Positions 1 through 64,000 of a stretch of 64,000 nucleotides of DNA are shown here, piece by piece (the first letter of the stretch is position 1; each line of letters begins with the position of its first letter). The notes under the pieces were generated by a model. The model saw only the letters and a list, made by a program, of their open reading frames with translations, made no database searches and was not told the origin of the DNA. Location of the stretch: contig OU015322.1 in assembly GCA_907163225.1 (NCBI GenBank), positions 2,690,060-2,754,059 of the forward strand, in the 5' to 3' direction. A program made the translations under genes and the position numbers. The stretch is from an uncultured Rhodocyclaceae bacterium. GTDB taxonomy: Bacteria; Pseudomonadota; Gammaproteobacteria; Burkholderiales; Rhodocyclaceae.

Positions 1-1288
1 GCAACAGGTCGCGGTCGGTGTGCTGCTGGTTCATCAAGAGCGGACAGACGCCGCGGTAGAGCACCATGCGGCCGACCGATTCGGCGTCCGGCGTCAGCGC
101 GTAGATCGGCACGCCGCAGTTCAGTCGGCTCATCCACAGCGCGGTCGAGCCGGACTGGGTCAGCGCGGCGATGGCCTTGACCTTGAGGTGATGCGCCGTC
201 CAGATGGCGGCCATGGCAATCGACTGGTCGATGCGCGTGAACACGCGGTCGAGGAATTCACGGTCGAGGGTGATTTCGGCTGAGCGCTCGGCTTCGACGC
301 AGATGCGGGCCATCGATTCGACCACTTCGACCGGGTATTTGCCGGCCGCCGTTTCGGCCGAGAGCATCACCGCATCGGTGCCGTCGAGCACGGCGTTGGC
401 GACGTCGGAGACTTCGGCGCGGGTGGGCACCGGCGAGGTGATCATTGATTCCATCATCTGTGTGGCAGTGATGGTCAGCTTGTTCATGTCGCGCGCCATG
501 CGGATCATTTTTTTCTGCAGGGCGGGCACGGCAGCGTCACCGACCTCGACCGCCAGATCGCCGCGGGCCACCATGACGCCGTCGGAGGCGCCGAGGATTT
601 CTTCCAGATTGCTCACCGCCTCGACGCGCTCGATCTTGGCGATCAGTACGGCGGTGCTCCCCGCGGCACGCAACAGCTGGCGCGCCATGTACATGTCGGC
701 GGCGCTTTTCGGGAAGGAGACGGCGACAAAATCAACGCCGATGCTCGCCGCCGTCTTGATGTCGTCCATATCCTTGGCAGTCAGTGCCGGCGCGGTCAGG
801 CCGCCGCCCTGGCGATTGATGCCCTTGTTGTTGGAGAGGTCTCCGCCGACCAGTACGCAGGTGTGAATTTCATGACCACGTACGCCGGTCACTTCCAGCT
901 TCAGCCGACCATCGTCAAGGAGCAGGATGTCGCCATTGACGACGTCTTTGGGCAGATCCTTGTAGTCGAGGCCGACGCGTTCCTGATTGCCCAGCGCACA
1001 TTGGGCATCGAGGATGAAGGCGTCGCCGACGACCAGCGTGATCTTGCTGTTCTCGAATTTGCCGACGCGAATCTTCGGCCCCTGCAGGTCACCAAGAATG
1101 CCGACGCTGCGGCCAAACTTGGCGGCGGCAGCGCGGATGCCATCGGCGCGCGCCTTGTGGTCCTCGGCCGTGCCGTGCGAGAAATTCATCCGGACAACGT
1201 CGATGCCGGCCTGCACCATGCGCTCGAGAACTTCCGGCGTCGATGAGGCGGGGCCCAGCGTGGCAACGATCTTGGTGTGGCGTGACAT
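1..1288 (-). CDS. pyk: Pyruvate kinase (3' end outside window)
   Basis: Converts phosphoenolpyruvate and ADP to pyruvate and ATP, the last step of glycolysis. Translating the minus strand from the ATG at 1288 gives a start reading MSRHTKIVATLGPAS, followed by MNFSHG, GDLQGPKIR, the metal-binding region around IAKIE and the MVARGDLAVE stretch, all hallmarks of the family. A GGAGAAG ribosome site sits just upstream. The frame stays open to base 1, so the C-terminal part lies outside the window. It is the last gene seen in the minus-strand run tkt-gap-epd-pgk-pyk. About 88 bp, holding a pair of inverted dispersed elements, separate it from pgk. Confidence 0.95.
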   Translation of the reverse strand, partial: MSRHTKIVATLGPASSTPEVLERMVQAGIDVVRMNFSHGTAEDHKARADGIRAAAAKFGRSVGILGDLQGPKIRVGKFENSKITLVVGDAFILDAQCALGNQERVGLDYKDLPKDVVNGDILLLDDGRLKLEVTGVRGHEIHTCVLVGGDLSNNKGINRQGGGLTAPALTAKDMDDIKTAASIGVDFVAVSFPKSAADMYMARQLLRAAGSTAVLIAKIERVEAVSNLEEILGASDGVMVARGDLAVEVGDAAVPALQKKMIRMARDMNKLTITATQMMESMITSPVPTRAEVSDVANAVLDGTDAVMLSAETAAGKYPVEVVESMARICVEAERSAEITLDREFLDRVFTRIDQSIAMAAIWTAHHLKVKAIAALTQSGSTALWMSRLNCGVPIYALTPDAESVGRMVLYRGVCPLLMNQQHTDRDLL

Positions 1289-1325
1289 GTCTTCTCCATC
1301 CCTGCTTATATTTGGTTTTTTGGGC

Positions 1326-1346
1326 ATTTTTTCCGGTCGACCGTGG
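1326..1346 (+). repeat. Dispersed element between pgk and pyk, copy 1
   Basis: Plus-oriented TTTTTTCCGGTCGACCGTGG, in the 88-bp gap between pgk and pyk. With the inverted copy at 1357 it can fold into a hairpin. Confidence 0.8.
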
Positions 1347-1356
1347 GAGTCATCTT

Positions 1357-1372
1357 ACGGTCAACCGGTTGC
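1357..1372 (-). repeat. Dispersed element between pgk and pyk, copy 2 (inverted)
   Basis: ACGGTCAACCGG core in inverted orientation, 13 bp from copy 1 core. It pairs with copy 1 except for one position. Confidence 0.65.
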
Positions 1373-1376
1373 CGAA

Positions 1377-2561
1377 TTATTTCGCAGCGCGTTCTTCCAG
1401 CACCTGGATCGCCGGCAGAACCTTGCCTTCGAGGAATTCCAGGAAGGCGCCGCCGCCGGTCGAGATGTAACCGACGTCGTCCGCAATGTGGAATTTGGCG
1501 ATGGCGGCCAGCGTGTCGCCGCCGCCGGCAATTGAGAAGGCTTCGGAGTGGGCGATGGCGGATGCCATCATCTTGGTGCCGCCGGCGAACTGTGGCAGTT
1601 CGAAGACGCCGACCGGGCCGTTCCAGACGATGGTGCCGGCGTTGGCGATGATCTCGGTCAGGCGGGCCGAAGTCTTCGGGCCGACGTCGAGAATGCGGTC
1701 ATGGACGGCGACGTCATCGACGGAAATCTTGTTGGCGCGGGCCAGGGCGGAGACTTCGTCGGCCACCACGACGTCGGTCGGCAACGGGACTTCGGCGCCG
1801 CGCTCCTTCATGATGTCCATGATGGCGTGGGCTTCCTTGACCAGATCGGCTTCGGCCAGCGAGTCGCCGATGCGCTTGCCGGAGGCGAGCAGGAAGGTGT
1901 TGGCGATACCGCCGCCGACGATCAACTGGTCGACCTTGCTGGCCAGCGACTTGAGGATGGTCAGTTTGGACGAAACCTTGGAGCCGCCGACGATGGCGAC
2001 CAGCGGGCGCTTCGGCGCGTGCAGGGCTTTGGTCAGGGCGTCGATTTCGGCGCCCATCAGCATGCCGGCGCAGGCCACCGGGGCGTACTTGGCGATGCCG
2101 TGCGTGGTCGCTTCGGCGCGGTGGGCGGTGCCGAAGGCGTCGTTTACATACACGTCACAGAGCTTGGCCATCTTTTGCGCCAGCTCGTCGTTGTTCTTCT
2201 TTTCGCCCTTGTTGCAGCGGCAGTTCTCGAGCAGCACTACTTCGCCCGGTTTCACTTCAAAACCACCGTCGACCCAGTCGGTGATCAGGCGCACGGAGGT
2301 GTGCAGCATCTGGCCGAGGCGCACGGCGACGGGCAACAGGCTGTCATCGGGCGTCAGTTCGCCTTCGGTCGGACGACCGAGGTGGGAGGTGACCATCACG
2401 GCCGCACCCTTTTCCAGGCAGTACTTGATCGACGGCAGCGAGGCTCGGATGCGGGTGTCTTCGGTGATGTTGCCGGCTTCGTCCTGCGGCACGTTCAAGT
2501 CGGCGCGGATGAAGACGCGCTTGCCGGAAACATCAAGGTCGGTGAGTTTGGTGACGTTCAT
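1377..2561 (-). CDS. pgk: Phosphoglycerate kinase
   Basis: Transfers phosphate between 1,3-bisphosphoglycerate and ADP in glycolysis, and the reverse in gluconeogenesis. The 394-residue product has the normal family length. Visible motifs are RADLNVP near residue 20, TSHLGRP near 60, the GGSKVSSKL region near 195 and the C-terminal nucleotide site [13 protein letters not shown]. The start ATG at 2561 follows a GGAG ribosome site. It lies 21 bp downstream of epd on the same strand, so co-transcription is likely. Confidence 0.97.
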
Positions 2562-2582
2562 GGTTTTCTCCAGAGTTTGAGC

Positions 2583-3632
2583 TTAGTTATTCTTTTGCGG
2601 CCAAAGGCGCGACCAGTGATCGGCCACCTCCAGCATGCGGTTGGCGAAGCCCCATTCGTTGTCGAACCAGACGAAGAGATTCACCAGGTGCGTGCCGGCG
2701 GTACGTGTCTGGCTGCCGTCGACGATTGCGGAATGCGGGTCGTGATTGAAATCGATCGAGGCGTGGGCCGCCTCGGAATAGGCGACCAGGCCTTTCAGCG
2801 AGCCACGCGCCGCATCGCCGAGCAGGGCGTTGATGCTGTGCGCCGAGACCGGGCGCTGGGTGCTGATGGTCAGATCGATGGCCGAAACATTCAGCGTCGG
2901 CACGCGGATCGCCTTGGCCTGCAGCTTGCCGGTCAATTGCGGCAGCAGGCGCTCGATGCCGCGAGCGAGGCCGGTCGACACCGGGATGATCGACTGCATG
3001 GCTGAGCGCGTGCGGCGCAGGTCGCTATGGTGATAGCCGTCAATCAGCGGCTGGTCGTTCATGACCGAGTGTAGCGTCGTCAGCAGTGTTTGTTCGATGC
3101 CAACTTCGCGGTCGAGCAGGTCGAGCAGCGGGACGATGGCATTGGTCGTGCACGAGGCAGCCGATACCAGTTGCTCGCGGCCGGTCAGGCTGTTCTGATT
3201 GATGCCGGCGACGATGGTCGCATCGACATCATCGCCGCTGGCGCCGGGGTGGGAGAGCAGTAGGCGTGGGCAGCCGGCATTTATGAATTTGCTCAATTCT
3301 TCCCGTTGACCGTAGCAACCGGAGGCTTCGATCAGCAGATCGATGTTCAGGCCGTGCCAATCGACGTCTTCCGGCTTTCGTGCGTGGCTGATGCTGATCG
3401 CCTGGCCGTCGATCAAAAGCGCGGCATCGCCGACCTCAACCTGGCCGGGAAAGCGGCCGTGGGTTGAATCAAAGCGCGTCAGGTAGGCCATGCTTTCCAG
3501 ATTCGCCGGCTCATTGATGGCGACGACCTGAAGATTGTGCGGCACGGACGATTCGCGCAGGGCTCGCAGGAAACAGCGGCCGATACGGCCATAACCGTTG
3601 ATGGCAAGACGCAAGGGGGGGTTCTGACGCAC
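2583..3632 (-). CDS. epd: Erythrose-4-phosphate dehydrogenase (GAPDH paralogue)
   Basis: A 349-residue member of the GAPDH family. The Rossmann start is INGYGRIGR and the catalytic cysteine lies in SCTTN near residue 160. The segment after the catalytic Cys (HSVMNDQPLIDGYHH, then LRRTRSAMQSIIP) resembles Epd, which oxidises erythrose-4-phosphate for pyridoxal phosphate synthesis, more than classical GapA. A second GAPDH of standard type lies directly upstream, which supports a separate role. The start codon is GTG with no convincing ribosome site, so the start is uncertain. A copy of the dispersed element lies inside the gene near 3300. It could instead be a second gluconeogenic GAPDH. Confidence 0.75.
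   Translation of the reverse strand: MRQNPPLRLAINGYGRIGRCFLRALRESSVPHNLQVVAINEPANLESMAYLTRFDSTHGRFPGQVEVGDAALLIDGQAISISHARKPEDVDWHGLNIDLLIEASGCYGQREELSKFINAGCPRLLLSHPGASGDDVDATIVAGINQNSLTGREQLVSAASCTTNAIVPLLDLLDREVGIEQTLLTTLHSVMNDQPLIDGYHHSDLRRTRSAMQSIIPVSTGLARGIERLLPQLTGKLQAKAIRVPTLNVSAIDLTISTQRPVSAHSINALLGDAARGSLKGLVAYSEAAHASIDFNHDPHSAIVDGSQTRTAGTHLVNLFVWFDNEWGFANRMLEVADHWSRLWPQKNN
3297..3317 (+). repeat. Dispersed element inside epd
   Basis: TTCTTCCCGTTGACCGTAGC, plus-oriented and in the coding sequence of epd, which is read on the minus strand. Confidence 0.65.
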
Positions 3633-3666
3633 GTTCTGTTGATGCCTATCGGACGGGGTGAAACAA

Positions 3667-3688
3667 AAGGGGCCTTGCGGCCCCTTTC
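3667..3688 (-). terminator. Hairpin terminator between gap and epd
   Basis: AAAGGGGCC and GGCCCCTTT form a perfect 9-bp stem around a 4-base loop. Read on the minus strand, the stem is followed by TTGTTT. It lies between the gap stop codon and the epd start, so it probably terminates or attenuates the tkt-gap transcript. Confidence 0.7.
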
Positions 3689-3702
3689 ATGAAACAAACA
3701 GC

Positions 3703-4731
3703 TTACTTGGCGGCCATCCAGGCGCGGGCGGCGTCGAGCATGCGGCAGGAATAGCCCCACTCGTTGTCGTACCAGGCCAGAACCTTGACCAGCACCGAGC
3801 CGTCCTCGCCCTTGATGACGCGGGTCTGGGTAGCGTCGAAGGTGGAAGAAACGGTGGTGTGGTTGAAGTCGGAAGAGACCAGCGGCTCGTTGTTGACGTC
3901 GAGGATACCCTTCAGCGGGCCATTGGCGGCTGCCGTCATCAGGGCGTTGATTTCTTCCTTGGTGGTGGCGCGGTCAGCGGTGAAAGTCAGGTCAACCAGC
4001 GAAACGTTGATGGTCGGCACGCGCAGCGCGAAACCGTCAACCTTGCCAACCAGCTGCGGCAGTACCAGGCCAACGGCCTTGGCGGCGCCGGTTTTGGTCG
4101 GGATGATGTTGGCGGCAGCGGCACGGGCGCGACGCAGATCCTTGTGACGGACGTCGACGGTGACCTGGTCGTTGGTGTAGGCGTGGATGGTGGTCATCAG
4201 GCCCTGCTTGATGCCGATGGCGTCAGACAGGATCTTGGCAACCGGGGCCAGGCAGTTGGTTGTGCAGGAGGCGTTGGAGACGACGGTCATGTCGGCCTTC
4301 AGCGCGCCTTCGTTAACACCGACGACGATGGTGGTGTCGACGTCGTCGCCGCCCGGGGCGGAGATCAGCACGCGCTTGGCGCCCTGGTCGAGCAGGTCTT
4401 TGGCCTTGGCCTTGGTGGTGTAGGCGCCGGTGCACTCAAGCAGGATATCAACGCCGTGGCTGGCCCAGTTGACGCCCTTCGGGTCTTTGGTGGAGTAGAA
4501 AGCGACCTTCTTGCCATCGATGATGATGCAGTTTTCACCTTCGGTTTCGACGCTGGTGCGGAAACGGCCGTGCGTCGTGTCGTACTTGAGCAGGTGGGCG
4601 TTGGTGGCCAGATCGCCAGCGGCGTTGATGGCGACAACTTCGAATTCATTCTGCAAGCCCTGCTCGTAAATCGCGCGCAGCGTGCAGCGACCGATACGAC
4701 CGAAACCATTGATAGCAACCTTGATAGCCAT
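3703..4731 (-). CDS. gap: Glyceraldehyde-3-phosphate dehydrogenase
   Basis: NAD(P)-dependent oxidation and phosphorylation of glyceraldehyde-3-phosphate. The 342-residue product starts [15 protein letters not shown] and has the catalytic SNASCTTNC motif near residue 155. It also has the conserved [20 protein letters not shown] and WYDNEWGYS segments. A strong AGGAGAGA ribosome site precedes the ATG. tkt ends 23 bp upstream. A hairpin with a T-rich tail follows the gene, so at least part of the transcription should stop before epd. Confidence 0.97.
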
Positions 4732-4754
4732 GAATCTCTCTCCTCTTTAGTTAA

Positions 4755-6761
4755 TCAGGACAACAGTGCCTTGGCCGTCTTGACGACGTTGGCGACAGTG
4801 AAACCGAACATCTCGAACAACTGGCCGGCCGGGGCAGACTCGCCGAAGCGGTCGATGCCGATCACGGCGCCATGCAGGCCGACATACTTACGCCAGAAAT
4901 CCGGGTGAGCGGCTTCGATGGCGATGCGTGTCTTGCAGGTGCCGAGGACGCTGGCCTTGTAGCCGTCGCTCTGGCGGTCGAAAACGTTGGTGCAGGGCAT
5001 GGAAACCACGCGGGTCTTGATGCCTTCACCGGCCAGTGCCGCTTGCGTATCGAGTGCCAGTTTGATTTCGGAACCGGTGGCGATCAGCGTGATCTGTGCC
5101 TCGCCATCGGCCTCGGACAGCACGTAGCCTCCCTTGGCGATGTTGATGTCGCTGACATTTTGCGTCACGGTCGGCAGATTCTGGCGTGATAAAGCTAACA
5201 AACTGGGGCCATTTTTCCGGTCGACCGCAGAAATCCAGGCGATGGCCGTTTCGGTCGCATCGGCCGGACGCCAGACGTCGAGGTTCGGAATGATGCGCAT
5301 CGACGGGATGTGTTCGACCGGCTGGTGCGTCGGGCCGTCTTCGCCAAGGCCGATGGAGTCATGGGTATAAACCATGATCTGACGCTGCTTCATCAGCGCG
5401 GCCATGCGGATGGCGTTGCGGGCGTAGTCGGAAAAGACCAGGAAGGTGGCGGTGTAAGGCACCAGGCCGCCATGCAGCGCGATGCCGTTGGCGATTGCCG
5501 TCATGCCGAATTCACGGACGCCGTAGTAGCAGTAGTTGCCGCCTTCGGTGCGGGTGACGCCCTTGCTGCCCTTGACGAAGGTCAGATTGGAACCGGCCAG
5601 GTCAGCCGAGCCGCCGAAAATTTCCGGCACTGCAGGAACCAGCGCAGCGATGGCGTTCTGCGAAGCCTTGCGGGTGGCGATGTTCTCGGCCTTCTCGCGG
5701 CAGCTGGCGATGTAGGCGGCCTTGGTCGCTTCCCAGTTGGCCGGCAGTTCGTTTTTGATGACGCGGCGCTCGAATTCGGCGGCTTCGGCCGGGAAGGCTG
5801 CGCTGTAGGCGGCAAAACGGGCATTCCAGTCGCTTTCGGCTGCTGCGCCGGCGGCCTTGCGATCCCAGGCAGCGTAGATCTCGGCCGGGATTTCAAAGGC
5901 CGGGTGGTTCCAGCCAATGTATTCGCGGGCGGCGGCAATTTCGTCCTTGCCGAGCGGTGCGCCGTGGCAGTCGTGCGAACCCTGCTTGTTCGGGGCGCCC
6001 ATGCCGATGGTGGTCTTGCAGCAGATCAGACTCGGCTTCTGGGTTACGGCCTTTGCGGCTTGAAGGGCGGCCTCGACAGCGGCGCTGTCGTGACCGTCAA
6101 CATCATCGATAACGTGCCAGCCATAGGCTTCGAAGCGTTTCGGGGTGTCATCGGTGAACCAGCCTTCAACGTGGCCGTCGATGGAGATGCCATTGTCGTC
6201 CCAGAAGGCGATCAGCTTGCCGAGACCGAGCGTGCCGGCAAGCGAACAGGCTTCGTGCGAAACGCCTTCCATCAGGCAACCGTCGCCGAGGAAGGTGAAG
6301 GTGTGGTGATTGACGATTTCGTGACCGGGCTTGTTGAACTCGGCAGCCAGCACCTTTTCGGCCAGCGCGAAGCCGACGGCGTTGGTGATGCCCTGGCCGA
6401 GCGGGCCGGTAGTCGTCTCGACGCCGGGGGCGTAGCCGTATTCCGGGTGGCCTGGCGTTTTTGAATGTAGCTGGCGGAAGTTCTTCAGGTCATTGATCGA
6501 CAGATCGTAGCCGGTCAAATGTAGCAGCGCGTAAACCAGCATCGAACCGTGGCCATTCGACATGACAAAGCGGTCGCGGTCGGGCCACTGCGGATTGGCC
6601 GGGTTATGGCGAAGATGGCGACGCCAGAGGACTTCGGCAATTTCCGCCATGCCCATCGGCGCGCCGGGGTGACCGGAGTTGGCCTGCTGGACGGCGTCCA
6701 TGGCGAGGGCGCGGATGGCGCCGGTCAGGGGAGAAAACTTGGGGAGATTGCTGACGCTCAT
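4755..6761 (-). CDS. tkt: Transketolase
   Basis: Thiamine-diphosphate enzyme that moves two-carbon units between sugar phosphates in the pentose phosphate pathway, and in the Calvin cycle where present. The 668-residue product matches family length. Visible are [12 protein letters not shown] near residue 28, the ThDP motif [14 protein letters not shown] with a downstream [10 protein letters not shown], and the C-terminal [12 protein letters not shown] region. Grouping with gap, pgk, pyk and fbp fits a shared sugar-phosphate cluster. The dispersed element at 5207-5230 is embedded in the coding sequence and encodes the AVDRKNGP stretch without breaking the frame. Confidence 0.97.
5207..5230 (+). 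repeat. Dispersed element inside tkt
   Basis: GGCCATTTTTCCGG followed by TCGACCGCAG, plus-oriented within tkt; the opposite strand codes AVDRKNG. Confidence 0.8.
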
Positions 6762-6830
6762 GATCCGGGAATCCAGCCTGCTGAAAAGCTGAAATTATCC
6801 GGGAAAAGGCCCTTTTTGGGTAGGGCGATG

Positions 6831-6870
6831 TGACGGCAATGACAGGTATTGGCGCCTGTCATTGCCGTCA
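6831..6870. terminator. 16-bp perfect inverted repeat between lipoprotein gene and tkt
   Basis: TGACGGCAATGACAGG at 6831-6846 and its exact reverse complement at 6855-6870 flank an 8-base loop. The stem starts 10 bp beyond the lipoprotein stop codon, a terminator-like position, but no long T-run follows on the minus strand. It may terminate transcription with a factor, protect an mRNA 3' end, or be a protein-binding palindrome. Confidence 0.6.
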
Positions 6871-6880
6871 AGGGCTATGC

Positions 6881-7549
6881 TTATTGAATTTTTGCGTCGA
6901 AATTGATCATCATCAGCACACCCTGGCCGCCGCCGACGCCGCCGCCGGTGTATGCAACACTGCCTTGTCCGGCATAAACCGCTTCGTAGCGATGGCTGTC
7001 CGAGCCGAAGTAGAAAGGAATGAAGGCTTTGCCGGTGACGTAGCCGCGGATGTTGGACGTGACGCCGAGGATGCGCTCAACTTCGCTTTGGTGCATGCCG
7101 ATCTGCAGTTGAGCCCATTTGCTGCCGGCCGGGATGTTGCCATGAACTTCTCCATCGAAAGTGCCGTCTCGCGATTTGATGACGCAGGGTTTGCACTCGG
7201 TACCCGTCTTAATGCTGCCGGCGCCGGTTGGTGCGGCCGGTGCAGCGGCCGCGCCGGGTTTGGTTTCGATGGTCTTGGCATTGGCTGCCTGCTCGGATTT
7301 CGGCTTGGCAGGCTCGCAATCAACTGCTGCCGCATCGACCTTCTTTGTTGTTTTCTTGCTCGCTTTTGCACCCTTCTTGGCGGCGGGTTCCGGTTTGCAT
7401 TCCGGCTTGGCAGGAGCCGGTGCTGCCGCCGTTTGAGTCGCGCTTGCAGTCGGTGCCGGCGCTGTTTCGTTGGGTTTGGACTCGTTGCTCTTGCAACTGG
7501 CTAGTATGGCGCAGGTTGCAAGCAGTAGCGCGATGGATGATTTTTGCAT
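6881..7549 (-). CDS. BamE/SmpA-like lipoprotein with low-complexity linker
   Basis: A 222-residue predicted lipoprotein. A short hydrophobic signal ends in a lipobox LASC with Cys at residue 19. A Pro/Ala/Lys-rich linker (about residues 20-125) follows, then a folded C-terminal part. There the stretch WAQLQIGMHQSEVERILG resembles the SmpA/OmlA (BamE) fold, whose members sit in the outer membrane and help barrel assembly. The final segment is Gly-rich. A GAGGAC ribosome site precedes the ATG. It lies between tkt and fbp on the same strand, but nothing links it to sugar metabolism. The BamE-like assignment is an inference from the short motif. Confidence 0.7.
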   Translation of the reverse strand: MQKSSIALLLATCAILASCKSNESKPNETAPAPTASATQTAAAPAPAKPECKPEPAAKKGAKASKKTTKKVDAAAVDCEPAKPKSEQAANAKTIETKPGAAAAPAAPTGAGSIKTGTECKPCVIKSRDGTFDGEVHGNIPAGSKWAQLQIGMHQSEVERILGVTSNIRGYVTGKAFIPFYFGSDSHRYEAVYAGQGSVAYTGGGVGGGQGVLMMINFDAKIQ

Positions 7550-7588
7550 TTCGTACGTCCTCTGAAGAGAATGGTGAGGTGTGGCAGT

Positions 7589-8602
7589 TCAGGCCGCGTG
7601 GTAGCGGGTAATGCGGTCAACTTCATTTTTCGATCCCAATATGACCGGTACGCGCTGGTGAAGTTTCTCCGGTGCGATGTCGAGAATCCGCTGACGCCCG
7701 GTCGTCGCTGTACCGCCGGCTTGTTCGATCAGCATGGCCATCGGGTTGGCTTCGTACATCAGGCGCAGCTTGCCACCCTGTGCCCTGAGCTTGCTGTCAA
7801 TCGGGTACAGGAAGATGCCGCCGCGGGTCATGATGCGATGCACGTCGGCGACCATCGAGCCGACCCAGCGCATGTTGTAGTCCTTGCCAAGCGGGCCTTC
7901 CTTGCCAGCCTGCATCTCGCTGATGTAGCGCTGAACCGGGGCTTCCCAGAAACGCTGGTTGGCCATGTTGATCGAGAATTCCTTGGTCTCGACGGGGATC
8001 TGCATGTTTTCCTGGGTCAGCAGGAATTGCCCCTGTTCTCTGTCAAGGGTGAAGGACGCGACGCCGTCGCCTACCGTGAGCACGAGCAGTGTCGTCGGGC
8101 CGTAAACCGCATAGCCGGCGGCTACCTGTGCCGTGCCGGGCTGCAGGAAGGCGCGTTCAGCTGCTTCCGGCGTCGATAGATCAGCGCCTTCCGGGCATTT
8201 GAGGACCGAGAAAATGGTACCGATCGAGACGTTGACGTCGATATTTGACGAGCCGTCGAGCGGATCGAAGGTCAGCAGGTATTCGCCCTTGGGAAAGCGG
8301 TGCGGAACGAGGTGGGGCAGATCCATTTCTTCGGAGGCCATGGCGGCAAGGTGGCCGCCCCATTCGTTGGCATCGAGCAGGATGTCGTTGGACAAAACGT
8401 CCAGTTTTTTCTGTGCTTCGCCCTGAATGTTATCGCTGCCGGCTTCACCAAGTACGCCACCCAGCCCGCCTTTGCCAATGGCGATCGAAATGGCCTGACA
8501 GGCTCTTGAAACGACTTCGATCAGCAGCTTCAGATCGCCCGTGATGACGCCTTTGTTGCGTTGCTCTTCGGTGAGGTAGCGTGCCAGCGTGCGCTGTGCC
8601 AT
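7589..8602 (-). CDS. fbp: Fructose-1,6-bisphosphatase class I
   Basis: Hydrolyses fructose-1,6-bisphosphate to fructose-6-phosphate in gluconeogenesis, and in the Calvin cycle where present. The 337-residue product carries the metal-binding motif [10 protein letters not shown] near residue 110. The substrate-binding region includes [13 protein letters not shown] and the C-terminal [19 protein letters not shown]. An AGGAG ribosome site precedes the ATG. It follows the PAS-GGDEF-EAL gene with a short gap and sits with tkt, gap, pgk and pyk. Confidence 0.97.
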
Positions 8603-8635
8603 GGGAACTCCTGCTTCAATGACAAAAGCGCAATT

Positions 8636-10738
8636 TTACTCTGCCGGGCACCTTGCGTGGAGGAAGCTGAACGCTGCGGCGCTATAGAGTGGTTTGCTCA
8701 GCAGATAACCCTGGACTTCGTCGCAGCCGTTGGTGCGCAGCAGTTCAAGCTGGTCTTCGGTTTCGACCCCCTCGGCAATTACTTTCAGACCCAGCGAGTG
8801 GGCGAGCGCGATGGTGCCAAAGGCGATGGCGCGGTCGTTGAGGTCGATTTCGATGTCGGCCACGAAAGATCGGTCGATTTTCAAATAATCAATCGGGAAT
8901 AGTTTCAGATAGCCAAGGGAGGAATAGCCTGTTCCGAAGTCGTCGATCGCCAGTGTTACGCCCATGCGGCCTAGACGCTCAAGAATGAGAATGGCTTCCT
9001 GAGGGTTCTCCATCACCGAGCTTTCGGTAATTTCCAGTTCCAGCAATTCGGCGGGTAGTCCCGATGTGGTGAGCGCGTTGGCGACGGTTTCGGCGAAATC
9101 GCGGCGCCGCAATTGGCGGGCAGAGACGTTGACCGCGATGCGCATCGGCTTGAGGCCTGCGTCGATCCAGCGTTTCATTTCCAGGCAGGCGTTGGCAAGG
9201 ACCCACTCACCGATTTCCACGATGATCCCGGTTTCTTCGGCTACCGGAATGAAACGGGCCGGTGAGATCAAGCCTTCGCTTGGATGGTGCCAGCGAAGCA
9301 GGGCTTCAACGCCAATGGGGGCGCGGTCTCCTGTGCGGAACTGGGGCTGGAAACAAAGTGCCAGCTCATTCCGGGCGATCGCGTGCCGCAATTTGTGCTC
9401 GATATTCAGGCGTTCGGAGCTGATCCGGTTCATCTCATCGGCGAAAAACTGGAAGTTGTTCCGGCCGACTGCCTTGGCGTGATACATCGCCGTATCGGCA
9501 TTTTTCAGGATGGTGTCGGCATCCGGCCCGTCGTCGGGAAAGAGGCTGATGCCGATTGAGGGGCTGGTATGCAGTTCGTGACCATTGGCTTCAATGGCGG
9601 TGGAGAGGGCGATGATGGCCTTGTTGGCGACGAGAGCGGCGTCGGCCGGGCTGGCGATTCCAGGCAGGATGATGACGAATTCGTCGCCACCCAGTCGAGC
9701 CACGAAGTCAGTTTCCCGGGTGACGCTGGAGAGCCGGCAGGCAACTTCGCGCAGCAGTTCATCGCCGACCTGATGGCCGAGGGTGTCGTTGATGATCTTG
9801 AAGCGGTCAAGATCCAGGAACATCATGCCGATTTTCCATCCGTGGCGGCGGGCTTCCGGCAGCAACTGGGCGAGTCGCATGTGCAGCGCCATGCGATTCG
9901 GCAAACCGGTCAGCGCATCATGCTGGGCGATGTGCCGCATGCGTTCCTCGGACTGCTTGCGTTCGGTGATGTCGGCGAGGATCCAGACGTAATGCGCGGG
10001 TTGGCCGCTTTTGGGGTCATCTACGCGGTTGACCCGGATACCGACCGGAAAACTCTCGCCGTTTTTTCGGGTGGCTTCGAGTTCGTCGTGCCAGGAGCCA
10101 CGTTGCGCGACGTCTTCCTGGAATGCTTCCGGCGATTGGGATTCGTCCAGATTGATCAGTCCGAAAACGGTTTGTCCGAGCAGTTCGAACGGCTCGTAAC
10201 CGGTCATTTCGGTGGTTGCCGGATTGATCGACAGAATGCGATGCGCTTCATCGGTGAAAACGATGCCGGCCGGTGTGTGGCTATAGACTTTTTGCGCCAG
10301 TTGTTCGCGCTCCGTACTGGCTCGGCGCTCGGTGATGTCAGTGTAGCTGGTGGTAAAGCCGGCAAGCAGTCCGTCAATGAAAAGCGGCTCGTTTTGCACA
10401 AGGTATGTGTGACCGTTCGGGCGTCTGTGCTCAAAGCTATGCGCCTCGAATTTTTCTGCCTGAGCCGTGAGCTTGGCGACATGGCCCTCAACATCGCCAG
10501 ATCCGTATTCGCCGCGGCTGGCCGGAATCCGGATCAGCGCAGAAAAATGCGTCCCTTCCAGAGCAGACTCAACGGGCAGGCCGAGAATATCGAGGAAACC
10601 CTGGTTCCAGACGCACAGACGCAAGTGTTCGTCAAAGACGCTGATGCCTTGCGGCATGCTTGCGACAACAGACCTCAAGTAAGCCAGTTGACGGCGAATT
10701 TCGACGGATGAAGGTGGGGGGGCGTCCGGAGAAGTCAA
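8636..10738 (-). CDS. PAS-PAS-GGDEF-EAL cyclic-di-GMP signalling protein
   Basis: A 700-residue cytoplasmic signalling protein with no clear membrane segments. Two PAS domains (about residues 15-260) precede a GGDEF domain with an intact GGDEF motif near residue 350 and an EAL domain whose EAL motif lies near residue 478. Conserved ELEITESSVM, AIDDFGTGYSSL and LKIDRSF follow. Both catalytic signatures look intact, so it could make and degrade cyclic-di-GMP under control of whatever the PAS domains sense. The start used is TTG at 10738 with a weak ribosome site, so the first residues are uncertain. Confidence 0.93.
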   Translation of the reverse strand: MTSPDAPPPSSVEIRRQLAYLRSVVASMPQGISVFDEHLRLCVWNQGFLDILGLPVESALEGTHFSALIRIPASRGEYGSGDVEGHVAKLTAQAEKFEAHSFEHRRPNGHTYLVQNEPLFIDGLLAGFTTSYTDITERRASTEREQLAQKVYSHTPAGIVFTDEAHRILSINPATTEMTGYEPFELLGQTVFGLINLDESQSPEAFQEDVAQRGSWHDELEATRKNGESFPVGIRVNRVDDPKSGQPAHYVWILADITERKQSEERMRHIAQHDALTGLPNRMALHMRLAQLLPEARRHGWKIGMMFLDLDRFKIINDTLGHQVGDELLREVACRLSSVTRETDFVARLGGDEFVIILPGIASPADAALVANKAIIALSTAIEANGHELHTSPSIGISLFPDDGPDADTILKNADTAMYHAKAVGRNNFQFFADEMNRISSERLNIEHKLRHAIARNELALCFQPQFRTGDRAPIGVEALLRWHHPSEGLISPARFIPVAEETGIIVEIGEWVLANACLEMKRWIDAGLKPMRIAVNVSARQLRRRDFAETVANALTTSGLPAELLELEITESSVMENPQEAILILERLGRMGVTLAIDDFGTGYSSLGYLKLFPIDYLKIDRSFVADIEIDLNDRAIAFGTIALAHSLGLKVIAEGVETEDQLELLRTNGCDEVQGYLLSKPLYSAAAFSFLHARCPAE

Positions 10739-10828
10739 AGGGTGACGAGTCGACGTTGCGGTCTGGAATAATAGCTCAAACCAGAGTTTTTGCAGTATGC
10801 ATCACTATTTTTATATATATAAAATTTG

Positions 10829-11383
10829 TCAAATTAGCCATTTGATCGAGCAGCCGATTGATGCCGCTTGTTCCTGCGGGCCGGCACCTGTCCGGGCGAC
10901 TTCGCTCATGGCCTCGTAGAGTTCGCGCCGTGCATCGGGCGGCGCCGGGTTGCGTCCGGAAGCGTCCAGGCGGCCGCGATACTGGAGTTCGAGCTTGCCG
11001 TTGTAGCCGAAAAAGTCCGGGGTGCAGACGGCGCCGTAGGCACGGGCAATCGACTGGGTTTCGTCGTAAAGGTACGGAAACGGAAAGGCCAGTTCGGCCG
11101 CCCAGCGCGACATCGATTTTGGCGAATCTTCCGGGTTGACCGTAACATCGTTGCTCATGATGGCAACGCAGCCGATGCCGAGTTTGCTGAGGTCGCGGCA
11201 ATCGCGGATCAGGCGGTCGATGATCGCCTTGACGTAGGGGCAATGGTTGCAGATGAACATGACCAGCAGCCCGTTCGGGCCGCGGCAGCTGGCCAGTGTG
11301 TGGTGCTTGCCGTCAGTGCCTGGCAGGTCGAAATCGATGGCTGACTGGCCAAAGTCACATACGGGCGGATGCAGAGCGACCAT
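10829..11383 (-). CDS. Thioredoxin-fold (AhpC/TSA-type) protein
   Basis: A 184-residue thioredoxin-like protein. The start ATG at 11383 is chosen because GAGGGG lies just upstream; a longer open frame exists but runs through the rsmE promoter. The fold is indicated by FDLPGTDGKHHTL near residue 18 and the redox-like segment FICNHCPYVKAI near residue 45. The second Cys typical of a CxxC motif is absent there, as in a widespread family annotated as thioredoxin family or redoxin proteins. It is divergent from rsmE. The substrate is unknown. Confidence 0.85.
   Translation of the reverse strand: MVALHPPVCDFGQSAIDFDLPGTDGKHHTLASCRGPNGLLVMFICNHCPYVKAIIDRLIRDCRDLSKLGIGCVAIMSNDVTVNPEDSPKSMSRWAAELAFPFPYLYDETQSIARAYGAVCTPDFFGYNGKLELQYRGRLDASGRNPAPPDARRELYEAMSEVARTGAGPQEQAASIGCSIKWLI
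11122..11146 (+). repeat. Dispersed element inside the thioredoxin-like gene
   Basis: GCGAATCTTCCGGG followed by TTGACCGTAAC; a diverged plus-oriented copy encoding VTVNPEDSP on the minus strand. Confidence 0.5.
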
Positions 11384-11424
11384 GAATTTCCCCTCAAAAA
11401 CGCATTTCGCCCATAATAGCACCG

Positions 11425-12162
11425 ATGAATTCGCCTCGATTTTACTGCCGAGAAGCCCTGTCACCGGGGGCTCACGTTGAACTGCCGGAGCCCGTGGCTC
11501 GTCATGCGGTACGGGTATTGCGCCTGCCGCCCGGGGCGCCGATGGTGCTCTTTGACGGCCGCGGCGGAGAGTATCCGGCGCATATCGAGCGCATCGAGCG
11601 TGATCACGTCTTCGCCGAGCTCGCCGCCTGGCAGGATATCGAGCGCGAGTCGCCATTGAAGGTCACCTTGGTGCAGGCACTGCAGGCTGGCGACAAGATG
11701 GATTTCACCATTCAAAAAGCCGTCGAGCTGGGCGTGCGCGACATCGTGCCGGTCGAAAGCCGGCGCAGTGTGTTGCGACTGTCGGGCGAGCGGGCCGGCA
11801 AGCGGGTCGCGCACTGGCAAGGCGTCGTTGCATCGGCTTGCGAGCAATGCGGGCGCAACCAGGTGCCGCTGGTCGCGCCGCTGGAAAAGCTGGAAAGCTG
11901 GCTGGCCAGGCCGGCGCATGGCGTGCTGCGCCTGATGCTGGCGCCGGACGCCGAACAGACCCTGGCTTCGATTTCGCCGGTCGGCGAGGTTCAACTGTTG
12001 ATCGGCGCCGAAGGGGGGCTTGATCCGCAGGAGGTGCTGGCGGCCAAGTCGGCCGGCTTTCAGGCCGTCAGAATGGGGCCGCGCGTCTTGCGCACCGAAA
12101 CGGCAGGCTTGGCGGCTTTGGCCGCATTGCAGGCGTTGTGGGGCGATTTCAGGGGGGAATAG
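11425..12162 (+). CDS. rsmE: 16S rRNA m3U1498 methyltransferase
   Basis: A SPOUT-class methyltransferase that methylates N3 of U1498 in 16S rRNA using S-adenosylmethionine. The 245-residue protein has the N-terminal PUA-like domain (FYCREALSPG, then HAVRVLRLPPGA). The C-terminal SPOUT domain shows QKAVELGVRDIVPVES, ACEQCGRNQVP and the knot loop LIGAEGGLDPQEV with LGPRVLRTET-like MGPRVLRTET. It ends 3 bp before the PPK2 gene, which suggests co-transcription. Confidence 0.95.
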   Translation: MNSPRFYCREALSPGAHVELPEPVARHAVRVLRLPPGAPMVLFDGRGGEYPAHIERIERDHVFAELAAWQDIERESPLKVTLVQALQAGDKMDFTIQKAVELGVRDIVPVESRRSVLRLSGERAGKRVAHWQGVVASACEQCGRNQVPLVAPLEKLESWLARPAHGVLRLMLAPDAEQTLASISPVGEVQLLIGAEGGLDPQEVLAAKSAGFQAVRMGPRVLRTETAGLAALAALQALWGDFRGE

Positions 12163-12165
12163 GCA

Positions 12166-13674
12166 ATGTTTGAATCGGCGGAACTGGGTCACAAGGTCGA
12201 CAAGGCTACCTTCAAGCGCGAGGTGCCGAAGCTGCGCGCTGAGTTGCTCGATGTGCAGTACGACATGCTGCAGAACAAGGAATTTCCGGTCGTTATCCTG
12301 ATCAGTGGCGTCGATGGCAGCGGCAAGGGGGAAACCATCAACCTGCTGTATTCGTGGATGGATCCTCGACACATTTCGACGCTGGCTTTTTCGACGCCGA
12401 GCGACGAGGAAACCTCACGCCCCTTCATGTGGCGCTACTGGCGCGCCTTGCCACCCAAGGGCAAGGTCGGCATCTTTGCCGGTTCCTGGTATTCGCAGCC
12501 GATTACTGATCGTATCAACGGCGACCTGCGCCGCCCGGCGCTCGACGAGCATCTCGACGATATAAACCGGTTCGAGGCGATGCTGGTCAACGAGGGGGCG
12601 CTGGTCCTGAAATTCTGGTTCCATTTGTCGAAGGATGGCCAGAAACAGCGCCTGAAAGCGCTGGAAAAGGACCCGCGCACGGCCTGGCGGGTGACCAAGG
12701 AAAGCTATGATCGGCTGAAAACCTATGGTCGCCTGCAGCAGGTAGCCGGCCACGTCTTGCGGGTGACGAATACGGCCCATGCGCCGTGGATCATCGTCGA
12801 GGGCACTGACGACGAATATCGGTCGCTGACGGTCGGTCGCATTGTCCTGGATGCCATGAAGCGCCGCTTGAGCCAGGATGGCTTGCAGCGGGTGCCGGTG
12901 GCCCCGCCCATCGTCCATCCGATTGACAACAAGAATGTGCTCAGCGAACTCGATCTCAAGCAAAAGCTGAGCAAAAAGGATTACGAAACGCAATTGGCCA
13001 AGTATCAGGCTCGACTTTCAGAGCTGGTGCGCGACCCGCGTTTTGTCGGCAAGCGTTCGCTGGTGCTGGTTTTTGAAGGCTCCGACGCGGCCGGCAAGGG
13101 CGGCAGCATCCGACGCGTTGCAGCTGCGATGGATGCGCGGCAGTACCAGATCATTCCGATTGCGGCGCCGACCGAGGAAGAACGTGCTCAGCCCTACCTC
13201 TGGCGTTTCTGGCGACACTTGCCGCGCACCGGGCGGGCAGCGATTTTCGATCGCTCTTGGTATGGCCGCGTGCTGGTCGAGCGGGTCGAGGGCTTTTGCA
13301 CCGAAGCCGACTGGCTGCGCGCCTATGCCGAGATCAACGACTTCGAGCACCAGTTGGCAGACTCTGGCGCGATTGTCGTCAAGTTCTGGCTGCAGATCAG
13401 TGCCGACGAGCAGTTGCGCCGCTTCAAGGAGCGCCAGGCCACCGAGTTCAAGCGCTTCAAAATCACCGATGAAGACTGGCGCAACCGGGAGAAATGGGAC
13501 GATTACGTGACGGCGGTCTGCGACATGGTCGACCGCACGTCGACCGGGCTGGCGCCGTGGACCCTGGTCGAAGCCAACGACAAGAACTTTGCCCGGGTTA
13601 AAGTATTGAAAACCTTGTGCGAGCGTCTGGAAACGGCGCTCAAGGACGACGACGGAAAATATACGGAAAAATGA
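12166..13674 (+). CDS. pap: Polyphosphate:AMP phosphotransferase (two PPK2 domains)
   Basis: A 502-residue protein with two fused PPK2 domains, the architecture of class II PPK2, which phosphorylates AMP to ADP using polyphosphate. Domain 1 (about residues 15-240) has VDGSGKGET and GSWYSQP; domain 2 (about 260-490) has EGSDAAGKGGSIRR and DRSWYGR. The catalytic-type DRSWYGR is present only in the second domain, as is usual for this architecture. The strong AGGGGGGAA ribosome site and the 4-base ATGA overlap with argA suggest translational coupling. The pst-pho cluster elsewhere in the window fits active phosphate and polyphosphate metabolism. Confidence 0.93.
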   Translation: MFESAELGHKVDKATFKREVPKLRAELLDVQYDMLQNKEFPVVILISGVDGSGKGETINLLYSWMDPRHISTLAFSTPSDEETSRPFMWRYWRALPPKGKVGIFAGSWYSQPITDRINGDLRRPALDEHLDDINRFEAMLVNEGALVLKFWFHLSKDGQKQRLKALEKDPRTAWRVTKESYDRLKTYGRLQQVAGHVLRVTNTAHAPWIIVEGTDDEYRSLTVGRIVLDAMKRRLSQDGLQRVPVAPPIVHPIDNKNVLSELDLKQKLSKKDYETQLAKYQARLSELVRDPRFVGKRSLVLVFEGSDAAGKGGSIRRVAAAMDARQYQIIPIAAPTEEERAQPYLWRFWRHLPRTGRAAIFDRSWYGRVLVERVEGFCTEADWLRAYAEINDFEHQLADSGAIVVKFWLQISADEQLRRFKERQATEFKRFKITDEDWRNREKWDDYVTAVCDMVDRTSTGLAPWTLVEANDKNFARVKVLKTLCERLETALKDDDGKYTEK

Positions 13675-14990
13675 GCGATACCCCTTACGACGAGCATTTC
13701 GTCTCCTGGTTCCGGGCGGTCACGCCCTACATCAACGCCTTTCGCGGCAAGACTTTCGTCATTGCCTTCGGCGGCAAAGCGGTGGCTAGCGAGTTCGCCA
13801 AGACGTTGGCTTACGACGTCAATCTGCTGGTTAGCCTGGGCATTCGCCTGGTGCTGGTGCATGGCGCCCGACCGCAGATCGAGGAAGAGTTGCGCGAGAA
13901 AAACCTGGAATCGATCTATCACCGGGGCTATCGGGTGACTGACGCGGCGGCGCTGGATTGCGTGCTAGACGCGGTCGGCAGCGTTTATCTCGAAATCGAG
14001 GCCATGCTGTCGCAGGGCTTGCCGAACACGCCGATGGCCAACAGCCGCATTCGCGTCATTGGCGGCAACTTCATCACCGGCCAGCCGATCGGCGTACTCG
14101 ACGGCATCGACATGCAGTACGCCGGCAAGGTGCGCAAGGTCGATAGCGAAGGCATCAACGCACAACTCGGCCTTGGCAACATCGTGCTCCTCAACTGCGA
14201 AGGCCCGTCGCCGACTGGCGAGATTTTCAACCTGCAGATGGAAGAGGCGGCCGAGGCCGTGGCGACGGCGATCAGGGCCGACAAGCTGGTGTATCTGACC
14301 GATAGCACCGGCGTCACCGACAACGGTGGCCAGTTGCTTGATGCGATGACGGCCGACGAAGCCTCGCAATTGCTGCGCGACGCCGACTGGCTGTCGGCCG
14401 ACATCCGGCGTTACCTGCCGTGCGCGGTGCGGGCCAGCCGGACCGGTGTTGGTCGGGTGCATCTGATTGGTTTCGAGCAGGATGGCGCGCTGTTGCGCGA
14501 GCTATTCACGCACGATGGCGTCGGCACCGTGGTCACCCGCGAATCGCTGGAGAACATCCGCGAAGCCAAGCCGGACGACATTGCAGCGCTGATCGCGTTG
14601 ATCGAGCCGATGGAGCAGGAAGGCATCCTGGTTCACCGGCCGCGCGAACTGCTGGAGCGCGAACTCGATCATTTCTCGATCATGCTGCACGACGGCATCA
14701 TCGTCGGCTGCGCTGCGCTCTATCAGCATTCGGAACAAGAGGCCGAGCTGGCCTGCCTGGCCGTCAGCCACGAACATCGCGAATGGGGCTACGGCGAGCA
14801 GTTGATGATCCGCATCGAGCAGCGCGCCCGCAAGGCCGGCATCAAGCGCCTCTTCGTGTTGACCACGCGCACCGAGCACTGGTTTGTCGAGCGTGGCTTC
14901 AAACTTGGCTCGGTGGATGACCTGCCGGCCAACAAGCGCGACATGTACAACTATCAGCGGCGCTCCAAGGTTCTGTTCAAGTCTTTATAA
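13671..14990 (+). CDS. argA: N-acetylglutamate synthase (ArgA type)
   Basis: Acetylates glutamate from acetyl-CoA, the first step of arginine synthesis. The 439-residue protein has an amino-acid-kinase-like N-terminal domain ([29 protein letters not shown]) for arginine feedback. A C-terminal GNAT domain ([32 protein letters not shown]) follows. The start at 13671 is chosen because it overlaps the preceding stop codon (ATGA) and agrees with family length. It is downstream of pap in the same transcription unit. Confidence 0.95.
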
Positions 14991-15021
14991 TTGCCCGCAT
15001 CAACCCCAACGGAGTTTTCAC

Positions 15022-15294
15022 ATGGCACGTACCGTCAATTGCATCAAACTTGGCCGCGAGGCTGAAGGTCTCGATCTACCGCCCTATCCGGGCGCGCTCG
15101 GCCAACGAGTTTTTGAAAATGTTTCAAAGGAAGCCTGGCAGCAGTGGATCAAAATGCAGACCATGCTCATCAACGAGAATCGTCTCAATCTGGTCGATGC
15201 CAAGCACCGCAAGTACCTGGCCGAACAGCTGGAGAAGCATTTCTTCGGCGAAGGCGCCGACAAGATTCAGGGTTACGTACCGCCGGCTGCCTAA
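15022..15294 (+). CDS. yggX: YggX-family iron/oxidative damage protection protein
   Basis: A 90-residue protein that starts [18 protein letters not shown] and contains [17 protein letters not shown] and [15 protein letters not shown], the full YggX signature. The Enterobacteriaceae homologue is linked to iron trafficking and protection of Fe-S proteins from oxidation; the single conserved Cys is at residue 7. It follows argA by 31 bp with a GGAG ribosome site, and a clear intrinsic terminator follows it. Confidence 0.95.
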
Positions 15295-15312
15295 GCCGCC
15301 GGGCTGTCCCAG

Positions 15313-15340
15313 AAAATCCCGCTGCGGCGGGATTTTTTTT
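15313..15340 (+). terminator. Intrinsic terminator after yggX
   Basis: AATCCCGC and GCGGGATT pair around a short TGCG loop and run straight into eight T residues. It closes the rsmE-pap-argA-yggX unit and lies between two convergent genes. Confidence 0.9.
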
Positions 15341-15362
15341 CAGGTTTTATTCGGGTTCTTTT

Positions 15363-15533
15363 TCAGGCGATTTTGCTGAGAACGTAGAAGACCAGCATGC
15401 TGCCGCCCATGGCTGAAGCGGCGAGGATGGCGCTGGTCCGCTTGAGGCCGCTGGCTTGTTCTTCGATGAACTGCTCCAGCCCGTCGAATAACTCGGGGAA
15501 GGCGGCGATGTCGCTATGGTTTTGCTTGTCCAT
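15363..15533 (-). CDS. Small protein with C-terminal membrane segment
   Basis: A 56-codon gene on the minus strand, shorter than usual gene-finding cut-offs. The ATG at 15533 follows AAGGAGAACCC, a very good ribosome site. The product has an acidic, soluble N-terminal part (MDKQNHSDIAAFPELFDGL) and a C-terminal hydrophobic stretch (SAILAASAMGGSMLVFYVL) that looks like one tail-anchored membrane helix. It is convergent with yggX. I do not recognise a family. Confidence 0.7.
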   Translation of the reverse strand: MDKQNHSDIAAFPELFDGLEQFIEEQASGLKRTSAILAASAMGGSMLVFYVLSKIA

Positions 15534-15691
15534 GGGTTCTCCTTGATCTGCCGATTTGGCGCCTTGGTCATTGCCTCAACTATCGCCAGTGAATATTGCA
15601 GGGGCGTGACGTTTTTTTGGCGGATCCGGTTTGGCTTGGTCGTTGCCCGCTTGCCACCCGGCTTTCCCTGGGTTTGGAGGCAAGCGCAGTC

Positions 15692-15720
15692 CTGCGGTCA
15701 ACCGGGAAAAACAGGCGAAT
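15692..15720 (-). repeat. Dispersed TTTTTCCCGGTTGACCG element
   Basis: Copy of the window-wide short element, read on the minus strand, in the gap between the small membrane protein gene and the GNAT gene. Confidence 0.75.
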
Positions 15721-15731
15721 TTGCAGTGTGC

Positions 15732-16181
15732 CTAGAAGCGGCGAAGCAGCAGATGCCGCCCATCGATATTGCTGTTGCGGATTTCGACAAAACCGAAGTC
15801 GCGGAAGCGCCGTGTCTTGGCCGCAGAAACCAGGATGCGCCCTGTCGGGAAGTTTTGTTCCAGCCACTCGATGCGCGCCTTGATCAGGGCGCGGCCGATG
15901 CCTTTGCCCCGCCGCTCGGGGGCGACGGCGGAGAGGTAGAGTATGTGGGTGTTTGATGCCCAGTCGGCGGCTTTCAGGCCGCCAACGGCCACGATCTGGC
16001 CGGCGTCGGTGGCAATGAAAAACTGACGGTAGAACAGGCTGTCGTCGCCGCGAAGTTCACGCGTGATGCGCTCGGCGCTGTAGCGCTCAGGGTCGCCAAA
16101 AGCATTGACGATCAGCGTCACGCTCGCTTCAAGCAAGGCTGGGCTGCTGGCGTCCAGCGTATCGAGGCGGATTTTTCCCAT
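15732..16181 (-). CDS. GNAT-family N-acetyltransferase
   Basis: A 149-residue single-domain acetyltransferase. The acetyl-CoA-binding motif A is clear as LSAVAPERRGKGIGRALI near residue 90, followed by a typical strand and FGFVEIR near the C-terminus. The substrate cannot be told from sequence. It follows a small conserved gene on the same strand by 14 bp, so the two probably form a transcription unit. Confidence 0.88.
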   Translation of the reverse strand: MGKIRLDTLDASSPALLEASVTLIVNAFGDPERYSAERITRELRGDDSLFYRQFFIATDAGQIVAVGGLKAADWASNTHILYLSAVAPERRGKGIGRALIKARIEWLEQNFPTGRILVSAAKTRRFRDFGFVEIRNSNIDGRHLLLRRF

Positions 16182-16195
16182 GCCGGCTTTCGGCG

Positions 16196-16429
16196 CTATA
16201 AATGCTGAACCTGGCGCAGGTGGTGACTGTTTTCCGCTGCACGGCGGGCCGATTCACGGTTGATTTCGGATTGTTGCCGACCGAAATCGTCGCGTTCCCG
16301 GCGGGTCCTGGATGCCGCTTCGATGCTGCGCAGGCAGCGCCAGCGATGGCCCTGGCGGGTGGGGAAAAGGCGCATCAGGGTCTTTTCATGATGCACACGG
16401 CAGCAATAGCAAAACAGCGTTTCCGTCAT
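16196..16429 (-). CDS. Conserved small Cys/His-rich protein
   Basis: A 77-residue protein from the ATG at 16429, chosen because GAGG lies upstream and the N-terminus MTETLFCYCCRVHH is motif-rich; a longer open frame exists. Cys and His residues (CYCC, HH, then RWRCLRS) suggest a small metal site. The C-terminal half is Arg/Glu-rich and helical. I recall similar short proteins in betaproteobacteria without assigned function. It precedes the GNAT gene. Confidence 0.6.
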   Translation of the reverse strand: MTETLFCYCCRVHHEKTLMRLFPTRQGHRWRCLRSIEAASRTRRERDDFGRQQSEINRESARRAAENSHHLRQVQHL

Positions 16430-16580
16430 CGCAACCTCGAGTGTCGAAGATGAAGTGCAGCATGTGCCTGCGATGTTTCGGGAAGATGACTGAAATCCTT
16501 TGTCGCAGCGGGATTGCGTGTCATCGCCATGAAACAAGGGCTTTTTAAACTGACTAGACTGTTACTTTGGGTTCAAGCCG

Positions 16581-18416
16581 ATGAATATCCCGGTCGATGA
16601 TGAGCTTTTGGAGCTTCGGCGGATCATGGCCGCGGGCCAGCTTTTTCCTGTCTTTCAGCCGATCCTGGATTTTCGTCTGCGGGCCATTCTGGGTTACGAA
16701 TCGCTGATACGCGGGCCGGAAGACAGCAAGCTGCATTGGCCAGTGGCGCTATTTGCCGCGGCCGCCCGACACAATCTGACTCATGATCTGGAGCACGCTT
16801 GCCGTGAAGCCAGTCTGCGCGCCTTTGCCGCCCAGCGCCTGCCCGGCCGTCTATTCCTCAACGTCACGCCGGGTTGCCTGCTCGACGACCGACTGATGAA
16901 TGGCCATACCCGCGCCTTGCTCAGCGAGTTGGCGATTACGCCGAACCGTATCGTTCTCGAATTGACCGAAAACCAGCAGATTACTGACATGCCGGGTATT
17001 CAGGATGCGTTGCTGCATTATCGGGGGCGCGGTTTCCAGATCGCCATCGACGATCTCGGCGAAGGCTTTGCCAATCTCCGCATTTGGTCTGAGTTGCGGC
17101 CGGAGTTCGTCAAGATTGACAAACATTTCATCAACGGCATTGCCGATGATCGCATCAAGTTCCATTTTTCTCGTGCCATGCAGGATCTGGCGGAAATCTG
17201 CAACGCCTCGTTGATCGCCGAGGGCATTGAGCGCAGCGAAGATTTCATTTGTATCCGCGACATGGGCATTGCCTGTGGCCAGGGCTATTTCATCGCCCGG
17301 CCGGAAAGTCGCCCGATGCGTCAGTTGTCGGCGGCAACCTTGACCGCGCTCGACCAGCAGTCGCTCGCCCTGTCACCGATGACCGGTGGCCCTGGTCGTT
17401 TGCCGACAGCGCGCACCTTGGCGAGGCCGATTGAGCCGGTACCAGTCAACGCGAGCAATGAGCAGGTTTTTGCCCGGTTCGAGGCCGATCCCGGTTTGGA
17501 TGTCTTGCCTGTCCTCCAGGGCGAGCAGCCGGTCGGCATGATCAACCGGCACAGCATGGTTGACCGCTTTGCCCGGCCCTTCCGGAAGGAGTTGTTTGGT
17601 CGCAGGAGTTGCGAACTGTTCATGGATCATGCGCCGCTCGTGGTCGATCAGCACGCCACGATTCAGGAGCTGGCGATGATGTTGTCCCTGGCGCCCAAGC
17701 ACTATCTTTTTGACGGATTTATCGTCACCGGCAACGGCAGATATATCGGCGTCGGCAGTAGCCATGACCTGATGGCGACGATTACTGAAATGCAGATCAG
17801 TGCCGCCCGCTATGCCAATCCATTGACCCAGTTGCCAGGCAATGTGCCGATCAACGAACACGTGGACCGCTTGCTGGAGGGCAGCGATTTCTTCGTTGCG
17901 GCCTATATCGACATTGATAATTTCAAGCCTTACAACGATGCTTTTGGCTACCGTCGTGGCGATGATGTGATCCAGATTCTCGCTCGGCTGATCTGCGAGG
18001 CGAGCGACGAACGGGTCGACTTTGTCGGCCATATTGGCGGTGATGACTTTTTGGTGGTCTTTCGGAGCGCCGACTGGGAAATGCGTTGCTGGCAAATTAT
18101 CAGCAACTTCAACGAAGGCATGGGCAATTTGCTCGGCGTCGAAGAGCGGCTGCGCGGCGGTTACATGGCCGAGAACCGGCGCGGCGAATTCAGCTTTCAG
18201 GTTTTGCCGACCCTTTCGGTCGGTGCGGTCAAGATCATGCCTGGCGATTGCGACTCGCATCGCGATGTGGCTGCGGCTGCATCGGCCGCGAAGAAGCAGG
18301 CAAAGAGAAAAGCCAAGGATTCTGCCAACGAGCCGCTTGGTGGCAGCCTGTTTGTCGAGCGCCGCCGGATGGGAAGTTTTGACACCCCCCAGGCCTTCGG
18401 CCGAGTTCTCAACTGA
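16581..18416 (+). CDS. EAL-CBS-GGDEF cyclic-di-GMP signalling protein
   Basis: A 611-residue cytoplasmic protein with reversed domain order. The EAL domain (about residues 10-250) shows YESLIRGP in place of the EAL motif, ELTENQ and AIDDLGEGFANL. A CBS pair follows (about 285-400), then a GGDEF domain (about 420-590) with motif GGDDF near residue 486. The acidic residues needed for EAL activity seem kept, while the GGDDF variant makes cyclase activity less certain. CBS pairs often bind adenine nucleotides. A short AT-rich stretch with a dispersed element follows the gene. Confidence 0.9.
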   Translation: MNIPVDDELLELRRIMAAGQLFPVFQPILDFRLRAILGYESLIRGPEDSKLHWPVALFAAAARHNLTHDLEHACREASLRAFAAQRLPGRLFLNVTPGCLLDDRLMNGHTRALLSELAITPNRIVLELTENQQITDMPGIQDALLHYRGRGFQIAIDDLGEGFANLRIWSELRPEFVKIDKHFINGIADDRIKFHFSRAMQDLAEICNASLIAEGIERSEDFICIRDMGIACGQGYFIARPESRPMRQLSAATLTALDQQSLALSPMTGGPGRLPTARTLARPIEPVPVNASNEQVFARFEADPGLDVLPVLQGEQPVGMINRHSMVDRFARPFRKELFGRRSCELFMDHAPLVVDQHATIQELAMMLSLAPKHYLFDGFIVTGNGRYIGVGSSHDLMATITEMQISAARYANPLTQLPGNVPINEHVDRLLEGSDFFVAAYIDIDNFKPYNDAFGYRRGDDVIQILARLICEASDERVDFVGHIGGDDFLVVFRSADWEMRCWQIISNFNEGMGNLLGVEERLRGGYMAENRRGEFSFQVLPTLSVGAVKIMPGDCDSHRDVAAAASAAKKQAKRKAKDSANEPLGGSLFVERRRMGSFDTPQAFGRVLN

Positions 18417-18441
18417 GGCCTGCATCGCGCTGGCGACTTCT

Positions 18442-18475
18442 TCACGGTCAACCGGGAAAAACCGCAAAAAATGAG
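18442..18475 (-). repeat. Dispersed TTTTTCCCGGTTGACCG element
   Basis: Minus-oriented copy just after the stop codon of the EAL-CBS-GGDEF gene, in the convergent gap with the HD-GYP gene. Confidence 0.75.
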
Positions 18476-18516
18476 CAATCGTTGGCGACCGGCAGTTGAA
18501 GCAGGTCGCCCGCGGG

Positions 18517-19533
18517 TTATCGACTGGCCTGGACTAGATCAATCAGTCGGGCTTTCTCTTCGAGGGCAGCCTCGGAGTCAGCATAGCGTTCGCCAATGGC
18601 AAAAAACTCATCCTGGAGTTCGACGAAGGCATCGACGATATCCGGGTCAAAGTGGGTGCCTCGCCCGTCGATGATCAACTGCACCGCCTTTTCATGCGGC
18701 ATGGGCTGCTTGTACGGGCGGCGGCTGATCAGCGCGTCGTAGACATCCCCCACGGCCATCAAGCGGGCCGAAACCGGAATCGCGTCACCAGCCAGGCCTT
18801 GCGGGTAGCCGCTACCATCCCATTTTTCCTGGTGGCTGTAGGCAATTTCCTTGGCGTAGTTGAGCGAAGCGATGTTAACGCCCAGGCGCTCTTCGGCGGT
18901 TGCGATGGCGTCCCGGCCGAGCGTCGTGTGCGTTTTCATGATCTCGAATTCCTCCTGCGTAAAGCGTCCCGGCTTGAGCAGAATATGGTCCGGGATGCCG
19001 ACTTTTCCAATGTCATGCAGCGGGGCTGATTTGAAGATGAGCTTGATCGTCCGTTCGTTCAGTTCATCGGCGAAGCGGGGGTGGTTTTGCAGCTTTTCGG
19101 CCAGGGCGCGAACGTAGAACTGGGTGCGGCGAATGTGGTTGCCGGTTTCGTTGTCGCGAGTTTCAGCCAGGGAGGCCATCGCCAGAATGGTCACGTCCTG
19201 GATCGCTTCAATTTCCTGCGAACGGCGGGCGACTTCGTTTTCCAGGTACTGCGCCTTGTCCTCAAGAAAGTCAGCGGCTGCCTTGAGCTGGATATGCGTC
19301 TTGATGCGGGCGAGAACGACGTTTCGCTTGATTGGCTTGGTGATGTAGTCGACGGCGCCGAGCTCGAATCCCTTTTCCTCGTCTTCGCTGGAGACATTGG
19401 CGGTCAGAAAAATGATGGGGATATTCGCGGTTGCCGGGTCGGCCTTGAGGCGACGGCAAACTTCGTAACCATCCATGTCCGGCATCATGATGTCGAGCAG
19501 GACAAGGTCGGGTTTGGAGCCGGTCTGAAGCAT
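18517..19533 (-). CDS. HD-GYP response regulator with truncated receiver domain
   Basis: A 338-residue protein with the second half of a receiver domain (DLVLLDIMMPDMDGYEVC, phospho-acceptor Asp near residue 14), a coiled linker and an HD-GYP phosphodiesterase domain. The latter shows SAPLHDIGKVGIPDHIL near residue 170 and HHEKWDGSGYP-like HQEKWDGSGYP near 245. It would hydrolyse cyclic-di-GMP. The receiver lacks its first strand and the acidic DD pocket. In frame, only about 16 more codons (KRDVVHEAASG and on) precede the ATG before the TGA that ends the patatin reading frame. No ribosome site is seen at 19533. Deletion, pseudogenisation or an assembly join are all possible. Confidence 0.8.
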   Translation of the reverse strand: MLQTGSKPDLVLLDIMMPDMDGYEVCRRLKADPATANIPIIFLTANVSSEDEEKGFELGAVDYITKPIKRNVVLARIKTHIQLKAAADFLEDKAQYLENEVARRSQEIEAIQDVTILAMASLAETRDNETGNHIRRTQFYVRALAEKLQNHPRFADELNERTIKLIFKSAPLHDIGKVGIPDHILLKPGRFTQEEFEIMKTHTTLGRDAIATAEERLGVNIASLNYAKEIAYSHQEKWDGSGYPQGLAGDAIPVSARLMAVGDVYDALISRRPYKQPMPHEKAVQLIIDGRGTHFDPDIVDAFVELQDEFFAIGERYADSEAALEEKARLIDLVQASR

Positions 19534-19581
19534 CGCCAGTGCTTGAGCGCCGGATGCGGCTTCGTGGACGACGTCGCGCTT

Positions 19582-19809
19582 TCAGTAGAAGAGATTCGCC
19601 AGATCAAGGCTTTGGCGCCTTCCGATCGCGCCGCGATTCTCAGATAACCAGTGCCGGGCATGGTCGCGACCGCTGTCACGAAGCTGTTCAAAAAAAGGCA
19701 GGTTGACCGTCAGCTTGCTGTTAGCAGGCAATTCACCGAGTAGCGCATCGGCGCTGATGGCATGGAAGCGCAGGCTTTCGATCCGACGCTCCACCGGGCT
19801 ACCCGGCAG
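19582..19809 (-). pseudogene. C-terminal part of the patatin-like phospholipase, beyond an in-frame TAG
   Basis: These 75 codons continue in the same frame directly after the TAG that ends the preceding patatin-like reading frame. They read LPGSPVERRIESLRFHAI, then KLTVNLPFFEQLRDSGRDHA and LDLANLFY before a TGA. From family knowledge this is what the natural C-terminus of this patatin subfamily looks like (a short-residue stop near DL-LF). A GTG at 19794 could restart translation, but no ribosome site supports it. The truncated HD-GYP gene begins immediately afterwards in the same frame. Confidence 0.65.
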
Positions 19810-20607
19810 CTATTTTTGCCAGCGCCGGGTGCCGACGGCGTCGCGTAGATGGGCGAACATCCGCATTTCGCGCAGAAACGTTGAATTGAAAGAGAGTTCG
19901 AGTAGTCGTTGCCGGATGTTTGCCGCCGAATCCGGCGCCTGAGCGTAGCGCAGCGGGGTCAATAAAATGAGCAGAATGTCCGCTGCGCTGCATTCGTAGA
20001 CCAGCGGGAAGACGGCCGGATTGGCGCTGTAGCCGCCATCCCAATAGGGTTCGCCATCAATGACAATGCTGCGATGGATGGTCGGCAGGCACGCCGAGGC
20101 GAGCAGCGTTTCAACTGACACCTCGGCGTTGCGAAAAATGCGCAGCTTGCCGGAATTGGCATGCGTTGCCGCGATGAACAGCTTTACGGGGCATTCGCGT
20201 TGCAGTCGCGCGAAGTCGAATTGTTCGGCCAGGATGTCGCGCAAGGGGTTGAGGTCAAACGGGTTGAACTGCTCAGGACTCAAATGATTGGCCCAGAGCA
20301 GCATCAGCTTCATCGCCTGTGCCATGCCCGGATTGGCGTCGCCGCCGGACGAGAAGGGCGCGCTGGCGGCGACGCTGGTCCAGAAGCGGGTCAGCGTTTC
20401 GCGTGCGCCGTCGCGGCCGCCGGTCATCAGGCCATGCGCCAGGCAGAGTGCGTTCATCGCACCGGCGCTGGTGCCGCTGATGCCTTCAATGTCGAACCTC
20501 CCATCTTCAAGCAATGCATCGAGCACGCCCCAAGTAAAGGCGCCGTGGGTGCCGCCACCTTGCAGCGCGAGATTGATACGGCTTGAATCGGCCTTGCGGA
20601 AGAGCAT
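19810..20607 (-). CDS. Patatin-like phospholipase, interrupted by TAG
   Basis: Serine lipase of the patatin fold. Residues 1-265 hold the oxyanion motif GGGTHG near residue 17, the nucleophile motif GTSAG near 45 and the dyad aspartate in DGGY near 180. All catalytic parts lie before the TAG at 19810-19812, so the shortened protein could keep the active site, but the C-terminal 75 or so residues are cut off. The reading frame is otherwise unbroken to 19582, which indicates a single point change or natural readthrough. The dispersed element directly precedes the ATG and occupies the ribosome-site region. Confidence 0.8.
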   Translation of the reverse strand: MLFRKADSSRINLALQGGGTHGAFTWGVLDALLEDGRFDIEGISGTSAGAMNALCLAHGLMTGGRDGARETLTRFWTSVAASAPFSSGGDANPGMAQAMKLMLLWANHLSPEQFNPFDLNPLRDILAEQFDFARLQRECPVKLFIAATHANSGKLRIFRNAEVSVETLLASACLPTIHRSIVIDGEPYWDGGYSANPAVFPLVYECSAADILLILLTPLRYAQAPDSAANIRQRLLELSFNSTFLREMRMFAHLRDAVGTRRWQK

Positions 20608-20640
20608 CTGCGGTCAACCTTAAAAAATGCTCAAAAATGG
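20607..20640 (-). repeat. Dispersed element abutting the patatin start codon
   Basis: Minus-oriented, somewhat diverged copy (TTTTTTAAGGTTGACCGCAG) whose right end touches the ATG of the patatin-like gene. The AAGG inside it is the only ribosome-site candidate for that gene. The remaining sequence up to the phasin stop near 20976 (about 335 bp) holds no gene that I can support. Confidence 0.6.
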
Positions 20641-20975
20641 ATGGCTTGCCGAGTCCGATCATAGTCGACTACGGCCTTGGTGATTCGTGCGGCATAGCCA
20701 AGCCGGCTGGCAATTGGTATGGAACGCCAGGAATGCGCGCACGATCTGCCGGGCCGCGACCCGAGCAGAGTAAGGGCTGGCGACGTAACGGGATGCCCGA
20801 CGCGCCGTGATCGTCAGTTCGCCAGCCGGATTCGCAATTTCTCTGGCGAGGTCAGTTAGCTGCTATCGCTAAGCAGGCGGCCTTCGCCAATGATCAGTCT
20901 GGTGTGCCAAAAACCGGCATTCGCACGCAAAGCGGGAGCGCGCCAGCAGGTCTTGAGGCGCGCTTCACGCCCCAA

Positions 20976-21530
20976 TTATTTGGGCGCGGACTGGCGTTTG
21001 CGTCGAGCCGGCTTGGTGCTGGGCAAGTTTTCGATCGACCGAGCACTCTCCTGCTCCAGAACTTCGACCGATTCGACCGCGGCAGTGCTGATCTCATGCA
21101 GCGCCACTTCGGCACTTTGGAGGGTGGCTTTCATCGCAATCAGAACTTGCTCCGCTTCCCACGGGCTGGTTTTGCTGGCACGGCGTATCGAGGCGAAGGC
21201 GATTTCGTCAAAAACGCAAACCTGAGCCTCGGCGCTGCGGATCATCGCCTTATGGGCTTCGCCGACGATTTCCAGTGCCTCTTCGGTCATCCGGCGCATG
21301 CGATCCAGAATTTCGACCCACGCGAAGGCGTGAAGAGCGCTTGCTGACCCAATCTGGCTGGAATCCAGGTTCGGTAGCAGTTGGCTGTTGTATTCAAGAG
21401 CTTGGCGGCCGGTCGCGGAAAATAATGTTGCAAGACGCTGACTCGCCTCAATGCTTGCGGATGACAGCCCGAGAAAATTTCTTAAAGCATGCTCGCGACT
21501 TTGCGCAATTTCAGTGGCAGATAAAAACAT
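20976..21530 (-). CDS. Phasin-family protein
   Basis: A 184-residue, largely helical protein without signal peptide. The ATG at 21530 is chosen because GGGAG lies upstream; an upstream start at 21689 is possible. The N-terminal part (EHALRNFLGLSSASIEASQRLATL and on) and the central WEAEQVLIAMKATLQSAE helix resemble phasins that coat polyhydroxyalkanoate granules. The C-terminus is basic (TKPARRKRQ). This fits a carbon-storing betaproteobacterium. It is divergent from the exported-protein cluster. Confidence 0.8.
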   Translation of the reverse strand: MFLSATEIAQSREHALRNFLGLSSASIEASQRLATLFSATGRQALEYNSQLLPNLDSSQIGSASALHAFAWVEILDRMRRMTEEALEIVGEAHKAMIRSAEAQVCVFDEIAFASIRRASKTSPWEAEQVLIAMKATLQSAEVALHEISTAAVESVEVLEQESARSIENLPSTKPARRKRQSAPK

Positions 21531-21713
21531 CAGGCGCTCCCGGTTAGATTCAGTCGCCAAGATTAGCGAATCGATGTGACGGAAAAGTGACCGGATAAAC
21601 GCACGGAAATTGAGCGCGCTGGCAAATCGTTGTTGTCGGAAAACCTTACACATGCGGCGTCGGATTGTGGCGACAATTTTGCAATTCATTGTCTTGTATG
21701 GCTATTTTTAGCC

Positions 21714-21729
21714 TGGTGCAAATATTGCG
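21714..21729 (+). promoter_or_regulatory. Sigma-54-type -24/-12 promoter for the cohesin-dockerin cluster
   Basis: TGG at 21714-21716 and TTGC at 21725-21728 give the GG-N10-GC spacing of RpoN promoters. Transcription would start near 21740, about 55 bp before the first ATG. Exported PEP-CTERM genes in related bacteria are known to be controlled by RpoN with the PrsK/PrsR pair; neither regulator is in this window. Confidence 0.65.
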
Positions 21730-21795
21730 TTAGGCGATGGCAGCATTTCTTTACGGATATTTACAAACACTCTTCACGATCAGGAGGGAAATACA

Positions 21796-22146
21796 ATGAT
21801 TTTTTCTCGAATGTCTTTCATGGTTGCGGCAATCGCTTCTGTTTTGGCCAGCGGCACGGTTGGCGCAGTTGAGCCGGTTGCCTACATCAACGGCGCTTCC
21901 AATCATATGGTTGGTTCAACCGCGGATCTCAACGGCGGCAATTTTCCGGGCAAAAGCACCATTACGCTGGCGATTACCAGCCCCAAGGGTGTGACCCATT
22001 CCGATTTGGTGGTTGCTGATGCTGACGGCAAGGTCAGTGCCAGCGTTGCGCTGGACGAGGCCGGTGCCTACAAGGTCAAGGCCAACGATTCGCTCGGCAA
22101 GACGCTGGCTAGCACCATCGTTGTCGTGCGACCAGCTCAGCGTTAA
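21796..22146 (+). CDS. Small exported Ig-like protein
   Basis: A 116-residue protein with a signal peptide (hydrophobic MSFMVAAIASVLASG, likely cut after TVGA). The mature part is about 90 residues of alternating strands (TITLAITSPKG, SDLVVADADGKV, GAYKVKANDSLG), which suggests one Ig-like or Big-type beta-sandwich. A very strong AGGAGGG ribosome site precedes it. It is the first gene of a four-gene plus-strand cluster that ends with a PEP-CTERM cohesin-like protein. I do not recognise a specific family. Confidence 0.75.
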   Translation: MIFSRMSFMVAAIASVLASGTVGAVEPVAYINGASNHMVGSTADLNGGNFPGKSTITLAITSPKGVTHSDLVVADADGKVSASVALDEAGAYKVKANDSLGKTLASTIVVVRPAQR

Positions 22147-22166
22147 GCGCCGCCGAGTAAGGCACT

Positions 22167-23279
22167 ATGTTTTCCCGGCACTTTCCTTTACCTGCAACTG
22201 TTCTCGCGTTGTCGGTGCTGCTTTTACCTTGCGCTGCATCGGCTGATACCGTTGCGTCGTCATTTCAACCCGATATCCTTTTCCACTCGCTCCGCCATGG
22301 CGCCAGCCAGATTTATCTGGCCAATAGCCATACGGGTGAGATGAAACGGCTACGCGAGAGTGCCAATGAAGATATTGGTGCAATGTGGTCTCCGGATGGC
22401 AAAAAAATTGCATTTGTTTCGCGGGCCAATGGCAACAGCGATATCTATGTGATTGATGCGGATGGAGCCAACCCGCAGCGTCTGACCGATCACCCCGCCT
22501 ACGATGGTGGCGTGCTCTGGTCACCCGATGGAAGCAAGCTGGCGTTTACGTCAGGGCGTTCAGGGTCATCCAAGCTCTACACCATTAATGCTGACGGTAG
22601 CGGCCTAAAGCGGTTGACCACCAGTGAGGCTCAGGAGGATGAAGCGAATCACGCCTGGTCGCCAGACGGGAAGCAGCTTGCTTTCGTAACCATCACGACC
22701 AATCGCCAACTTTCGGTGTGGGTGACCAATAGCAACGGCGGCACTCCTGAGCAATTGACCAAACCAGCGAACGCCAATGCGACTCAACCAGTGTGGTCGC
22801 CGGATGGTAGCGAACTTGCCTACGTGGAGTCCAAGAAAGGCCGGTCAAATCTCAGAATCATGACCCTTGCCAGCAAGGCTGTACGCAACCTGACGGACGA
22901 TAACTTTCGTAGCAGCCGGCCGACATGGACGCCGGATGGTTCGCATGTTGTTTTCGAGAGCCTTCGTGCCGGTGGCGCCAGAACCGATTTGTTCATGATT
23001 CCATCGAACGGTGGCGAGGCCGTCAATTTGACCACGACGCCAGCGAATGAAGATATGGACGGAACGGTTTCCGGCAACGGGCAACAACTTGCCTATGTCA
23101 GCTTTATTGAAGGAAAGCCGGCACAGCTCTTTTCGCTCAACCTTGGAAATAAGGCTCTAAAGCAGCTAACCCAATCAGGCGCACTGGAGTTTCAGCCGGT
23201 CTGGCGCCCAGTTACAAAAGCCAAGAGCTTGGCTTACCGCAGTGCTGAAATTCCCGCAGCGATTGCTTCACTTCGTTGA
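22167..23279 (+). CDS. Exported TolB-like beta-propeller (PD40 repeats)
   Basis: A 370-residue protein with a signal peptide (FPLPATVLALSVLLLPCAASA) and about six WD40-like PD40 repeats. The recurring WSPDG motif appears as MWSPDGKKIAF, LWSPDGSKLAF, AWSPDGKQLAF, VWSPDGSELAY and TWTPDGSHVVF. It lacks the N-terminal TolB domain, so it is not TolB itself. Such propellers in the periplasm or on the surface usually mediate protein contacts or ligand binding. It starts 20 bp after the small Ig-like gene, so an operon is likely. Confidence 0.85.
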   Translation: MFSRHFPLPATVLALSVLLLPCAASADTVASSFQPDILFHSLRHGASQIYLANSHTGEMKRLRESANEDIGAMWSPDGKKIAFVSRANGNSDIYVIDADGANPQRLTDHPAYDGGVLWSPDGSKLAFTSGRSGSSKLYTINADGSGLKRLTTSEAQEDEANHAWSPDGKQLAFVTITTNRQLSVWVTNSNGGTPEQLTKPANANATQPVWSPDGSELAYVESKKGRSNLRIMTLASKAVRNLTDDNFRSSRPTWTPDGSHVVFESLRAGGARTDLFMIPSNGGEAVNLTTTPANEDMDGTVSGNGQQLAYVSFIEGKPAQLFSLNLGNKALKQLTQSGALEFQPVWRPVTKAKSLAYRSAEIPAAIASLR

Positions 23280-23326
23280 ACACCAATTCCATTACTCATT
23301 GCTACAGCAATTATTTGGAGAAAAAA

Positions 23327-25006
23327 ATGAATGCTACTTTTACACGAGATCGCCTGACTAAACTGACGGTGGCCGTTGGTTTGGCGCTATCAGCTACTGC
23401 TTCCTGGTCCGGGAGCGCGGTATTTTCCGGCAATGCCGGCTTCACCCAGGGATCAACGGATGGCGTCGTTATTAACGGCGGCAAAGTTGTACTTGGTGCG
23501 GTCGGTTCAACCTTTGACCTGCTTTGGGTGGCCAACGCCGGCGAAGATACCGTCTCAAAAATCGATACGAAGAACAACGTTGAGATTGCTCGCTACCGTA
23601 CTTGGTTTGACAGTGGTCTTCATAGCGGCTACTCAGGACCTGCTCCGTCTCGTACGACAGTCGATAGTGATGGCAATGTGTTTGTGGCCAATCGTCACTT
23701 TGATGGAAAACCTGCCCGACTGATGAAAATTTTGGCAACGGGTGGTGTTGACCGGAATGGCAACGGCGTAATCGACACCTCTACTGGCCCTACGGACATC
23801 AAGGCATTGGTAGACTCCAACGGCAACGACGCGCTGGATGCCGCCGAATTGTCCGATGAGCGTGTGGCATGGTCCGTTCCAGTCGGCGATCCAGGTGGTC
23901 TTGGTCGTGCAGCCTGTATTGGCACTGACGGAAATGTCTGGGTTGGTTTGTATTCCCTAAACCAGTTCTACAAGGTCAACGGCACTACCGGTGCAATCAT
24001 GTCCGGTCCGCATAGTGTTCCATGGACGCCTTATGGCTGTGCAGTGGATCGAAATGGCATTTTGTGGAGTGCGACCCTGGGCAGCGGCATTGGGCGGCTC
24101 GATACAAATAACCCGACCACACCGCAGTTTGTCGACGTTGGTAGCACCTACGGGATCGCGATTGGCAACGGCAAAGTGTACTTGGGCGGGAATTGCGCTT
24201 ATTACGAGTACGACCCAGCAAACGGTTCAACCCTCTATCGCAATGGTCAATGTGGCTCCGGGATTTCGGTCGATGGTGCCGGGGATATCGTGACGGGCTA
24301 TCAGCAGGCAGCCAAGTACAGCAAGGTCGATGGTTCTGAGAAATGGGTCAATTCGACACATGCCGCAACCTATGCAGTCGGTGTTGTTGTTGATGGCGAC
24401 AACAATGTCTGGCAAGTGGACTTTAGCTCGAATCGGGTAACCAAGTTTGATGGAGCGACCGGCAATTTCATCGCAGCTCTGCCCGTTGGCGATCAGCCCT
24501 ATACCTACAGTGATGCAACGGGTATTGCCGCACGCAACCAAACGTCACACACAGGCTTCTGGTCGATTATTCTCGACGGCGGCCCCAATGCAAAGTGGTA
24601 CAAGGTCTGCTGGAGCGCCGTTGTGCCCAACGGTGCTGCAGTTGGTGCTGAAAGCCGCGCTGACAACGTGCAAGGTAATCTCGCTAACCAGAATTTTGCT
24701 GCACGAGGCAACTGTACGCCACTGTTGCAGGAAGGTCGTTACCTTGAGTTGCGCGCAAAGCTCGCCGCAAACGTTGATGACGTAACACCGGAGTTGCTGC
24801 AGATCGCTGCGCAGACTCGGCCTTGCGACGTTGATAACGACAACGACGTTGATTCTCTGGATATCGCTGCTATTCGTGCAAATCTGAACAAGCCTGCAAG
24901 TGGCTTTGGTGACCCGCGTGATGCCGACAGCAACAGTGTGATAAATGTCCTGGACGTGCGTGCGTGTACGCAGCAATGTACGCGTGCAGGCTGTGCAGCG
25001 AACTGA
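23327..25006 (+). CDS. Exported NHL/Vgb-like propeller with C-terminal dockerin
   Basis: A 559-residue protein. The ATG at 23327 has a TTTGGAG ribosome site and begins a clear signal peptide (LTVAVGLALSATASWSG). Residues of about 40-420 are propeller-like repeats (LLWVANAGEDTVSKID, GNVWVGLYSLNQFYKV, NNVWQVDFSSNRVTKFDG), like the streptogramin-lyase family. Residues of about 495-559 form a dockerin type I-like module. Its two calcium loops, DVDNDNDVDSLD and DADSNSVINVLD, have acidic or Asn ligands at positions 1, 3, 5, 9 and 12, and a helix follows each. The neighbouring gene encodes a cohesin-like domain. Confidence 0.82.
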   Translation: MNATFTRDRLTKLTVAVGLALSATASWSGSAVFSGNAGFTQGSTDGVVINGGKVVLGAVGSTFDLLWVANAGEDTVSKIDTKNNVEIARYRTWFDSGLHSGYSGPAPSRTTVDSDGNVFVANRHFDGKPARLMKILATGGVDRNGNGVIDTSTGPTDIKALVDSNGNDALDAAELSDERVAWSVPVGDPGGLGRAACIGTDGNVWVGLYSLNQFYKVNGTTGAIMSGPHSVPWTPYGCAVDRNGILWSATLGSGIGRLDTNNPTTPQFVDVGSTYGIAIGNGKVYLGGNCAYYEYDPANGSTLYRNGQCGSGISVDGAGDIVTGYQQAAKYSKVDGSEKWVNSTHAATYAVGVVVDGDNNVWQVDFSSNRVTKFDGATGNFIAALPVGDQPYTYSDATGIAARNQTSHTGFWSIILDGGPNAKWYKVCWSAVVPNGAAVGAESRADNVQGNLANQNFAARGNCTPLLQEGRYLELRAKLAANVDDVTPELLQIAAQTRPCDVDNDNDVDSLDIAAIRANLNKPASGFGDPRDADSNSVINVLDVRACTQQCTRAGCAAN

Positions 25007-25036
25007 ACATAATTACTGAAATTAGGGGAAATAGAA

Positions 25037-25645
25037 ATGCGTAAACTAATATTGGCCAGCCTTTTGGCTGGGCTGTGTGCGGCACAGAACGCCCAAGCAT
25101 TTTCGCTGGAGTTTACTCCGGCCTCGCAGTCCATGACCGTTGGCAGTTCGCAGACTTTCGATCTGTGGGTCAAAGGCTTGGGCTCGGAGTTGATTTCCGG
25201 CTATGACCTTTCGGTGGGGTACAACTCATCAATTCTTGGCCTCGGTGCGGTCACTTATTCAAATAAGCTGAATAACGGTGATGTCAACGAAAGTATCTTT
25301 GTTCTAACGCCAGGGGCTGGTTCGGTGAACTTGTTTGAGGTCAGTTTGCTCTCCGATGCACAATTGGCGGGTCAAGGAGATTTCAAACTGTTCTCGATTA
25401 CCTTTGCCGGCTTGGCGGCTGGCACGTCAGACATTACCCTGACCTCGAACGGCATCTCTGGGCATTCTGAACTAGATGCGTTTGGCGATCTGGTCCCGCT
25501 CGCCTTGACCCCCGACTCCATCCTGAATGCTACTGCCACAATTCAGGGCAACGGTGGTCAGAACAACGTGCCCGAGCCTTCGGCGCTGGCACTGCTTGGT
25601 CTCGGCCTCTTAGGGGTGATGGCTTCACGGCGCCGCAAGCTGTAA
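25037..25645 (+). CDS. Cohesin-like domain protein with PEP-CTERM anchor
   Basis: A 202-residue exported protein. The signal peptide (LILASLLAGLCAAQNAQA) is followed by a beta-sandwich of about 140 residues with cohesin features: an early MTVGSSQTFDLWVKG strand, GYDLSVGYNSSILGLG, and LFSITFAGLAAGTSDITL. The C-terminus is a PEP-CTERM sorting signal, VPEPSALALLGLGLLG, then a basic SRRRKL. Such proteins are cut by exosortase and placed on the surface or in the extracellular matrix. It starts 30 bp after the dockerin gene, with AGGGGAA upstream. A terminator follows. Confidence 0.82.
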   Translation: MRKLILASLLAGLCAAQNAQAFSLEFTPASQSMTVGSSQTFDLWVKGLGSELISGYDLSVGYNSSILGLGAVTYSNKLNNGDVNESIFVLTPGAGSVNLFEVSLLSDAQLAGQGDFKLFSITFAGLAAGTSDITLTSNGISGHSELDAFGDLVPLALTPDSILNATATIQGNGGQNNVPEPSALALLGLGLLGVMASRRRKL

Positions 25646-25673
25646 TTCAGAGCATCCAGCTCTATTGAAAAAG

Positions 25674-25696
25674 GCCACGGAAACGTGGCTTTTTTT
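25674..25696 (+). terminator. Intrinsic terminator closing the cohesin-dockerin cluster
   Basis: GCCACG-GAAA-CGTGGC stem-loop followed by seven T residues. The A-run on the left side means that it could also serve the convergent rpiA gene. Confidence 0.9.
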
Positions 25697-25716
25697 GCGG
25701 CTATTCAGCCGTTGAA

Positions 25717-26388
25717 TTAGTCTTCGATCGAGGTGACGCCCTCAGCTGTGCCGAGCAGCAGCAGGTTGGCCGGGCGCATGGCGAACAGGCCATTGGTGAC
25801 GACGCCGGTGATCTGGTTGATTTGGGCTTCCAGTTCCTTGGGGGCTGTGATCGACAGGCCATGCACATCGAGAATCAGGTTGCCGTTGTCAGTGACGAAA
25901 CCTGCGCGCTCCTGCGGTCGACCGCCCAGTTTTACCAATTCGCGCGCGACATGGGCGCGGGCCATGGGAATGACCTCAACCGGCAGGGGAAATTTGCCCA
26001 TGGTGTCGACCAGCTTCGATCCGTCACAAATACAAACAAAAGTCTTTGCTACGGCTGCTACGATTTTTTCACGCGTCAGCGCACCGCCGCCGCCTTTGAT
26101 CATGTTCAGGCCGGCGTCGATTTCGTCGGCGCCATCGACATAAACCGGGATGTTGTCGACGTCGTTCAGGTCAAAAACGGGGATGCCATGACTTTCAAGG
26201 CGCTTGTGTGTGGCTTCGGAGCTGGCGACCGCACCTTTGTATTTCACCTTGAGCGAAGCAAGTGCATCAATGAAAAAATTGGCAGTCGACCCGGTGCCGA
26301 CACCGATGATGCTTCCCGCTGGTGTGGTTCGTTCCACGTAGTTGGCAGCAGCCTTGGCGACCGCCTTTTTGAGTTCGTCCTGGGTCAT
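25717..26388 (-). CDS. rpiA: Ribose-5-phosphate isomerase A
   Basis: Interconverts ribose-5-phosphate and ribulose-5-phosphate. The 223-residue product from the ATG at 26388 (AGGAAC upstream) starts [18 protein letters not shown]. It has [12 protein letters not shown] near residue 29, SSEATHKRL, the acidic [20 protein letters not shown] motif near 85 and DGSKLV near 125. It is convergent with the cohesin-like gene and monocistronic as far as can be seen. Confidence 0.96.
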
Positions 26389-26515
26389 AGTCTGTTCCTG
26401 AATGAGTGGCCACACATTTTAACCGCGGACGCGAAGTTCAAAATGGTCATGAAAACTTAACCTTATGGTGGTTTCATTCTGGATAAACTGACCATACTGT
26501 TTATTGGAGAGCAAG

Positions 26516-27112
26516 ATGAGCGAACAAGTAAAAAAGGCGCCAGCCGCTAAGGCTTCCCCTGCCGTAAAATCACCGAAGACGCTTGTGCCGCGCACGGCTC
26601 CGAAGGCTGCGCCAAAGCCTGCAGCGAAGGTGACCGAGCCTGTCGTTGCGCCTGCCGCTGCGTCCGCATCAACACCAGCTAAAGCACCGCTAAAAACCTC
26701 GGCCAAGGCGGCTGCGACTAAAACCGTAGCTGCCAAGGCCAAGCCGGTGAGCAAGGCGGCCAAGGTCGACGAGACCGTTGCCAAGCACCAGAAGGTGTTG
26801 GCAGACGCGCTGGTGCAGGCGCAGGCGATCAATTACGATCAGCCCAAAACGGCAAAGCCGGTTGCAGCCAAACCGGCCAAGGTGACCAAAGCGAAGAAAG
26901 TGAAATTGGTGCGTGATAGCTACGCCATGCCAGACAACGAGTATGTACAAATTGCCGCACTCAAAAAGCGTCTGGCTACTCTCGGCAACGAGGTCAAGAA
27001 AAGCGAATTGCTGCGCGGTGGCATTGCGGCGCTGGCTGCGTTGAATGATGCGGAGCTGAAAGCGGTAATGGGGCGTATCGAGCGAATCAAAACCGGGCGC
27101 CCGGCCAAGTAA
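26516..27112 (+). CDS. Lys/Ala/Pro-rich histone-like protein
   Basis: A 198-residue very basic protein. Residues 1-145 are low-complexity Ala-Lys-Pro repeats resembling histone H1 tails. The last 55 residues form a conserved folded part (KKVKLVRDSYAMPDNEYVQI, then LLRGGIAALAALND) that I recall from other betaproteobacterial proteins of this kind. The ATG at 26516 has GGAG upstream. A role in nucleoid binding is inferred from composition only. pstS follows after 105 bp, with a Pho box between. Confidence 0.7.
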   Translation: MSEQVKKAPAAKASPAVKSPKTLVPRTAPKAAPKPAAKVTEPVVAPAAASASTPAKAPLKTSAKAAATKTVAAKAKPVSKAAKVDETVAKHQKVLADALVQAQAINYDQPKTAKPVAAKPAKVTKAKKVKLVRDSYAMPDNEYVQIAALKKRLATLGNEVKKSELLRGGIAALAALNDAELKAVMGRIERIKTGRPAK

Positions 27113-27132
27113 GCCAAAAGTAATAAAAATCG

Positions 27133-27161
27133 ATTGTTACAGTCTGTCATGTGATTGTAGC
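27133..27161 (+). promoter_or_regulatory. Pho box upstream of pstS
   Basis: CTGTCAT-GTGA-TTGTAGC at 27144-27161 matches the PhoB consensus of two 7-base half-sites 11 bp apart. A weaker third half-site, ATTGTTA, lies at 27133 in phase. A -10-like GTAACCT follows about 10 bp downstream. Phosphate-starvation induction of pstS and the genes behind it by the PhoB encoded in the same cluster is expected. Confidence 0.8.
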
Positions 27162-27217
27162 AATTGGGGCGTAACCTGCGCGGTGTTGTCACTTCAACCC
27201 CGTGCAGGAGTTACCCG

Positions 27218-28219
27218 ATGTTCAAATTTTCCAAGCTCGTATCCGCGTTGGCCGTTGCCGGCGTAGCCCTGATTGGCGCCCAATCCGCCCAGGCTCAGGT
27301 TATCAAGATCGACGGCTCTTCAACCGTTTACCCGATCACTGAAGCGGTTGCTGAAGAATTCCAGAAAGCCAAGAAGAACGCCATCAAGGTGACGGTCGGT
27401 ATTTCTGGTACCGGCGGTGGCTTCAAGAAGTTCTGTCGCGACGAAACCGATTTTTCCAATGCGTCACGCCCGATCACCAAGGCTGAGATGGATCTGTGCA
27501 AGGCCGCTGGTGTTGAATATATCGAGATGCCGGTTGCTTTTGATGCCCTGACTGTCGTTATCAATCCTAAGAATGCATTCCTGAAGCAGGCAACCGTCGC
27601 TGAAATGAAGGTGCTCTGGGAGCCTGCTGCCCAGGGCAAGATTACCAAGTGGAACCAGGTTAATCCGGCCTGGCCTGACGCGCCGGTCAAACTCTTCGGT
27701 GCTGGTGCTGACTCCGGTACTTTCGAATACTTTACCGAAGCGATGGTCGGCAAGGCCAAATCGTCGCGTGGCGACTACACCGCTTCTGAAGACGACAACG
27801 TGCTGGTTCAGGGCGTTTCCCGTGACGTCAATGCCATCGGTTACTTTGGTTACGCCTACTACGCCGAGAATACGAGCAAGCTGAAGGCGCTGGCCATCGT
27901 CAATCCGAAGACCGGCAAGGCTGTCGAGCCATCTGCTGCCAATGTCGAGAACGGCACCTACGCGCCTTTGTCGCGTCCGATCTTTGTCTACGTCAAGGCC
28001 AAGTCCCTGCAGAAGCCTGAAGTCAAGGAGTTCGTCGAGTTCTACATGAAGAACGCCGCCGCCTTGACCAAGGAAGTCAAGTACGTTCCGCTGCCGGCTT
28101 CGGCCTACGTGGGCAATCTTGAGCACGTGAAAAAGAACAAGCTGGGTACCGTGTTTGGTGGCCACAATGAAATCGGCATCACCATCGAAGAGCTGATGAA
28201 GCGCGAAGCCAAGATGTAA
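27218..28219 (+). CDS. pstS: Phosphate-binding periplasmic protein PstS
   Basis: Periplasmic phosphate receptor of the Pst ABC transporter. The 333-residue precursor from the ATG at 27218 (CAGGAG upstream) has a signal peptide ending AQSAQA. The phosphate-site motifs are IDGSSTVYPIT at the mature N-terminus, VGISGTGGGFKKFCRDETDFSNASRP near residue 70 (given in part) and GADSGTFEYFTE near 165. It is followed by a strong stem-loop and then pstC, the usual arrangement that gives more PstS than membrane subunits. Confidence 0.96.
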   Translation: MFKFSKLVSALAVAGVALIGAQSAQAQVIKIDGSSTVYPITEAVAEEFQKAKKNAIKVTVGISGTGGGFKKFCRDETDFSNASRPITKAEMDLCKAAGVEYIEMPVAFDALTVVINPKNAFLKQATVAEMKVLWEPAAQGKITKWNQVNPAWPDAPVKLFGAGADSGTFEYFTEAMVGKAKSSRGDYTASEDDNVLVQGVSRDVNAIGYFGYAYYAENTSKLKALAIVNPKTGKAVEPSAANVENGTYAPLSRPIFVYVKAKSLQKPEVKEFVEFYMKNAAALTKEVKYVPLPASAYVGNLEHVKKNKLGTVFGGHNEIGITIEELMKREAKM

Positions 28220-28254
28220 GCTCCAATCTGGCGGGCTCCGGCCTGCCAGACGCT

Positions 28255-28278
28255 GAAGCCCGGCCTCGGTCGGGCTTC
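28255..28278 (+). terminator. Stem-loop between pstS and pstC
   Basis: GAAGCCCG and CGGGCTTC pair around an 8-base loop with no T-run, 36 bp past the pstS stop. A second imperfect hairpin (CTGGCGGG with CCTGCCAG) precedes it. It probably stabilises the pstS message or gives partial termination. Confidence 0.6.
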
Positions 28279-28298
28279 GCTCCGAAAGGAATCTTCAA

Positions 28299-29246
28299 GT
28301 GAATCACGCCATGTCTGCCAACAACACTTCCGATCTGCATGTGGTCAGCGACCGTCTGTCGCGCAATGCCATGCGCAATATCAGCGAGCGCGTTATCGAG
28401 GCGCTGCTCTTCGCGGCCGCAGCGGTATCGGTGCTGACTACCATCGGCATCGTCTACGTCCTCGTTTCCGAGTCAGTCCAGTTTTTTCAGCACGTCAGCA
28501 TCATTGACTTCCTGACCGATACCCAATGGACCCCGCTTTTCGATGATGCCCATTTCGGCATCATGGTGCTTATCTCGGGCACCCTTGTTTCCTCGCTTGT
28601 AGCGCTGATCGTGGCGATACCGATGGGAACGATCATCGCCATTTATCTTTCCGAGTTTGCGGGCAGCAAGGTGCGTGAAGTTGCCAAGCCGATTCTCGAA
28701 CTGCTCGGTGGCATTCCGACCATCGTGTTCGGCTATTTCGCGCTGCTCATGGTCACGCCGCTCCTGCAAAAAATTCTGCCTGGACTGCCCGGTTTTTCGT
28801 TGCTGTCAGCCGGTCTGGTCATGGGCATCATGATTGTGCCCTACATCGCCTCGCTGTCCGAGGACGCCATGCGCGCCGTGCCGATGAGCCTGCGTGAGGG
28901 CTCGTATGCGATGGGTTCCACGCGTTTGTACACCGCCATCCACGTGGTCGTGCCGGCCGCCTTTTCGGGCTTGGCCGCGTCCTACATCCTGGCGATCTCG
29001 CGCGCGGTTGGCGAAACGATGATTCTCGCCGTGGCGGCCGGCATGCAGCCGAACCTGACGGCGAATCCGATGGAGCCGGCTGCAACCATTACCTCCTTCA
29101 TCGTCCAGGTCGCCCTCGGCGACCTGCCGCACGGCTCCATCGGCTATCAGACCATTTTCGCAGCGGGCCTGACGCTGATCATGATTACCCTGATGTTCAA
29201 TATCCTCGGCCAGTGGCTGCGCCGCAGATTCCGGGAGAACTACTGA
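28299..29246 (+). CDS. pstC: Phosphate ABC transporter permease PstC
   Basis: Inner-membrane channel subunit of the Pst system. The 315-residue product has about six hydrophobic segments, starting near residue 27 (VIEALLFAAAAVSVLTTIGI). The permease EAA-type loop is seen at RAVPMSLREGSYAMGSTRL near residue 195. The GTG at 28299 follows AAAGGA at a good distance; the ATG 12 bases later is an alternative. The stop codon overlaps the pstA start (TGATG). Confidence 0.95.
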   Translation: MNHAMSANNTSDLHVVSDRLSRNAMRNISERVIEALLFAAAAVSVLTTIGIVYVLVSESVQFFQHVSIIDFLTDTQWTPLFDDAHFGIMVLISGTLVSSLVALIVAIPMGTIIAIYLSEFAGSKVREVAKPILELLGGIPTIVFGYFALLMVTPLLQKILPGLPGFSLLSAGLVMGIMIVPYIASLSEDAMRAVPMSLREGSYAMGSTRLYTAIHVVVPAAFSGLAASYILAISRAVGETMILAVAAGMQPNLTANPMEPAATITSFIVQVALGDLPHGSIGYQTIFAAGLTLIMITLMFNILGQWLRRRFRENY

Positions 29247-30184
29247 TGCAAGCCAATATCCTGACGACTGAGCAAATCCGCGCCCTCATTGCCAAAGGCA
29301 AGCTCAAGGACGCAGTTTTCAAAGCGGTCGGTATCTTCTGTCTGGCGATTGCGCTGCTCGTTATCGTGCTGCTGGTGAGCGACATGGTGATGAAGGGCTC
29401 GGAGCGTTTCACGGTTGATTTCTTCATGAATTTCGCCTCCCGTCGAGCCACGCAGGCCGGCATCCTGTCCGCCTGGGTTGGTTCGCTGCTCGTCATGCTG
29501 GTCACCGCGCTGGCCGCTGTGCCGCTCGGTGTCGCGGCAGGCGTCTATCTTGAGGAATACGCCAAGCGCAACTGGATTACCGAGTTGATCGAAATCAACA
29601 TTACCAACCTGGCGGCAGTGCCGTCGATTGTGTATGGACTGCTGGCGCTTGGCATTTTCGTGTACCAGTTCGGTTTCGGACAGAGCATCCTGTCGGCTGG
29701 ACTGACGCTGGCACTGCTCATCCTGCCGATCATCATTGTCTCGACCCGCGAAGCGATCCGTGCCATCCCGGCAATGATCCGCGAGGGTTCGATGGCGGTC
29801 GGTGCGACTCGCTGGCAGACCTGCCGCTACCACATCATCCCCTACGCCATGCCCGGCATCCTGACCGGTGTCATCATCGGCCTGGCCCGCGCCATTGGCG
29901 AAACGGCGCCGATCATCACCATCGGTGCTCTGACCTTCATCGCCTTCCTGCCGCCGGTGCCTTACACGACCGGTACCGATGGCGTGACGGCAGGTATGTT
30001 CGACTGGGTCATGTCGCCCTTTACCGTGATGCCAATCCAGATCTTCAACTGGACCTCGCGCCCGGATCCCGCCTTTGAAGTGAACGCCGCTGCCGCCGGT
30101 TTCGTGCTGATGGCCATGGTGCTCAGCATGAACGCGGTTGCCATCTATCTGCGTTACAAGATGCGTAAAAACATCAAATGGTAA
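29246..30184 (+). CDS. pstA: Phosphate ABC transporter permease PstA
   Basis: Second membrane subunit of the Pst transporter, 312 residues. The start at 29246 overlaps the pstC stop and has GGGAGA upstream. Around six membrane segments are visible from residue 25 on. The cytoplasmic loop reads AIRAIPAMIREGSMAVGATRWQT (given in part), followed by GIGARAIGET-like GLARAIGETAPII. A dispersed element lies in the 111-bp gap to pstB. Confidence 0.95.
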   Translation: MQANILTTEQIRALIAKGKLKDAVFKAVGIFCLAIALLVIVLLVSDMVMKGSERFTVDFFMNFASRRATQAGILSAWVGSLLVMLVTALAAVPLGVAAGVYLEEYAKRNWITELIEINITNLAAVPSIVYGLLALGIFVYQFGFGQSILSAGLTLALLILPIIIVSTREAIRAIPAMIREGSMAVGATRWQTCRYHIIPYAMPGILTGVIIGLARAIGETAPIITIGALTFIAFLPPVPYTTGTDGVTAGMFDWVMSPFTVMPIQIFNWTSRPDPAFEVNAAAAGFVLMAMVLSMNAVAIYLRYKMRKNIKW

Positions 30185-30240
30185 TAGCCACGATCACCGG
30201 AGTCGCCGCGGGCCTTCAGGCAGGGAAGGCGACTGCTGAT

Positions 30241-30275
30241 CGTGCGGTCAACCCGAAAAAATTGCCAAAAATTGA
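30241..30275 (-). repeat. Dispersed element between pstA and pstB
   Basis: Minus-oriented copy (TTTTTTCGGGTTGACCGCAC on the minus strand, with TTGGCAA upstream of it) about 20 bp before the pstB start, inside an otherwise tight operon. Confidence 0.75.
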
Positions 30276-30295
30276 ATATTGAAATGGAGTCGCAA

Positions 30296-31075
30296 ATGCA
30301 GATTCACGACAAGTCGCCGCTCAAGGCCGAAGCCCGCAATCTGAGTTTTTATTACGGTGAAGCCAAGGCGTTGAAGAACATCAACATGCCGATCTACGAC
30401 AAGAAGGTCACGGCCCTGATTGGCCCGTCCGGTTGTGGAAAATCGACATATCTGCGCAGCTTCAACCGCATGCACGACCTTTACCCGGGCAACCGTTACG
30501 AAGGTGAAATCCGTTTCTTCCCGGACAACACCAACCTGCTGTCGCCTGAAGTTGACCCGATTGAAGTCCGTATGCGCGTCGGCATGGTTTTCCAGAAGCC
30601 GAACCCGTTTCCCAAGTCGATCTATGAAAACGTAGCCTACGGCCTGCGTGTGCGTGGCGAAAACAACAAGCGCGTGCTGGACGACAAAGTTGAACACGCG
30701 CTACGTGGGGCGGCTATTTGGGACGAGGCCAAGGATCGTTTGAACGAACTGGCCTCCAATCTCTCCGGTGGCCAGCAACAGCGACTTTGTATCGCCCGCG
30801 CCCTGGCTACCGATCCTGAGCTGCTGCTGTTTGACGAGCCCACCTCGGCGCTCGACCCGATCGCTACCGGCGCCATCGAAGAGCTGGTGCACGAACTGAA
30901 AAAGCGCGTCACCATTCTGATCGTGACGCACAACATGCAGCAGGCAGCCCGTGTTTCGGACTACACCGCTTACATGTATTTGGGCGAAATGATCGAATTC
31001 GGCAAGACCGATGAGATATTCATCAAGCCGCAAGATAAGCGCACCGAAGACTACATCACCGGCCGCATGGGCTGA
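30296..31075 (+). CDS. pstB: Phosphate ABC transporter ATP-binding protein PstB
   Basis: ATPase of the Pst transporter, 259 residues from the ATG at 30296 (GGAG seven bases upstream; an in-frame ATG at 30284 is less well placed). Visible are Walker [10 protein letters not shown] near residue 43, the Q-loop [12 protein letters not shown], signature [15 protein letters not shown], Walker [14 protein letters not shown] and the switch histidine in [13 protein letters not shown]. Family length is normal. Confidence 0.97.
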
Positions 31076-31188
31076 TTTCAAGCTGCCACGCACCAATACT
31101 TTGTCGACTTCGCCTTGCCGTGCTTCAGCACTGTCCGCGGCTTGCCTTTGCGTCTTGGCGCATGGCAAATTGAAATAGAGGAAGAAAA

Positions 31189-31878
31189 ATGAACGAATCA
31201 CAGCACCTTTCCAGCCAGTTTGACGATGATCTCAGCCGCCTGCGCACCCATGTGCTGCAGATGGGCGGTCTGGTCGAGACGCAGGTCTCCGCGGCCATCG
31301 AAGCCTACTCGACCGGCGAAATTGCCAGCGTCAAGGCCATCGTCGAGACCGACCGCAAGGTCAATGAGCTCGAAAAAGCCATCGACGACGACTGTGCGCA
31401 TATCATCGCCAAGCGTCAGCCGACGGCCTCTGACCTGCGGCTGGTACTCGGTATCAGCAAGATCGTTACCGACCTGGAGCGTGCCGGTGACGAAGCCAAG
31501 AAAATCGCCAAGGGCGTGCGCCGCATCTATGAAAACGGCCATCTGCCCGGTCAGTATGGCGTGGGTATTCGTCATTTGGCAGAAGCGGCATTGACCATGA
31601 TCCGTCAGGCGCTCGACGCGTTTGCCCGGCTCGATACCCCGCAGGCTGCCGATGTAATTCGCGCCGACACCGATGTCGATGCCGAATTCAAATCGATCAT
31701 TCGCCAGCTGATCACCCACATGATGGAAGACCCGCGCACCATCACGACCTCCATCGAGATCATCTCGATTGCCCGTGCCATCGAGCGCATCGGCGACCAC
31801 GCAAAGAACATCTCGGAGCAGGTTGTTTATATTGTTGAGGGGCGCGACATTCGCCATACCAAGGAGAAGGCCCTGTGA
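31189..31878 (+). CDS. phoU: Phosphate transport regulator PhoU
   Basis: Links Pst transporter state to PhoR, keeping the Pho regulon off when phosphate is plentiful. The 229-residue all-helical protein has two repeats of the PhoU fold: LRTHVLQMGGLVETQV in the first, and ERAGDEAKKIAKGV and RIGDHAKNISEQVVY as the paired metal-binding E/DxxxD-type motifs. A GAGGAAG ribosome site precedes the ATG. Its stop codon overlaps the GTG start of phoB. Confidence 0.96.
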   Translation: MNESQHLSSQFDDDLSRLRTHVLQMGGLVETQVSAAIEAYSTGEIASVKAIVETDRKVNELEKAIDDDCAHIIAKRQPTASDLRLVLGISKIVTDLERAGDEAKKIAKGVRRIYENGHLPGQYGVGIRHLAEAALTMIRQALDAFARLDTPQAADVIRADTDVDAEFKSIIRQLITHMMEDPRTITTSIEIISIARAIERIGDHAKNISEQVVYIVEGRDIRHTKEKAL

Positions 31879-32561
31879 CACCGACGATTCTGGTCGTTGA
31901 AGACGAACCGGCCATCCAGGAACTTGTCACCATCAATCTCAAGCACGCCGGCTTCCTTGTCGTGCGTGCCGGCAGTGCCGAAGAGGCTGAGTCCGCCATC
32001 CGCGCTGCGCTGCCTGATCTGGTTATTCTCGACTGGATGCTTCCAGGCCAGTCTGGTGTCGCGCTGGCCAAGAAAATCCGTGCCGATGAACGGACACGTG
32101 AATTGCCGGTCATCATGTTGACCGCCCGCGTTCATGAAGAGGACAAGGTGCAGGGACTCGAAGCCGGTGCTGATGACTACATCACGAAGCCGTTTTCGCC
32201 CAAGGAGATGGTTGCTCGCGTTCGTGCCGTGCTCCGCCGCAGGGCGCCGCATCTGGCCGGTGAAGCCGTAGAAATCGGCAGCCTGGCGCTCAATCCGGCC
32301 ACCCATCGTGTGATGGCCAGCGGTCAGCCGATCGAACTGGGGCCGACCGAATTTCGCCTGCTGTTCTTCTTTATGACCCACGCCGAGCGCGTCTATACCC
32401 GCGCCCAACTGCTGGATGAAGTTTGGGGTGACCACGTTTTCATCGAGGAGCGCACGGTCGACGTTCATATTCGACGTTTGCGCGCGGCCCTGGAGAGCTC
32501 AGGCAATCACGAACGAGTTGAGACCGTGCGGGGCACCGGCTACCGCTTCCGGGGAGCCTGA
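31875..32561 (+). CDS. phoB: Phosphate response regulator PhoB
   Basis: DNA-binding response regulator of the phosphate starvation response. The 228-residue protein has a receiver domain (acidic pocket EDE near residue 10, phospho-acceptor Asp in VILDWMLPG near 53, Lys in ITKPFSPKE near 105). An OmpR-type winged helix follows (GPTEFRLLFFFM, then EERTVDVHIRRLR and RGTGYRF). The start is GTG, overlapping the phoU stop. It should act at the Pho box before pstS and perhaps at the similar sites near 40.9 and 44.3 kb. Confidence 0.96.
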   Translation: MTPTILVVEDEPAIQELVTINLKHAGFLVVRAGSAEEAESAIRAALPDLVILDWMLPGQSGVALAKKIRADERTRELPVIMLTARVHEEDKVQGLEAGADDYITKPFSPKEMVARVRAVLRRRAPHLAGEAVEIGSLALNPATHRVMASGQPIELGPTEFRLLFFFMTHAERVYTRAQLLDEVWGDHVFIEERTVDVHIRRLRAALESSGNHERVETVRGTGYRFRGA

Positions 32562-32566
32562 GCGGC

Positions 32567-33859
32567 GTGTCATCGCAATTGATCAGGGCGCTGTTCCTGG
32601 CGCTTCTTTCAACTATCGTCGCGCTTCCGGTTGGTTACTTCGTCGCCCATTGGGCTGGCTGGGTGCTGTTTTGTGGCGGTCTTGGCTTGCAGCTCGCCTT
32701 CCATTTCCGCAATTTTTCCCGGCTTGACCACTGGTCAAAAAACCCGGTGGTCGATGACAGCCTGGAAGGCGAGGGCGCTTGGGATGGGGTGTTTGGCCGC
32801 CTCTATCGCCATGAAAAGGATTTGCGCTCACAGATCGCCGGGCGCGACCAAGAGGTCGCCATGCTTATCGCTGCCGGTCAAGCATTGACCGATGGTGTGG
32901 TGCTGCTCGATCAAAACGACCAGATTGTCTACTGCAACACTACCGCCGAGATGCAGCTTGGCCTGGTTGTCGCGACCGACCGCGGCCAACCCGTGGTCAA
33001 TCTGGTTCGTCAGCCGGAGTTCATCGGCTACCTTGAGGCTGGTGACCATTCCCGACCGCTGACCCTGCGTTCAGACCGCCGCGCGGATCGCGTGCTGTCG
33101 ATCTACATCATCCCCTATGCCGGTGACCGTCGTCTCATGCAAATCAAGGATGTGACGCAGACGGATCGCCTGGATCGCATGCGCCGCGATTTTGTCGCCA
33201 ATGTCTCGCACGAACTCCGTACACCACTGACCGTCCTCGCCGGGTTCCTCGAAACCTTGCAGGAGTACGACGTTGAACCCGATGAGCGGAAACGCTATCT
33301 GGACATGATGGCGGAACAGTCGAAGCGCATGCAGTCGATTGTGCAGGACTTGCTGACCCTGTCATCGATAGAGTCAGCACCGCCGCCGGAAAGCGATGCG
33401 GTTGATATGGCGAGCATGATCAACAAGCTGCACCGCGATGCGGAAGGTCTGTCGGCAGGGCGTCACACAATTGTGGTGGAGTCCGATGGGCAGGGCGATT
33501 TGCGCGGCTCCGAGCCTGAACTGGTCAGTGCCTTTGGTAACCTCGTCGCGAATGCTGTGCGCTACACGCCGACCGGTGGAACCATTCGTATCGGCTGGAA
33601 GGCTGGCCCGCAGGGTGGCGAGTTTTCGGTCAAGGATACCGGCATCGGGATCGATGCAAAGCATATTCCCCGATTGACTGAGCGCTTCTACCGTGTCGAC
33701 CGCGGGCGTTCGCGCGATGCAGGCGGTACCGGGCTGGGGCTGGCTATCGTCAAACATTCGTTGAACCGCCACCAGGCGCAACTCGATATCCAGAGCACGC
33801 CGGGCGTCGGCAGCTGCTTTTCTGCCAAATTCCCGCCCAATCGGGTTATCGGCCTTTGA
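32567..33859 (+). CDS. phoR: Phosphate sensor histidine kinase PhoR
   Basis: Membrane sensor kinase that phosphorylates PhoB. The 430-residue protein has an N-terminal hydrophobic hairpin (ALFLALLSTIVALPVGY, then WVLFCGGLGLQLAF), a PAS domain (about residues 95-190), the H-box FVANVSHELRTPLTVL near residue 215, the N-box FGNLVANAVRYT and G-boxes GIGIDAKHIPRL and GGTGLGLAIVKH. It lies 5 bp after phoB with a GTG start. A variant of the dispersed element lies in the coding sequence near 32710. Confidence 0.95.
   Translation: MSSQLIRALFLALLSTIVALPVGYFVAHWAGWVLFCGGLGLQLAFHFRNFSRLDHWSKNPVVDDSLEGEGAWDGVFGRLYRHEKDLRSQIAGRDQEVAMLIAAGQALTDGVVLLDQNDQIVYCNTTAEMQLGLVVATDRGQPVVNLVRQPEFIGYLEAGDHSRPLTLRSDRRADRVLSIYIIPYAGDRRLMQIKDVTQTDRLDRMRRDFVANVSHELRTPLTVLAGFLETLQEYDVEPDERKRYLDMMAEQSKRMQSIVQDLLTLSSIESAPPPESDAVDMASMINKLHRDAEGLSAGRHTIVVESDGQGDLRGSEPELVSAFGNLVANAVRYTPTGGTIRIGWKAGPQGGEFSVKDTGIGIDAKHIPRLTERFYRVDRGRSRDAGGTGLGLAIVKHSLNRHQAQLDIQSTPGVGSCFSAKFPPNRVIGL
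32707..32732 (+). repeat. Variant dispersed element inside phoR
   Basis: CGCAATTTTTCCCGG followed by CTTGACCACTG; resembles the element but has one core change. Confidence 0.4.
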
Positions 33860-33872
33860 TCAATCGCAGCGT

Positions 33873-34352
33873 CTAGCGAAAGAAACGGCCAAGCAGGCCG
33901 CTGATGAAGCCTTGGCTGGCCTGCTTTTCATCCTTTGCAGCGCCGCCGCCTTTGGTGTTTCCAACCATTTGCTTGACCGTATCGGCATAATCCCGATCCT
34001 CGTTGGCGATGTGATTGAGCAGCCATTTTGACAGCATGGAGTGAAGCTCATTCGCGATGTCTTCGCCCCTGGCCGCGCGCAAGGTGAAGTCGGAGACGCG
34101 TCGAATGAAGAGTTCATGCACCTTCTTGTGCGGTTTCAGGAACTTGTAGCCGGCCTCTTCGAGCATCTCTTCCTCGAAGCCGAAATGCGACTGGGTGTAA
34201 TCGATCAATTGCTCGATGACATCGTTGACCAGGCGCTTGTCCAGCTTTGCCTTGGCCGCTTCGAGATCATTGATGTAGTCGACGATGCGTCGATGCTGGG
34301 CATCGATCACATCGATCCCCGTATCGAGCTTGCTCTCCCAAACGATAGGCAA
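33873..34352 (-). CDS. Bacteriohemerythrin
   Basis: A 159-residue di-iron oxygen-binding protein. The start TTG at 34352 is chosen because AGGAGAGTTACC sits directly upstream and the product then starts PIVWESKLDTGIDVIDAQH, the usual position. Iron ligands are visible as H in AQHRRIVDYI, HFGFEEEML, HKKVHELF and HIANEDRDYA. A C-terminal extension of about 25 residues (GGAAKDEKQ and on) is not part of the core. In related bacteria such proteins carry oxygen to enzymes or sense it. It is convergent with phoR. Confidence 0.92.
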   Translation of the reverse strand: MPIVWESKLDTGIDVIDAQHRRIVDYINDLEAAKAKLDKRLVNDVIEQLIDYTQSHFGFEEEMLEEAGYKFLKPHKKVHELFIRRVSDFTLRAARGEDIANELHSMLSKWLLNHIANEDRDYADTVKQMVGNTKGGGAAKDEKQASQGFISGLLGRFFR

Positions 34353-34493
34353 GGTAACTCTCCTGGCGGTTTTGTATGGGGAGAGAGTAAATAGTACTTT
34401 AGGTGTAGTTATATTGAGATAGGTCAACAAGCTGTTTCGCAATATTGAGCAATTGCAAAATTTCCAACGCTTGTATTCTTAGCCAAGGCGCTA

Positions 34494-34521
34494 ATTTTGG
34501 ACTTTTTTCTGGTTGACCGCG
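34494..34521 (+). repeat. Dispersed TTTTTTCTGGTTGACCG element
   Basis: Plus-oriented copy in the 260-bp gap between the bacteriohemerythrin promoter side and the purT stop. That gap otherwise holds only the hairpin at 34516-34542. Confidence 0.75.
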
Positions 34522-34542
34522 AAGCCGGGCTTGTTTCGCGGT
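34516..34542. terminator. Hairpin downstream of purT, overlapping the dispersed element
   Basis: ACCGCGAA and TTCGCGGT form an 8-bp perfect stem with an 11-base loop. The left arm is the end of the dispersed element. It lies about 70 bp beyond the purT stop codon and lacks a T-run on that strand. Confidence 0.4.
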
Positions 34543-34612
34543 AACCGTGTTCAGTCTTCTCGCGACCTTGTTGCGCGCACAGTAACGTCGCGTACCTGGG
34601 GGCGTGACGGCT

Positions 34613-35812
34613 TCAGCCTTTGACCGGTTTCACCTTGCTTGCCGCCAGCTTTGCCCTTTCGCGAGCCAGCGCAGTGTTCTCAGCGTTGGCTACCGTCACG
34701 CCCATGCGGCGTTTCATGAAGGACTCCGGTTTGCCGAACAGGCGCAGGTCGCTGCGTGGCACGGTCAGGGCTTCGGCGACGCCTTCGAAGGCGATGCCGG
34801 TTTCTTCCATGCCGCCATAAATCACCGCCGAGGCGCCCGGTTCGCGCAGCGCGGTGTCGACCGGCAGGCCGAGGATGGCGCGGGCATGCAGTTCGAATTC
34901 TGAGAATCGTTGCGAACACAATGTAACCAGCCCGGTGTCGTGCGGCCGCGGGCTGACTTCCGAGAACCACACCATGTCGCCCTTGACGAAGAGTTCGACG
35001 CCGAACAGGCCGCGTCCGCCGAGGTTGCCGGTGACGGCGGCGGCGATTTCCTGCGAACGTATGAGGGCAGCCGGCGTCATGGCTTGCGGTTGCCAGGACT
35101 CGACGTAGTCGCCGGAAACCTGAACGTGGCCGATGGGTTCGCAGAAATGGGTGACGACGGCGCCGCTGGCGTCGCGGGCGCGCACGGTGAGCAAGGTAAT
35201 TTCATAATCGAAGTCGATGAAACCTTCGACGATGACGCGGCCCTGATTGACCCGGCCGCCGCTGGCCGCGTAGTCCCAGGCTTTCTGCACATCGTCCGGG
35301 CCGCGCAGCAGCGACTGGCCCTTGCCGGAGGAGGACATGGTCGGCTTGACGATGCACGGGTAGCCAATGCCGTTGTCGATGGCGGCCTGCAATTGTTCGA
35401 GTGAATCGGCGAATTTGTACGGCGAGGTGGGCAGGCCGAGTTCCTCGGCGGCCAGCCGGCGGATGCCTTCGCGGTTCATGGTCAGTTTGGCGGCGCGGGC
35501 GGTGGGAATTACTTCAGCCAGCCCTGCGGCTTCGATCTCGACCAGCATGTCGGTGGCGATGGCTTCGATTTCCGGCACGATCAGCTGCGGATTTTCCTGT
35601 TCGACCAGCTTGCGCAGGGCTGCGCCGTCGGTCATCGAAATGACGTGGGCGCGATGGGCGACCTGATGGCCGGGCGCGTTTTCGTAGCGGTCCACGGCGA
35701 TCACTTCCACGCCGAGGCGCTGCAGCGCGATGATCACTTCCTTGCCGAGTTCGCCGGCGCCGAGCAGCATGACGCGGGTAGCGGAAGGGGAGAGCGGGGT
35801 GCCGATTTGCAT
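34613..35812 (-). CDS. purT: Formate-dependent GAR transformylase
   Basis: ATP-grasp enzyme that makes formyl-GAR from GAR, formate and ATP in purine synthesis. The 399-residue product from the ATG at 35812 (GAGGA upstream) shows [13 protein letters not shown] near residue 15, [10 protein letters not shown] near 38, the ATP-grasp [11 protein letters not shown] near 160 and [13 protein letters not shown] near 275. It is divergent from the ArnT-like gene across a short promoter region that carries a dispersed element. Confidence 0.96.
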
Positions 35813-35847
35813 GAGTTTTCCTCGGTGAGCGGGTGAGAGCGATTTTA

Positions 35848-35882
35848 AATTTTGGCCATTTTTTCCGGTTGACCGTAGCAGC
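35848..35882 (+). repeat. Dispersed element between purT and the ArnT-like gene
   Basis: The most complete copy in the window. It has TTTGGCCATTTTTTCCGG followed by TTGACCGTAGCAGCG, and lies in the divergent promoter region. Confidence 0.85.
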
Positions 35883-35940
35883 GTCAAGCGCGGTGTTGCG
35901 TGGCGGCGGGGAGGGCGGCGGCCTGCCTTATAATGCCGCG

Positions 35941-37566
35941 ATGAATTCCCGCCTTGTCCCGTCCATCGAGCGCTTTCTGCTGTCGCCGTTCAGCCTGTTG
36001 CTGGCGCTGTTCGTCGCCTTCTTTTTGAACGCCTACAGCCTGCCGCTGACCGATGTCGACGAGGGCGCCTTCTCCGAAGCAACGCGTGAAATGATGGCGC
36101 GCGGCAATCTGGTGTCGCCGACCCTGAACGACGCGCCGCGCCACGACAAACCCATCCTGATCTACTGGGCACAGGCCGCTTCGGTTGCCGTGCTTGGCGT
36201 CAGCGAAATCGGCTTCCGCCTGCCGTCCATCATCTTTGCCGTGCTGTGGATGCTGGCGCTCTACCGCTTCTGCCTGCGTCACGGCAACCAGATGACGGCC
36301 CAGGTCGCCGCGCTGGTCATGGCGCTGACGCTGGTCGTTGGCTTCGTCGCCAAGGCGGCGATTGCCGATGCGCTGCTCAACCTGCTTATCGCGCTGGCCA
36401 TGTTCGGCATCTACGATTTCTTCTGCGCCTGCCGCGAAGGCAGGGGGCCGGCGCAAACGCGCCGTCTGCTGATCGGCGTCTATGCCGCGCTCGGCCTCGG
36501 CTTTCTGGCCAAGGGGCCGGTCGCTGTCTTCTTCCCGCTACTCATCAGCGGCCTGTTTTTCGTCTCGGCCGGCGCTTGGCGCGACTGGCTGAAAGCCGTT
36601 TTCTTCTGGCCGGGCTGGCTTCTCTTTCTGGCCATCGTCGTGCCCTGGCACGTGGCGGTTTATCTCGATCAAGGCGACGCCTTCTTCCGCGGCTTCTACC
36701 TCAAGCACAACATCAACCGCTACGCCGACACCTTCGAAGGCCACGGCGGGCGCTGGTGGTATTACTTCGCCGTCACGCCGCTGATCCTGCTGCCCTTCAC
36801 CGGCTGGCTGTTTGCGGTGGTCGGCAAGATTGCCGGCCAACTGCGCCAGAGCGACAGCAACGCGCTGTTCGAGCGCTTCCTGGTCATCTGGTTCGTCGTC
36901 GTCTTCGCCTTCTTCTCCTCGTCCGGCACGCAACTGCCGCACTACCTGCTTTACGGCTGCACGCCGGTCTTCATCCTGCTCGCCCGCCATCGGCTGGATT
37001 TCGAGCGGCGCTGGCTGGCCTTTTTGCCGATGATTCTCTTCGCGCTGCTGCTTGCCGTGCTGCCGGAGGTGCTGGCCTTCGCCCTCGGCAAAACGACGCG
37101 ACCTTTCGAATTTGCCCTCATTTCCGGGTTGACCGCAGCATTTGCCGACGAGGCGCGCTGGCTGCTGCCCATGCTCGCCGTGGCCGTCATCGGGCTGGCT
37201 TTCTGGCGTCGTTTGCCGGTGTGGCAAGGGCTGGTGCTGGCCGGTCTGCTGCAGGCGCTAACGGTGGCTTTCATCATCGCCCCGCGCGTCATCGGCGTCA
37301 CCCAAGGCCCCGTGCGCGAAGCGGCCATGATCGCCAGGCAGAGCGGCGAACCGGTCGTGGCGTGGCGCATCATCATGCCCAGCTTCAGCGTCTATCGGCA
37401 GGCTGCCACGCCAACCCGCGTGCCAGAACTCGGCCAGCTTGTGTTTACGCGCACCGACCGCAAGCATGAAGTGCAGGCCCTGCTGGCGCCGGGGCTGGTA
37501 CTGAACAACGTCTATCAGCGCAGTTTTGTCACGCTGGCCCGTGTCGAGCCCGAGCGAAAGCAATGA
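35941..37566 (+). CDS. ArnT-like lipid-linked glycosyltransferase (GT83 type)
   Basis: A 541-residue integral membrane protein with about 12 hydrophobic segments. The start ATG at 35941 gives a first membrane helix ([16 protein letters not shown]), followed by the family motif [15 protein letters not shown] near residue 40 and [14 protein letters not shown] near 65. Members transfer sugars from undecaprenyl-phosphate carriers to lipid A or other acceptors. The acceptor is not known here. The 3' end overlaps the PAP2 gene by 4 bases, so the two are coupled. A copy of the dispersed element is embedded near residue 395. Confidence 0.88.
37108..37142 (+). repeat. Dispersed element inside the ArnT-like gene
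   Basis: Plus-oriented copy (TTTGCCC, then TTTCCGGGTTGACCGCAGCA) lying in frame within the coding sequence. It encodes the [11 protein letters not shown] stretch in a membrane region and leaves the frame open. Confidence 0.75.
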
Positions 37567-38399
37567 ACGATCAGGGCCTGCACGCCAAAAATCCGGTTTT
37601 CGATTTTTCCATCCTCGGCCTGGTTCTGCTTTTCGCGCTCGGCCTTGGTGGCCTCGCAGCGGGTGGCGACTGGTACGCGGGCTTCATCCCGGTACAGGCC
37701 GCCAGCAAGTTCTTGCCCGGCCCGCTCTGGGAATCGCTGACCACGCTGGGCGATGGCCGCGTCCAGCTTGCGCTGATGCTCCCTTTCTGCCTGCGCTATC
37801 CCCGCGTTTTCTGGGCCTTGGTCGTTGGTGCCTTGCTGGCCGGGGCCATGAGCCGCGGCCTCAAAATCTGGCTCGATTTGCCGCGCCCGGCGGCGGTGCT
37901 CGATGCCAGCCAGATCACCATCATCGGCGCCCGCTTGACCGCCCACAGCTTTCCCTCCGGTCACACCATTTCGGCCTTCTCGTTTGTCGTCGCCTGGCTG
38001 GCCTTGCTCGGCTGGGGGCGGGCTTTGCCGATTGTTGCGCTGGCCGTGCTGGTCGGTCTTTCACGTATCGCAGTCGGCGCGCACTGGCCGGTCGATGTGC
38101 TGGCCGGTGGTTTGATCGGTCTGCTCGGGGGCTGGGTTGGCCTGCGCCTGAGTCGCCGTTGGCGCTGGGGGCTGGGCATCGGCGCCCACTGGTTTCTGGT
38201 GTCCATCGCCGTCATCGCCGTGGCGACCCTGCCTTTCGACGGCCAGGGTTACCCGGACACCTTGCCGTGGCGCATCGTGGCGTGCGCCTGGGGGCTGGGC
38301 GGCTTCGCTCTGCTTTATCTGTTCCCCTTGCTCCGTGGTGGCTGGCAGGCGGTGAATCGAAAGCTAGTGGGCCTTGCCGTCGAGCACCATTCGACCTAA
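37563..38399 (+). CDS. PAP2-family membrane phosphatase
   Basis: A 278-residue membrane protein with about six to eight hydrophobic helices. The three acid-phosphatase motifs are present: KIWLDLPRP near residue 100, FPSGHT near 130 and SRIAVGAHWPVD near 170. Members dephosphorylate undecaprenyl diphosphate or phosphatidate. Coupling to the ArnT-like gene (ATGA overlap) suggests release of the carrier lipid or phosphate from lipid intermediates. The 204 bp that follow are AT-richer and hold no gene that I can support. Confidence 0.9.
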   Translation: MNDQGLHAKNPVFDFSILGLVLLFALGLGGLAAGGDWYAGFIPVQAASKFLPGPLWESLTTLGDGRVQLALMLPFCLRYPRVFWALVVGALLAGAMSRGLKIWLDLPRPAAVLDASQITIIGARLTAHSFPSGHTISAFSFVVAWLALLGWGRALPIVALAVLVGLSRIAVGAHWPVDVLAGGLIGLLGGWVGLRLSRRWRWGLGIGAHWFLVSIAVIAVATLPFDGQGYPDTLPWRIVACAWGLGGFALLYLFPLLRGGWQAVNRKLVGLAVEHHST

Positions 38400-38603
38400 A
38401 TTGGGGATGACAGCTCGAGTCGGTCGTCGAATTTAGAAAGCTGGGGGTTTGTCTAAAACCTTGAATGATGGCCATTTGGCCGGTCTTCACGCATCGGATA
38501 GTGTAAAAAAATTCGAGTGATTTGGGTTGATTGCTGTGCTTTGATGTGGGATTTTTATCTGGGTGTATTTGTTTGGTATATTTTGGTTTGGCGCAAAGGC
38601 GTA

Positions 38604-39566
38604 CTAGAACTTCTCCACCCATGGTCGCAAATCCATTTCCTGTGTCCATGTGCTGCGATGTTGAAGGTGCAATTGATAATAAGTTTCAGCGATATGTTCG
38701 GGATACATTGACGAGCATCGTTCCTTTGCTGTGTCCCCCGATCGACGGGATAAAATGCCCCCGTCAAGGATAACATGGGCGACATGGATGCCTTTCGGGC
38801 CTAAATCGCGCGCCATACTCTGAGCGAGGGCTCTTACGCCGAATTTCCCAACAGCCATGTTTATATATTCAGCACGGCCTCGTAGCGCCCCCGTCGCACC
38901 AGTGTAAATGATTGTGCCTGATCCCCTCGTTACCATAAGTCGTGCCACCTCTCGCCCGACGATGAAACCGCCCAGCGCCATGGCTCGCCAGCATTCCTCA
39001 AATGCCGGTGTTTCGATATCCAATATGGTTCCGGGAATAAAATGCTCTACGTTGTAGACTACGAGATCTGGAACGCCCATGTCTTCAACTACGCTTTGTA
39101 GCATCGATTTGACTGAACGTTCCTCTGTTGCATCACAACCGTAGCGCCGCCCATTACCACCCAGATTGGAGAGCTCATCAACCAATCCATCGAGTTTTTG
39201 TGCATTTCGAGCAGCTACTGCCACAGTCATGCCTGCTTGGGCGAACCTGCGCGCCAGTGCGCTACCGAGACCGGGCCCCGTGCCCACAATGAGAGCAACA
39301 CCCGATCGAATAGGGGCGACGGTGGCATCGTTTTTTGTTGGCTGGATATCGACGCCCGTTGTATTTTCGGCAATAGGGGAGTTTGGTTGTGCTATCGGCG
39401 GCGCAGCTAACGAAGGTCGCAGCGGTGGATTCGCGGACACCCTCACGGCACGGGCTATCCGCAGATGTAGCGCAATGCCACCGAGTGAAACTCTAATGCC
39501 AACCTTTGCTTGATTCCAGATTCTCTCAATTAATGCCATAGAGTTCGCTTTCATTGCATTAAACAC
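38604..39566 (-). CDS. Atypical short-chain dehydrogenase/reductase
   Basis: A 320-residue protein. The first 85 residues are a basic or low-complexity extension without a family match that I recognise. Residues of about 88-320 are an SDR fold: the cofactor loop is GTGPGLGSALARRF, then LVVYNVEHFI, and ALAQSMARDLGPKGIHVAHV. The YxxxK motif is not intact: Lys is in AVGKFGVRAL, but the position four before it is Met, and the catalytic Ser position is Gly/Thr. Relatives of this subgroup also often lack the Tyr. AT-richer codon use suggests that it was acquired. It is the last gene of the three-frame minus-strand island. Confidence 0.8.
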   Translation of the reverse strand: MFNAMKANSMALIERIWNQAKVGIRVSLGGIALHLRIARAVRVSANPPLRPSLAAPPIAQPNSPIAENTTGVDIQPTKNDATVAPIRSGVALIVGTGPGLGSALARRFAQAGMTVAVAARNAQKLDGLVDELSNLGGNGRRYGCDATEERSVKSMLQSVVEDMGVPDLVVYNVEHFIPGTILDIETPAFEECWRAMALGGFIVGREVARLMVTRGSGTIIYTGATGALRGRAEYINMAVGKFGVRALAQSMARDLGPKGIHVAHVILDGGILSRRSGDTAKERCSSMYPEHIAETYYQLHLQHRSTWTQEMDLRPWVEKF

Positions 39567-39584
39567 GGAATATTTTTAGGCAGC

Positions 39585-39977
39585 CTACGAAACCGATTGT
39601 GGTTTGTTCATGATTCTCCGCATCCATTTTTTTGCGCTTACATCTTGAACATCGATTGCGTTAGCGTCACAGGCATCGATGCACAGATCGCAACGAGCAC
39701 ATGTTCTTTGGGAAATTCGAAACCTACCATCCATTCCTAGATCTATGGACTGTAATGGGCAAATGCGATAGCAGTCGCCGCAACCGCAGCAGTTAGCTTG
39801 ATTGACAACCAAGTTGGCCCGTAGCAGTACGTTATTGACGAAACGCGAAATTCTGTTGATGGGTCCTTCGGAAAAACTAGACTGAGGTGGGAGTATCCTC
39901 TTTTGCCTATCTTGCATTGCTTGCCAATCAAGGCCGTCAACGGTGATTTTACTTGTCTCCGAAAAGCCCAGTTTCAT
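39585..39977 (-). CDS. Ferredoxin-like protein with two 4Fe-4S sites (continuation of DUF362 frame)
   Basis: A 130-residue reading frame with two cluster motifs: CCGCGDCYRICP near residue 62 and CARCDLCIDACDA near 91. Its start is in the same frame as the upstream DUF362 gene, with only a TGA and four codons between. The first residues (MKLGFSETSKITVDG) resemble the normal end of DUF362 domains. It may be translated separately, since AGGAAACCAAATG offers a ribosome site, or be the C-terminal part of one DUF362-ferredoxin protein. The second motif ends in CD rather than CP. Confidence 0.75.
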   Translation of the reverse strand: MKLGFSETSKITVDGLDWQAMQDRQKRILPPQSSFSEGPINRISRFVNNVLLRANLVVNQANCCGCGDCYRICPLQSIDLGMDGRFRISQRTCARCDLCIDACDANAIDVQDVSAKKWMRRIMNKPQSVS

Positions 39978-39989
39978 TTGGTTTCCTAG

Positions 39990-40775
39990 TCAAATAGTAG
40001 GTGCATCTTCGTACCCGAAGCCAGCGGCGATCGCCGCAACTGAATCTAGCGCCACTGGGTCGGCGCTTGCCAGCATTAGGCCGATCGGAATATGGCTGAC
40101 GGAACCTGCGGGATCCCTTACTGTAGTGAGATCGAGAAAGGATAGCGTCGGTTTTGCAACCGCGCAGACATCGACAATTACACGTGCAATATCATCGGGG
40201 TGCGGGAATAGTGTATGTAACTGTCCTTGGCATTTGCCGACAAGGACATTGAACATGTTCTTCACCGCGCCACTTAGTATTAGAGTGCCGTGAGGTTGAA
40301 AATTGGCACAGCCAATTACACAGTCGACATCAAGAACGGCCCGTGAAATCAGATATTTTCTAGGGTAAGTTACTCCGCTTTTGACATACCTTGCGCCCGT
40401 CTCGCCAAAGCTAACTAAATTTGCCCCCAAGGATTTAACAATTTCCTGAAGGACTCTTCCGTTCGGCCAATAACGGTCGTCGCGACGTTTCTCGAGTCCA
40501 GCATCGCCAAGCGTTATGATGGCACCACAGTCTTTTAGTGCCTCTAAGACTACTCGAACCATTTCCGGATGGGAAATTAAGCGGCTCTCCGGGCCCGCGC
40601 TACCGTGTCGCAAAAAAGGTTTCACAAGAACGCGATCACCACTGCCTACCAATGCTTGCAACGGTGGATCCATCCTATCGAGCAAATCACGAAAGGCCTG
40701 CCGAACGGAAGTCCTAGTGTAGTCATCGTTCGTGGCCGCAGCGACAGTGGCAAATTGATGATTTTCGATCGTCAT
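39990..40775 (-). CDS. DUF362-family protein, ends at in-frame TGA
   Basis: A 261-residue protein with DUF362 signatures: VLVKPFLRHGS near residue 50, a central DCVIGCANFQPHGTLILSG and AVKNMFNVLVGKCQG, and ADPVALDSVAAIAAGFGYE at the end. Full-length members usually continue some tens of residues and often carry a C-terminal 4Fe-4S ferredoxin. Here the frame stops at TGA (39990-39992) and continues in the same frame with exactly such a segment. The function of the family is unknown. Codon use is AT-richer than the flanks, which suggests horizontal gain. Confidence 0.75.
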   Translation of the reverse strand: MTIENHQFATVAAATNDDYTRTSVRQAFRDLLDRMDPPLQALVGSGDRVLVKPFLRHGSAGPESRLISHPEMVRVVLEALKDCGAIITLGDAGLEKRRDDRYWPNGRVLQEIVKSLGANLVSFGETGARYVKSGVTYPRKYLISRAVLDVDCVIGCANFQPHGTLILSGAVKNMFNVLVGKCQGQLHTLFPHPDDIARVIVDVCAVAKPTLSFLDLTTVRDPAGSVSHIPIGLMLASADPVALDSVAAIAAGFGYEDAPTI

Positions 40776-40919
40776 AGTTTTATGCTAGCTCAATGTTTAT
40801 TGAAGTCAAGAACGCGTGTTGATCCAAAGTGCAGTGATTCGCGGACGACCGCTATAGTGCACGGTGCCACCATACGTAACATGCTGAGCCGGTTGATCCG
40901 CGTAATTTCCGCAACGAAA

Positions 40920-40948
40920 GTGTAATGTGGCTGTAATTTTCTGGTCAC
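40920..40948 (+). promoter_or_regulatory. Pho-box-like site before the PlcP-like gene
   Basis: Three half-sites with 11-bp periodicity: GTGTAAT, CTGTAAT and TGGTCAC, with 4-base spacers. The middle one differs from the CTGTCAT consensus at one position. It ends 22 bp before the ATG, which leaves room for a -10 (TATCTT near 40960) but hardly any leader. Confidence 0.55.
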
Positions 40949-40970
40949 TGGCTAACCGTATCTTGCGGCC

Positions 40971-41774
40971 ATGCCCAAGGTCAGATCAGTCTTTCTCTCC
41001 GACATCCACCTTGGCACGCGGGCGTGCCAGGCGGATCAACTCCTCGATTTTCTACGCGATCACCCGGCCGAGAACACGTTTCTGATCGGCGATATCGTCG
41101 ATTTCTGGGCCATGAGTCGCAGCATCAGCTGGACACCGGCGCAAAACACGGTGGTGCAGAAACTGTTGCGCCGGGCGCGGCACGGTGATCGCGTGGTGTT
41201 CATTCCCGGCAACCACGATGAAGTGCTGCGCGATTACTGCGGTATCGTTTTCGGCGAGGTCGAGGTCATCAACGAACTCGTCCACGAAACCGCCGACGGC
41301 CGGCGCTTCCTGCTCATTCATGGCGATCAGTTCGATCAGGTGACGCGTCACCATCGCTGGGTGGCGGTGCTTGGCGACAAGGCCTACGAACTTCTCGTGC
41401 GCATCAACACGCTGCTGTCGTGGGCGCGGCGCAAGCTGGGGATTTCCGGTTATTGGTCGCTGGCCGGCTATGCCAAGCGCAAGGTCAAGACGGCGCTCAC
41501 GTTCATTTTCGATTTTGAAGAGTCGGCCATCCACCACGCCAAGGAGCGCGGCCTGGATGGGGTGATCTGCGGCCACATCCACTGGGCGACGATCCGCGAG
41601 ATCGATGGCCTGACTTACGTGAATTGCGGCGACTGGGTCGATTCCTGCACGGCCATCATCGAACATTTCGACGGTCGGCTTGAGCTGGTTACTTGGGGCG
41701 AGGGGCGGCCGGTTGCCTTGCTCGCAGCGCCGAATCCAGCGGTCGAACCCGTCGCCGAAACTGCTGAGGCCTGA
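40971..41774 (+). CDS. Metallophosphoesterase, PlcP-like (LpxH-related)
   Basis: A 267-residue cytoplasmic calcineurin-type phosphoesterase with all metal motifs: SDIHLGTRA, IGDIVDFW, PGNHDEVL, IHGDQFDQ and CGHIHWATI. Automatic annotation would call it UDP-2,3-diacylglucosamine diphosphatase. However, PlcP phospholipases, which remove head groups from phospholipids during phosphate starvation, belong to this same group. They are often next to an Agt-type glycosyltransferase behind a Pho box. Both context features are present here, so I favour PlcP. No ribosome site is evident. The glycosyltransferase start follows the stop by 1 bp. Confidence 0.75.
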   Translation: MPKVRSVFLSDIHLGTRACQADQLLDFLRDHPAENTFLIGDIVDFWAMSRSISWTPAQNTVVQKLLRRARHGDRVVFIPGNHDEVLRDYCGIVFGEVEVINELVHETADGRRFLLIHGDQFDQVTRHHRWVAVLGDKAYELLVRINTLLSWARRKLGISGYWSLAGYAKRKVKTALTFIFDFEESAIHHAKERGLDGVICGHIHWATIREIDGLTYVNCGDWVDSCTAIIEHFDGRLELVTWGEGRPVALLAAPNPAVEPVAETAEA

Positions 41775-41775
41775 T

Positions 41776-42957
41776 ATGCGTGTCGTGATGGTGTCCGATG
41801 TCTATTTTCCGCGCGTCAATGGCGTTTCGACGTCCATCGAGACTTTTCGTCGCACCCTCTCGGCGCACGGTGTCGAGGTCACGCTGGTGGTGCCGCGCTA
41901 TGGCGATGAAGCCGATGAGCCCGGGATTATCCGCGTCGCGGGCCGGCCGGTTCCGGGGGATCGCGAGGATCGGCTGGTCGGATGGCGAGCGATGCACCGT
42001 GCAGCCTTGGTGGCGGCACAGGATTGCGATCTGGTCCACGTCCAGACGCCCTTCATCGCGCACTATGCCGGGCTGAAAGCAGCCCGCACGCTTGGATTGC
42101 CGGTGGTGGCGACCTACCACACGCTGTTTGAAGAATATCTGCAGCATTACGCCAAACTGATTCCTGCCGGCTGGTTGCGCGGTCAGGCCCGAGGGTTTTC
42201 GCGCCGGCAGTGCAATCAGCTCGATGCCGTGATCGTGCCGTCGACCGCAATGCGCCAGCGGCTGGATTCCTACGGCGTCCAGTCGCCGATGCATGTGTTG
42301 CCGACCGGCATTCCGATGGCGCAATTTGCCGGTGGTAGCGGCGCAAGGTTTCGCCAGCAGTTTGGCATCGACAAAGAGCGGCCAATGGCGCTCTTTGTCG
42401 GTCGCGTTGCCCATGAAAAAAATATCGGCTTTCTCCTTGAAGCGCTCGTCCATGCCCGTCAGCTGAAGCCGGAGACGCTACTGGTCATCGCTGGCGAAGG
42501 CCCGGCGATGGCCGACCTCAAGGCGCAGACCGCCGCTCTCGGGTTGCAGGCTTCTGTGCTTTTCATCGGCTACCTGGATCGCAAACAGGCCTTGCCGGAT
42601 TGCTACGCGGCGGCCGACGTCTTTGTCTTCGCCTCACGTACCGAAACGCAGGGGCTGGTCTTGCTGGAAGCGATGGCGGCCGGTGTGCCGGTCATCGCGC
42701 TGTCTGAAATGGGAACGACCGATATCCTGTCGCCCGGGCGCGGCGCGTTTTCACCGCCGGTCGATCCGCACGCATTTGGTGAAGTATTGGGTCGGTTTCT
42801 CAATCAGCCCGAGGCCTGGAAGCATTTGCGGACGGAAGCGCCGATTTATGCCCAGGAATGGAGCGATGACGCGATGGCTGAGCGGCTGGCACGTCTTTAC
42901 CGCGACTGTGTGGACTTGAAAATTGGCCAGAAATTGCCGTTGACCGCAGCAGCGTGA
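41776..42957 (+). CDS. GT4 glycosyltransferase, probably lipid-modifying (Agt-like)
   Basis: A 393-residue GT-B enzyme. The N-terminal VSDVYFPRVNGVSTSIETF resembles SQD2/Agt glycosyltransferases that add sugars to diacylglycerol. The C-terminal donor site has the ALFVGRVAHEKN strand near residue 205 and an EX7E motif in SRTETQGLVLLEAMAAG near 295. It is tightly coupled to the PlcP-like gene, consistent with PlcP making diacylglycerol and this enzyme glycosylating it. The acceptor is inferred, not shown. The C-terminal residues LKIGQKLPLTAAA are encoded by a dispersed element. Confidence 0.82.
   Translation: MRVVMVSDVYFPRVNGVSTSIETFRRTLSAHGVEVTLVVPRYGDEADEPGIIRVAGRPVPGDREDRLVGWRAMHRAALVAAQDCDLVHVQTPFIAHYAGLKAARTLGLPVVATYHTLFEEYLQHYAKLIPAGWLRGQARGFSRRQCNQLDAVIVPSTAMRQRLDSYGVQSPMHVLPTGIPMAQFAGGSGARFRQQFGIDKERPMALFVGRVAHEKNIGFLLEALVHARQLKPETLLVIAGEGPAMADLKAQTAALGLQASVLFIGYLDRKQALPDCYAAADVFVFASRTETQGLVLLEAMAAGVPVIALSEMGTTDILSPGRGAFSPPVDPHAFGEVLGRFLNQPEAWKHLRTEAPIYAQEWSDDAMAERLARLYRDCVDLKIGQKLPLTAAA
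42920..42955 (+). repeat. Dispersed element forming the 3' end of the glycosyltransferase gene
   Basis: Plus-oriented copy (AATTGGCCAGAAATTGCCG then TTGACCGCAGCAGCG) that supplies the last 12 or so codons before the TGA. The C-terminus thus seems to have been added by, or selected around, this element. Confidence 0.7.
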
Positions 42958-42968
42958 TAAAAACAGGC

Positions 42969-43190
42969 ATGAACGAAATCCCGGATTCCTGCTGTGGGCG
43001 GTGCCACTATTTTCGGGCGGTTGACGCGCTGAATGGCCTCTGTCATCGCTATCCGCCGGTTTTTGCCGGCGACAGCTCGCCGCGTGAATCACATCACTGG
43101 CGTCATCCCACCGTCGGATCGCACGGCTGGTGCGGCGAGTTCTGGGTAATGCCGGACGATCAGATGTCTTCGAGCGGCGTGACGATCTGA
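42969..43190 (+). CDS. Small Cys/His-rich conserved protein
   Basis: A 73-residue protein with Cys residues in CCGRCHYF and LCHRYPP, and later GWCGEFW; a metal or Fe-S site is plausible. The ATG at 42969 is chosen; a GTG at 42954 overlaps the glycosyltransferase stop. It follows the glycosyltransferase closely, and its 3' end overlaps the convergent cyclic-nucleotide-binding gene by about 30 bases. I recall similar short proteins in proteobacteria, without function. Confidence 0.6.
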   Translation: MNEIPDSCCGRCHYFRAVDALNGLCHRYPPVFAGDSSPRESHHWRHPTVGSHGWCGEFWVMPDDQMSSSGVTI

Positions 43191-43534
43191 TTCAGGTTGC
43201 GCAGTCGCTCGGCCATGACGCGCATGACCTGGGTGGCGAAGAAGGGCGTTTGCTGAACGAGAAACTGGAAGCGCTTTTCATCGACGGCGACAAATTCACA
43301 ATTGGTCTTGGCAACAACACTGGCTGAGCGCGGCCCGGGCATCACGATGCTGATTTCGCCCACAATGCTGCCGTGCTGCAGGTTTTCGACCACCCGGTTG
43401 TTGACGACAACCTCGGCGGTGCCAGTGGCCAGCACGTACATCATGCGGCCTTCATCCCCTTCAAGGAACAAGGCGTGCCCGGCCTCGATCTTGATCAATG
43501 TCGGGTTGTGGGCAAACAGTTCGAAGAAAACCAT
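43160..43534 (-). CDS. Single cyclic-nucleotide-binding domain protein
   Basis: A 124-residue protein that consists of one cNMP-binding domain. It shows IEAGHALFLEGDEGRMMYVLATG near residue 15 (given in part), the phosphate-binding cassette HGSIVGEISIVMPGPRSASVVA near 55-75, and a C-terminal helix. No DNA-binding or channel domain is attached, so it is probably a stand-alone sensor. The Arg of the cassette is present (PRSAS). The start has a weak ribosome site. Confidence 0.85.
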   Translation of the reverse strand: MVFFELFAHNPTLIKIEAGHALFLEGDEGRMMYVLATGTAEVVVNNRVVENLQHGSIVGEISIVMPGPRSASVVAKTNCEFVAVDEKRFQFLVQQTPFFATQVMRVMAERLRNLNQIVTPLEDI

Positions 43535-43626
43535 GCTTGAAACTTTCGGATGGAGAGGGCCCCCGGTTTTATCATGCCGGGACGCCAGACTTGTTTCAGT
43601 GAGATGACAAATTCGTGACTATTGAC

Positions 43627-44310
43627 TTAAAACAAGGTCGGTGAAATCAGGCGCAGGCCGATGGAAAACCAGTGCTGGTGACCGATGGCGCCAAATTGGC
43701 TGCCATAAGTTGTATCGATTTGTACGTGGTTGGGCACGATCCAGTGGCGAATGCCGACCTGAAAAAACGGATTGCCTTTGCCCTGGCCATAGCTCTCGGC
43801 GATCAGGTGGCTACGGGATGTCAGCTGAATTTCGCTGCCGACGCCCCAGGTCAGACGGTTTTCCTGATTTTCCCGCTCGCGGGTGTAGCCGAGGTTAGTG
43901 TGGATGACCACACTGTCGTCGGCCAGCGAGAAACTGACCGGCACGTAGAAATAGGGGTTGCCGGTATGGGCGCTGCCGGGCTGGCTGGCGTAGCCCGCGG
44001 CCAGGCCGATTCCGTAACCGTTGATTGCCAGCGGCTTGAAGAGGGTCTTGAACTGGATTACGGCGGCTCCGCTTTCCTGGCGGCTGCCGTCATAGGCCAG
44101 CGCCCCGCCCAGGGTCATTTCAAAGTTTCCGCCGGGGTTGCACGCCGGCAACGCCCATAGTTCGCGCTGCTTGCCGTGGATGTGTACCCAGGATTCGACC
44201 TGGCAGGAACCGGCATCGGTCAGGCGGGCGTCGTCGGTAATCATCGGGCGGGCTGCTTCAGCACTGGATGCGCCGACGAGAAGCACAATTAGAGCGGAGA
44301 GCAGTCGCAT
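43627..44310 (-). CDS. Outer-membrane beta-barrel-like exported protein
   Basis: A 227-residue protein with a signal peptide (LLSALIVLLVGASSAEA) and a mature part of alternating amphipathic strands rich in Gly and aromatic residues, ending in LRLISPTLF with a C-terminal Phe, as in outer-membrane barrels. I do not recognise the substrate or family name. It is divergent from dgkA. A minus-oriented Pho-box-like site lies 32 bp before the start. Confidence 0.65.
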   Translation of the reverse strand: MRLLSALIVLLVGASSAEAARPMITDDARLTDAGSCQVESWVHIHGKQRELWALPACNPGGNFEMTLGGALAYDGSRQESGAAVIQFKTLFKPLAINGYGIGLAAGYASQPGSAHTGNPYFYVPVSFSLADDSVVIHTNLGYTRERENQENRLTWGVGSEIQLTSRSHLIAESYGQGKGNPFFQVGIRHWIVPNHVQIDTTYGSQFGAIGHQHWFSIGLRLISPTLF

Positions 44311-44341
44311 GGGGAAATAGTCAATAGCGTAAGGCTGGATT

Positions 44342-44359
44342 GTGACATCACCATGACTT
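44342..44359 (-). promoter_or_regulatory. Possible Pho-box-like site between the barrel gene and dgkA
   Basis: Read on the minus strand, AAGTCAT-GGTG-ATGTCAC gives two half-sites 11 bp apart resembling CTGTCAT/CTGTCAC. On the plus strand a single good half-site, CTGTCAT, lies at 44363. Weak by itself; of interest because of the neighbouring lipid genes. Confidence 0.35.
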
Positions 44360-44417
44360 TTCCTGTCATCAAAGCTTAGCGCAGCCTGATTAACGTGTGG
44401 CCTTTCGTGGAGATCGC

Positions 44418-44834
44418 ATGCAGGAACCCTCGTCGAACGAACTGGGCCTCGATCCGGCCAATGAATCTCCTTTCAAGGGCAAGACCGGCCTGCGCCGAGT
44501 GTGGAATGCGCTCAACTATTCACTGGCCGGGCTGAAGGCCGCCTACTTGTGCGAAGACGCCTTCCGCCAGGAGGTTCTGCTCGCACTATTCCTGATTCCG
44601 CTGACTTTCCTGCTGCCGGTGCCCTGGCTGGGTCGGGCCATGATGATCGCCAGCGTACTGCTCGTACTGATCGTCGAGTTGCTCAACTCTGCCATCGAAG
44701 CGGTGGTTGATCGCGTCAGCCTGGAAAGCCATCGGCTGGCCAAGCGCGCCAAGGACATCGGTAGTGCCGCGGTGCTCATTTCCCTGATTCTCGTGATGGT
44801 CGTTTGGGCTTGTGTGCTGGTGGAGGTTTTCTGA
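44418..44834 (+). CDS. dgkA: Diacylglycerol kinase
   Basis: Small inner-membrane kinase that turns diacylglycerol into phosphatidate. The 138-residue product from the ATG at 44418 (GGAGATC upstream) has the conserved N-terminal helix, three hydrophobic segments and the family core LIVELLNSAIEAVVDR near residue 80. RLAKRAKDIGSAAVL follows, including the catalytic Glu. The stop overlaps the glycosyltransferase start (TGATG). Confidence 0.95.
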   Translation: MQEPSSNELGLDPANESPFKGKTGLRRVWNALNYSLAGLKAAYLCEDAFRQEVLLALFLIPLTFLLPVPWLGRAMMIASVLLVLIVELLNSAIEAVVDRVSLESHRLAKRAKDIGSAAVLISLILVMVVWACVLVEVF

Positions 44835-45964
44835 TGTCGCTGGCCATCGCCTTTGTCACCGAAACCTTCCCGCCGGAAGTCAATGGCGTCGCCATGACGG
44901 TCGGCCGCCTGGTCGGCGGTCTGCGCGAGCGCGGCCACCGGATCAGCGTCATTCGCCCGAAGCAGGACAAGGCCGATGCCGGCAGCGAGCATGAGCTGGC
45001 CTTGCCCGGCTTTCCCTTGCCCGGCTATCCCGGCTTGCGTTTCGGCATGCCGGCTGGGCGCCGACTGACCCGCCTGTGGCGTCAGCACCGGCCGGATCTG
45101 GTGCACGTGGTGACGGAAGGCCCGCTTGGCTGGTCGGCGGTGAGTGTTGCCCGCAAAATGGGCATTCCGGTGACTTCCGGCTTCCATACCAATTTCGACC
45201 GCTACAGCGTGCATTACGGCATGGGCTGGATGCGCCCGGCGGTGGCGGCGTACTTGCGCACGCTGCATCGGCGGACGCTGGCGACGATGGTACCGACTGC
45301 GGCACTGGCCGCCGATCTGGCTGGCGAAGGGCTGACCGGCGTGCGCGTGGTTGGTCGTGGTGTCGATACCGAACTCTATGATCCGGCAAGGCGCAGCAGT
45401 GCTCTGCGCAAAGCCTGGGGGATCGACGGTGACGGCCCCGCCTGCCTTTACGTCGGTCGGGTGGCTGCGGAGAAAAATCTGGCACTGGTCAAAAAAACCT
45501 TTGCCGCCATTCAGGTTCGGCATCCGCAGGCCAGGATGGTCTGGGTTGGCGACGGCCCTTCGGCCACGCAGTTGGCGGCCGATCATCCCGACCACCACTT
45601 CGCCGGTATGCGCATAGGGGAGGACTTGGCCGCTCACTACGCCAGCGCCGACCTCTTCCTGTTTCCCAGTCTCACTGAAACCTACGGGAATGTCGTGGCC
45701 GAGGCAATGGCCAGCGGCCTGCCGGTCATCGCGTATCGTAGTGCTGCCGCCGCCGAGTTGATCGCGCAGCAGAAAAATGGCATGGTCGCCTCGCCGGGCG
45801 ACGAGCGCGGCTACGTCGATGCCGCCCTGTGGATGCTGGAGGAGTCAGCCCGTCTGCGTGAGATGGCCGTGGCGGCGCGGCAGACGATGTTGCCGCGCAG
45901 TTGGGGCGGGGTGGTCGATACCTTCGAAAGCGTGGCGCGCGAGGCGATTGGCGGTCAGGCCTGA
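44834..45964 (+). CDS. GT4 glycosyltransferase, SQD2/MgtA-like
   Basis: A 376-residue GT-B enzyme. VTETFPPEVNGVAMTVGRLV at the N-terminus is the typical start of diacylglycerol sugar transferases (SQD2, MgtA and similar). GFHTNFDRYSVHYG lies in the middle, and the donor site shows CLYVGRVAAEKNL and SLTETYGNVVAEAMASG. It is coupled to dgkA, so both act on diacylglycerol. It is a distant paralogue of the glycosyltransferase at 41776. The 3' end overlaps the convergent FmdE-like gene by 10 bases. Confidence 0.85.
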   Translation: MSLAIAFVTETFPPEVNGVAMTVGRLVGGLRERGHRISVIRPKQDKADAGSEHELALPGFPLPGYPGLRFGMPAGRRLTRLWRQHRPDLVHVVTEGPLGWSAVSVARKMGIPVTSGFHTNFDRYSVHYGMGWMRPAVAAYLRTLHRRTLATMVPTAALAADLAGEGLTGVRVVGRGVDTELYDPARRSSALRKAWGIDGDGPACLYVGRVAAEKNLALVKKTFAAIQVRHPQARMVWVGDGPSATQLAADHPDHHFAGMRIGEDLAAHYASADLFLFPSLTETYGNVVAEAMASGLPVIAYRSAAAAELIAQQKNGMVASPGDERGYVDAALWMLEESARLREMAVAARQTMLPRSWGGVVDTFESVAREAIGGQA

Positions 45965-46572
45965 TACAGCCGGGTTTCGATAACGGCGGGATCGTCGCCG
46001 TGGTCGATAAGGATACGCCGGACGCGATCCTGCCAAAGTTGGCCGAACAAACGGATTTCTGCCGCGCTAGCCGAGCCATGGATGACGGCTGGGAGCAGGT
46101 CGCCGAGACGTGGATCGGCAACTACGAAATTTGGTCGAAAAATGCAGTTGACCGCAGCTTTCGTGTCGACTCGGGTAAGGGTCATGCCGGCGCCACTGCC
46201 GACGCCAAATTGCAACAATCCGCGCCGAATGTGCTGGCCGCCCAGCCCCTTGAAGCCGCCATCGCCCGCCGCGCCGGTGAGCAGCGTGGCAACGCTGGCG
46301 ATGACCCCGGCAACGCCGCTGTCCATGCGCTCGTGCATGGCAACGGCAATGTTGCCGCGCTCAGGGATCTCGCTGCCGTAAAGGGCGCGTAGCCCGCGTA
46401 CCGTCATCAACCAGGCACCCGCTACGGTCGGGCAGGCGTGCCCGGCCAGTTTGACGGCATCGGTGAAACGATAGTCGATCAGCCCGCCCTCTGCCGCACC
46501 CAGCAACTCGGCCAGCGGGTCGCGCAGGGTGATACCGGGGATTCGGGCAAAAAAGTCTGGAAAGGGCATCAT
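45955..46572 (-). CDS. FmdE-like family protein
   Basis: A 205-residue protein whose motif KLAGHACPTVAGAW near residue 40 matches the GHxCP start of the FmdE/formylmethanofuran dehydrogenase subunit E-like family. Further conserved stretches are HERMDSGVAGVI and FRPNFVVADPRLG. The family is widespread outside methanogens and its role is unsettled; the Cys and His may bind a metal. A GAGGAG ribosome site precedes two tandem ATG codons. It lies 55 bp from gloA on the same strand. A dispersed element occurs within it. Confidence 0.75.
   Translation of the reverse strand: MMPFPDFFARIPGITLRDPLAELLGAAEGGLIDYRFTDAVKLAGHACPTVAGAWLMTVRGLRALYGSEIPERGNIAVAMHERMDSGVAGVIASVATLLTGAAGDGGFKGLGGQHIRRGLLQFGVGSGAGMTLTRVDTKAAVNCIFRPNFVVADPRLGDLLPAVIHGSASAAEIRLFGQLWQDRVRRILIDHGDDPAVIETRLYQA
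46129..46158 (+). repeat. Dispersed element inside the FmdE-like gene
   Basis: Plus-oriented diverged copy (TTGGTCGAAAAATGCAG then TTGACCGCAGC) embedded in the coding sequence, which is read on the other strand as KAAVNCIFRPNF. Confidence 0.55.
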
Positions 46573-46627
46573 GTTCTCCTCAAGGCCCCAGTGTGCGCGG
46601 CACAGAAGCGCCCGGCCTTGATTTCAG

Positions 46628-47011
46628 TCAGCCTCGCTGAATGAGTTCGATCTTGTAGCCGTCAGGGTCTTCAACGAAGGCAATGATCGTCTTGCCATGT
46701 TTCATTGGCCCGGCTTCACGCACAACCTTGCCGCCGCGCCGGTTGATCTCGGCGCACGCGGCCGCCGCATCCGGAACGGCCAATGCCACATGGCCGAAAC
46801 CGTTGCCAATCTCGTAGCTGGGTGTATCCCAGTTATGGGTCAGTTCAAGGACGGCCTCCTGGCTCTCGTCGCCATAGCCGACGAAGGCCAGCGTGAAACG
46901 GCCGTCCGGGTAGTCCTGTCGGCGCAGCAGCTGCATCCCGAGGACTTCTGTGTAGAAGACAATCGATCGGTCAAGATCACCGACCCGGATCATGGTGTGC
47001 AAAATTCGCAT
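46628..47011 (-). CDS. gloA: Lactoylglutathione lyase (glyoxalase I)
   Basis: Converts the methylglyoxal-glutathione adduct to lactoylglutathione. The 127-residue product has the whole family signature: [23 protein letters not shown] (given in part) with the metal His near residue 5, [24 protein letters not shown] with the Glu and second His, and [14 protein letters not shown] with the last Glu. Length is normal. Confidence 0.96.
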
Positions 47012-47474
47012 GGGGATATTTTCTCAATGATTGTTCATTTGAATCGTTGGGGGGCGTCTGGAAGCTCGCCGAGCCTGGTGGGGAAAGTGGATGCGGTTTC
47101 ACTGAATTTTCGTACCGGGCATCCCGCTGAAAAGAAAAGCACCATCAGATTTTGACTGATTTTAATCGCGCAGGGATTGGCGGGGTGATAAATACCGCAA
47201 CTTCATCAATTCCATTTGTTAAATATGTTATTTGTCAATAGCTGCTAAATATGAATGTCGGGTTTTTTTACAGAGGCTTGTTCGCCCCTATTCTCGGGCT
47301 TCTATCCGACATATCGACGGGCTTTCTAAGTCTTTGAGCGCAGAGGGGCTTACATTTATTTACATTGATCTGATGCTATATGGATCAAATCTTGCCTCCT
47401 GCTCCAGGCTATTTGAACTCGCTGCGCCCAATTTTTGGGTGGCAGCAATATCAGACCAATAACGGAGGCTTTTT
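47012..47474. other. AT-richer 463-bp intergenic region before the giant repeat gene
   Basis: No supported gene. It holds the sigma-54-type promoter at 47381 and, further upstream, a lower-GC stretch (around 47150-47260) with many A/T runs that could be an enhancer-binding or bending region. An ACGGAGG ribosome site sits at its right end, directly before the giant gene. Confidence 0.6.
47381..47396 (+). promoter_or_regulatory. Sigma-54-type -24/-12 promoter for the giant repeat gene
   Basis: TGG at 47381-47383 and TTGC at 47392-47395 show the GG-N10-GC spacing. The motif is closely similar to the one at 21714 (TGG-tgcaaata-TTGC there, TGG-atcaaatc-TTGC here). The predicted transcript start is about 70 bp before the ATG. 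Confidence 0.65.
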
Positions 47475-50400
47475 ATGGCTGTCACGCGCTATTCGACCAA
47501 TGTCACTCTCTGTGAAGATACGAGCCAGAATTTCGAGCTCTATGACCTGCTTCGCCAAGCCGATCCCAATTATGCGGCGACAGATCCCAGCAAGCTAAGC
47601 CTGTATGTTTTCGACGGCACCAAGTATGTCGAAACAACGACCGGCTACTTCACTGCAGTAGATAAAGATACCTTCACGGTTGATATGGCGCAGATGCCCA
47701 ATTTCAATGGCGTCCTGAAGGTTCGCGTGCTCGGCCTTGATAGCACCGGCGCCTCCTTTATTCTGGACGTCAACATCAATGTGACGCCGGTCAATGACGC
47801 ACCCTCCGGCGCCGACGAGAGCGTCGCCCTGGCCAATGGTGGTGCCTACGTTCTGGGCGTGGCCGATTTTGGCTTCACCGACAGCGTTGAGGGTGACGCG
47901 CTGAAGTCAGTTGTTATTACAACGCTTCCGACCAGTGGTCAGTTGAGCCTTAATGGCCTTGCCGTTGTTGCCGGACAGGAAATTCTCGCGACAGACATCG
48001 CGGCCGGAAGTCTTACCTATGTGGCCCCGGTCAACACCGGTGGCGCCATCAACATTGACTTTCAAGTGCGTGACACCGGCGGCACCGCCGGTTGCGGCGG
48101 TAACGACCTCGACCTGACGCCGAATACCATTACTTTCTTGGTTCCTCTTCCCGAACTCCCGGCCACCCTGGGTGACCGCGTGTGGGAAGACAAGAACGCC
48201 AACGGTGTTCAGGACGCTGGCGAATCCGGCATCCAGGGCGTCACCGTTCAGCTCAAGGACAACACCGGTACCGTCGTCCAAACCACCACCACCGACATCA
48301 ACGGCAACTACGGCTTTGAAGTAGCCCCGGGCACCTACAGCGTCGCCATCGTTACCCCGGGCGGCTACATCGTCACCGGCCAGGACCTGGGCGGCAACGA
48401 AGGCACCGACAGCGACATCAACGCCGCCGGCCAAACCGCCACGGTCACCCTGGCTGCTGGCCAGAACAACCCGAACGTTGATGCCGGCCTCTACCAGCTC
48501 GCCGAACTCGGCGACCGCGTCTGGATCGACACCAACGGCAACGGCCAACAAGACGGCGGCGAAGCCGGCGTCCAAGGCGTCAAAGTCACCCTGCTCGATG
48601 CCAACGGCGCAGCCGTCGGCAGCCCGCTGCTGACCGACGTCAACGGCAACTACCTCTTCACCAACCTCAAGCCGGGCACCTACAGCGTCCAGTTCGACAA
48701 AGCCACGCTGCCGGCTGGTTACAGCTTCACCACCCAAGACAGCGGTGCTGACGCCACCGACTCCGACGCCAACACGGCCGACGGCAAGACCATCCAGACC
48801 CAGCTTGACTCCGGCGAATCGGACAAGACCTGGGACGCCGGCATCGTCGCCAACCCGGGCGCCATCACCGGCACCGTACGTCAAGACAACGACAACAACG
48901 ACAGCGGCGACACCCCGATTGCTGGCGTCACCGTCGTACTCAAGGACAGCGCAGGCAACGTGGTCGGCACCACCACCACCGACGCCAACGGCAACTACGC
49001 CTTCAACAACCTGCCGGCTGGCAGCTACACGGTGATGGAAAGCAACAAGCCGGGCTACCTCGACGTCAACGACATTGACGGCGGCAACCCGAACAGCATT
49101 GCGGTCAACCTGAATCCGGGCCAGATCAGCACCGGCAACGACTTTGTTGACGAACTCCCGGCCACCCTCGGTGACCGCGTGTGGCTCGACAACAACGCCA
49201 ACGGTGTTCAGGACGCTGGCGAATCCGGCATCCAGGGCGTCACCGTCCAGCTCAAGGACAACACCGGTACCGTCGTCCAAACCACCACCACCGACATCAA
49301 CGGCAACTACGGCTTTGAAGTAGCCCCGGGCACCTACAGCGTCGCCATCGTTACCCCGGGCGGCTACATCGTCACCGGCCAGGACCTGGGCGGCAACGAA
49401 GGCACCGACAGCGACATCAACGCCGCCGGCCAAACCGCCACGGTCACCCTGGCTGCTGGCCAGAACAACCCGAACGTTGATGCCGGCCTCTACCAGCTCG
49501 CCGAACTCGGCGACCGCGTCTGGATCGACACCAACGGCAACGGCCAACAAGACGGCGGCGAAGCCGGCGTCCAAGGCGTCAAAGTCACCCTGCTCGATGC
49601 CAACGGCGCAGCCGTCGGCAGCCCGCTGCTGACCGACGTCAACGGCAACTACCTCTTCACCAACCTCAAGCCGGGCACCTACAGCGTCCAGTTCGACAAA
49701 GCCACGCTGCCGGCTGGTTACAGCTTCACCACCCAAGACAGCGGTGCTGACGCCACCGACTCCGACGCCAACACGGCCGACGGCAAGACCATCCAGACCC
49801 AGCTTGACTCCGGCGAATCGGACAAGACCTGGGACGCCGGCATCGTCGCCAACCCGGGCGCCATCACCGGCACCGTACGTCAAGACAACGACAACAACGA
49901 CAGCGGCGACACCCCGATTGCTGGCGTCACCGTCGTACTCAAGGACAGCGCAGGCAACGTGGTCGGCACCACCACCACCGACGCCAACGGCAACTACGCC
50001 TTCAACAACCTGCCGGCTGGCAGCTACACGGTGATGGAAAGCAACAAGCCGGGCTACCTCGACGTCAACGACATTGACGGCGGCAACCCGAACAGCATTG
50101 CGGTCAACCTGAATCCGGGCCAAACCAGCACCGGCAACGACTTTGTTGACGAACTCCCGGCCACCCTGGGTGACCGCGTGTGGGAAGACAAGAACGCCAA
50201 CGGTGTTCAGGACGCTGGCGAATCCGGCATCCAGGGCGTCACCGTCCAGCTCAAGGACAACACCGGTACCGTCGTCCAAACCACCACCACCGACATCAAC
50301 GGCAACTACGGCTTTGAAGTAGCCCCGGGCACCTACAGCGTCGCCATCGTCACCCCGGGCGGCTACATCGTCACCGGCCAGGACCTGGGCGGCAACGAAG

Positions 50401-53400
50401 GCACCGACAGCGACATCAACGCCGCCGGCCAAACCGCCCCGGTCACCCTGGCTGCTGGCCAGAACAACCCGAACGTTGATGCCGGCCTCTACCAGCTCGC
50501 CGAACTCGGCGACCGCGTCTGGATCGACACCAACGGCAACGGCCAACAAGACGGCGGCGAAGCCGGCGTCCAAGGCGTCAAAGTCACCCTGCTCGATGCC
50601 AACGGCGCAGCCGTCGGCAGCCCGCTGCTGACCGACGTCAACGGCAACTACCTCTTCACCAACCTCAAGCCGGGCACCTACAGCGTCCAGTTCGACAAAG
50701 CCACGCTGCCGGCTGGTTACAGCTTCACCACCCAAGACAGCGGTGCTGACGCCAGCGACTCCGACGCCAACACGGCCGACGGCAAGACCATCCAGACCCA
50801 GCTTGACTCCGGCGAATCGGACAAGACCTGGGACGCCGGCATCGTCGCCAACCCGGGCGCCATCACCGGCACCGTACGTCAAGACAACGACAACAACGAC
50901 AGCGGCGACACCCCGATTGCTGGCGTCACCGTCGTACTCAAGGACAGCGCCGGCAACGTGGTCGGCACCACCACCACCGACGCCAACGGCAACTACGCCT
51001 TCAACAACCTGCCGGCTGGCAGCTACACGGTGATGGAAAGCAACAAGCCGGGCTACCTCGACGTCAATGACATTGACGGCGGCAACCCGAACAGCATTGC
51101 GGTCAACCTGAATCCGGGCCAGATCAGCAGCGGCAACGACTTTGTTGACGAACTCCCGGCCACCCTCGGTGACCGCGTGTGGGAAGACAAGAACGCCAAC
51201 GGTGTTCAGGACGCTGGCGAATCCGGCATCCAGGGCGTCACGGTCAAACTTCTTGACTCGAATGGCGCAGTGCTCAACTCCATGACCACCGATGCCAACG
51301 GTAACTATCTGTTCAGCAATCTGTCACCGGGCAACTACGCGGTGCAGATCATGGCGCCGACGGGTTACACCATTACCGGCAAGGATCTGGGTGGCAACGA
51401 TGCCACTGACAGCGATATCGATCCGACTACGGGCAAGACCATTGTTACCACGCTCAGCGCCGGTGAAAACGATCTCTCTTGGGACGCAGGCCTTTACAAG
51501 AAGGCTTCGCTGGGCGATCGCGTCTGGTTGGATGCCAACAAGAACGGTGTTCAGGATAGCGGCGAGGCTGGCGTCGCCGGCGTTACCGTCAAACTGCTGA
51601 ATGCTGCCGGTACGGTTGTTGCGACTTCGACCACGGATGTCAGCGGTAACTATCTGTTCCAGAACTTGATGCCGGGTAGCTACGCTGTTCAAGTGGTGGC
51701 GCCAAACGGTTATGTCATCACCGGCAAGGATCTGGGTGGCAACGACGCGACAGACAGCGATGTTGATGCTGCCACGGGCAAGACCGTTGTTACTACGTTG
51801 GAATCGGGTGAGAACGATCTTTCGTGGGATGCTGGCCTGTATCAGAATCCGGCCTCGATTGGTGATCGTGTCTGGCTGGACAAGAATGCCAATGGTGTTC
51901 AGGATGCCGGCGAAGCGGGTATCGCCGGAGTTGCTGTCAAGCTGCTCAATTCAGCCGGCGCCGTTGTTGGCTCAGCTGCCACCGATGCCAACGGCAACTA
52001 CCTGTTCAGCAATCTGACCCCGGGTGATTACGCGGTGCAGATCATGGCGCCGACGGGTTACACCATTACTGGCAAGGATCTGGGCGGTAATGATGCTACC
52101 GACAGTGATGTCGACGCTGCTACCGGCAAGACCGTACTCACCACGCTAACAGCTGGTGAGAATGACCTCAGCTGGGATGCCGGTCTCTATCAGAAGGCCT
52201 CCATCGGGGACAAGGTGTGGAGCGACTGCGATGCCGACGGTGTACAGGATGCGACGGAAGCTGGCGTTGGTGGCGTGGTCGTCAAACTGCTGAATGCTGC
52301 CGGTACGGTAGTGGCTTCGACAACGACGGATGCCAACGGCAACTATTTGTTCAAGGATCTGGTGCCGGGTGACTACGCCATTCAGGTGGTTGCGCCGACT
52401 GGAACGACCTTGACGACCAAGGATCAGGGCGGCAACGACGCACTGGATTCCGATGTCGACACCGTTACCGGCAAGTCTGTTCTAACCACGCTGGTTTCCG
52501 GCGAGAACGACATGTCCTGGGATGCCGGCCTGCGCGGTGCTCGTGCGACGGCCTCTTTTGACTTCAACGGGAATTCGGCGACAGATGGCACGGACGGCAA
52601 TATCCGCAGCTACACCAATAACGGCATTTCCGTAAATGCTAGCGCCTTTAGTCGTGACAAGACTTCGGGCGCCTGGTCCAGCGCCTGGCTTGGCACCTAC
52701 GGTGGTGGCTTGGGTGTGACCGACAGCAGCGAAGGAAATGGTTCCGCCAACAGCGCCCATACGATCGACAACAGCGGCCGGATCAATTACGTTTTGTTCG
52801 AGTTCTCGAAAGTGGTCACGGTCGACAAGGCCTACCTGGGCTACGTGATCGGTGACAGCGACATGAAGATCTGGATCGGCAACTCAGCCAACGCCTTTAC
52901 GAGTCACGTAACGCTGAGCGATGCGGTTCTGACCAGCATGGGCTTCACTGAAGTCAATAGCACTACGCTGACCAGCGCACGCTGGGCTGATCTGAATGCC
53001 GGCAACATCGAAGGCAACATGTTGATTGTTTCAGCGGCAACCACCGACTCGAACGATTACTTCAAAATCCAGAATCTCGTGGTTTCAGCCACCACCTGTG
53101 TTTCCTCGGCCCCGGTAACTGCCAGTATTGGCGACCGTGTATGGGAAGACATGAACGCCAATGGCGTGCAGGATGCTGGCGAAGCCGGCATTGCTGGCGT
53201 GACCGTCAAGTTGCTGAGCGCTACCGGTGCCGTGGTCGCGACCACAACGACCAATGCCAGCGGTGATTACCTGTTCAACAACCTGACGCCGGGTGATTTC
53301 AAGGTTCAGGTGGTCAAACCGACGGGTTACTACACGACGGGCAAGGATCTGGGCGGCAATGACGCAACCGACTCCGATGTCGATTCGACGGGCACCACGG

Positions 53401-54533
53401 TTCTGACGACCCTGACTGCAGGTGAGAACGACCTGAGCTGGGATGCCGGTCTTTATCGCAAAGCCAGTATCGGTGATCGGGTCTGGGAAGATGCTAACCA
53501 CAACAACTTGCAGGACGCAGGTGAGGCCGGAATCGCAAACGTCACTGTCAAGCTGCAGAATGCAGCCGGCACAACGATTGCAACTACGACCACCAACACC
53601 TCAGGCAACTATAGTTTTGTCAATCTGGATCCGGGCAGCTACCGCGTGGTCTTCGACAAGAGTGCGACGATCTACAAGGGTATAGACATGTCGAACTGGT
53701 CCTGGTCTAGCAAGGATGTCGGTGCCAACGACGGCATTGATGCTGATGCGTCCAGTACAACAGATGTCGCAACGACTGCCTACACCACTCTGGTTTCCGG
53801 TGAAGCCGACATGACATGGGATGCCGGCATTACCCCGATCGTGCTTGATCTGGACGGAAACGGCATCCAGACCATCGCTCGCGAAGATTCGTCGGGCAAG
53901 TTTGATCTGCTGGGAACTGGCCAAGGCATTGATAGCGGCTGGATCTCTGCGGGTGATGCTTTCCTGGCGGTGGATACCAACGGCGATGGCAAGGTGAACA
54001 ATCTTTCCGAGCTGTTCGGTGGACTGGTGAAGGGTGATGGTTTTGCCAAGCTGGCCGACTTCGACAGCAATGGCGATGCACTCATCGATGCACAGGATGC
54101 CCAGTTCTCGGCCCTGCAAGTCTGGCAGGACATCAATGGGAACCATCAAACCGATGCTGGCGAGTTGCGCAGCCTCTCGGCTGCCGGTGTTGTCAGTTTG
54201 CGCACCGACTTTGTTGAGCTGCCGGCGATTGATGCTCAGGGCAATCTCCATCTCGAGCGCAGCAGTGCGGCGCTGGTTGATGGTCGTGCGATCGACATGG
54301 CAGATGTGTATTTCAACGTTTCCCGTGCCGATGCTGAGGCCGCAGGTGTTGAGCTGCCAAGCCTTTCTGCCTTGCTTGGTGACGATACGTCACTCGACGT
54401 GCTACTTGGCACGAATACAGGCTCGACGGTCGTCGCGGCAGGTGATGTGACGACGGTCGATGGTTCGATGGCGACTTTGAGCCAGATGGTAAGTCTGTAT
54501 GACCAGCAACAGCATGACTTGATAGCAGCATAA
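47475..54533 (+). CDS. Giant SdrD/Cna-B-like repeat protein, type I secretion substrate
   Basis: A 2352-residue extracellular protein without a Sec signal peptide. Residues of about 1-225 are cadherin-like (VTPVNDAPSGAD). Then come 15 SdrD_B/Cna-B-like modules with the recurrent GDRVWxDxNxNGVQDAGE, TTTTDxxGNY and PGxY motifs, each with potential calcium ligands. Nine of them lie in three 333-residue repeats (about 227-1225), four follow to about 1690, and two more lie at about 1880-2115. Between these lies a 190-residue beta-rich insert (ATASFDFNGNSATDG and on). The C-terminus (LDLDGNGIQT near 2120, then DTNGDGKVNNLSELFGG) is the RTX-associated calcium-binding type found in type I-exported proteins. 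The opposed T1SS operon downstream is the likely exporter. Confidence 0.88.
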   Translation: MAVTRYSTNVTLCEDTSQNFELYDLLRQADPNYAATDPSKLSLYVFDGTKYVETTTGYFTAVDKDTFTVDMAQMPNFNGVLKVRVLGLDSTGASFILDVNINVTPVNDAPSGADESVALANGGAYVLGVADFGFTDSVEGDALKSVVITTLPTSGQLSLNGLAVVAGQEILATDIAAGSLTYVAPVNTGGAINIDFQVRDTGGTAGCGGNDLDLTPNTITFLVPLPELPATLGDRVWEDKNANGVQDAGESGIQGVTVQLKDNTGTVVQTTTTDINGNYGFEVAPGTYSVAIVTPGGYIVTGQDLGGNEGTDSDINAAGQTATVTLAAGQNNPNVDAGLYQLAELGDRVWIDTNGNGQQDGGEAGVQGVKVTLLDANGAAVGSPLLTDVNGNYLFTNLKPGTYSVQFDKATLPAGYSFTTQDSGADATDSDANTADGKTIQTQLDSGESDKTWDAGIVANPGAITGTVRQDNDNNDSGDTPIAGVTVVLKDSAGNVVGTTTTDANGNYAFNNLPAGSYTVMESNKPGYLDVNDIDGGNPNSIAVNLNPGQISTGNDFVDELPATLGDRVWLDNNANGVQDAGESGIQGVTVQLKDNTGTVVQTTTTDINGNYGFEVAPGTYSVAIVTPGGYIVTGQDLGGNEGTDSDINAAGQTATVTLAAGQNNPNVDAGLYQLAELGDRVWIDTNGNGQQDGGEAGVQGVKVTLLDANGAAVGSPLLTDVNGNYLFTNLKPGTYSVQFDKATLPAGYSFTTQDSGADATDSDANTADGKTIQTQLDSGESDKTWDAGIVANPGAITGTVRQDNDNNDSGDTPIAGVTVVLKDSAGNVVGTTTTDANGNYAFNNLPAGSYTVMESNKPGYLDVNDIDGGNPNSIAVNLNPGQTSTGNDFVDELPATLGDRVWEDKNANGVQDAGESGIQGVTVQLKDNTGTVVQTTTTDINGNYGFEVAPGTYSVAIVTPGGYIVTGQDLGGNEGTDSDINAAGQTAPVTLAAGQNNPNVDAGLYQLAELGDRVWIDTNGNGQQDGGEAGVQGVKVTLLDANGAAVGSPLLTDVNGNYLFTNLKPGTYSVQFDKATLPAGYSFTTQDSGADASDSDANTADGKTIQTQLDSGESDKTWDAGIVANPGAITGTVRQDNDNNDSGDTPIAGVTVVLKDSAGNVVGTTTTDANGNYAFNNLPAGSYTVMESNKPGYLDVNDIDGGNPNSIAVNLNPGQISSGNDFVDELPATLGDRVWEDKNANGVQDAGESGIQGVTVKLLDSNGAVLNSMTTDANGNYLFSNLSPGNYAVQIMAPTGYTITGKDLGGNDATDSDIDPTTGKTIVTTLSAGENDLSWDAGLYKKASLGDRVWLDANKNGVQDSGEAGVAGVTVKLLNAAGTVVATSTTDVSGNYLFQNLMPGSYAVQVVAPNGYVITGKDLGGNDATDSDVDAATGKTVVTTLESGENDLSWDAGLYQNPASIGDRVWLDKNANGVQDAGEAGIAGVAVKLLNSAGAVVGSAATDANGNYLFSNLTPGDYAVQIMAPTGYTITGKDLGGNDATDSDVDAATGKTVLTTLTAGENDLSWDAGLYQKASIGDKVWSDCDADGVQDATEAGVGGVVVKLLNAAGTVVASTTTDANGNYLFKDLVPGDYAIQVVAPTGTTLTTKDQGGNDALDSDVDTVTGKSVLTTLVSGENDMSWDAGLRGARATASFDFNGNSATDGTDGNIRSYTNNGISVNASAFSRDKTSGAWSSAWLGTYGGGLGVTDSSEGNGSANSAHTIDNSGRINYVLFEFSKVVTVDKAYLGYVIGDSDMKIWIGNSANAFTSHVTLSDAVLTSMGFTEVNSTTLTSARWADLNAGNIEGNMLIVSAATTDSNDYFKIQNLVVSATTCVSSAPVTASIGDRVWEDMNANGVQDAGEAGIAGVTVKLLSATGAVVATTTTNASGDYLFNNLTPGDFKVQVVKPTGYYTTGKDLGGNDATDSDVDSTGTTVLTTLTAGENDLSWDAGLYRKASIGDRVWEDANHNNLQDAGEAGIANVTVKLQNAAGTTIATTTTNTSGNYSFVNLDPGSYRVVFDKSATIYKGIDMSNWSWSSKDVGANDGIDADASSTTDVATTAYTTLVSGEADMTWDAGITPIVLDLDGNGIQTIAREDSSGKFDLLGTGQGIDSGWISAGDAFLAVDTNGDGKVNNLSELFGGLVKGDGFAKLADFDSNGDALIDAQDAQFSALQVWQDINGNHQTDAGELRSLSAAGVVSLRTDFVELPAIDAQGNLHLERSSAALVDGRAIDMADVYFNVSRADAEAAGVELPSLSALLGDDTSLDVLLGTNTGSTVVAAGDVTTVDGSMATLSQMVSLYDQQQHDLIAA
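48153..51149 (+). repeat. Three tandem 999-bp in-frame repeats
   Basis: Units begin at 48153, 49152 and 50151; a partial fourth begins at 51150 and diverges after about 90 bp. Each unit encodes 333 residues and three modules. The copies differ at roughly a dozen positions (for example GAAGACAAG versus CTCGACAAC near the start, ACC versus AGC late in copy 3), so they were duplicated or homogenised recently. Confidence 0.97.
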
Positions 54534-54540
54534 ACTCGGC

Positions 54541-54565
54541 GGCACTGCCGGTCTCCGGCAGTGCC
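54541..54565. terminator. Hairpin after the giant gene
   Basis: GGCACTGCCGG-TCT-CCGGCAGTGCC is a perfect 11-bp stem with a 3-base loop, 8 bp past the stop codon. No T-run follows at once, so termination may be partial and the next gene could be read through. Confidence 0.65.
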
Positions 54566-54618
54566 TTCCGGAATTCTTGTAATTGTTTTTGTAGTCATTT
54601 TTTGGGTAGGAGAAATCA

Positions 54619-55302
54619 ATGAAAATGCATCGTTTTTTCAGGTCGACCGCAGCAGCCGTCATGGTTGCAGGTCTTTTCGCCAGTTCTGTAGCGCAAGCCG
54701 ATGATCTGGTGATGTCTCAGGACATCAATTCACTCGGATTTTTCGTTAACGTTAACAAAAACGGCACCGTCATCAATGAGAGTGTGACCGCCGGTTTGTT
54801 CAACGTCTCGAACCAGACCACCGGCAGCACCTTCCTGGCTTTCTGCTATGAGTTGCTTCAGGGCGTTAGCGGTGGCGTACTGAATCCTCCGGGCCTTCCG
54901 TTTGCCAAGGATGCAGCGACTGCTACCGTGCAAAAGCTGTTTAACCAGAGTTTTTCTGGCCTGGATCTGAACGATGCATCGAAAGTTGCCGGCTTCCAGA
55001 TCGCGCTGTGGGAAGCCACGGATGACAACAACCTTGCGAGCGGCAACTATAACGGCTGGGTCGGCGACCCAGCGATTGATGGCGCCGCTGCACTGGGCTT
55101 CGCTACTCAGTATCTCTCCGCACTGGACAACAATGCGCCGGAAACCGGGAAATACGACCTGACCGTTTGGACGAACCCGACCAGCCAGGACATCGTTCAG
55201 GCAGCAGTCCAGACGGGTAACAATGTTCCGGAGCCGACGACCTCGTTGTTGGCCGCACTCGGCCTGGCCGGGTTGGCGCTGGCGCGTCGTCGCAAGGCAT
55301 AA
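54619..55302 (+). CDS. PEP-CTERM protein with thioester-domain-like motifs
   Basis: A 227-residue exported protein: signal peptide (STAAAVMVAGLFASSVAQA), a mature domain of about 170 residues and a PEP-CTERM signal (VPEPTTSLLAALGLAGLAL, then ARRRKA). The domain has FLAFCYELLQG near residue 75 and KVAGFQIALWEATDD near 125. This FC-x-E and QxALW pairing is the pattern of Cys-Gln thioester domains that can bind host or matrix amines covalently. The motif reading is an inference. A GTAGGAG ribosome site precedes it. Part of the signal peptide is encoded by a dispersed element. Confidence 0.82.
   Translation: MKMHRFFRSTAAAVMVAGLFASSVAQADDLVMSQDINSLGFFVNVNKNGTVINESVTAGLFNVSNQTTGSTFLAFCYELLQGVSGGVLNPPGLPFAKDAATATVQKLFNQSFSGLDLNDASKVAGFQIALWEATDDNNLASGNYNGWVGDPAIDGAAALGFATQYLSALDNNAPETGKYDLTVWTNPTSQDIVQAAVQTGNNVPEPTTSLLAALGLAGLALARRRKA
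54626..54658 (+). repeat. Dispersed element in a signal peptide
   Basis: Plus-oriented copy (TTTTTTCAGGTCGACCGCAG then CAGC) in frame, encoding RFFRSTAAAV of the PEP-CTERM protein's signal peptide. Confidence 0.7.
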
Positions 55303-55356
55303 AGCAAGGGCGCCAGAAATGGCGCTGCCTTTCTTTGGCCTGCTGGCCGACTGGGA

Positions 55357-55384
55357 AATTGGGGCTGCGGCCCCAATTTTTATT
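55357..55384 (+). terminator. Intrinsic terminator after the PEP-CTERM gene
   Basis: AATTGGGGC-TGCG-GCCCCAATT perfect stem followed by TTTATTTT. A smaller hairpin (GCGCCA-GAAA-TGGCGC) lies about 45 bp before it. Confidence 0.9.
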
Positions 55385-55512
55385 TTCAGGTATCTTCGGG
55401 CTGAGATATAAAAGTCGGATCAGGAATGCCAAGCCGGCTATCTGCAGATTGTTTCCAGGCTGCTTTGTCCCGGTTCTGGGTTCCATTTTGGTGAATTTTG
55501 GTGAGGTTGATG

Positions 55513-57246
55513 ATGTATTCGGGTCGTTTTATTCGCGGTGCATTCCTGGTGTCCTGTCTTTCCGTTTGGATCGTTCCGGCGCAGGCCATACCAGTGGACA
55601 GTCAGGCGGAATCCCCAACGACATTTACGGCGACGGATGCTTTGCAGTCGAAGTTGCTGGAGGGGCAGGAAGCGCTTGGTGCCGGACAGCTCGACAAAGC
55701 CGAAAAGGCCTTCCTCGAAGTGAATCGGCTTAACCCGAAATCGGCAGATGCCTTACTCGGTCTGGCTGCTATTGCCCAGTCGCAAGGCAAGGCTGAGCGT
55801 GCCCGAGACTGGATGGCCAATGCCGTTGCTGCAGCTCCAGGGCGCCCCGAAATTCTTCAGGCTCAGGCTCGCTTGTTCGCTGAACAAGGCAATCCGGCTG
55901 CTGCGGTCGACGGCTATCGGCGGGCAATTGTCACGAATCCGGACAATCCACGGTTCCGCCTTGACTTGGCCAGCCTCTATCTTGAGCGCCTCAACAAGCC
56001 GGATGATGCCGTTTCTGTGCTCCGCGACCTGGTTAAGCGACAGCCCGGCTTGGCCGTTGCCCATCTGAATCTCGGCCTCGCATGTTCGGCCGCTGGGCGC
56101 CACGAGGAGTCGGTTCGCGCCATCACTGAAGCGACCCGTCTGGATACTACCAATCCCTTTGCTTTTCATGCGCTGGGACTGATTTTGTTAAAGCAGGGAA
56201 ACGCAGCTAGCGCCCTGGTGGCCTTTGACAAGGCGCTGGCCATACGCGCGGTATTTCCTGGCGCGCTCATTGGGCGTGCCGATGCGCTCGCTATGCTGGG
56301 CAAGGTCGACAAGGCGCTTGATGCTTACCGACAAGCCGCGCTCCAGGCGCCGCGCAGTGCCATGCCACACGCCATGCGCGCTCAGCTTCTTGAGCGGGAG
56401 AAGCGCCTCGACGATGCCGAGGCAGCGTATCGTGACGCGCTGGCAGCTGAGTCGAATCATGCTGGCGTAATGAACAATCTTGCCTACCTGCTGGTTGGCC
56501 GGAAGGCCAAACTCGACGAAGCCCTGAGTCTGGCACAGCGTGCGGTCACTGCTGATCCGAGCAAGGCCGGTTATCTGGACACCTTGGGCATGGCGCAAAT
56601 GGCGCGCGGCGATCTGCCTGCCGCTCGCAAGTCATTCGAGCGGGCATTGACCCTCAAACCGGGCAATGAAAAATATCGCGAACATCTCGCGCTTGCGCTT
56701 GCCACTGCAAACGAGGCGTCGAAATCAGCCGTTGCTGTCGCGCCGGCTTCAGCACCCGTAGCGGCTGTGGTCGCACCGGCTGCAATCGTCACAGTGCCCG
56801 CAGCCACCACAGTCAAGTCGGTTTCTGCACCACCGGTTCCGGTCGTCAAGACGGTCGCGGCAGCTGCTCCGGCACCCGCCTCAGTTCAGGTTAAGCAGCC
56901 GCTGGAGGATCCCGCCAAGGTGATCGGCCCGCTTCTCGAGGCGTGGCGTCAAGCCTGGGAGAGCAAGGATGTCGCTCGCTACCTGTCGTTCTACAGCAAG
57001 GACTTTGTACCGCCAGCCAGAAAATCCATTGCCGCATGGGAAGCTGATCGCCGGGCCAAGCTGGAAAAGAACGGCGCCATTCAGGTTCGGGTTCTCAACC
57101 CGTTTTTTGTCTTGTCAGGAAATGTCGCCACCGTGGTTTTTGACCAGCAGTATCAGTCGACCACTTTCAGCGACGCTGGTGGCAAACGGCTTGAATGGAT
57201 CAAGGAAGGCAGCGAATGGCGTATTCGCCGCGAGGGCCCGCGTTAG
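55513..57246 (+). CDS. Exported TPR protein with C-terminal NTF2-like (Cds6-type) domain
   Basis: A 577-residue protein. The ATG at 55513 is chosen over 55510 because GAGG is better spaced. A signal peptide (AFLVSCLSVWIVPAQA) is followed by about ten TPR repeats (residues of about 45-390), an Ala/Val/Pro-rich linker (about 395-465) and a C-terminal domain of about 100 residues (LLEAWRQAWESKDVARYLSF, then SIAAWEADR and WRIRREGPR). The same C-terminal domain ends the TolC-like protein encoded convergently. It is probably a periplasmic scaffold linked to the secretion system. The 3' ends overlap by 4 bases. Confidence 0.85.
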   Translation: MYSGRFIRGAFLVSCLSVWIVPAQAIPVDSQAESPTTFTATDALQSKLLEGQEALGAGQLDKAEKAFLEVNRLNPKSADALLGLAAIAQSQGKAERARDWMANAVAAAPGRPEILQAQARLFAEQGNPAAAVDGYRRAIVTNPDNPRFRLDLASLYLERLNKPDDAVSVLRDLVKRQPGLAVAHLNLGLACSAAGRHEESVRAITEATRLDTTNPFAFHALGLILLKQGNAASALVAFDKALAIRAVFPGALIGRADALAMLGKVDKALDAYRQAALQAPRSAMPHAMRAQLLEREKRLDDAEAAYRDALAAESNHAGVMNNLAYLLVGRKAKLDEALSLAQRAVTADPSKAGYLDTLGMAQMARGDLPAARKSFERALTLKPGNEKYREHLALALATANEASKSAVAVAPASAPVAAVVAPAAIVTVPAATTVKSVSAPPVPVVKTVAAAAPAPASVQVKQPLEDPAKVIGPLLEAWRQAWESKDVARYLSFYSKDFVPPARKSIAAWEADRRAKLEKNGAIQVRVLNPFFVLSGNVATVVFDQQYQSTTFSDAGGKRLEWIKEGSEWRIRREGPR

Positions 57247-59027
57247 TGGGCTGAGACTGCCTTGACTGGCATTCGCGGACGAGCGGTTTCGTTCGAAATT
57301 TGCCACTGGCCGTTGATCCGGACCCAGTCAATTCGTTTGTGTACGGTGTCGCTGAAATTTTCTGACCGGTAGTGCTGAACAAAACGGGTGGACACCCGGT
57401 TGCCATCAATAGCCGCTGATTTCAGTGATTCGATGCGAATCGACGGTGAAATAGCCTGGTTGATGCGCTGCTGACGCTCGGCTTCCCAGGCTGCCGTCGA
57501 ACGGCGACTGGAGGGCTGAAAATCGCTGACATAAAGCGCGCGGTAGGCCTCGTATTTCTTCTCGCCCCAGGCCTCAGCCCATTGACCAAGGCGTGCCTCC
57601 ACATCGGCCACCGGGCTTTGCCCGGGCGGAGTGGCATTGATGCTGGTATCGGGAACGACATTGCTGGCAGCCAGCATGCTGGCTGGTGCCGCCGGCAGGC
57701 TCCTCAGTAATTCTGGGGCAATCGGCGCCGGGTGGTAACGCGTGCGCAGGGCTTCCCGCAACTCACCGGCCAAGCTGAGCAGCCTGGCCTGCAGTACCGT
57801 TTGCCGGGCTCTGCTTTCGACCAGATTACGCTGGGCTTCAAAAAGGTCATCCTGCGCGATCGATACGTCGTTCAGCGAACGGCGCCCTGCCTCGAAATGT
57901 AGCTCGTAGGCGGCAGCGACGCGCTGGGCTGAGAGGACTCGTTGCTCAAGCAAATGATCGATTTTGGCCATTTCTTCCAGTTGACCGTGGATGTCGATGA
58001 TTTCCCGCGAAAGGTCGCTGCTCAACTGGTCGGCATCAGCCTGGGCGGCTTCGTGGCGCTCAATGGCTTCGCTGTGTCTGGCCAGGTTTTTTCCGCCGAG
58101 CGGAATGTCGAGATTGACCCGGAGAAGGTTGCCATGATCGCTGTCGGTTACCGGCACCGGATTGGTGTTGTTGTTCAGGCGCTTGCTGAACTCGAGGTCG
58201 ACGCTGGGCATGAAGCTGCCACGGGCTGCGCCAATCTCTGCCTGGCGAGCCGAGACACGTTGCAGCGCAGCGCGCAGGCGAGGGTTGCGTTCGTGCAGGC
58301 GTTCGATCAGCTGGCTGGTGTTCGCCTCCTGCGGAGTACGGCTGATGGCGGGAAGTACCAGTTGCTCGGGGGGCAGTCCGGTCAGCAAGCGATAGCGATA
58401 CTCGGCGGTCGTCAATTGGCTGCGCAGCTGGCCAAGCAGTGTGCGGCTCTGAATCAGTCGAAGGCTGGCCAAATCGAGCTCGGCCGGGGGAATGCGCCCG
58501 GCGTTGACGCGCTCCGCGACCAGTTGCTTGAGCCGTTCCTGGCGGATGATTGTTTCATCCAGGCTGTTGATCGTTTGGCGCAGTCGAACGACATCGGCGT
58601 AGTTTTCGGTGATTTCGGCGGCAACGCGTTCAAGCACTTCGTCGAGATCGGTCTCGGCAGCATCCCTGCCCAGCTTGGTCGCGCGCAGCCGATAAAAATC
58701 GGTGCCGCCGTTGAACAGGTTCCAACGCAGCGTCGCATCGCCACGCCGCACCGTACGGTCGAAGGGGACGCCCTGCGTTTCATCGCGTGACTTGCTGTTG
58801 CGATACCCCAAGCTGGCGGTTGGCAGATAGTCGGAACGAACCTGAGAAACTTGCGACTCAGCCGCGTTGAGCAGTGCTTGCGCCGAACGGACACTTGGTT
58901 GCTGGAGCAACACTCGCTCGACCACCGCTGGCAGCGCCTCGGCGCCTGCGATGGTCGGAAAGCCGAGCGTGGCAACCAGGCCGCTCAAGAGTGTTGCCTT
59001 GAAGAGGCTTGGAAGGTGACGGTTCAT
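57243..59027 (-). CDS. TolC-family outer-membrane protein of the T1SS with NTF2-like extension
   Basis: A 594-residue protein. The signal peptide is followed by a TolC-type efflux channel (about residues 30-440) with the repeated helical hairpins and the start EALPAVVERVLLQQPSVRSA. The canonical TolC-type channel would end near residue 450. Here about 145 further residues follow, the last 120 being an NTF2-like domain (LGQWAEAWGEKKYEAYRALY, then STAAWEAER and RIDWVRINGQWQISN) homologous to the end of the TPR protein. It forms the third gene of the T1SS operon, coupled by an ATGA overlap. A dispersed element lies within it. Confidence 0.88.
   Translation of the reverse strand: MNRHLPSLFKATLLSGLVATLGFPTIAGAEALPAVVERVLLQQPSVRSAQALLNAAESQVSQVRSDYLPTASLGYRNSKSRDETQGVPFDRTVRRGDATLRWNLFNGGTDFYRLRATKLGRDAAETDLDEVLERVAAEITENYADVVRLRQTINSLDETIIRQERLKQLVAERVNAGRIPPAELDLASLRLIQSRTLLGQLRSQLTTAEYRYRLLTGLPPEQLVLPAISRTPQEANTSQLIERLHERNPRLRAALQRVSARQAEIGAARGSFMPSVDLEFSKRLNNNTNPVPVTDSDHGNLLRVNLDIPLGGKNLARHSEAIERHEAAQADADQLSSDLSREIIDIHGQLEEMAKIDHLLEQRVLSAQRVAAAYELHFEAGRRSLNDVSIAQDDLFEAQRNLVESRARQTVLQARLLSLAGELREALRTRYHPAPIAPELLRSLPAAPASMLAASNVVPDTSINATPPGQSPVADVEARLGQWAEAWGEKKYEAYRALYVSDFQPSSRRSTAAWEAERQQRINQAISPSIRIESLKSAAIDGNRVSTRFVQHYRSENFSDTVHKRIDWVRINGQWQISNETARPRMPVKAVSAH
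57959..57990 (+). repeat. Dispersed element inside the TolC-like gene
   Basis: Plus-oriented copy (TTTTGGCCATTTCTTCCAG then TTGACCGTGG) in a helix-coding part read on the minus strand as HGQLEEMAKI. Confidence 0.7.
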
Positions 59028-60343
59028 CGTTCGCGCAGTGATTTGTCGAGTGTCTTGACGACGGGTTTCAGCAGGTAATCCATCATTGTCCGCTTGCCGG
59101 TCTTGATGCTGGCATCGGAGCCCATGCCCGGTGAAATGGTCAGGCGCTCCTCGGATGAGCCGAGGAAATTCTGCTCCGCTTCGAGAAAGACCTCGAAATA
59201 GGTTTCCTTGCGCTCCGGGTCGAAGATGGCATCTGCGCCAACCCTAACCACCTTGCCGGTCAGCGAGCCGAAAATTGACGAGTCGTAGGCACTGATGCGG
59301 ATTTTTGCTTCCTGCCCGATCTTGATGAAAGCAATGTCGGTCGGTTTGACGCGGCCGCCAATGAGCAGCTTGTCTTCCGCCGGGACGATCTCCATGATCG
59401 TTTCGCCGGCCTTGACGACGCCGCCGACGGTATTGAGGAGCAGGCGATTGACCGTGCCATCCATCGGGGCGCGCAAATCGCGGCGGGCAACCTTGTCGTT
59501 GCGCCCGGTCAATTGCTGGTTGACCGTGGCTGCACGCAATTCGACCTCGTTCTTTTCCTTGCTGGTCTCGGTGGCGAACCGGGACTTTGTCTCGATCAGT
59601 CGCGCCTGAGCCTCCTGAACGGCTGACTGGATCCGGCTGATGGCGATGCGTGTCGTTTCCTGCTCGCCCTTCTGGGCGGTGTAGCGCTGCTGGGCGGTCA
59701 GCAGATCGGCGCGGGCACCGGCGCCTGCCGCAGCCAGCTTCTCCTCGATGGCCAACGCTTCACGGGCCGGGCCGATGGCATCGTTCAGGGCCTGGTGGCG
59801 GGCCCTGGCTTCGGCCAGTTCCTGCTGACGCTGGGCGAGCTGCTTGCTCAGTGTCTCCAGGGTGTTTTCCCGCTCCTGCCGCCGGGATTGCCACAGCGTT
59901 CGCTGCTCGCGCACCAGTTCCGGCGCACTGGCTTCAAGTTCGGCCGGGAAATCCGGCGTCCGGTTCAAGGCTTCTGCCTGCAAGCGAATCAATGAAGCCT
60001 GCGCCCCCCAGTAGGTTTGCTGGCTTTCGCCCTGTTCTGCGTTGAACTGGAGGTTTTGCACCGTTGCCAGCAAATCACCTTTTTTGACCTGCGAGCCTTC
60101 GCGAGCGGCAACGGCCTGGAGAATGCCCCCCTCCATGCTCTGAATTTGCTGGATGCGGCTTGAAGGAATGACAGAGCCGATGGCATTGACCGAGATGTCG
60201 AGCTGGGCAAAACTCATCCAGCCAAGCAGTAGTACGAAAAACAGCGCAGTCGTACCGATCAGAAACTGCACGGCCCGGCGCGGCCCGCGATCGTAATCGT
60301 GGTGAGAGGAGAGCGGCTCAAGCCGCGTCGGCTTCGGTTTCAT
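59024..60343 (-). CDS. HlyD-family membrane fusion protein of the T1SS
   Basis: A 439-residue periplasmic adaptor that bridges the ABC transporter and TolC. One N-terminal membrane segment (FLIGTTALFFVLLLGWMSF near residue 30) is followed by a lipoyl half-motif (GSVIPSSRIQQIQSMEGGI), a long coiled-coil hairpin (about 130-290) and the C-terminal barrel with DLRAPMDGTVNRLLLNTVGG and GMGSDASIKTGKRTMMDYLLKP (both given in part). The ending is typical of LapC/PrsE-type proteins. Coupled to both neighbours by ATGA overlaps. Confidence 0.95.
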   Translation of the reverse strand: MKPKPTRLEPLSSHHDYDRGPRRAVQFLIGTTALFFVLLLGWMSFAQLDISVNAIGSVIPSSRIQQIQSMEGGILQAVAAREGSQVKKGDLLATVQNLQFNAEQGESQQTYWGAQASLIRLQAEALNRTPDFPAELEASAPELVREQRTLWQSRRQERENTLETLSKQLAQRQQELAEARARHQALNDAIGPAREALAIEEKLAAAGAGARADLLTAQQRYTAQKGEQETTRIAISRIQSAVQEAQARLIETKSRFATETSKEKNEVELRAATVNQQLTGRNDKVARRDLRAPMDGTVNRLLLNTVGGVVKAGETIMEIVPAEDKLLIGGRVKPTDIAFIKIGQEAKIRISAYDSSIFGSLTGKVVRVGADAIFDPERKETYFEVFLEAEQNFLGSSEERLTISPGMGSDASIKTGKRTMMDYLLKPVVKTLDKSLRER

Positions 60344-62487
60344 GCGGATGCCTCCGGCTGCGTCGCTTGAGGCTTGTTGCCCCCCTGCAGGGTGCGCAGC
60401 ACTTCGTTGCGCGGGCCGTCGAGGACAACCCGCCCTTGTTCGAGAACGATCAGCCGGTCAACCAGCGGCAACATGGCCATGCGGTGGGTGACGAGGAGGA
60501 TGGTCCTGTCCTTGATTGAACGCAGGTTCTCGATCAGCTTTTGCTCGGTGCCGGGATCCATCATGCTGGTTGGTTCATCGAGCAGCAGCATCTGCGGCTG
60601 CTGAACAAGCGCGCGGGCGATGACAACGGCCTGGCGCTGGCCGCCGGAAAGTCGGCTGCCCCCTTCACCAACCTGTGTGCCCAGGCCTTGCGGCAACTGG
60701 CTCAAGGTGTCGTCAAGGCAGGCCAGGCGGACGGCTTCGAGCAGTTGTTGGTCGTCAACCTGTGTGCCGCCGAGCAGGATATTTTCCCGGATGTCGCCGT
60801 GAAACAAGGTGATGTCTTGCGGAACGTAGCCAATCTGCCGGCGCAGGCTTTGTGGTTCGATCTGATTGGCGGCGATGCCGTCCACCAGGACGTTGCCTTG
60901 ATCCGGCCCGTATAGATTCAGAATCAACCGGAACAGTGTGCTCTTGCCCGAGCCGATGCGGCCGATGAAACCGACTCGCTCGCCGGGCCGGATGCTCAGG
61001 TTGAGGCCTTTGAGCAGGGGCGACGAATTCGGATAGGCAAAATGCACATCGCGAAAATCGATTCGGCCTTGTAGCTGAGGCAGATGGAGGCTATCAGCCG
61101 GCTCATCGGTCGGCGATTCCATGATCTTGTCGAGTGCGTCGAGCGCCTGCTTGGTCTGTTCATAGCGGACGATCAGCGAGGCAATCTGGGTGGCCGGGGC
61201 GATGGCACGACCGGCCAGCATGGTGACGGCGATCAACTGGCCCATCGTGATCGTGCTGTCGGCGATCAGCATGGCGCCGAACATGACGAGCAGGATGGAT
61301 GACAGGCTGGTCATCAACAGAGAAAACTGGGTGCCAAAAGCCGACCACTCGCGCAGATGCACCGAGCTTTCGGAAATTTTTACAGTCAGCATTTCCCACT
61401 GCCGACGAGCCCAGGCTTCGGCGCCGATTGACTTGATGGTGTCGATGCCGTTCATGACTTCGAAAAGGTGGGCCGTGCGCTGGGCGGATTCCTTCATGTT
61501 GCCGCTCAGAATCTGCGACAGTGGGCGTCGGATCAGCAGCGAGACGCCGATGGTCAGCGGGATGAGGATCAAGGGGACGAGGACCAGCCAATTCCCGATC
61601 AGGGCGATGACGACCAGGAAAAACAGCATGAACGGCACATCGCCGAGCAGCGTCAGCGTTGATGAAGTGACGAAGTCGCGTACCGACTCGAAGTCGCGGA
61701 CGATATTGGCCAGCACGCCGCCGGAAGCCGGCCGCGAGGCCGCACGCAGGCGCAGGGTGTGGGCAAAAATGTGCGATGAAATTGAAATGTCGGCTCTGCG
61801 CGCGGCTGACTCCAGCAAATAGCTGCGCAGCATCTTGATGACGATGTCGAAAAGGGCGACCACGATCACGGCAGAGGTCAGCACCCAGAGACTGTCGAGC
61901 GCGTTGTTGGGAACCACTCGGTCATAGACCGACATGGTGTAGAAGGGGATGACCGCCGCGAATACGTTGACCAGTACGGTGGCGAGCAAGGCCCAGCCGT
62001 AGATTGATTTGTTCTTGAGCAGCGTATCCCAGAACCAGCGGCGTGGGCGTTGCAGGTGGTAAAGCAGGCTGCGGGTGTCAAAGAACACCATCGGGCGAGC
62101 GAAGTAGGCAGTGCCGTCGAAGTCGCGCCGAATTTCGGCCAGCGACATTTTCTTGCTGCCCTTGATGCCGGCCAGCGCGCATTCCCATTGGTCGCCACTT
62201 CGGCTCAGGATGACCAGGGACGGGCCGCCGGGCGAAGTGAGCAGGACGGGCAGCTCTGCGTCCTTGAATTCACGCAGCCCGCTTTCCGAACGGGTCAGCG
62301 CAAGTCCTGCGCGGGCCGCGCACTCATGGATTTGCGTTTCGCTGATGCGGTCATCGACGATGGGGGTGTCGGCCAGCAACTGAATCCGATCTGCCCGCTT
62401 GCCGAAGAAGTGGGCGAGGAAAATCAGTTGGTCGATGAGTCCGGTTGCCGGAATTGTCTCGATGTCGGCTGCTGAAGATTCAAACAT
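60340..62487 (-). CDS. Type I secretion ABC transporter (LapB/HlyB type)
   Basis: A 715-residue exporter. An N-terminal peptidase-C39-like domain (about residues 15-140) lacks the catalytic Cys and so only binds substrate. Six membrane helices follow (from SIYGWALLATVLVNVFAAVI near 160, given in part), then the ATPase domain with Walker A GRIGSGKST, signature LSGGQRQAVVIARAL, Walker B LLLDEPTSMMD and VTHRMAML. The ATG at 62487 is preferred over a TTG two codons earlier. It is the first gene of the operon; the nearby giant RTX-like protein is the expected cargo. Confidence 0.94.
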   Translation of the reverse strand: MFESSAADIETIPATGLIDQLIFLAHFFGKRADRIQLLADTPIVDDRISETQIHECAARAGLALTRSESGLREFKDAELPVLLTSPGGPSLVILSRSGDQWECALAGIKGSKKMSLAEIRRDFDGTAYFARPMVFFDTRSLLYHLQRPRRWFWDTLLKNKSIYGWALLATVLVNVFAAVIPFYTMSVYDRVVPNNALDSLWVLTSAVIVVALFDIVIKMLRSYLLESAARRADISISSHIFAHTLRLRAASRPASGGVLANIVRDFESVRDFVTSSTLTLLGDVPFMLFFLVVIALIGNWLVLVPLILIPLTIGVSLLIRRPLSQILSGNMKESAQRTAHLFEVMNGIDTIKSIGAEAWARRQWEMLTVKISESSVHLREWSAFGTQFSLLMTSLSSILLVMFGAMLIADSTITMGQLIAVTMLAGRAIAPATQIASLIVRYEQTKQALDALDKIMESPTDEPADSLHLPQLQGRIDFRDVHFAYPNSSPLLKGLNLSIRPGERVGFIGRIGSGKSTLFRLILNLYGPDQGNVLVDGIAANQIEPQSLRRQIGYVPQDITLFHGDIRENILLGGTQVDDQQLLEAVRLACLDDTLSQLPQGLGTQVGEGGSRLSGGQRQAVVIARALVQQPQMLLLDEPTSMMDPGTEQKLIENLRSIKDRTILLVTHRMAMLPLVDRLIVLEQGRVVLDGPRNEVLRTLQGGNKPQATQPEASA

Positions 62488-62612
62488 GGGCAAATGGCGT
62501 TTCCGGAGGAGGGGGTGGGTATCTTTGTTCAGCGTTTGCGCCAGACAGAAAACGATGCTGGCACACGGATTGAAGAACGATGGTTAAGTAATTCACGACT
62601 AATGAAAATAGG

Positions 62613-62631
62613 ATCGACACAACGTGTCGAT
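62613..62631. promoter_or_regulatory. Palindrome upstream of the T1SS operon
   Basis: ATCGACAC-AAC-GTGTCGAT is a perfect 8-bp inverted repeat about 125 bp before the transporter start. Its size and position suit a dimeric repressor or activator site, but no regulator can be named. No GG-N10-GC motif is seen on the minus strand in this 190-bp gap. Confidence 0.45.
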
Positions 62632-62682
62632 TTGCATAATTTTACGGGATAACAGCTGCCTGCGCCTCGGTTTGGCGAGGAT

Positions 62683-63402
62683 TCAGAATCGTGGCAGGCT
62701 GCGGGCGAGTTGCCGGAGTTCCAGCCGGCGATGGCGCCAGTCCGGACAGAGTTTTTCGACCACCGCCCAGAAACGCGGGCTGTGGTTCATTTCCCGAATG
62801 TGGGCAAGTTCGTGTGCAACGACGTAATCGACGACCGTCAGTGGCATCAGGATCAGTCGCCAGTTCAGCGAAATGTCGCCACGGTGGTTGCAACTGCCCC
62901 AGCGCGTGCGGGCGGCAGACAGGCGAAGCGCCGGCATGGCGACGCCGAGCAATGGCGCGTAGATGGCCAGGCGTTCGGCGAAGACGGCGCGGGCTTTCTC
63001 GCGCAAGGCTCTTTCGAGCAACTGGCCGGCATGGTGTTTGGCGTCCGGGCGAAGATAGATGGTGCCGGGGCCGAATTGCCAGTGAGCCCGTCCAAGCTTG
63101 GTGATTGCTACGGTCAACGGCTCGCCGAGGGCAAAAATGACCGTTCCGTCAGTGATCTCCAAACGGTCGACGCTGGGGCGGTCGCGCCAGGCGGCCAGCT
63201 TGTCGAGCACCCATTGGCCGTGCTCGAGAATCAGGTCTTCAATGTCGCCGATGCGGGCTCGGGTCGGGGCGCCGACGCGCAGGCCGCGATGGTCGATGGC
63301 CAGCCCGATGGTGCGCCGCTGGCTGCGTCGCAACTGGTAAGCCACCGCCTGGCCGGCAATGACAATGCTACGGGCCGGCTCAGGTGGCGTTATGCTGGGC
63401 AT
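62683..63402 (-). CDS. YgjP-like metallopeptidase (DUF45/WLM)
   Basis: A 239-residue zinc peptidase-like protein. Family marks are RRSQRRTIGLAID near residue 25, RTRWGSCNHRGDISLNWRL near 165 (given in part) and the zinc motif VAHELAHIREMNHSPRFW near 195, with HEXXH and a downstream His. Physiological substrates are unknown. Its start lies inside the end of the acyltransferase gene (23-base overlap), which suggests coupled translation. Confidence 0.92.
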   Translation of the reverse strand: MPSITPPEPARSIVIAGQAVAYQLRRSQRRTIGLAIDHRGLRVGAPTRARIGDIEDLILEHGQWVLDKLAAWRDRPSVDRLEITDGTVIFALGEPLTVAITKLGRAHWQFGPGTIYLRPDAKHHAGQLLERALREKARAVFAERLAIYAPLLGVAMPALRLSAARTRWGSCNHRGDISLNWRLILMPLTVVDYVVAHELAHIREMNHSPRFWAVVEKLCPDWRHRRLELRQLARSLPRF

Positions 63403-64000
63403 CCAGGTAGCGGTGCGGCGAAATGCGGTGCATCTCGTCTTCGATCCACGCCTCGGCCCGCTGATTGACTTCAGCCTCGGTCATGCCCGTGGCGTCGAAG
63501 GCGGGGCCGATGCTCATGGTGATTGTGCCCGGCGTCTTGAGAAAGGCCTGGCGCGGCCAGAGTTCTCCGGCGTCGTGGGCAACCGGCACAACCTTGCAGC
63601 CGACGCGGGTGGCGAGATAGGCGCCGCCAGGCTTGTAGCGTTTTTTCTGACCCGGCGCAACGCGCGTGCCTTCCGGGAAGAGGATGACGTAAAAACCCTG
63701 TTGCAAGCGCTCGCGGCCCTGGGTAACAACCTGATCGAGCGCGTCCTTGCCGGCGGTTCGGTCGATGGAGATCATCTTCATTGCCGCCAGCCCCCAGCCA
63801 ACGAGCGGCACCTTGAGCAGTTCCTTTTTCAGGACAAAAACGCAGTAGGCGCCGCGCGGCACCAGATCCTGCAGGGTCATTGTTTCCCAGGCTGACTGGT
63901 GCTTGGAAAGGATGACGCAAGGCTCTTTTGGCATGTTTTCGAGGCCGATGACCTTGGGACGAATGCCGAGAATGTTCTCGACGCCGAACTGGATGCCAAG
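63380..64000 (-). CDS. plsC: PlsC-type 1-acyl-glycerol-3-phosphate acyltransferase (5' end outside window)
   Basis: Acylates lysophosphatidate or a related lipid. The frame is open from the window edge; upstream residues read LGIQFGVENILGIRPKVIG and belong to the same protein. The acyltransferase motifs are SKHQSAWETM (the HX4D position carries Glu), IDRTAGKDALDQV, FPEGTRVAPG and VPVAHDAGELW. The C-terminus is complete. The N-terminal membrane segment is missing only because the window ends. Confidence 0.9.
   Translation of the reverse strand, partial: LGIQFGVENILGIRPKVIGLENMPKEPCVILSKHQSAWETMTLQDLVPRGAYCVFVLKKELLKVPLVGWGLAAMKMISIDRTAGKDALDQVVTQGRERLQQGFYVILFPEGTRVAPGQKKRYKPGGAYLATRVGCKVVPVAHDAGELWPRQAFLKTPGTITMSIGPAFDATGMTEAEVNQRAEAWIEDEMHRISPHRYLDAQHNAT

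What the first reader, a model, noticed from the sequence alone, without database searches (positions are those of the whole stretch)
23327..25645. Adjacent dockerin and cohesin-like genes: a possible non-cellulosomal cohesin-dockerin surface complex
A propeller protein ends in two dockerin-type calcium loops (DVDNDNDVDSLD and DADSNSVINVLD). The next gene, 30 bp on, encodes a secreted beta-sandwich with cohesin features and a PEP-CTERM anchor. Together they suggest that the anchored cohesin displays the propeller on the cell surface or in the matrix. Cohesins and dockerins are known outside cellulosomes, but a paired exosortase-anchored unit with two propellers and a small Ig-like protein in one operon is unusual to me.
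Basis: partly seen in the sequence, partly recalled or inferred. Interest (0 to 1): 0.82.

Follow-up and report, generated by a model that had tools for sequence, protein, structure and literature searches.

The report
Swappable surface dock for secreted proteins
This bacterium carries, side by side, a secreted protein ending in a molecular plug (dockerin) and a probable surface-anchored socket for it (cohesin); in relatives the socket is sometimes a different, unrelated-looking protein and the plug differs with it, which hints at an undescribed second kind of socket.

Summary

The four genes form a patchy, conserved unit. In genome scans of an order and a class, 20 genomes carry this dockerin at E<=1.8e-9; 19 have an anchored partner beside it: 18 cohesin (one marginal), 1 another family. 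Cargo varies.

That other family, here called GDK, fills the cohesin slot in 10 of 43 propeller-dockerin copies. It is a predicted jelly roll without detectable similarity to cohesin beyond the tail. On the propeller tree the label changes at least 5 times; dockerin residues differ with it, largely at known recognition positions. 9 of 11 GDK genomes show no cohesin.

Best reading: a one-to-one dock for surface display (new variant of a known kind), plus a candidate non-cohesin dockerin receptor. Binding and display are inferred.

The parts
21796..22146 (+). Small Ig-like protein (116 aa) with a signal-like N-terminus, first gene of the unit
   Evidence: Big_1-like, below cut-off; homologue upstream of the propeller-dockerin gene in 21 of 33 cohesin-type copies (2 of the 12 misses at contig edges) and 10 of 10 GDK-type copies
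22167..23279 (+). PD40/TolB-like beta-propeller (370 aa)
   Evidence: PD40 4.2e-49; homologue upstream in 32 of 33 cohesin-type copies (the miss is at a contig edge) and 10 of 10 GDK-type copies
23327..25006 (+). Vgb/NHL-like beta-propeller with C-terminal dockerin (559 aa; ATG at 23327)
   Evidence: Vgb_lyase 5.6e-5 (22.5 bits, below its cut-off of 50) and Dockerin_1 18.8 bits; dockerin-bearing homologues at 37-47% identity
24824..24997 (+). Dockerin module, residues 500-557, four conserved Cys in the family
   Evidence: alignments A4/A7; pLDDT about 91 in the model
24827..24862 (+). Calcium loop 1, DVDNDNDVDSLD
   Evidence: sequence; D at loop positions 1 and 12 invariant in 44 rows
24920..24955 (+). 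Calcium loop 2, DADSNSVINVLD
   Evidence: sequence; D at loop positions 1 and 12 invariant in 44 rows
25037..25645 (+). Cohesin protein with signal-like N-terminus (read by eye) and PEP-CTERM tail (202 aa)
25100..25555 (+). Cohesin domain (approximate limits)
25568..25636 (+). PEP-CTERM sorting signal
   Evidence: PF07589 34 bits, residues 178-200; genome has 2 exosortases and 38 PEP-CTERM matches

Best explanation
The unit is a one-to-one surface dock. The fourth gene makes a cohesin that is secreted and, through its PEP-CTERM tail, handed to an exosortase and fixed at the cell surface or in the extracellular matrix. The third gene makes a secreted propeller whose C-terminal, calcium-binding dockerin plugs into that cohesin, so the propeller is displayed. 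The Ig-like protein and the PD40 propeller are co-inherited partners whose role is unknown; adhesion or matrix building is the likeliest. Shown by computation: domain identities, conserved gene neighbourhood, adjacency of dockerin and anchored partner, and co-variation of dockerin residues with partner family. Inferred: binding, calcium dependence, sorting and display.
For: Families. Fold of the window's cohesin. Class scan of 369 genomes: 13 have the dockerin at E<=1.8e-9; 11 of these are new and none of them had supplied rows to the profiles; 11 of 11 have a cohesin-like ORF beside it, one marginal. Order scan of 399 genomes: dockerin in 9, strong cohesin (E<=3.3e-24) in 8, 7 shared and adjacent in all 7; hypergeometric p 9e-13, which is too small because those 7 genomes supplied rows to the cohesin profile, though each scores 56.8 bits or more when its own rows are left out. 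Propeller loci: 43 of 43 dockerin-bearing copies have one anchored partner (33 cohesin, 10 GDK); 0 of 15 copies without dockerin have either (Fisher 3e-14, rows being related). Partner-linked residues lie largely at recognition positions (positions named in PMC3413522 and PMC8063739, passages). Single-chain model pTM 0.75 against 0.50-0.54 expected, for own errors of 1-2 A, if the dockerin were unplaced. Two exosortases and 38 PEP-CTERM matches.
Against: No binding data. Model contacts could not be inspected and the pTM argument rests on assumed error values. G254 has a strong cohesin without this dockerin; G113 has the dockerin without a partner in the 16 kb seen, where its gene runs off the contig. 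The cohesin-like ORF in G743 scores only 14.4 bits and that in G536 37.5. In G479 the two genes are about 790 bp apart, in L061 the cohesin lies about 950 bp upstream of the unit. Adjacency alone could be inherited linkage. 11 of 33 cohesin rows do not reach E<=0.01 for the PEP-CTERM motif.
Confidence: 0.85

Rival explanations
1. The GDK family that replaces the cohesin in 10 of 43 propeller copies is not a receptor. It is another surface protein that happens to occupy the slot, and the dockerin in those lineages binds something else or nothing.
For: The GDK model is a jelly roll resembling a Bdellovibrio protein and carbohydrate-binding modules, so it could bind sugar. Two GDK genomes carry a weak cohesin hit (31-33 bits), though beside a separate weak dockerin of their own. 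One GDK genome has two further dockerins of the cohesin-linked kind, and near one of them a partial cohesin-like piece.
Against: 9 of 11 GDK genomes show no cohesin at E<=1e-3, while the same profile finds each of its 35 source loci at 56.8 bits or more with that locus left out. GDK is absent from 26 of 26 other genomes searched. A GDK gene follows a dockerin on a protein that is not a propeller (L007). Dockerin residues differ by partner.
Confidence: 0.35
2. Dockerin residues changed with the partner only because the 3' end of the propeller gene and the next gene were exchanged together by recombination; the correlation is linkage, not recognition.
For: The two lie side by side on DNA; only 5 independent contrasts exist on supported branches, so the sign test cannot go below 0.0625.
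Against: The same residue pattern occurs on an unrelated cargo (L007). The signal is concentrated: 6 of the 9 top columns are positions 10, 17 or 18. In L026 and L061 the cohesin gene lies upstream of the unit.
Confidence: 0.25
3. The dockerin-like module is a calcium-binding stabiliser and the cohesin-like sandwich an independent matrix protein; they share an operon but do not touch.
For: Both Pfam scores are below cut-off in the window; EF-hand models match 25 of 48 rows; binding is untested.
Against: Dockerin_1 matches 37 of 48 rows; adjacency across unrelated cargo; partner-linked residues at recognition positions.
Confidence: 0.1

Closest known systems
Cellulosomal type I/II cohesin-dockerin pairs
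   Same: Same two module families by profile and predicted cohesin fold; two calcium loops
   Different: One cohesin and one dockerin match in this genome, no multi-cohesin scaffoldin, PEP-CTERM anchor
Non-cellulosomal cohesins and dockerins (Archaeoglobus fulgidus cohesin 2xdh; ANME archaea)
   Different: Here the receptor carries PEP-CTERM and sits in a recurrent operon with two propellers; some ANME proteins have several cohesins or S-layer domains
PEP-CTERM/exosortase matrix proteins such as floc-associated PepA
   Same: Same sorting signal; a PEP-CTERM gene pepA is involved in floc formation (PMC9850573, abstract)
   Different: Similarity to the floc_PepA model is below its cut-off (43.4 against 80 bits for the window's cohesin; 25.8-39.6 bits for 7 GDK proteins); dockerin docking is not mentioned in that abstract
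Jelly-roll modules such as Bdellovibrio Bd1399 and CBM61 (for GDK)

Membership tests
Dockerin (type I-like) | Two duplicated calcium-binding loop-helix segments | tested here: met
   Loops at 501-512 and 532-543; D at positions 1 and 12 of both loops invariant in 44 rows; two helices, pLDDT about 91
Dockerin (type I-like) | Match to the dockerin profile | tested here: met
   Met by the family, not by the window alone: 18.8 bits, or 21.6 for the excised module, against 22.9; 37 of 48 relatives at E<=0.01; family profile hits solved dockerins
Dockerin (type I-like) | Calcium-dependent binding to a cohesin | not testable with these tools
   Only an indirect pTM argument
Cohesin | Cohesin fold | tested here: met
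Cohesin | Sequence profile match | tested here: met
   Met by the family, not by the window alone (19.6 against 24.1 bits): 14 of 33 members at E<=0.01; PDB cohesins are the top profile hits
Cellulosome | Scaffoldin with several cohesins plus several dockerin-bearing enzymes | tested here: not met
   One cohesin and one dockerin match in the whole genome at E<=1
PEP-CTERM/exosortase substrate | PEP-CTERM tail and an exosortase in the genome | tested here: met
   34 bits against 20.7; two exosortases over cut-off
GDK as a cohesin | Sequence or profile similarity to cohesin | tested here: not met
   hhalign of the two alignments reports only the PEP-CTERM tail; 7 of the 11 members were scanned against Pfam and none of the 7 hits Cohesin at E<=1
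GDK as a cohesin | Cohesin fold | tested here: inconclusive

The most novel reading that the evidence does not exclude
GDK is a second, non-cohesin class of bacterial dockerin receptor. It and cohesin have replaced one another at least five times in the same operon slot, each time together with a switch of the dockerin's recognition residues (in the GDK class Pro at position 10 and Lys or Leu instead of Arg at position 14 of repeat II, Ser at position 17 of repeat I), so that plug and socket form exchangeable specificity classes.
Probability: 0.55. Interest if true: 0.78.

Novelty: new variant of a known kind. Interest (0 to 1): 0.62.

Why it matters
Cohesins and dockerins outside cellulosomes have been listed for years without a known function (so stated in PMC5244752, passage). 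Here they form a compact, recurrent system with an evident logic: one anchored socket, one secreted plug, varied cargo. It links two literatures, exosortase anchoring and dockerin docking, that did not meet in the papers searched (PEP-CTERM with dockerin: none; exosortase with dockerin: one paper). The repeated change of socket family offers a natural experiment on how dockerin specificity evolves and, if GDK binds, a new orthogonal pair for protein display.

Tried and rejected
Cellulosome: rejected, one cohesin and one dockerin match in the genome.

Searching genome contigs with the cohesin alone found no relative; the propeller alignment worked instead.

GDK as a diverged cohesin: no profile similarity beyond the tail; no cohesin among the 50 entries shown in the structural comparison, which does not exclude a distant relation. 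The GDK body is not wholly unmatched: floc_PepA, below cut-off, reaches into it in some of the 7 members scanned.

GDK matches in 33 further order genomes were judged mainly PEP-CTERM tail matches and not counted. All are under 37 bits; several start inside the body (model positions 132, 141, 172, 176, 178, 186, 190) and were not looked at singly.

Weak dockerins in G486, G535 and G474 (E 4e-7 to 6e-7) have no cohesin hit nearby and were left out of the adjacency count. G113 was kept as a miss. G055:C44 (2e-7) was not followed. The further dockerins (C68, C98) and cohesins (C31, C35) of G032 lie on short contigs or at contig ends and were not resolved.

Circularity, checked late: A4, A5 and A6 contain rows from genomes later searched with them. 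So 'strong cohesin' in the 7 shared order genomes and in the 7 cohesin-type genomes, and GDK in 11 of 11 genomes, are matches by construction. Leave-one-locus-out scores for cohesin are 56.8 bits or more in 35 of 35 loci, 89.7-114.8 for those 7 control loci. No leave-one-out was run for GDK or dockerin.

Rows dropped from propeller counts: L001-L003 are the window itself and L005 is the same contig stretch as L032; L009 and L063 hold only part of a propeller. Several loci without dockerin (L045, L049, L052, L060, L062) are short or cut by contig ends, so 'no partner' is weaker there.

Position 11 of the dockerin repeats, a classic recognition position, shows almost no partner signal (excess 0.05 and 0.09), and the top column, position 14 of repeat II, is not on the classic list.

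Many loci are metagenome bins; misbinning was not tested. Two of the five GDK models had low confidence (mean pLDDT 39.8 and 32.4); only the best was used.

A sigma-54-like site upstream of the unit is somewhat enriched (13 of 40 copies at 9 or more of 12 matches, 6% in single-letter shuffles): suggestive only.

Plasmid search of the dockerin-cohesin stretch: no match. 'dockerin' with 'non-cohesin': two engineering papers (listing only).

Full report
OBSERVATION. The window holds four co-directional genes: Ig-like 21796-22146, PD40 propeller 22167-23279, propeller with a C-terminal module 23327-25006, and an anchored beta-sandwich 25037-25645. Pfam gives Dockerin_1 18.8 bits (cut-off 22.9), Cohesin 19.6 bits (cut-off 24.1) and PEP-CTERM 34.0 bits (cut-off 20.7). 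Each of the first two is the only match of its family in the 3.46 Mb genome. The genome has two exosortases and 38 PEP-CTERM matches. Two sub-threshold matches to binding partners in adjacent genes are already suggestive; the relatives settle the identities.

CONSERVATION. In 200 genomes of the order, 7 match the propeller-dockerin protein; the match is full-length in the window's own and two others, and both others have all four genes in the same order. A wider search found 52 loci. HMMs built on three seeds and iterated over all six-frame ORFs mapped the neighbourhoods. Counting the window, L004 and the 52 loci, there are 43 propeller-dockerin copies: 33 have a cohesin by the unit and 10 do not. 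In L026 and L061 the cohesin lies upstream of the unit. An Ig-like gene precedes 21 of 33 cohesin-type and 10 of 10 other copies; a PD40 propeller precedes 32 of 33 and 10 of 10. By record titles the loci are mostly Beta- and Gammaproteobacteria.

THE OTHER PARTNER. All 10 copies without cohesin have, right after the dockerin gene, a different PEP-CTERM protein of about 240 aa, usually with a GDKLFD-like motif, called GDK here. Of its 11 known members 7 were scanned. The PEP-CTERM motif passes its Pfam cut-off in 6 of the 7 and no other Pfam family does. In NCBIfam the only model over its cut-off is the PEP-CTERM domain (6 of 7); below-cut-off matches such as floc_PepA reach into the body in some. 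hhalign of the GDK and cohesin alignments reports only the tail. Fifteen propeller copies without dockerin have neither partner in the sequence held (Fisher 3e-14; rows are related and some contigs short). An eleventh GDK gene follows a dockerin on a protein that is not a propeller (L007; Big_1-like below cut-off).

INDEPENDENCE. On a tree of 58 propeller domains without the dockerin columns, the GDK label needs 6 changes (bootstrap trees 6-7; at least 5 forced by well-supported branches). Some branches are long, the window's among them. Dockerin residues split by partner (33 cohesin, 11 GDK rows). Column 45 is Pro in 11 of 11 GDK and 0 of 33 cohesin rows. Column 49 is Arg in 33 of 33 cohesin rows and Lys (10) or Leu (1) in GDK rows. 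Column 20 is Ser in 11 of 11 against 2 of 33. Column 53 is Pro in 10 of 11 against 0 of 33. Counted from the first loop residue these are positions 10, 14, 17 and 18. Positions 10, 11, 17, 18 and 22 (list recalled, then found in print) are putative recognition residues (PMC3413522, passages), and 10 and 11 specificity determinants (PMC8063739, passages). Mean excess information there is 0.37 against 0.11 elsewhere in the two repeats (Mann-Whitney p 0.001), and 6 of the 9 top columns are positions 10, 17 or 18. Position 11 shows almost no signal, position 14 is not on the list, and neither columns nor rows are independent. In 5 of 5 independent contrasts on supported branches columns 45 and 49 change with the partner; the sign test cannot go below 0.0625 there.

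GENOME-WIDE TESTS. Among 399 order genomes the dockerin family occurs in 9 and strong cohesin in 8, with weak hits in four more. Seven are shared and adjacent in all 7. The hypergeometric p of 9e-13 is too small, because those 7 genomes supplied rows to the cohesin profile; left out in turn, each still scores 56.8 bits or more, and the four found first by neighbourhood scored 48-93 bits with a profile that lacked them. Of the other two dockerin genomes, G028 has GDK adjacent and G113 nothing in 16 kb, where its gene runs off the contig. G254 has a cohesin without this dockerin. The cleaner test is the class scan: of 369 genomes 16 match, 13 at E<=1.8e-9; the 11 new ones had supplied nothing to the profiles, and 11 of 11 have a cohesin-like ORF by the dockerin gene (9 at 70 bits or more, G536 37.5, G743 14.4; in G479 about 790 bp away). 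Together 20 genomes carry the well-scored dockerin and 19 have a partner beside it. In 18 genomes reached directly, cohesin is absent at E<=1e-3 in 9 of 11 GDK genomes and weak in two (31-33 bits); the 7 cohesin-type genomes score 110 bits or more by construction and 89.7-114.8 with their own rows left out. GDK is absent from 26 of 26 other genomes. Against strict exclusivity: the two weak cohesins sit by their own weak dockerin, and L025's genome has two further dockerins with the cohesin-linked pattern, one downstream of a partial cohesin-like piece.

CARGO. Eight other dockerin proteins were scanned. Five have another domain over cut-off: calcineurin-like phosphoesterase (G340), GDSL lipase (G015), IgGFc_binding (G310, G638), PKD/cadherin-like repeats (G016); all five lie beside a cohesin. 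So the dock looks generic and the propeller one cargo among several.

MECHANISM. The anchored cohesin would be exported and processed by an exosortase (established role of PEP-CTERM, recalled), the dockerin loops bind calcium and plug into it, and the cargo is held at the surface or in the matrix. A PEP-CTERM gene is tied to floc formation in one studied strain (PMC9850573, abstract), which makes adhesion or matrix building plausible. Binding, sorting and role are inferred.

NOVELTY. Non-cellulosomal cohesins and dockerins are known (PMC9012536 and PMC5244752, passages). PEP-CTERM with dockerin found no paper and exosortase with dockerin one, in an open-licence library only; the 2009 survey of non-cellulosomal modules was not available. 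The window's pair is a new variant of a known kind. A GDK receptor, if real, would be more than that. The late check on circularity did not require a change of odds.

Noticed in passing
L007:298-1698 and 1769-2506: A dockerin on a non-propeller secreted protein with a Big_1-like domain, followed by a GDK gene: the dockerin-GDK pairing outside the propeller unit.
   Followed up: yes
L149:6828-16993: Two dockerin proteins (613 and 2458 aa) flank a single cohesin gene, as if one socket served two plugs.
   Followed up: partly
L187 and L188 (genomes of L044 and L056): A second, weakly scoring dockerin at the end of a large protein that looks like a C25 peptidase by eye (label recalled, not searched), directly followed by a cohesin-like PEP-CTERM ORF; these genomes seem to hold two separate plug-socket pairs.
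   Followed up: partly
L186 and L189 (genome of L025): Two dockerins, identical over the module, with the cohesin-linked residue pattern in a GDK genome; a partial cohesin-like piece with a PEP-CTERM tail lies upstream in L186, and L189 has a tail-like stretch upstream.
   Followed up: partly
window 23750-23860: The propeller itself holds two further calcium-loop-like motifs (DRNGNGVID and DSNGNDALD), also present in the two relatives aligned.
   Followed up: no
window about 55225-55293: Another PEP-CTERM tail in the window (G000:C1:2745284-2745352), away from the unit.
   Followed up: no
upstream of the unit in 40 copies (window about 21668): Sigma-54-like -24/-12 sites are somewhat enriched; 6 of the 13 better ones lie 90-93 bases before the first gene. 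RpoN control is reported for a PEP-CTERM gene in PMC9850573 (abstract).
   Followed up: partly
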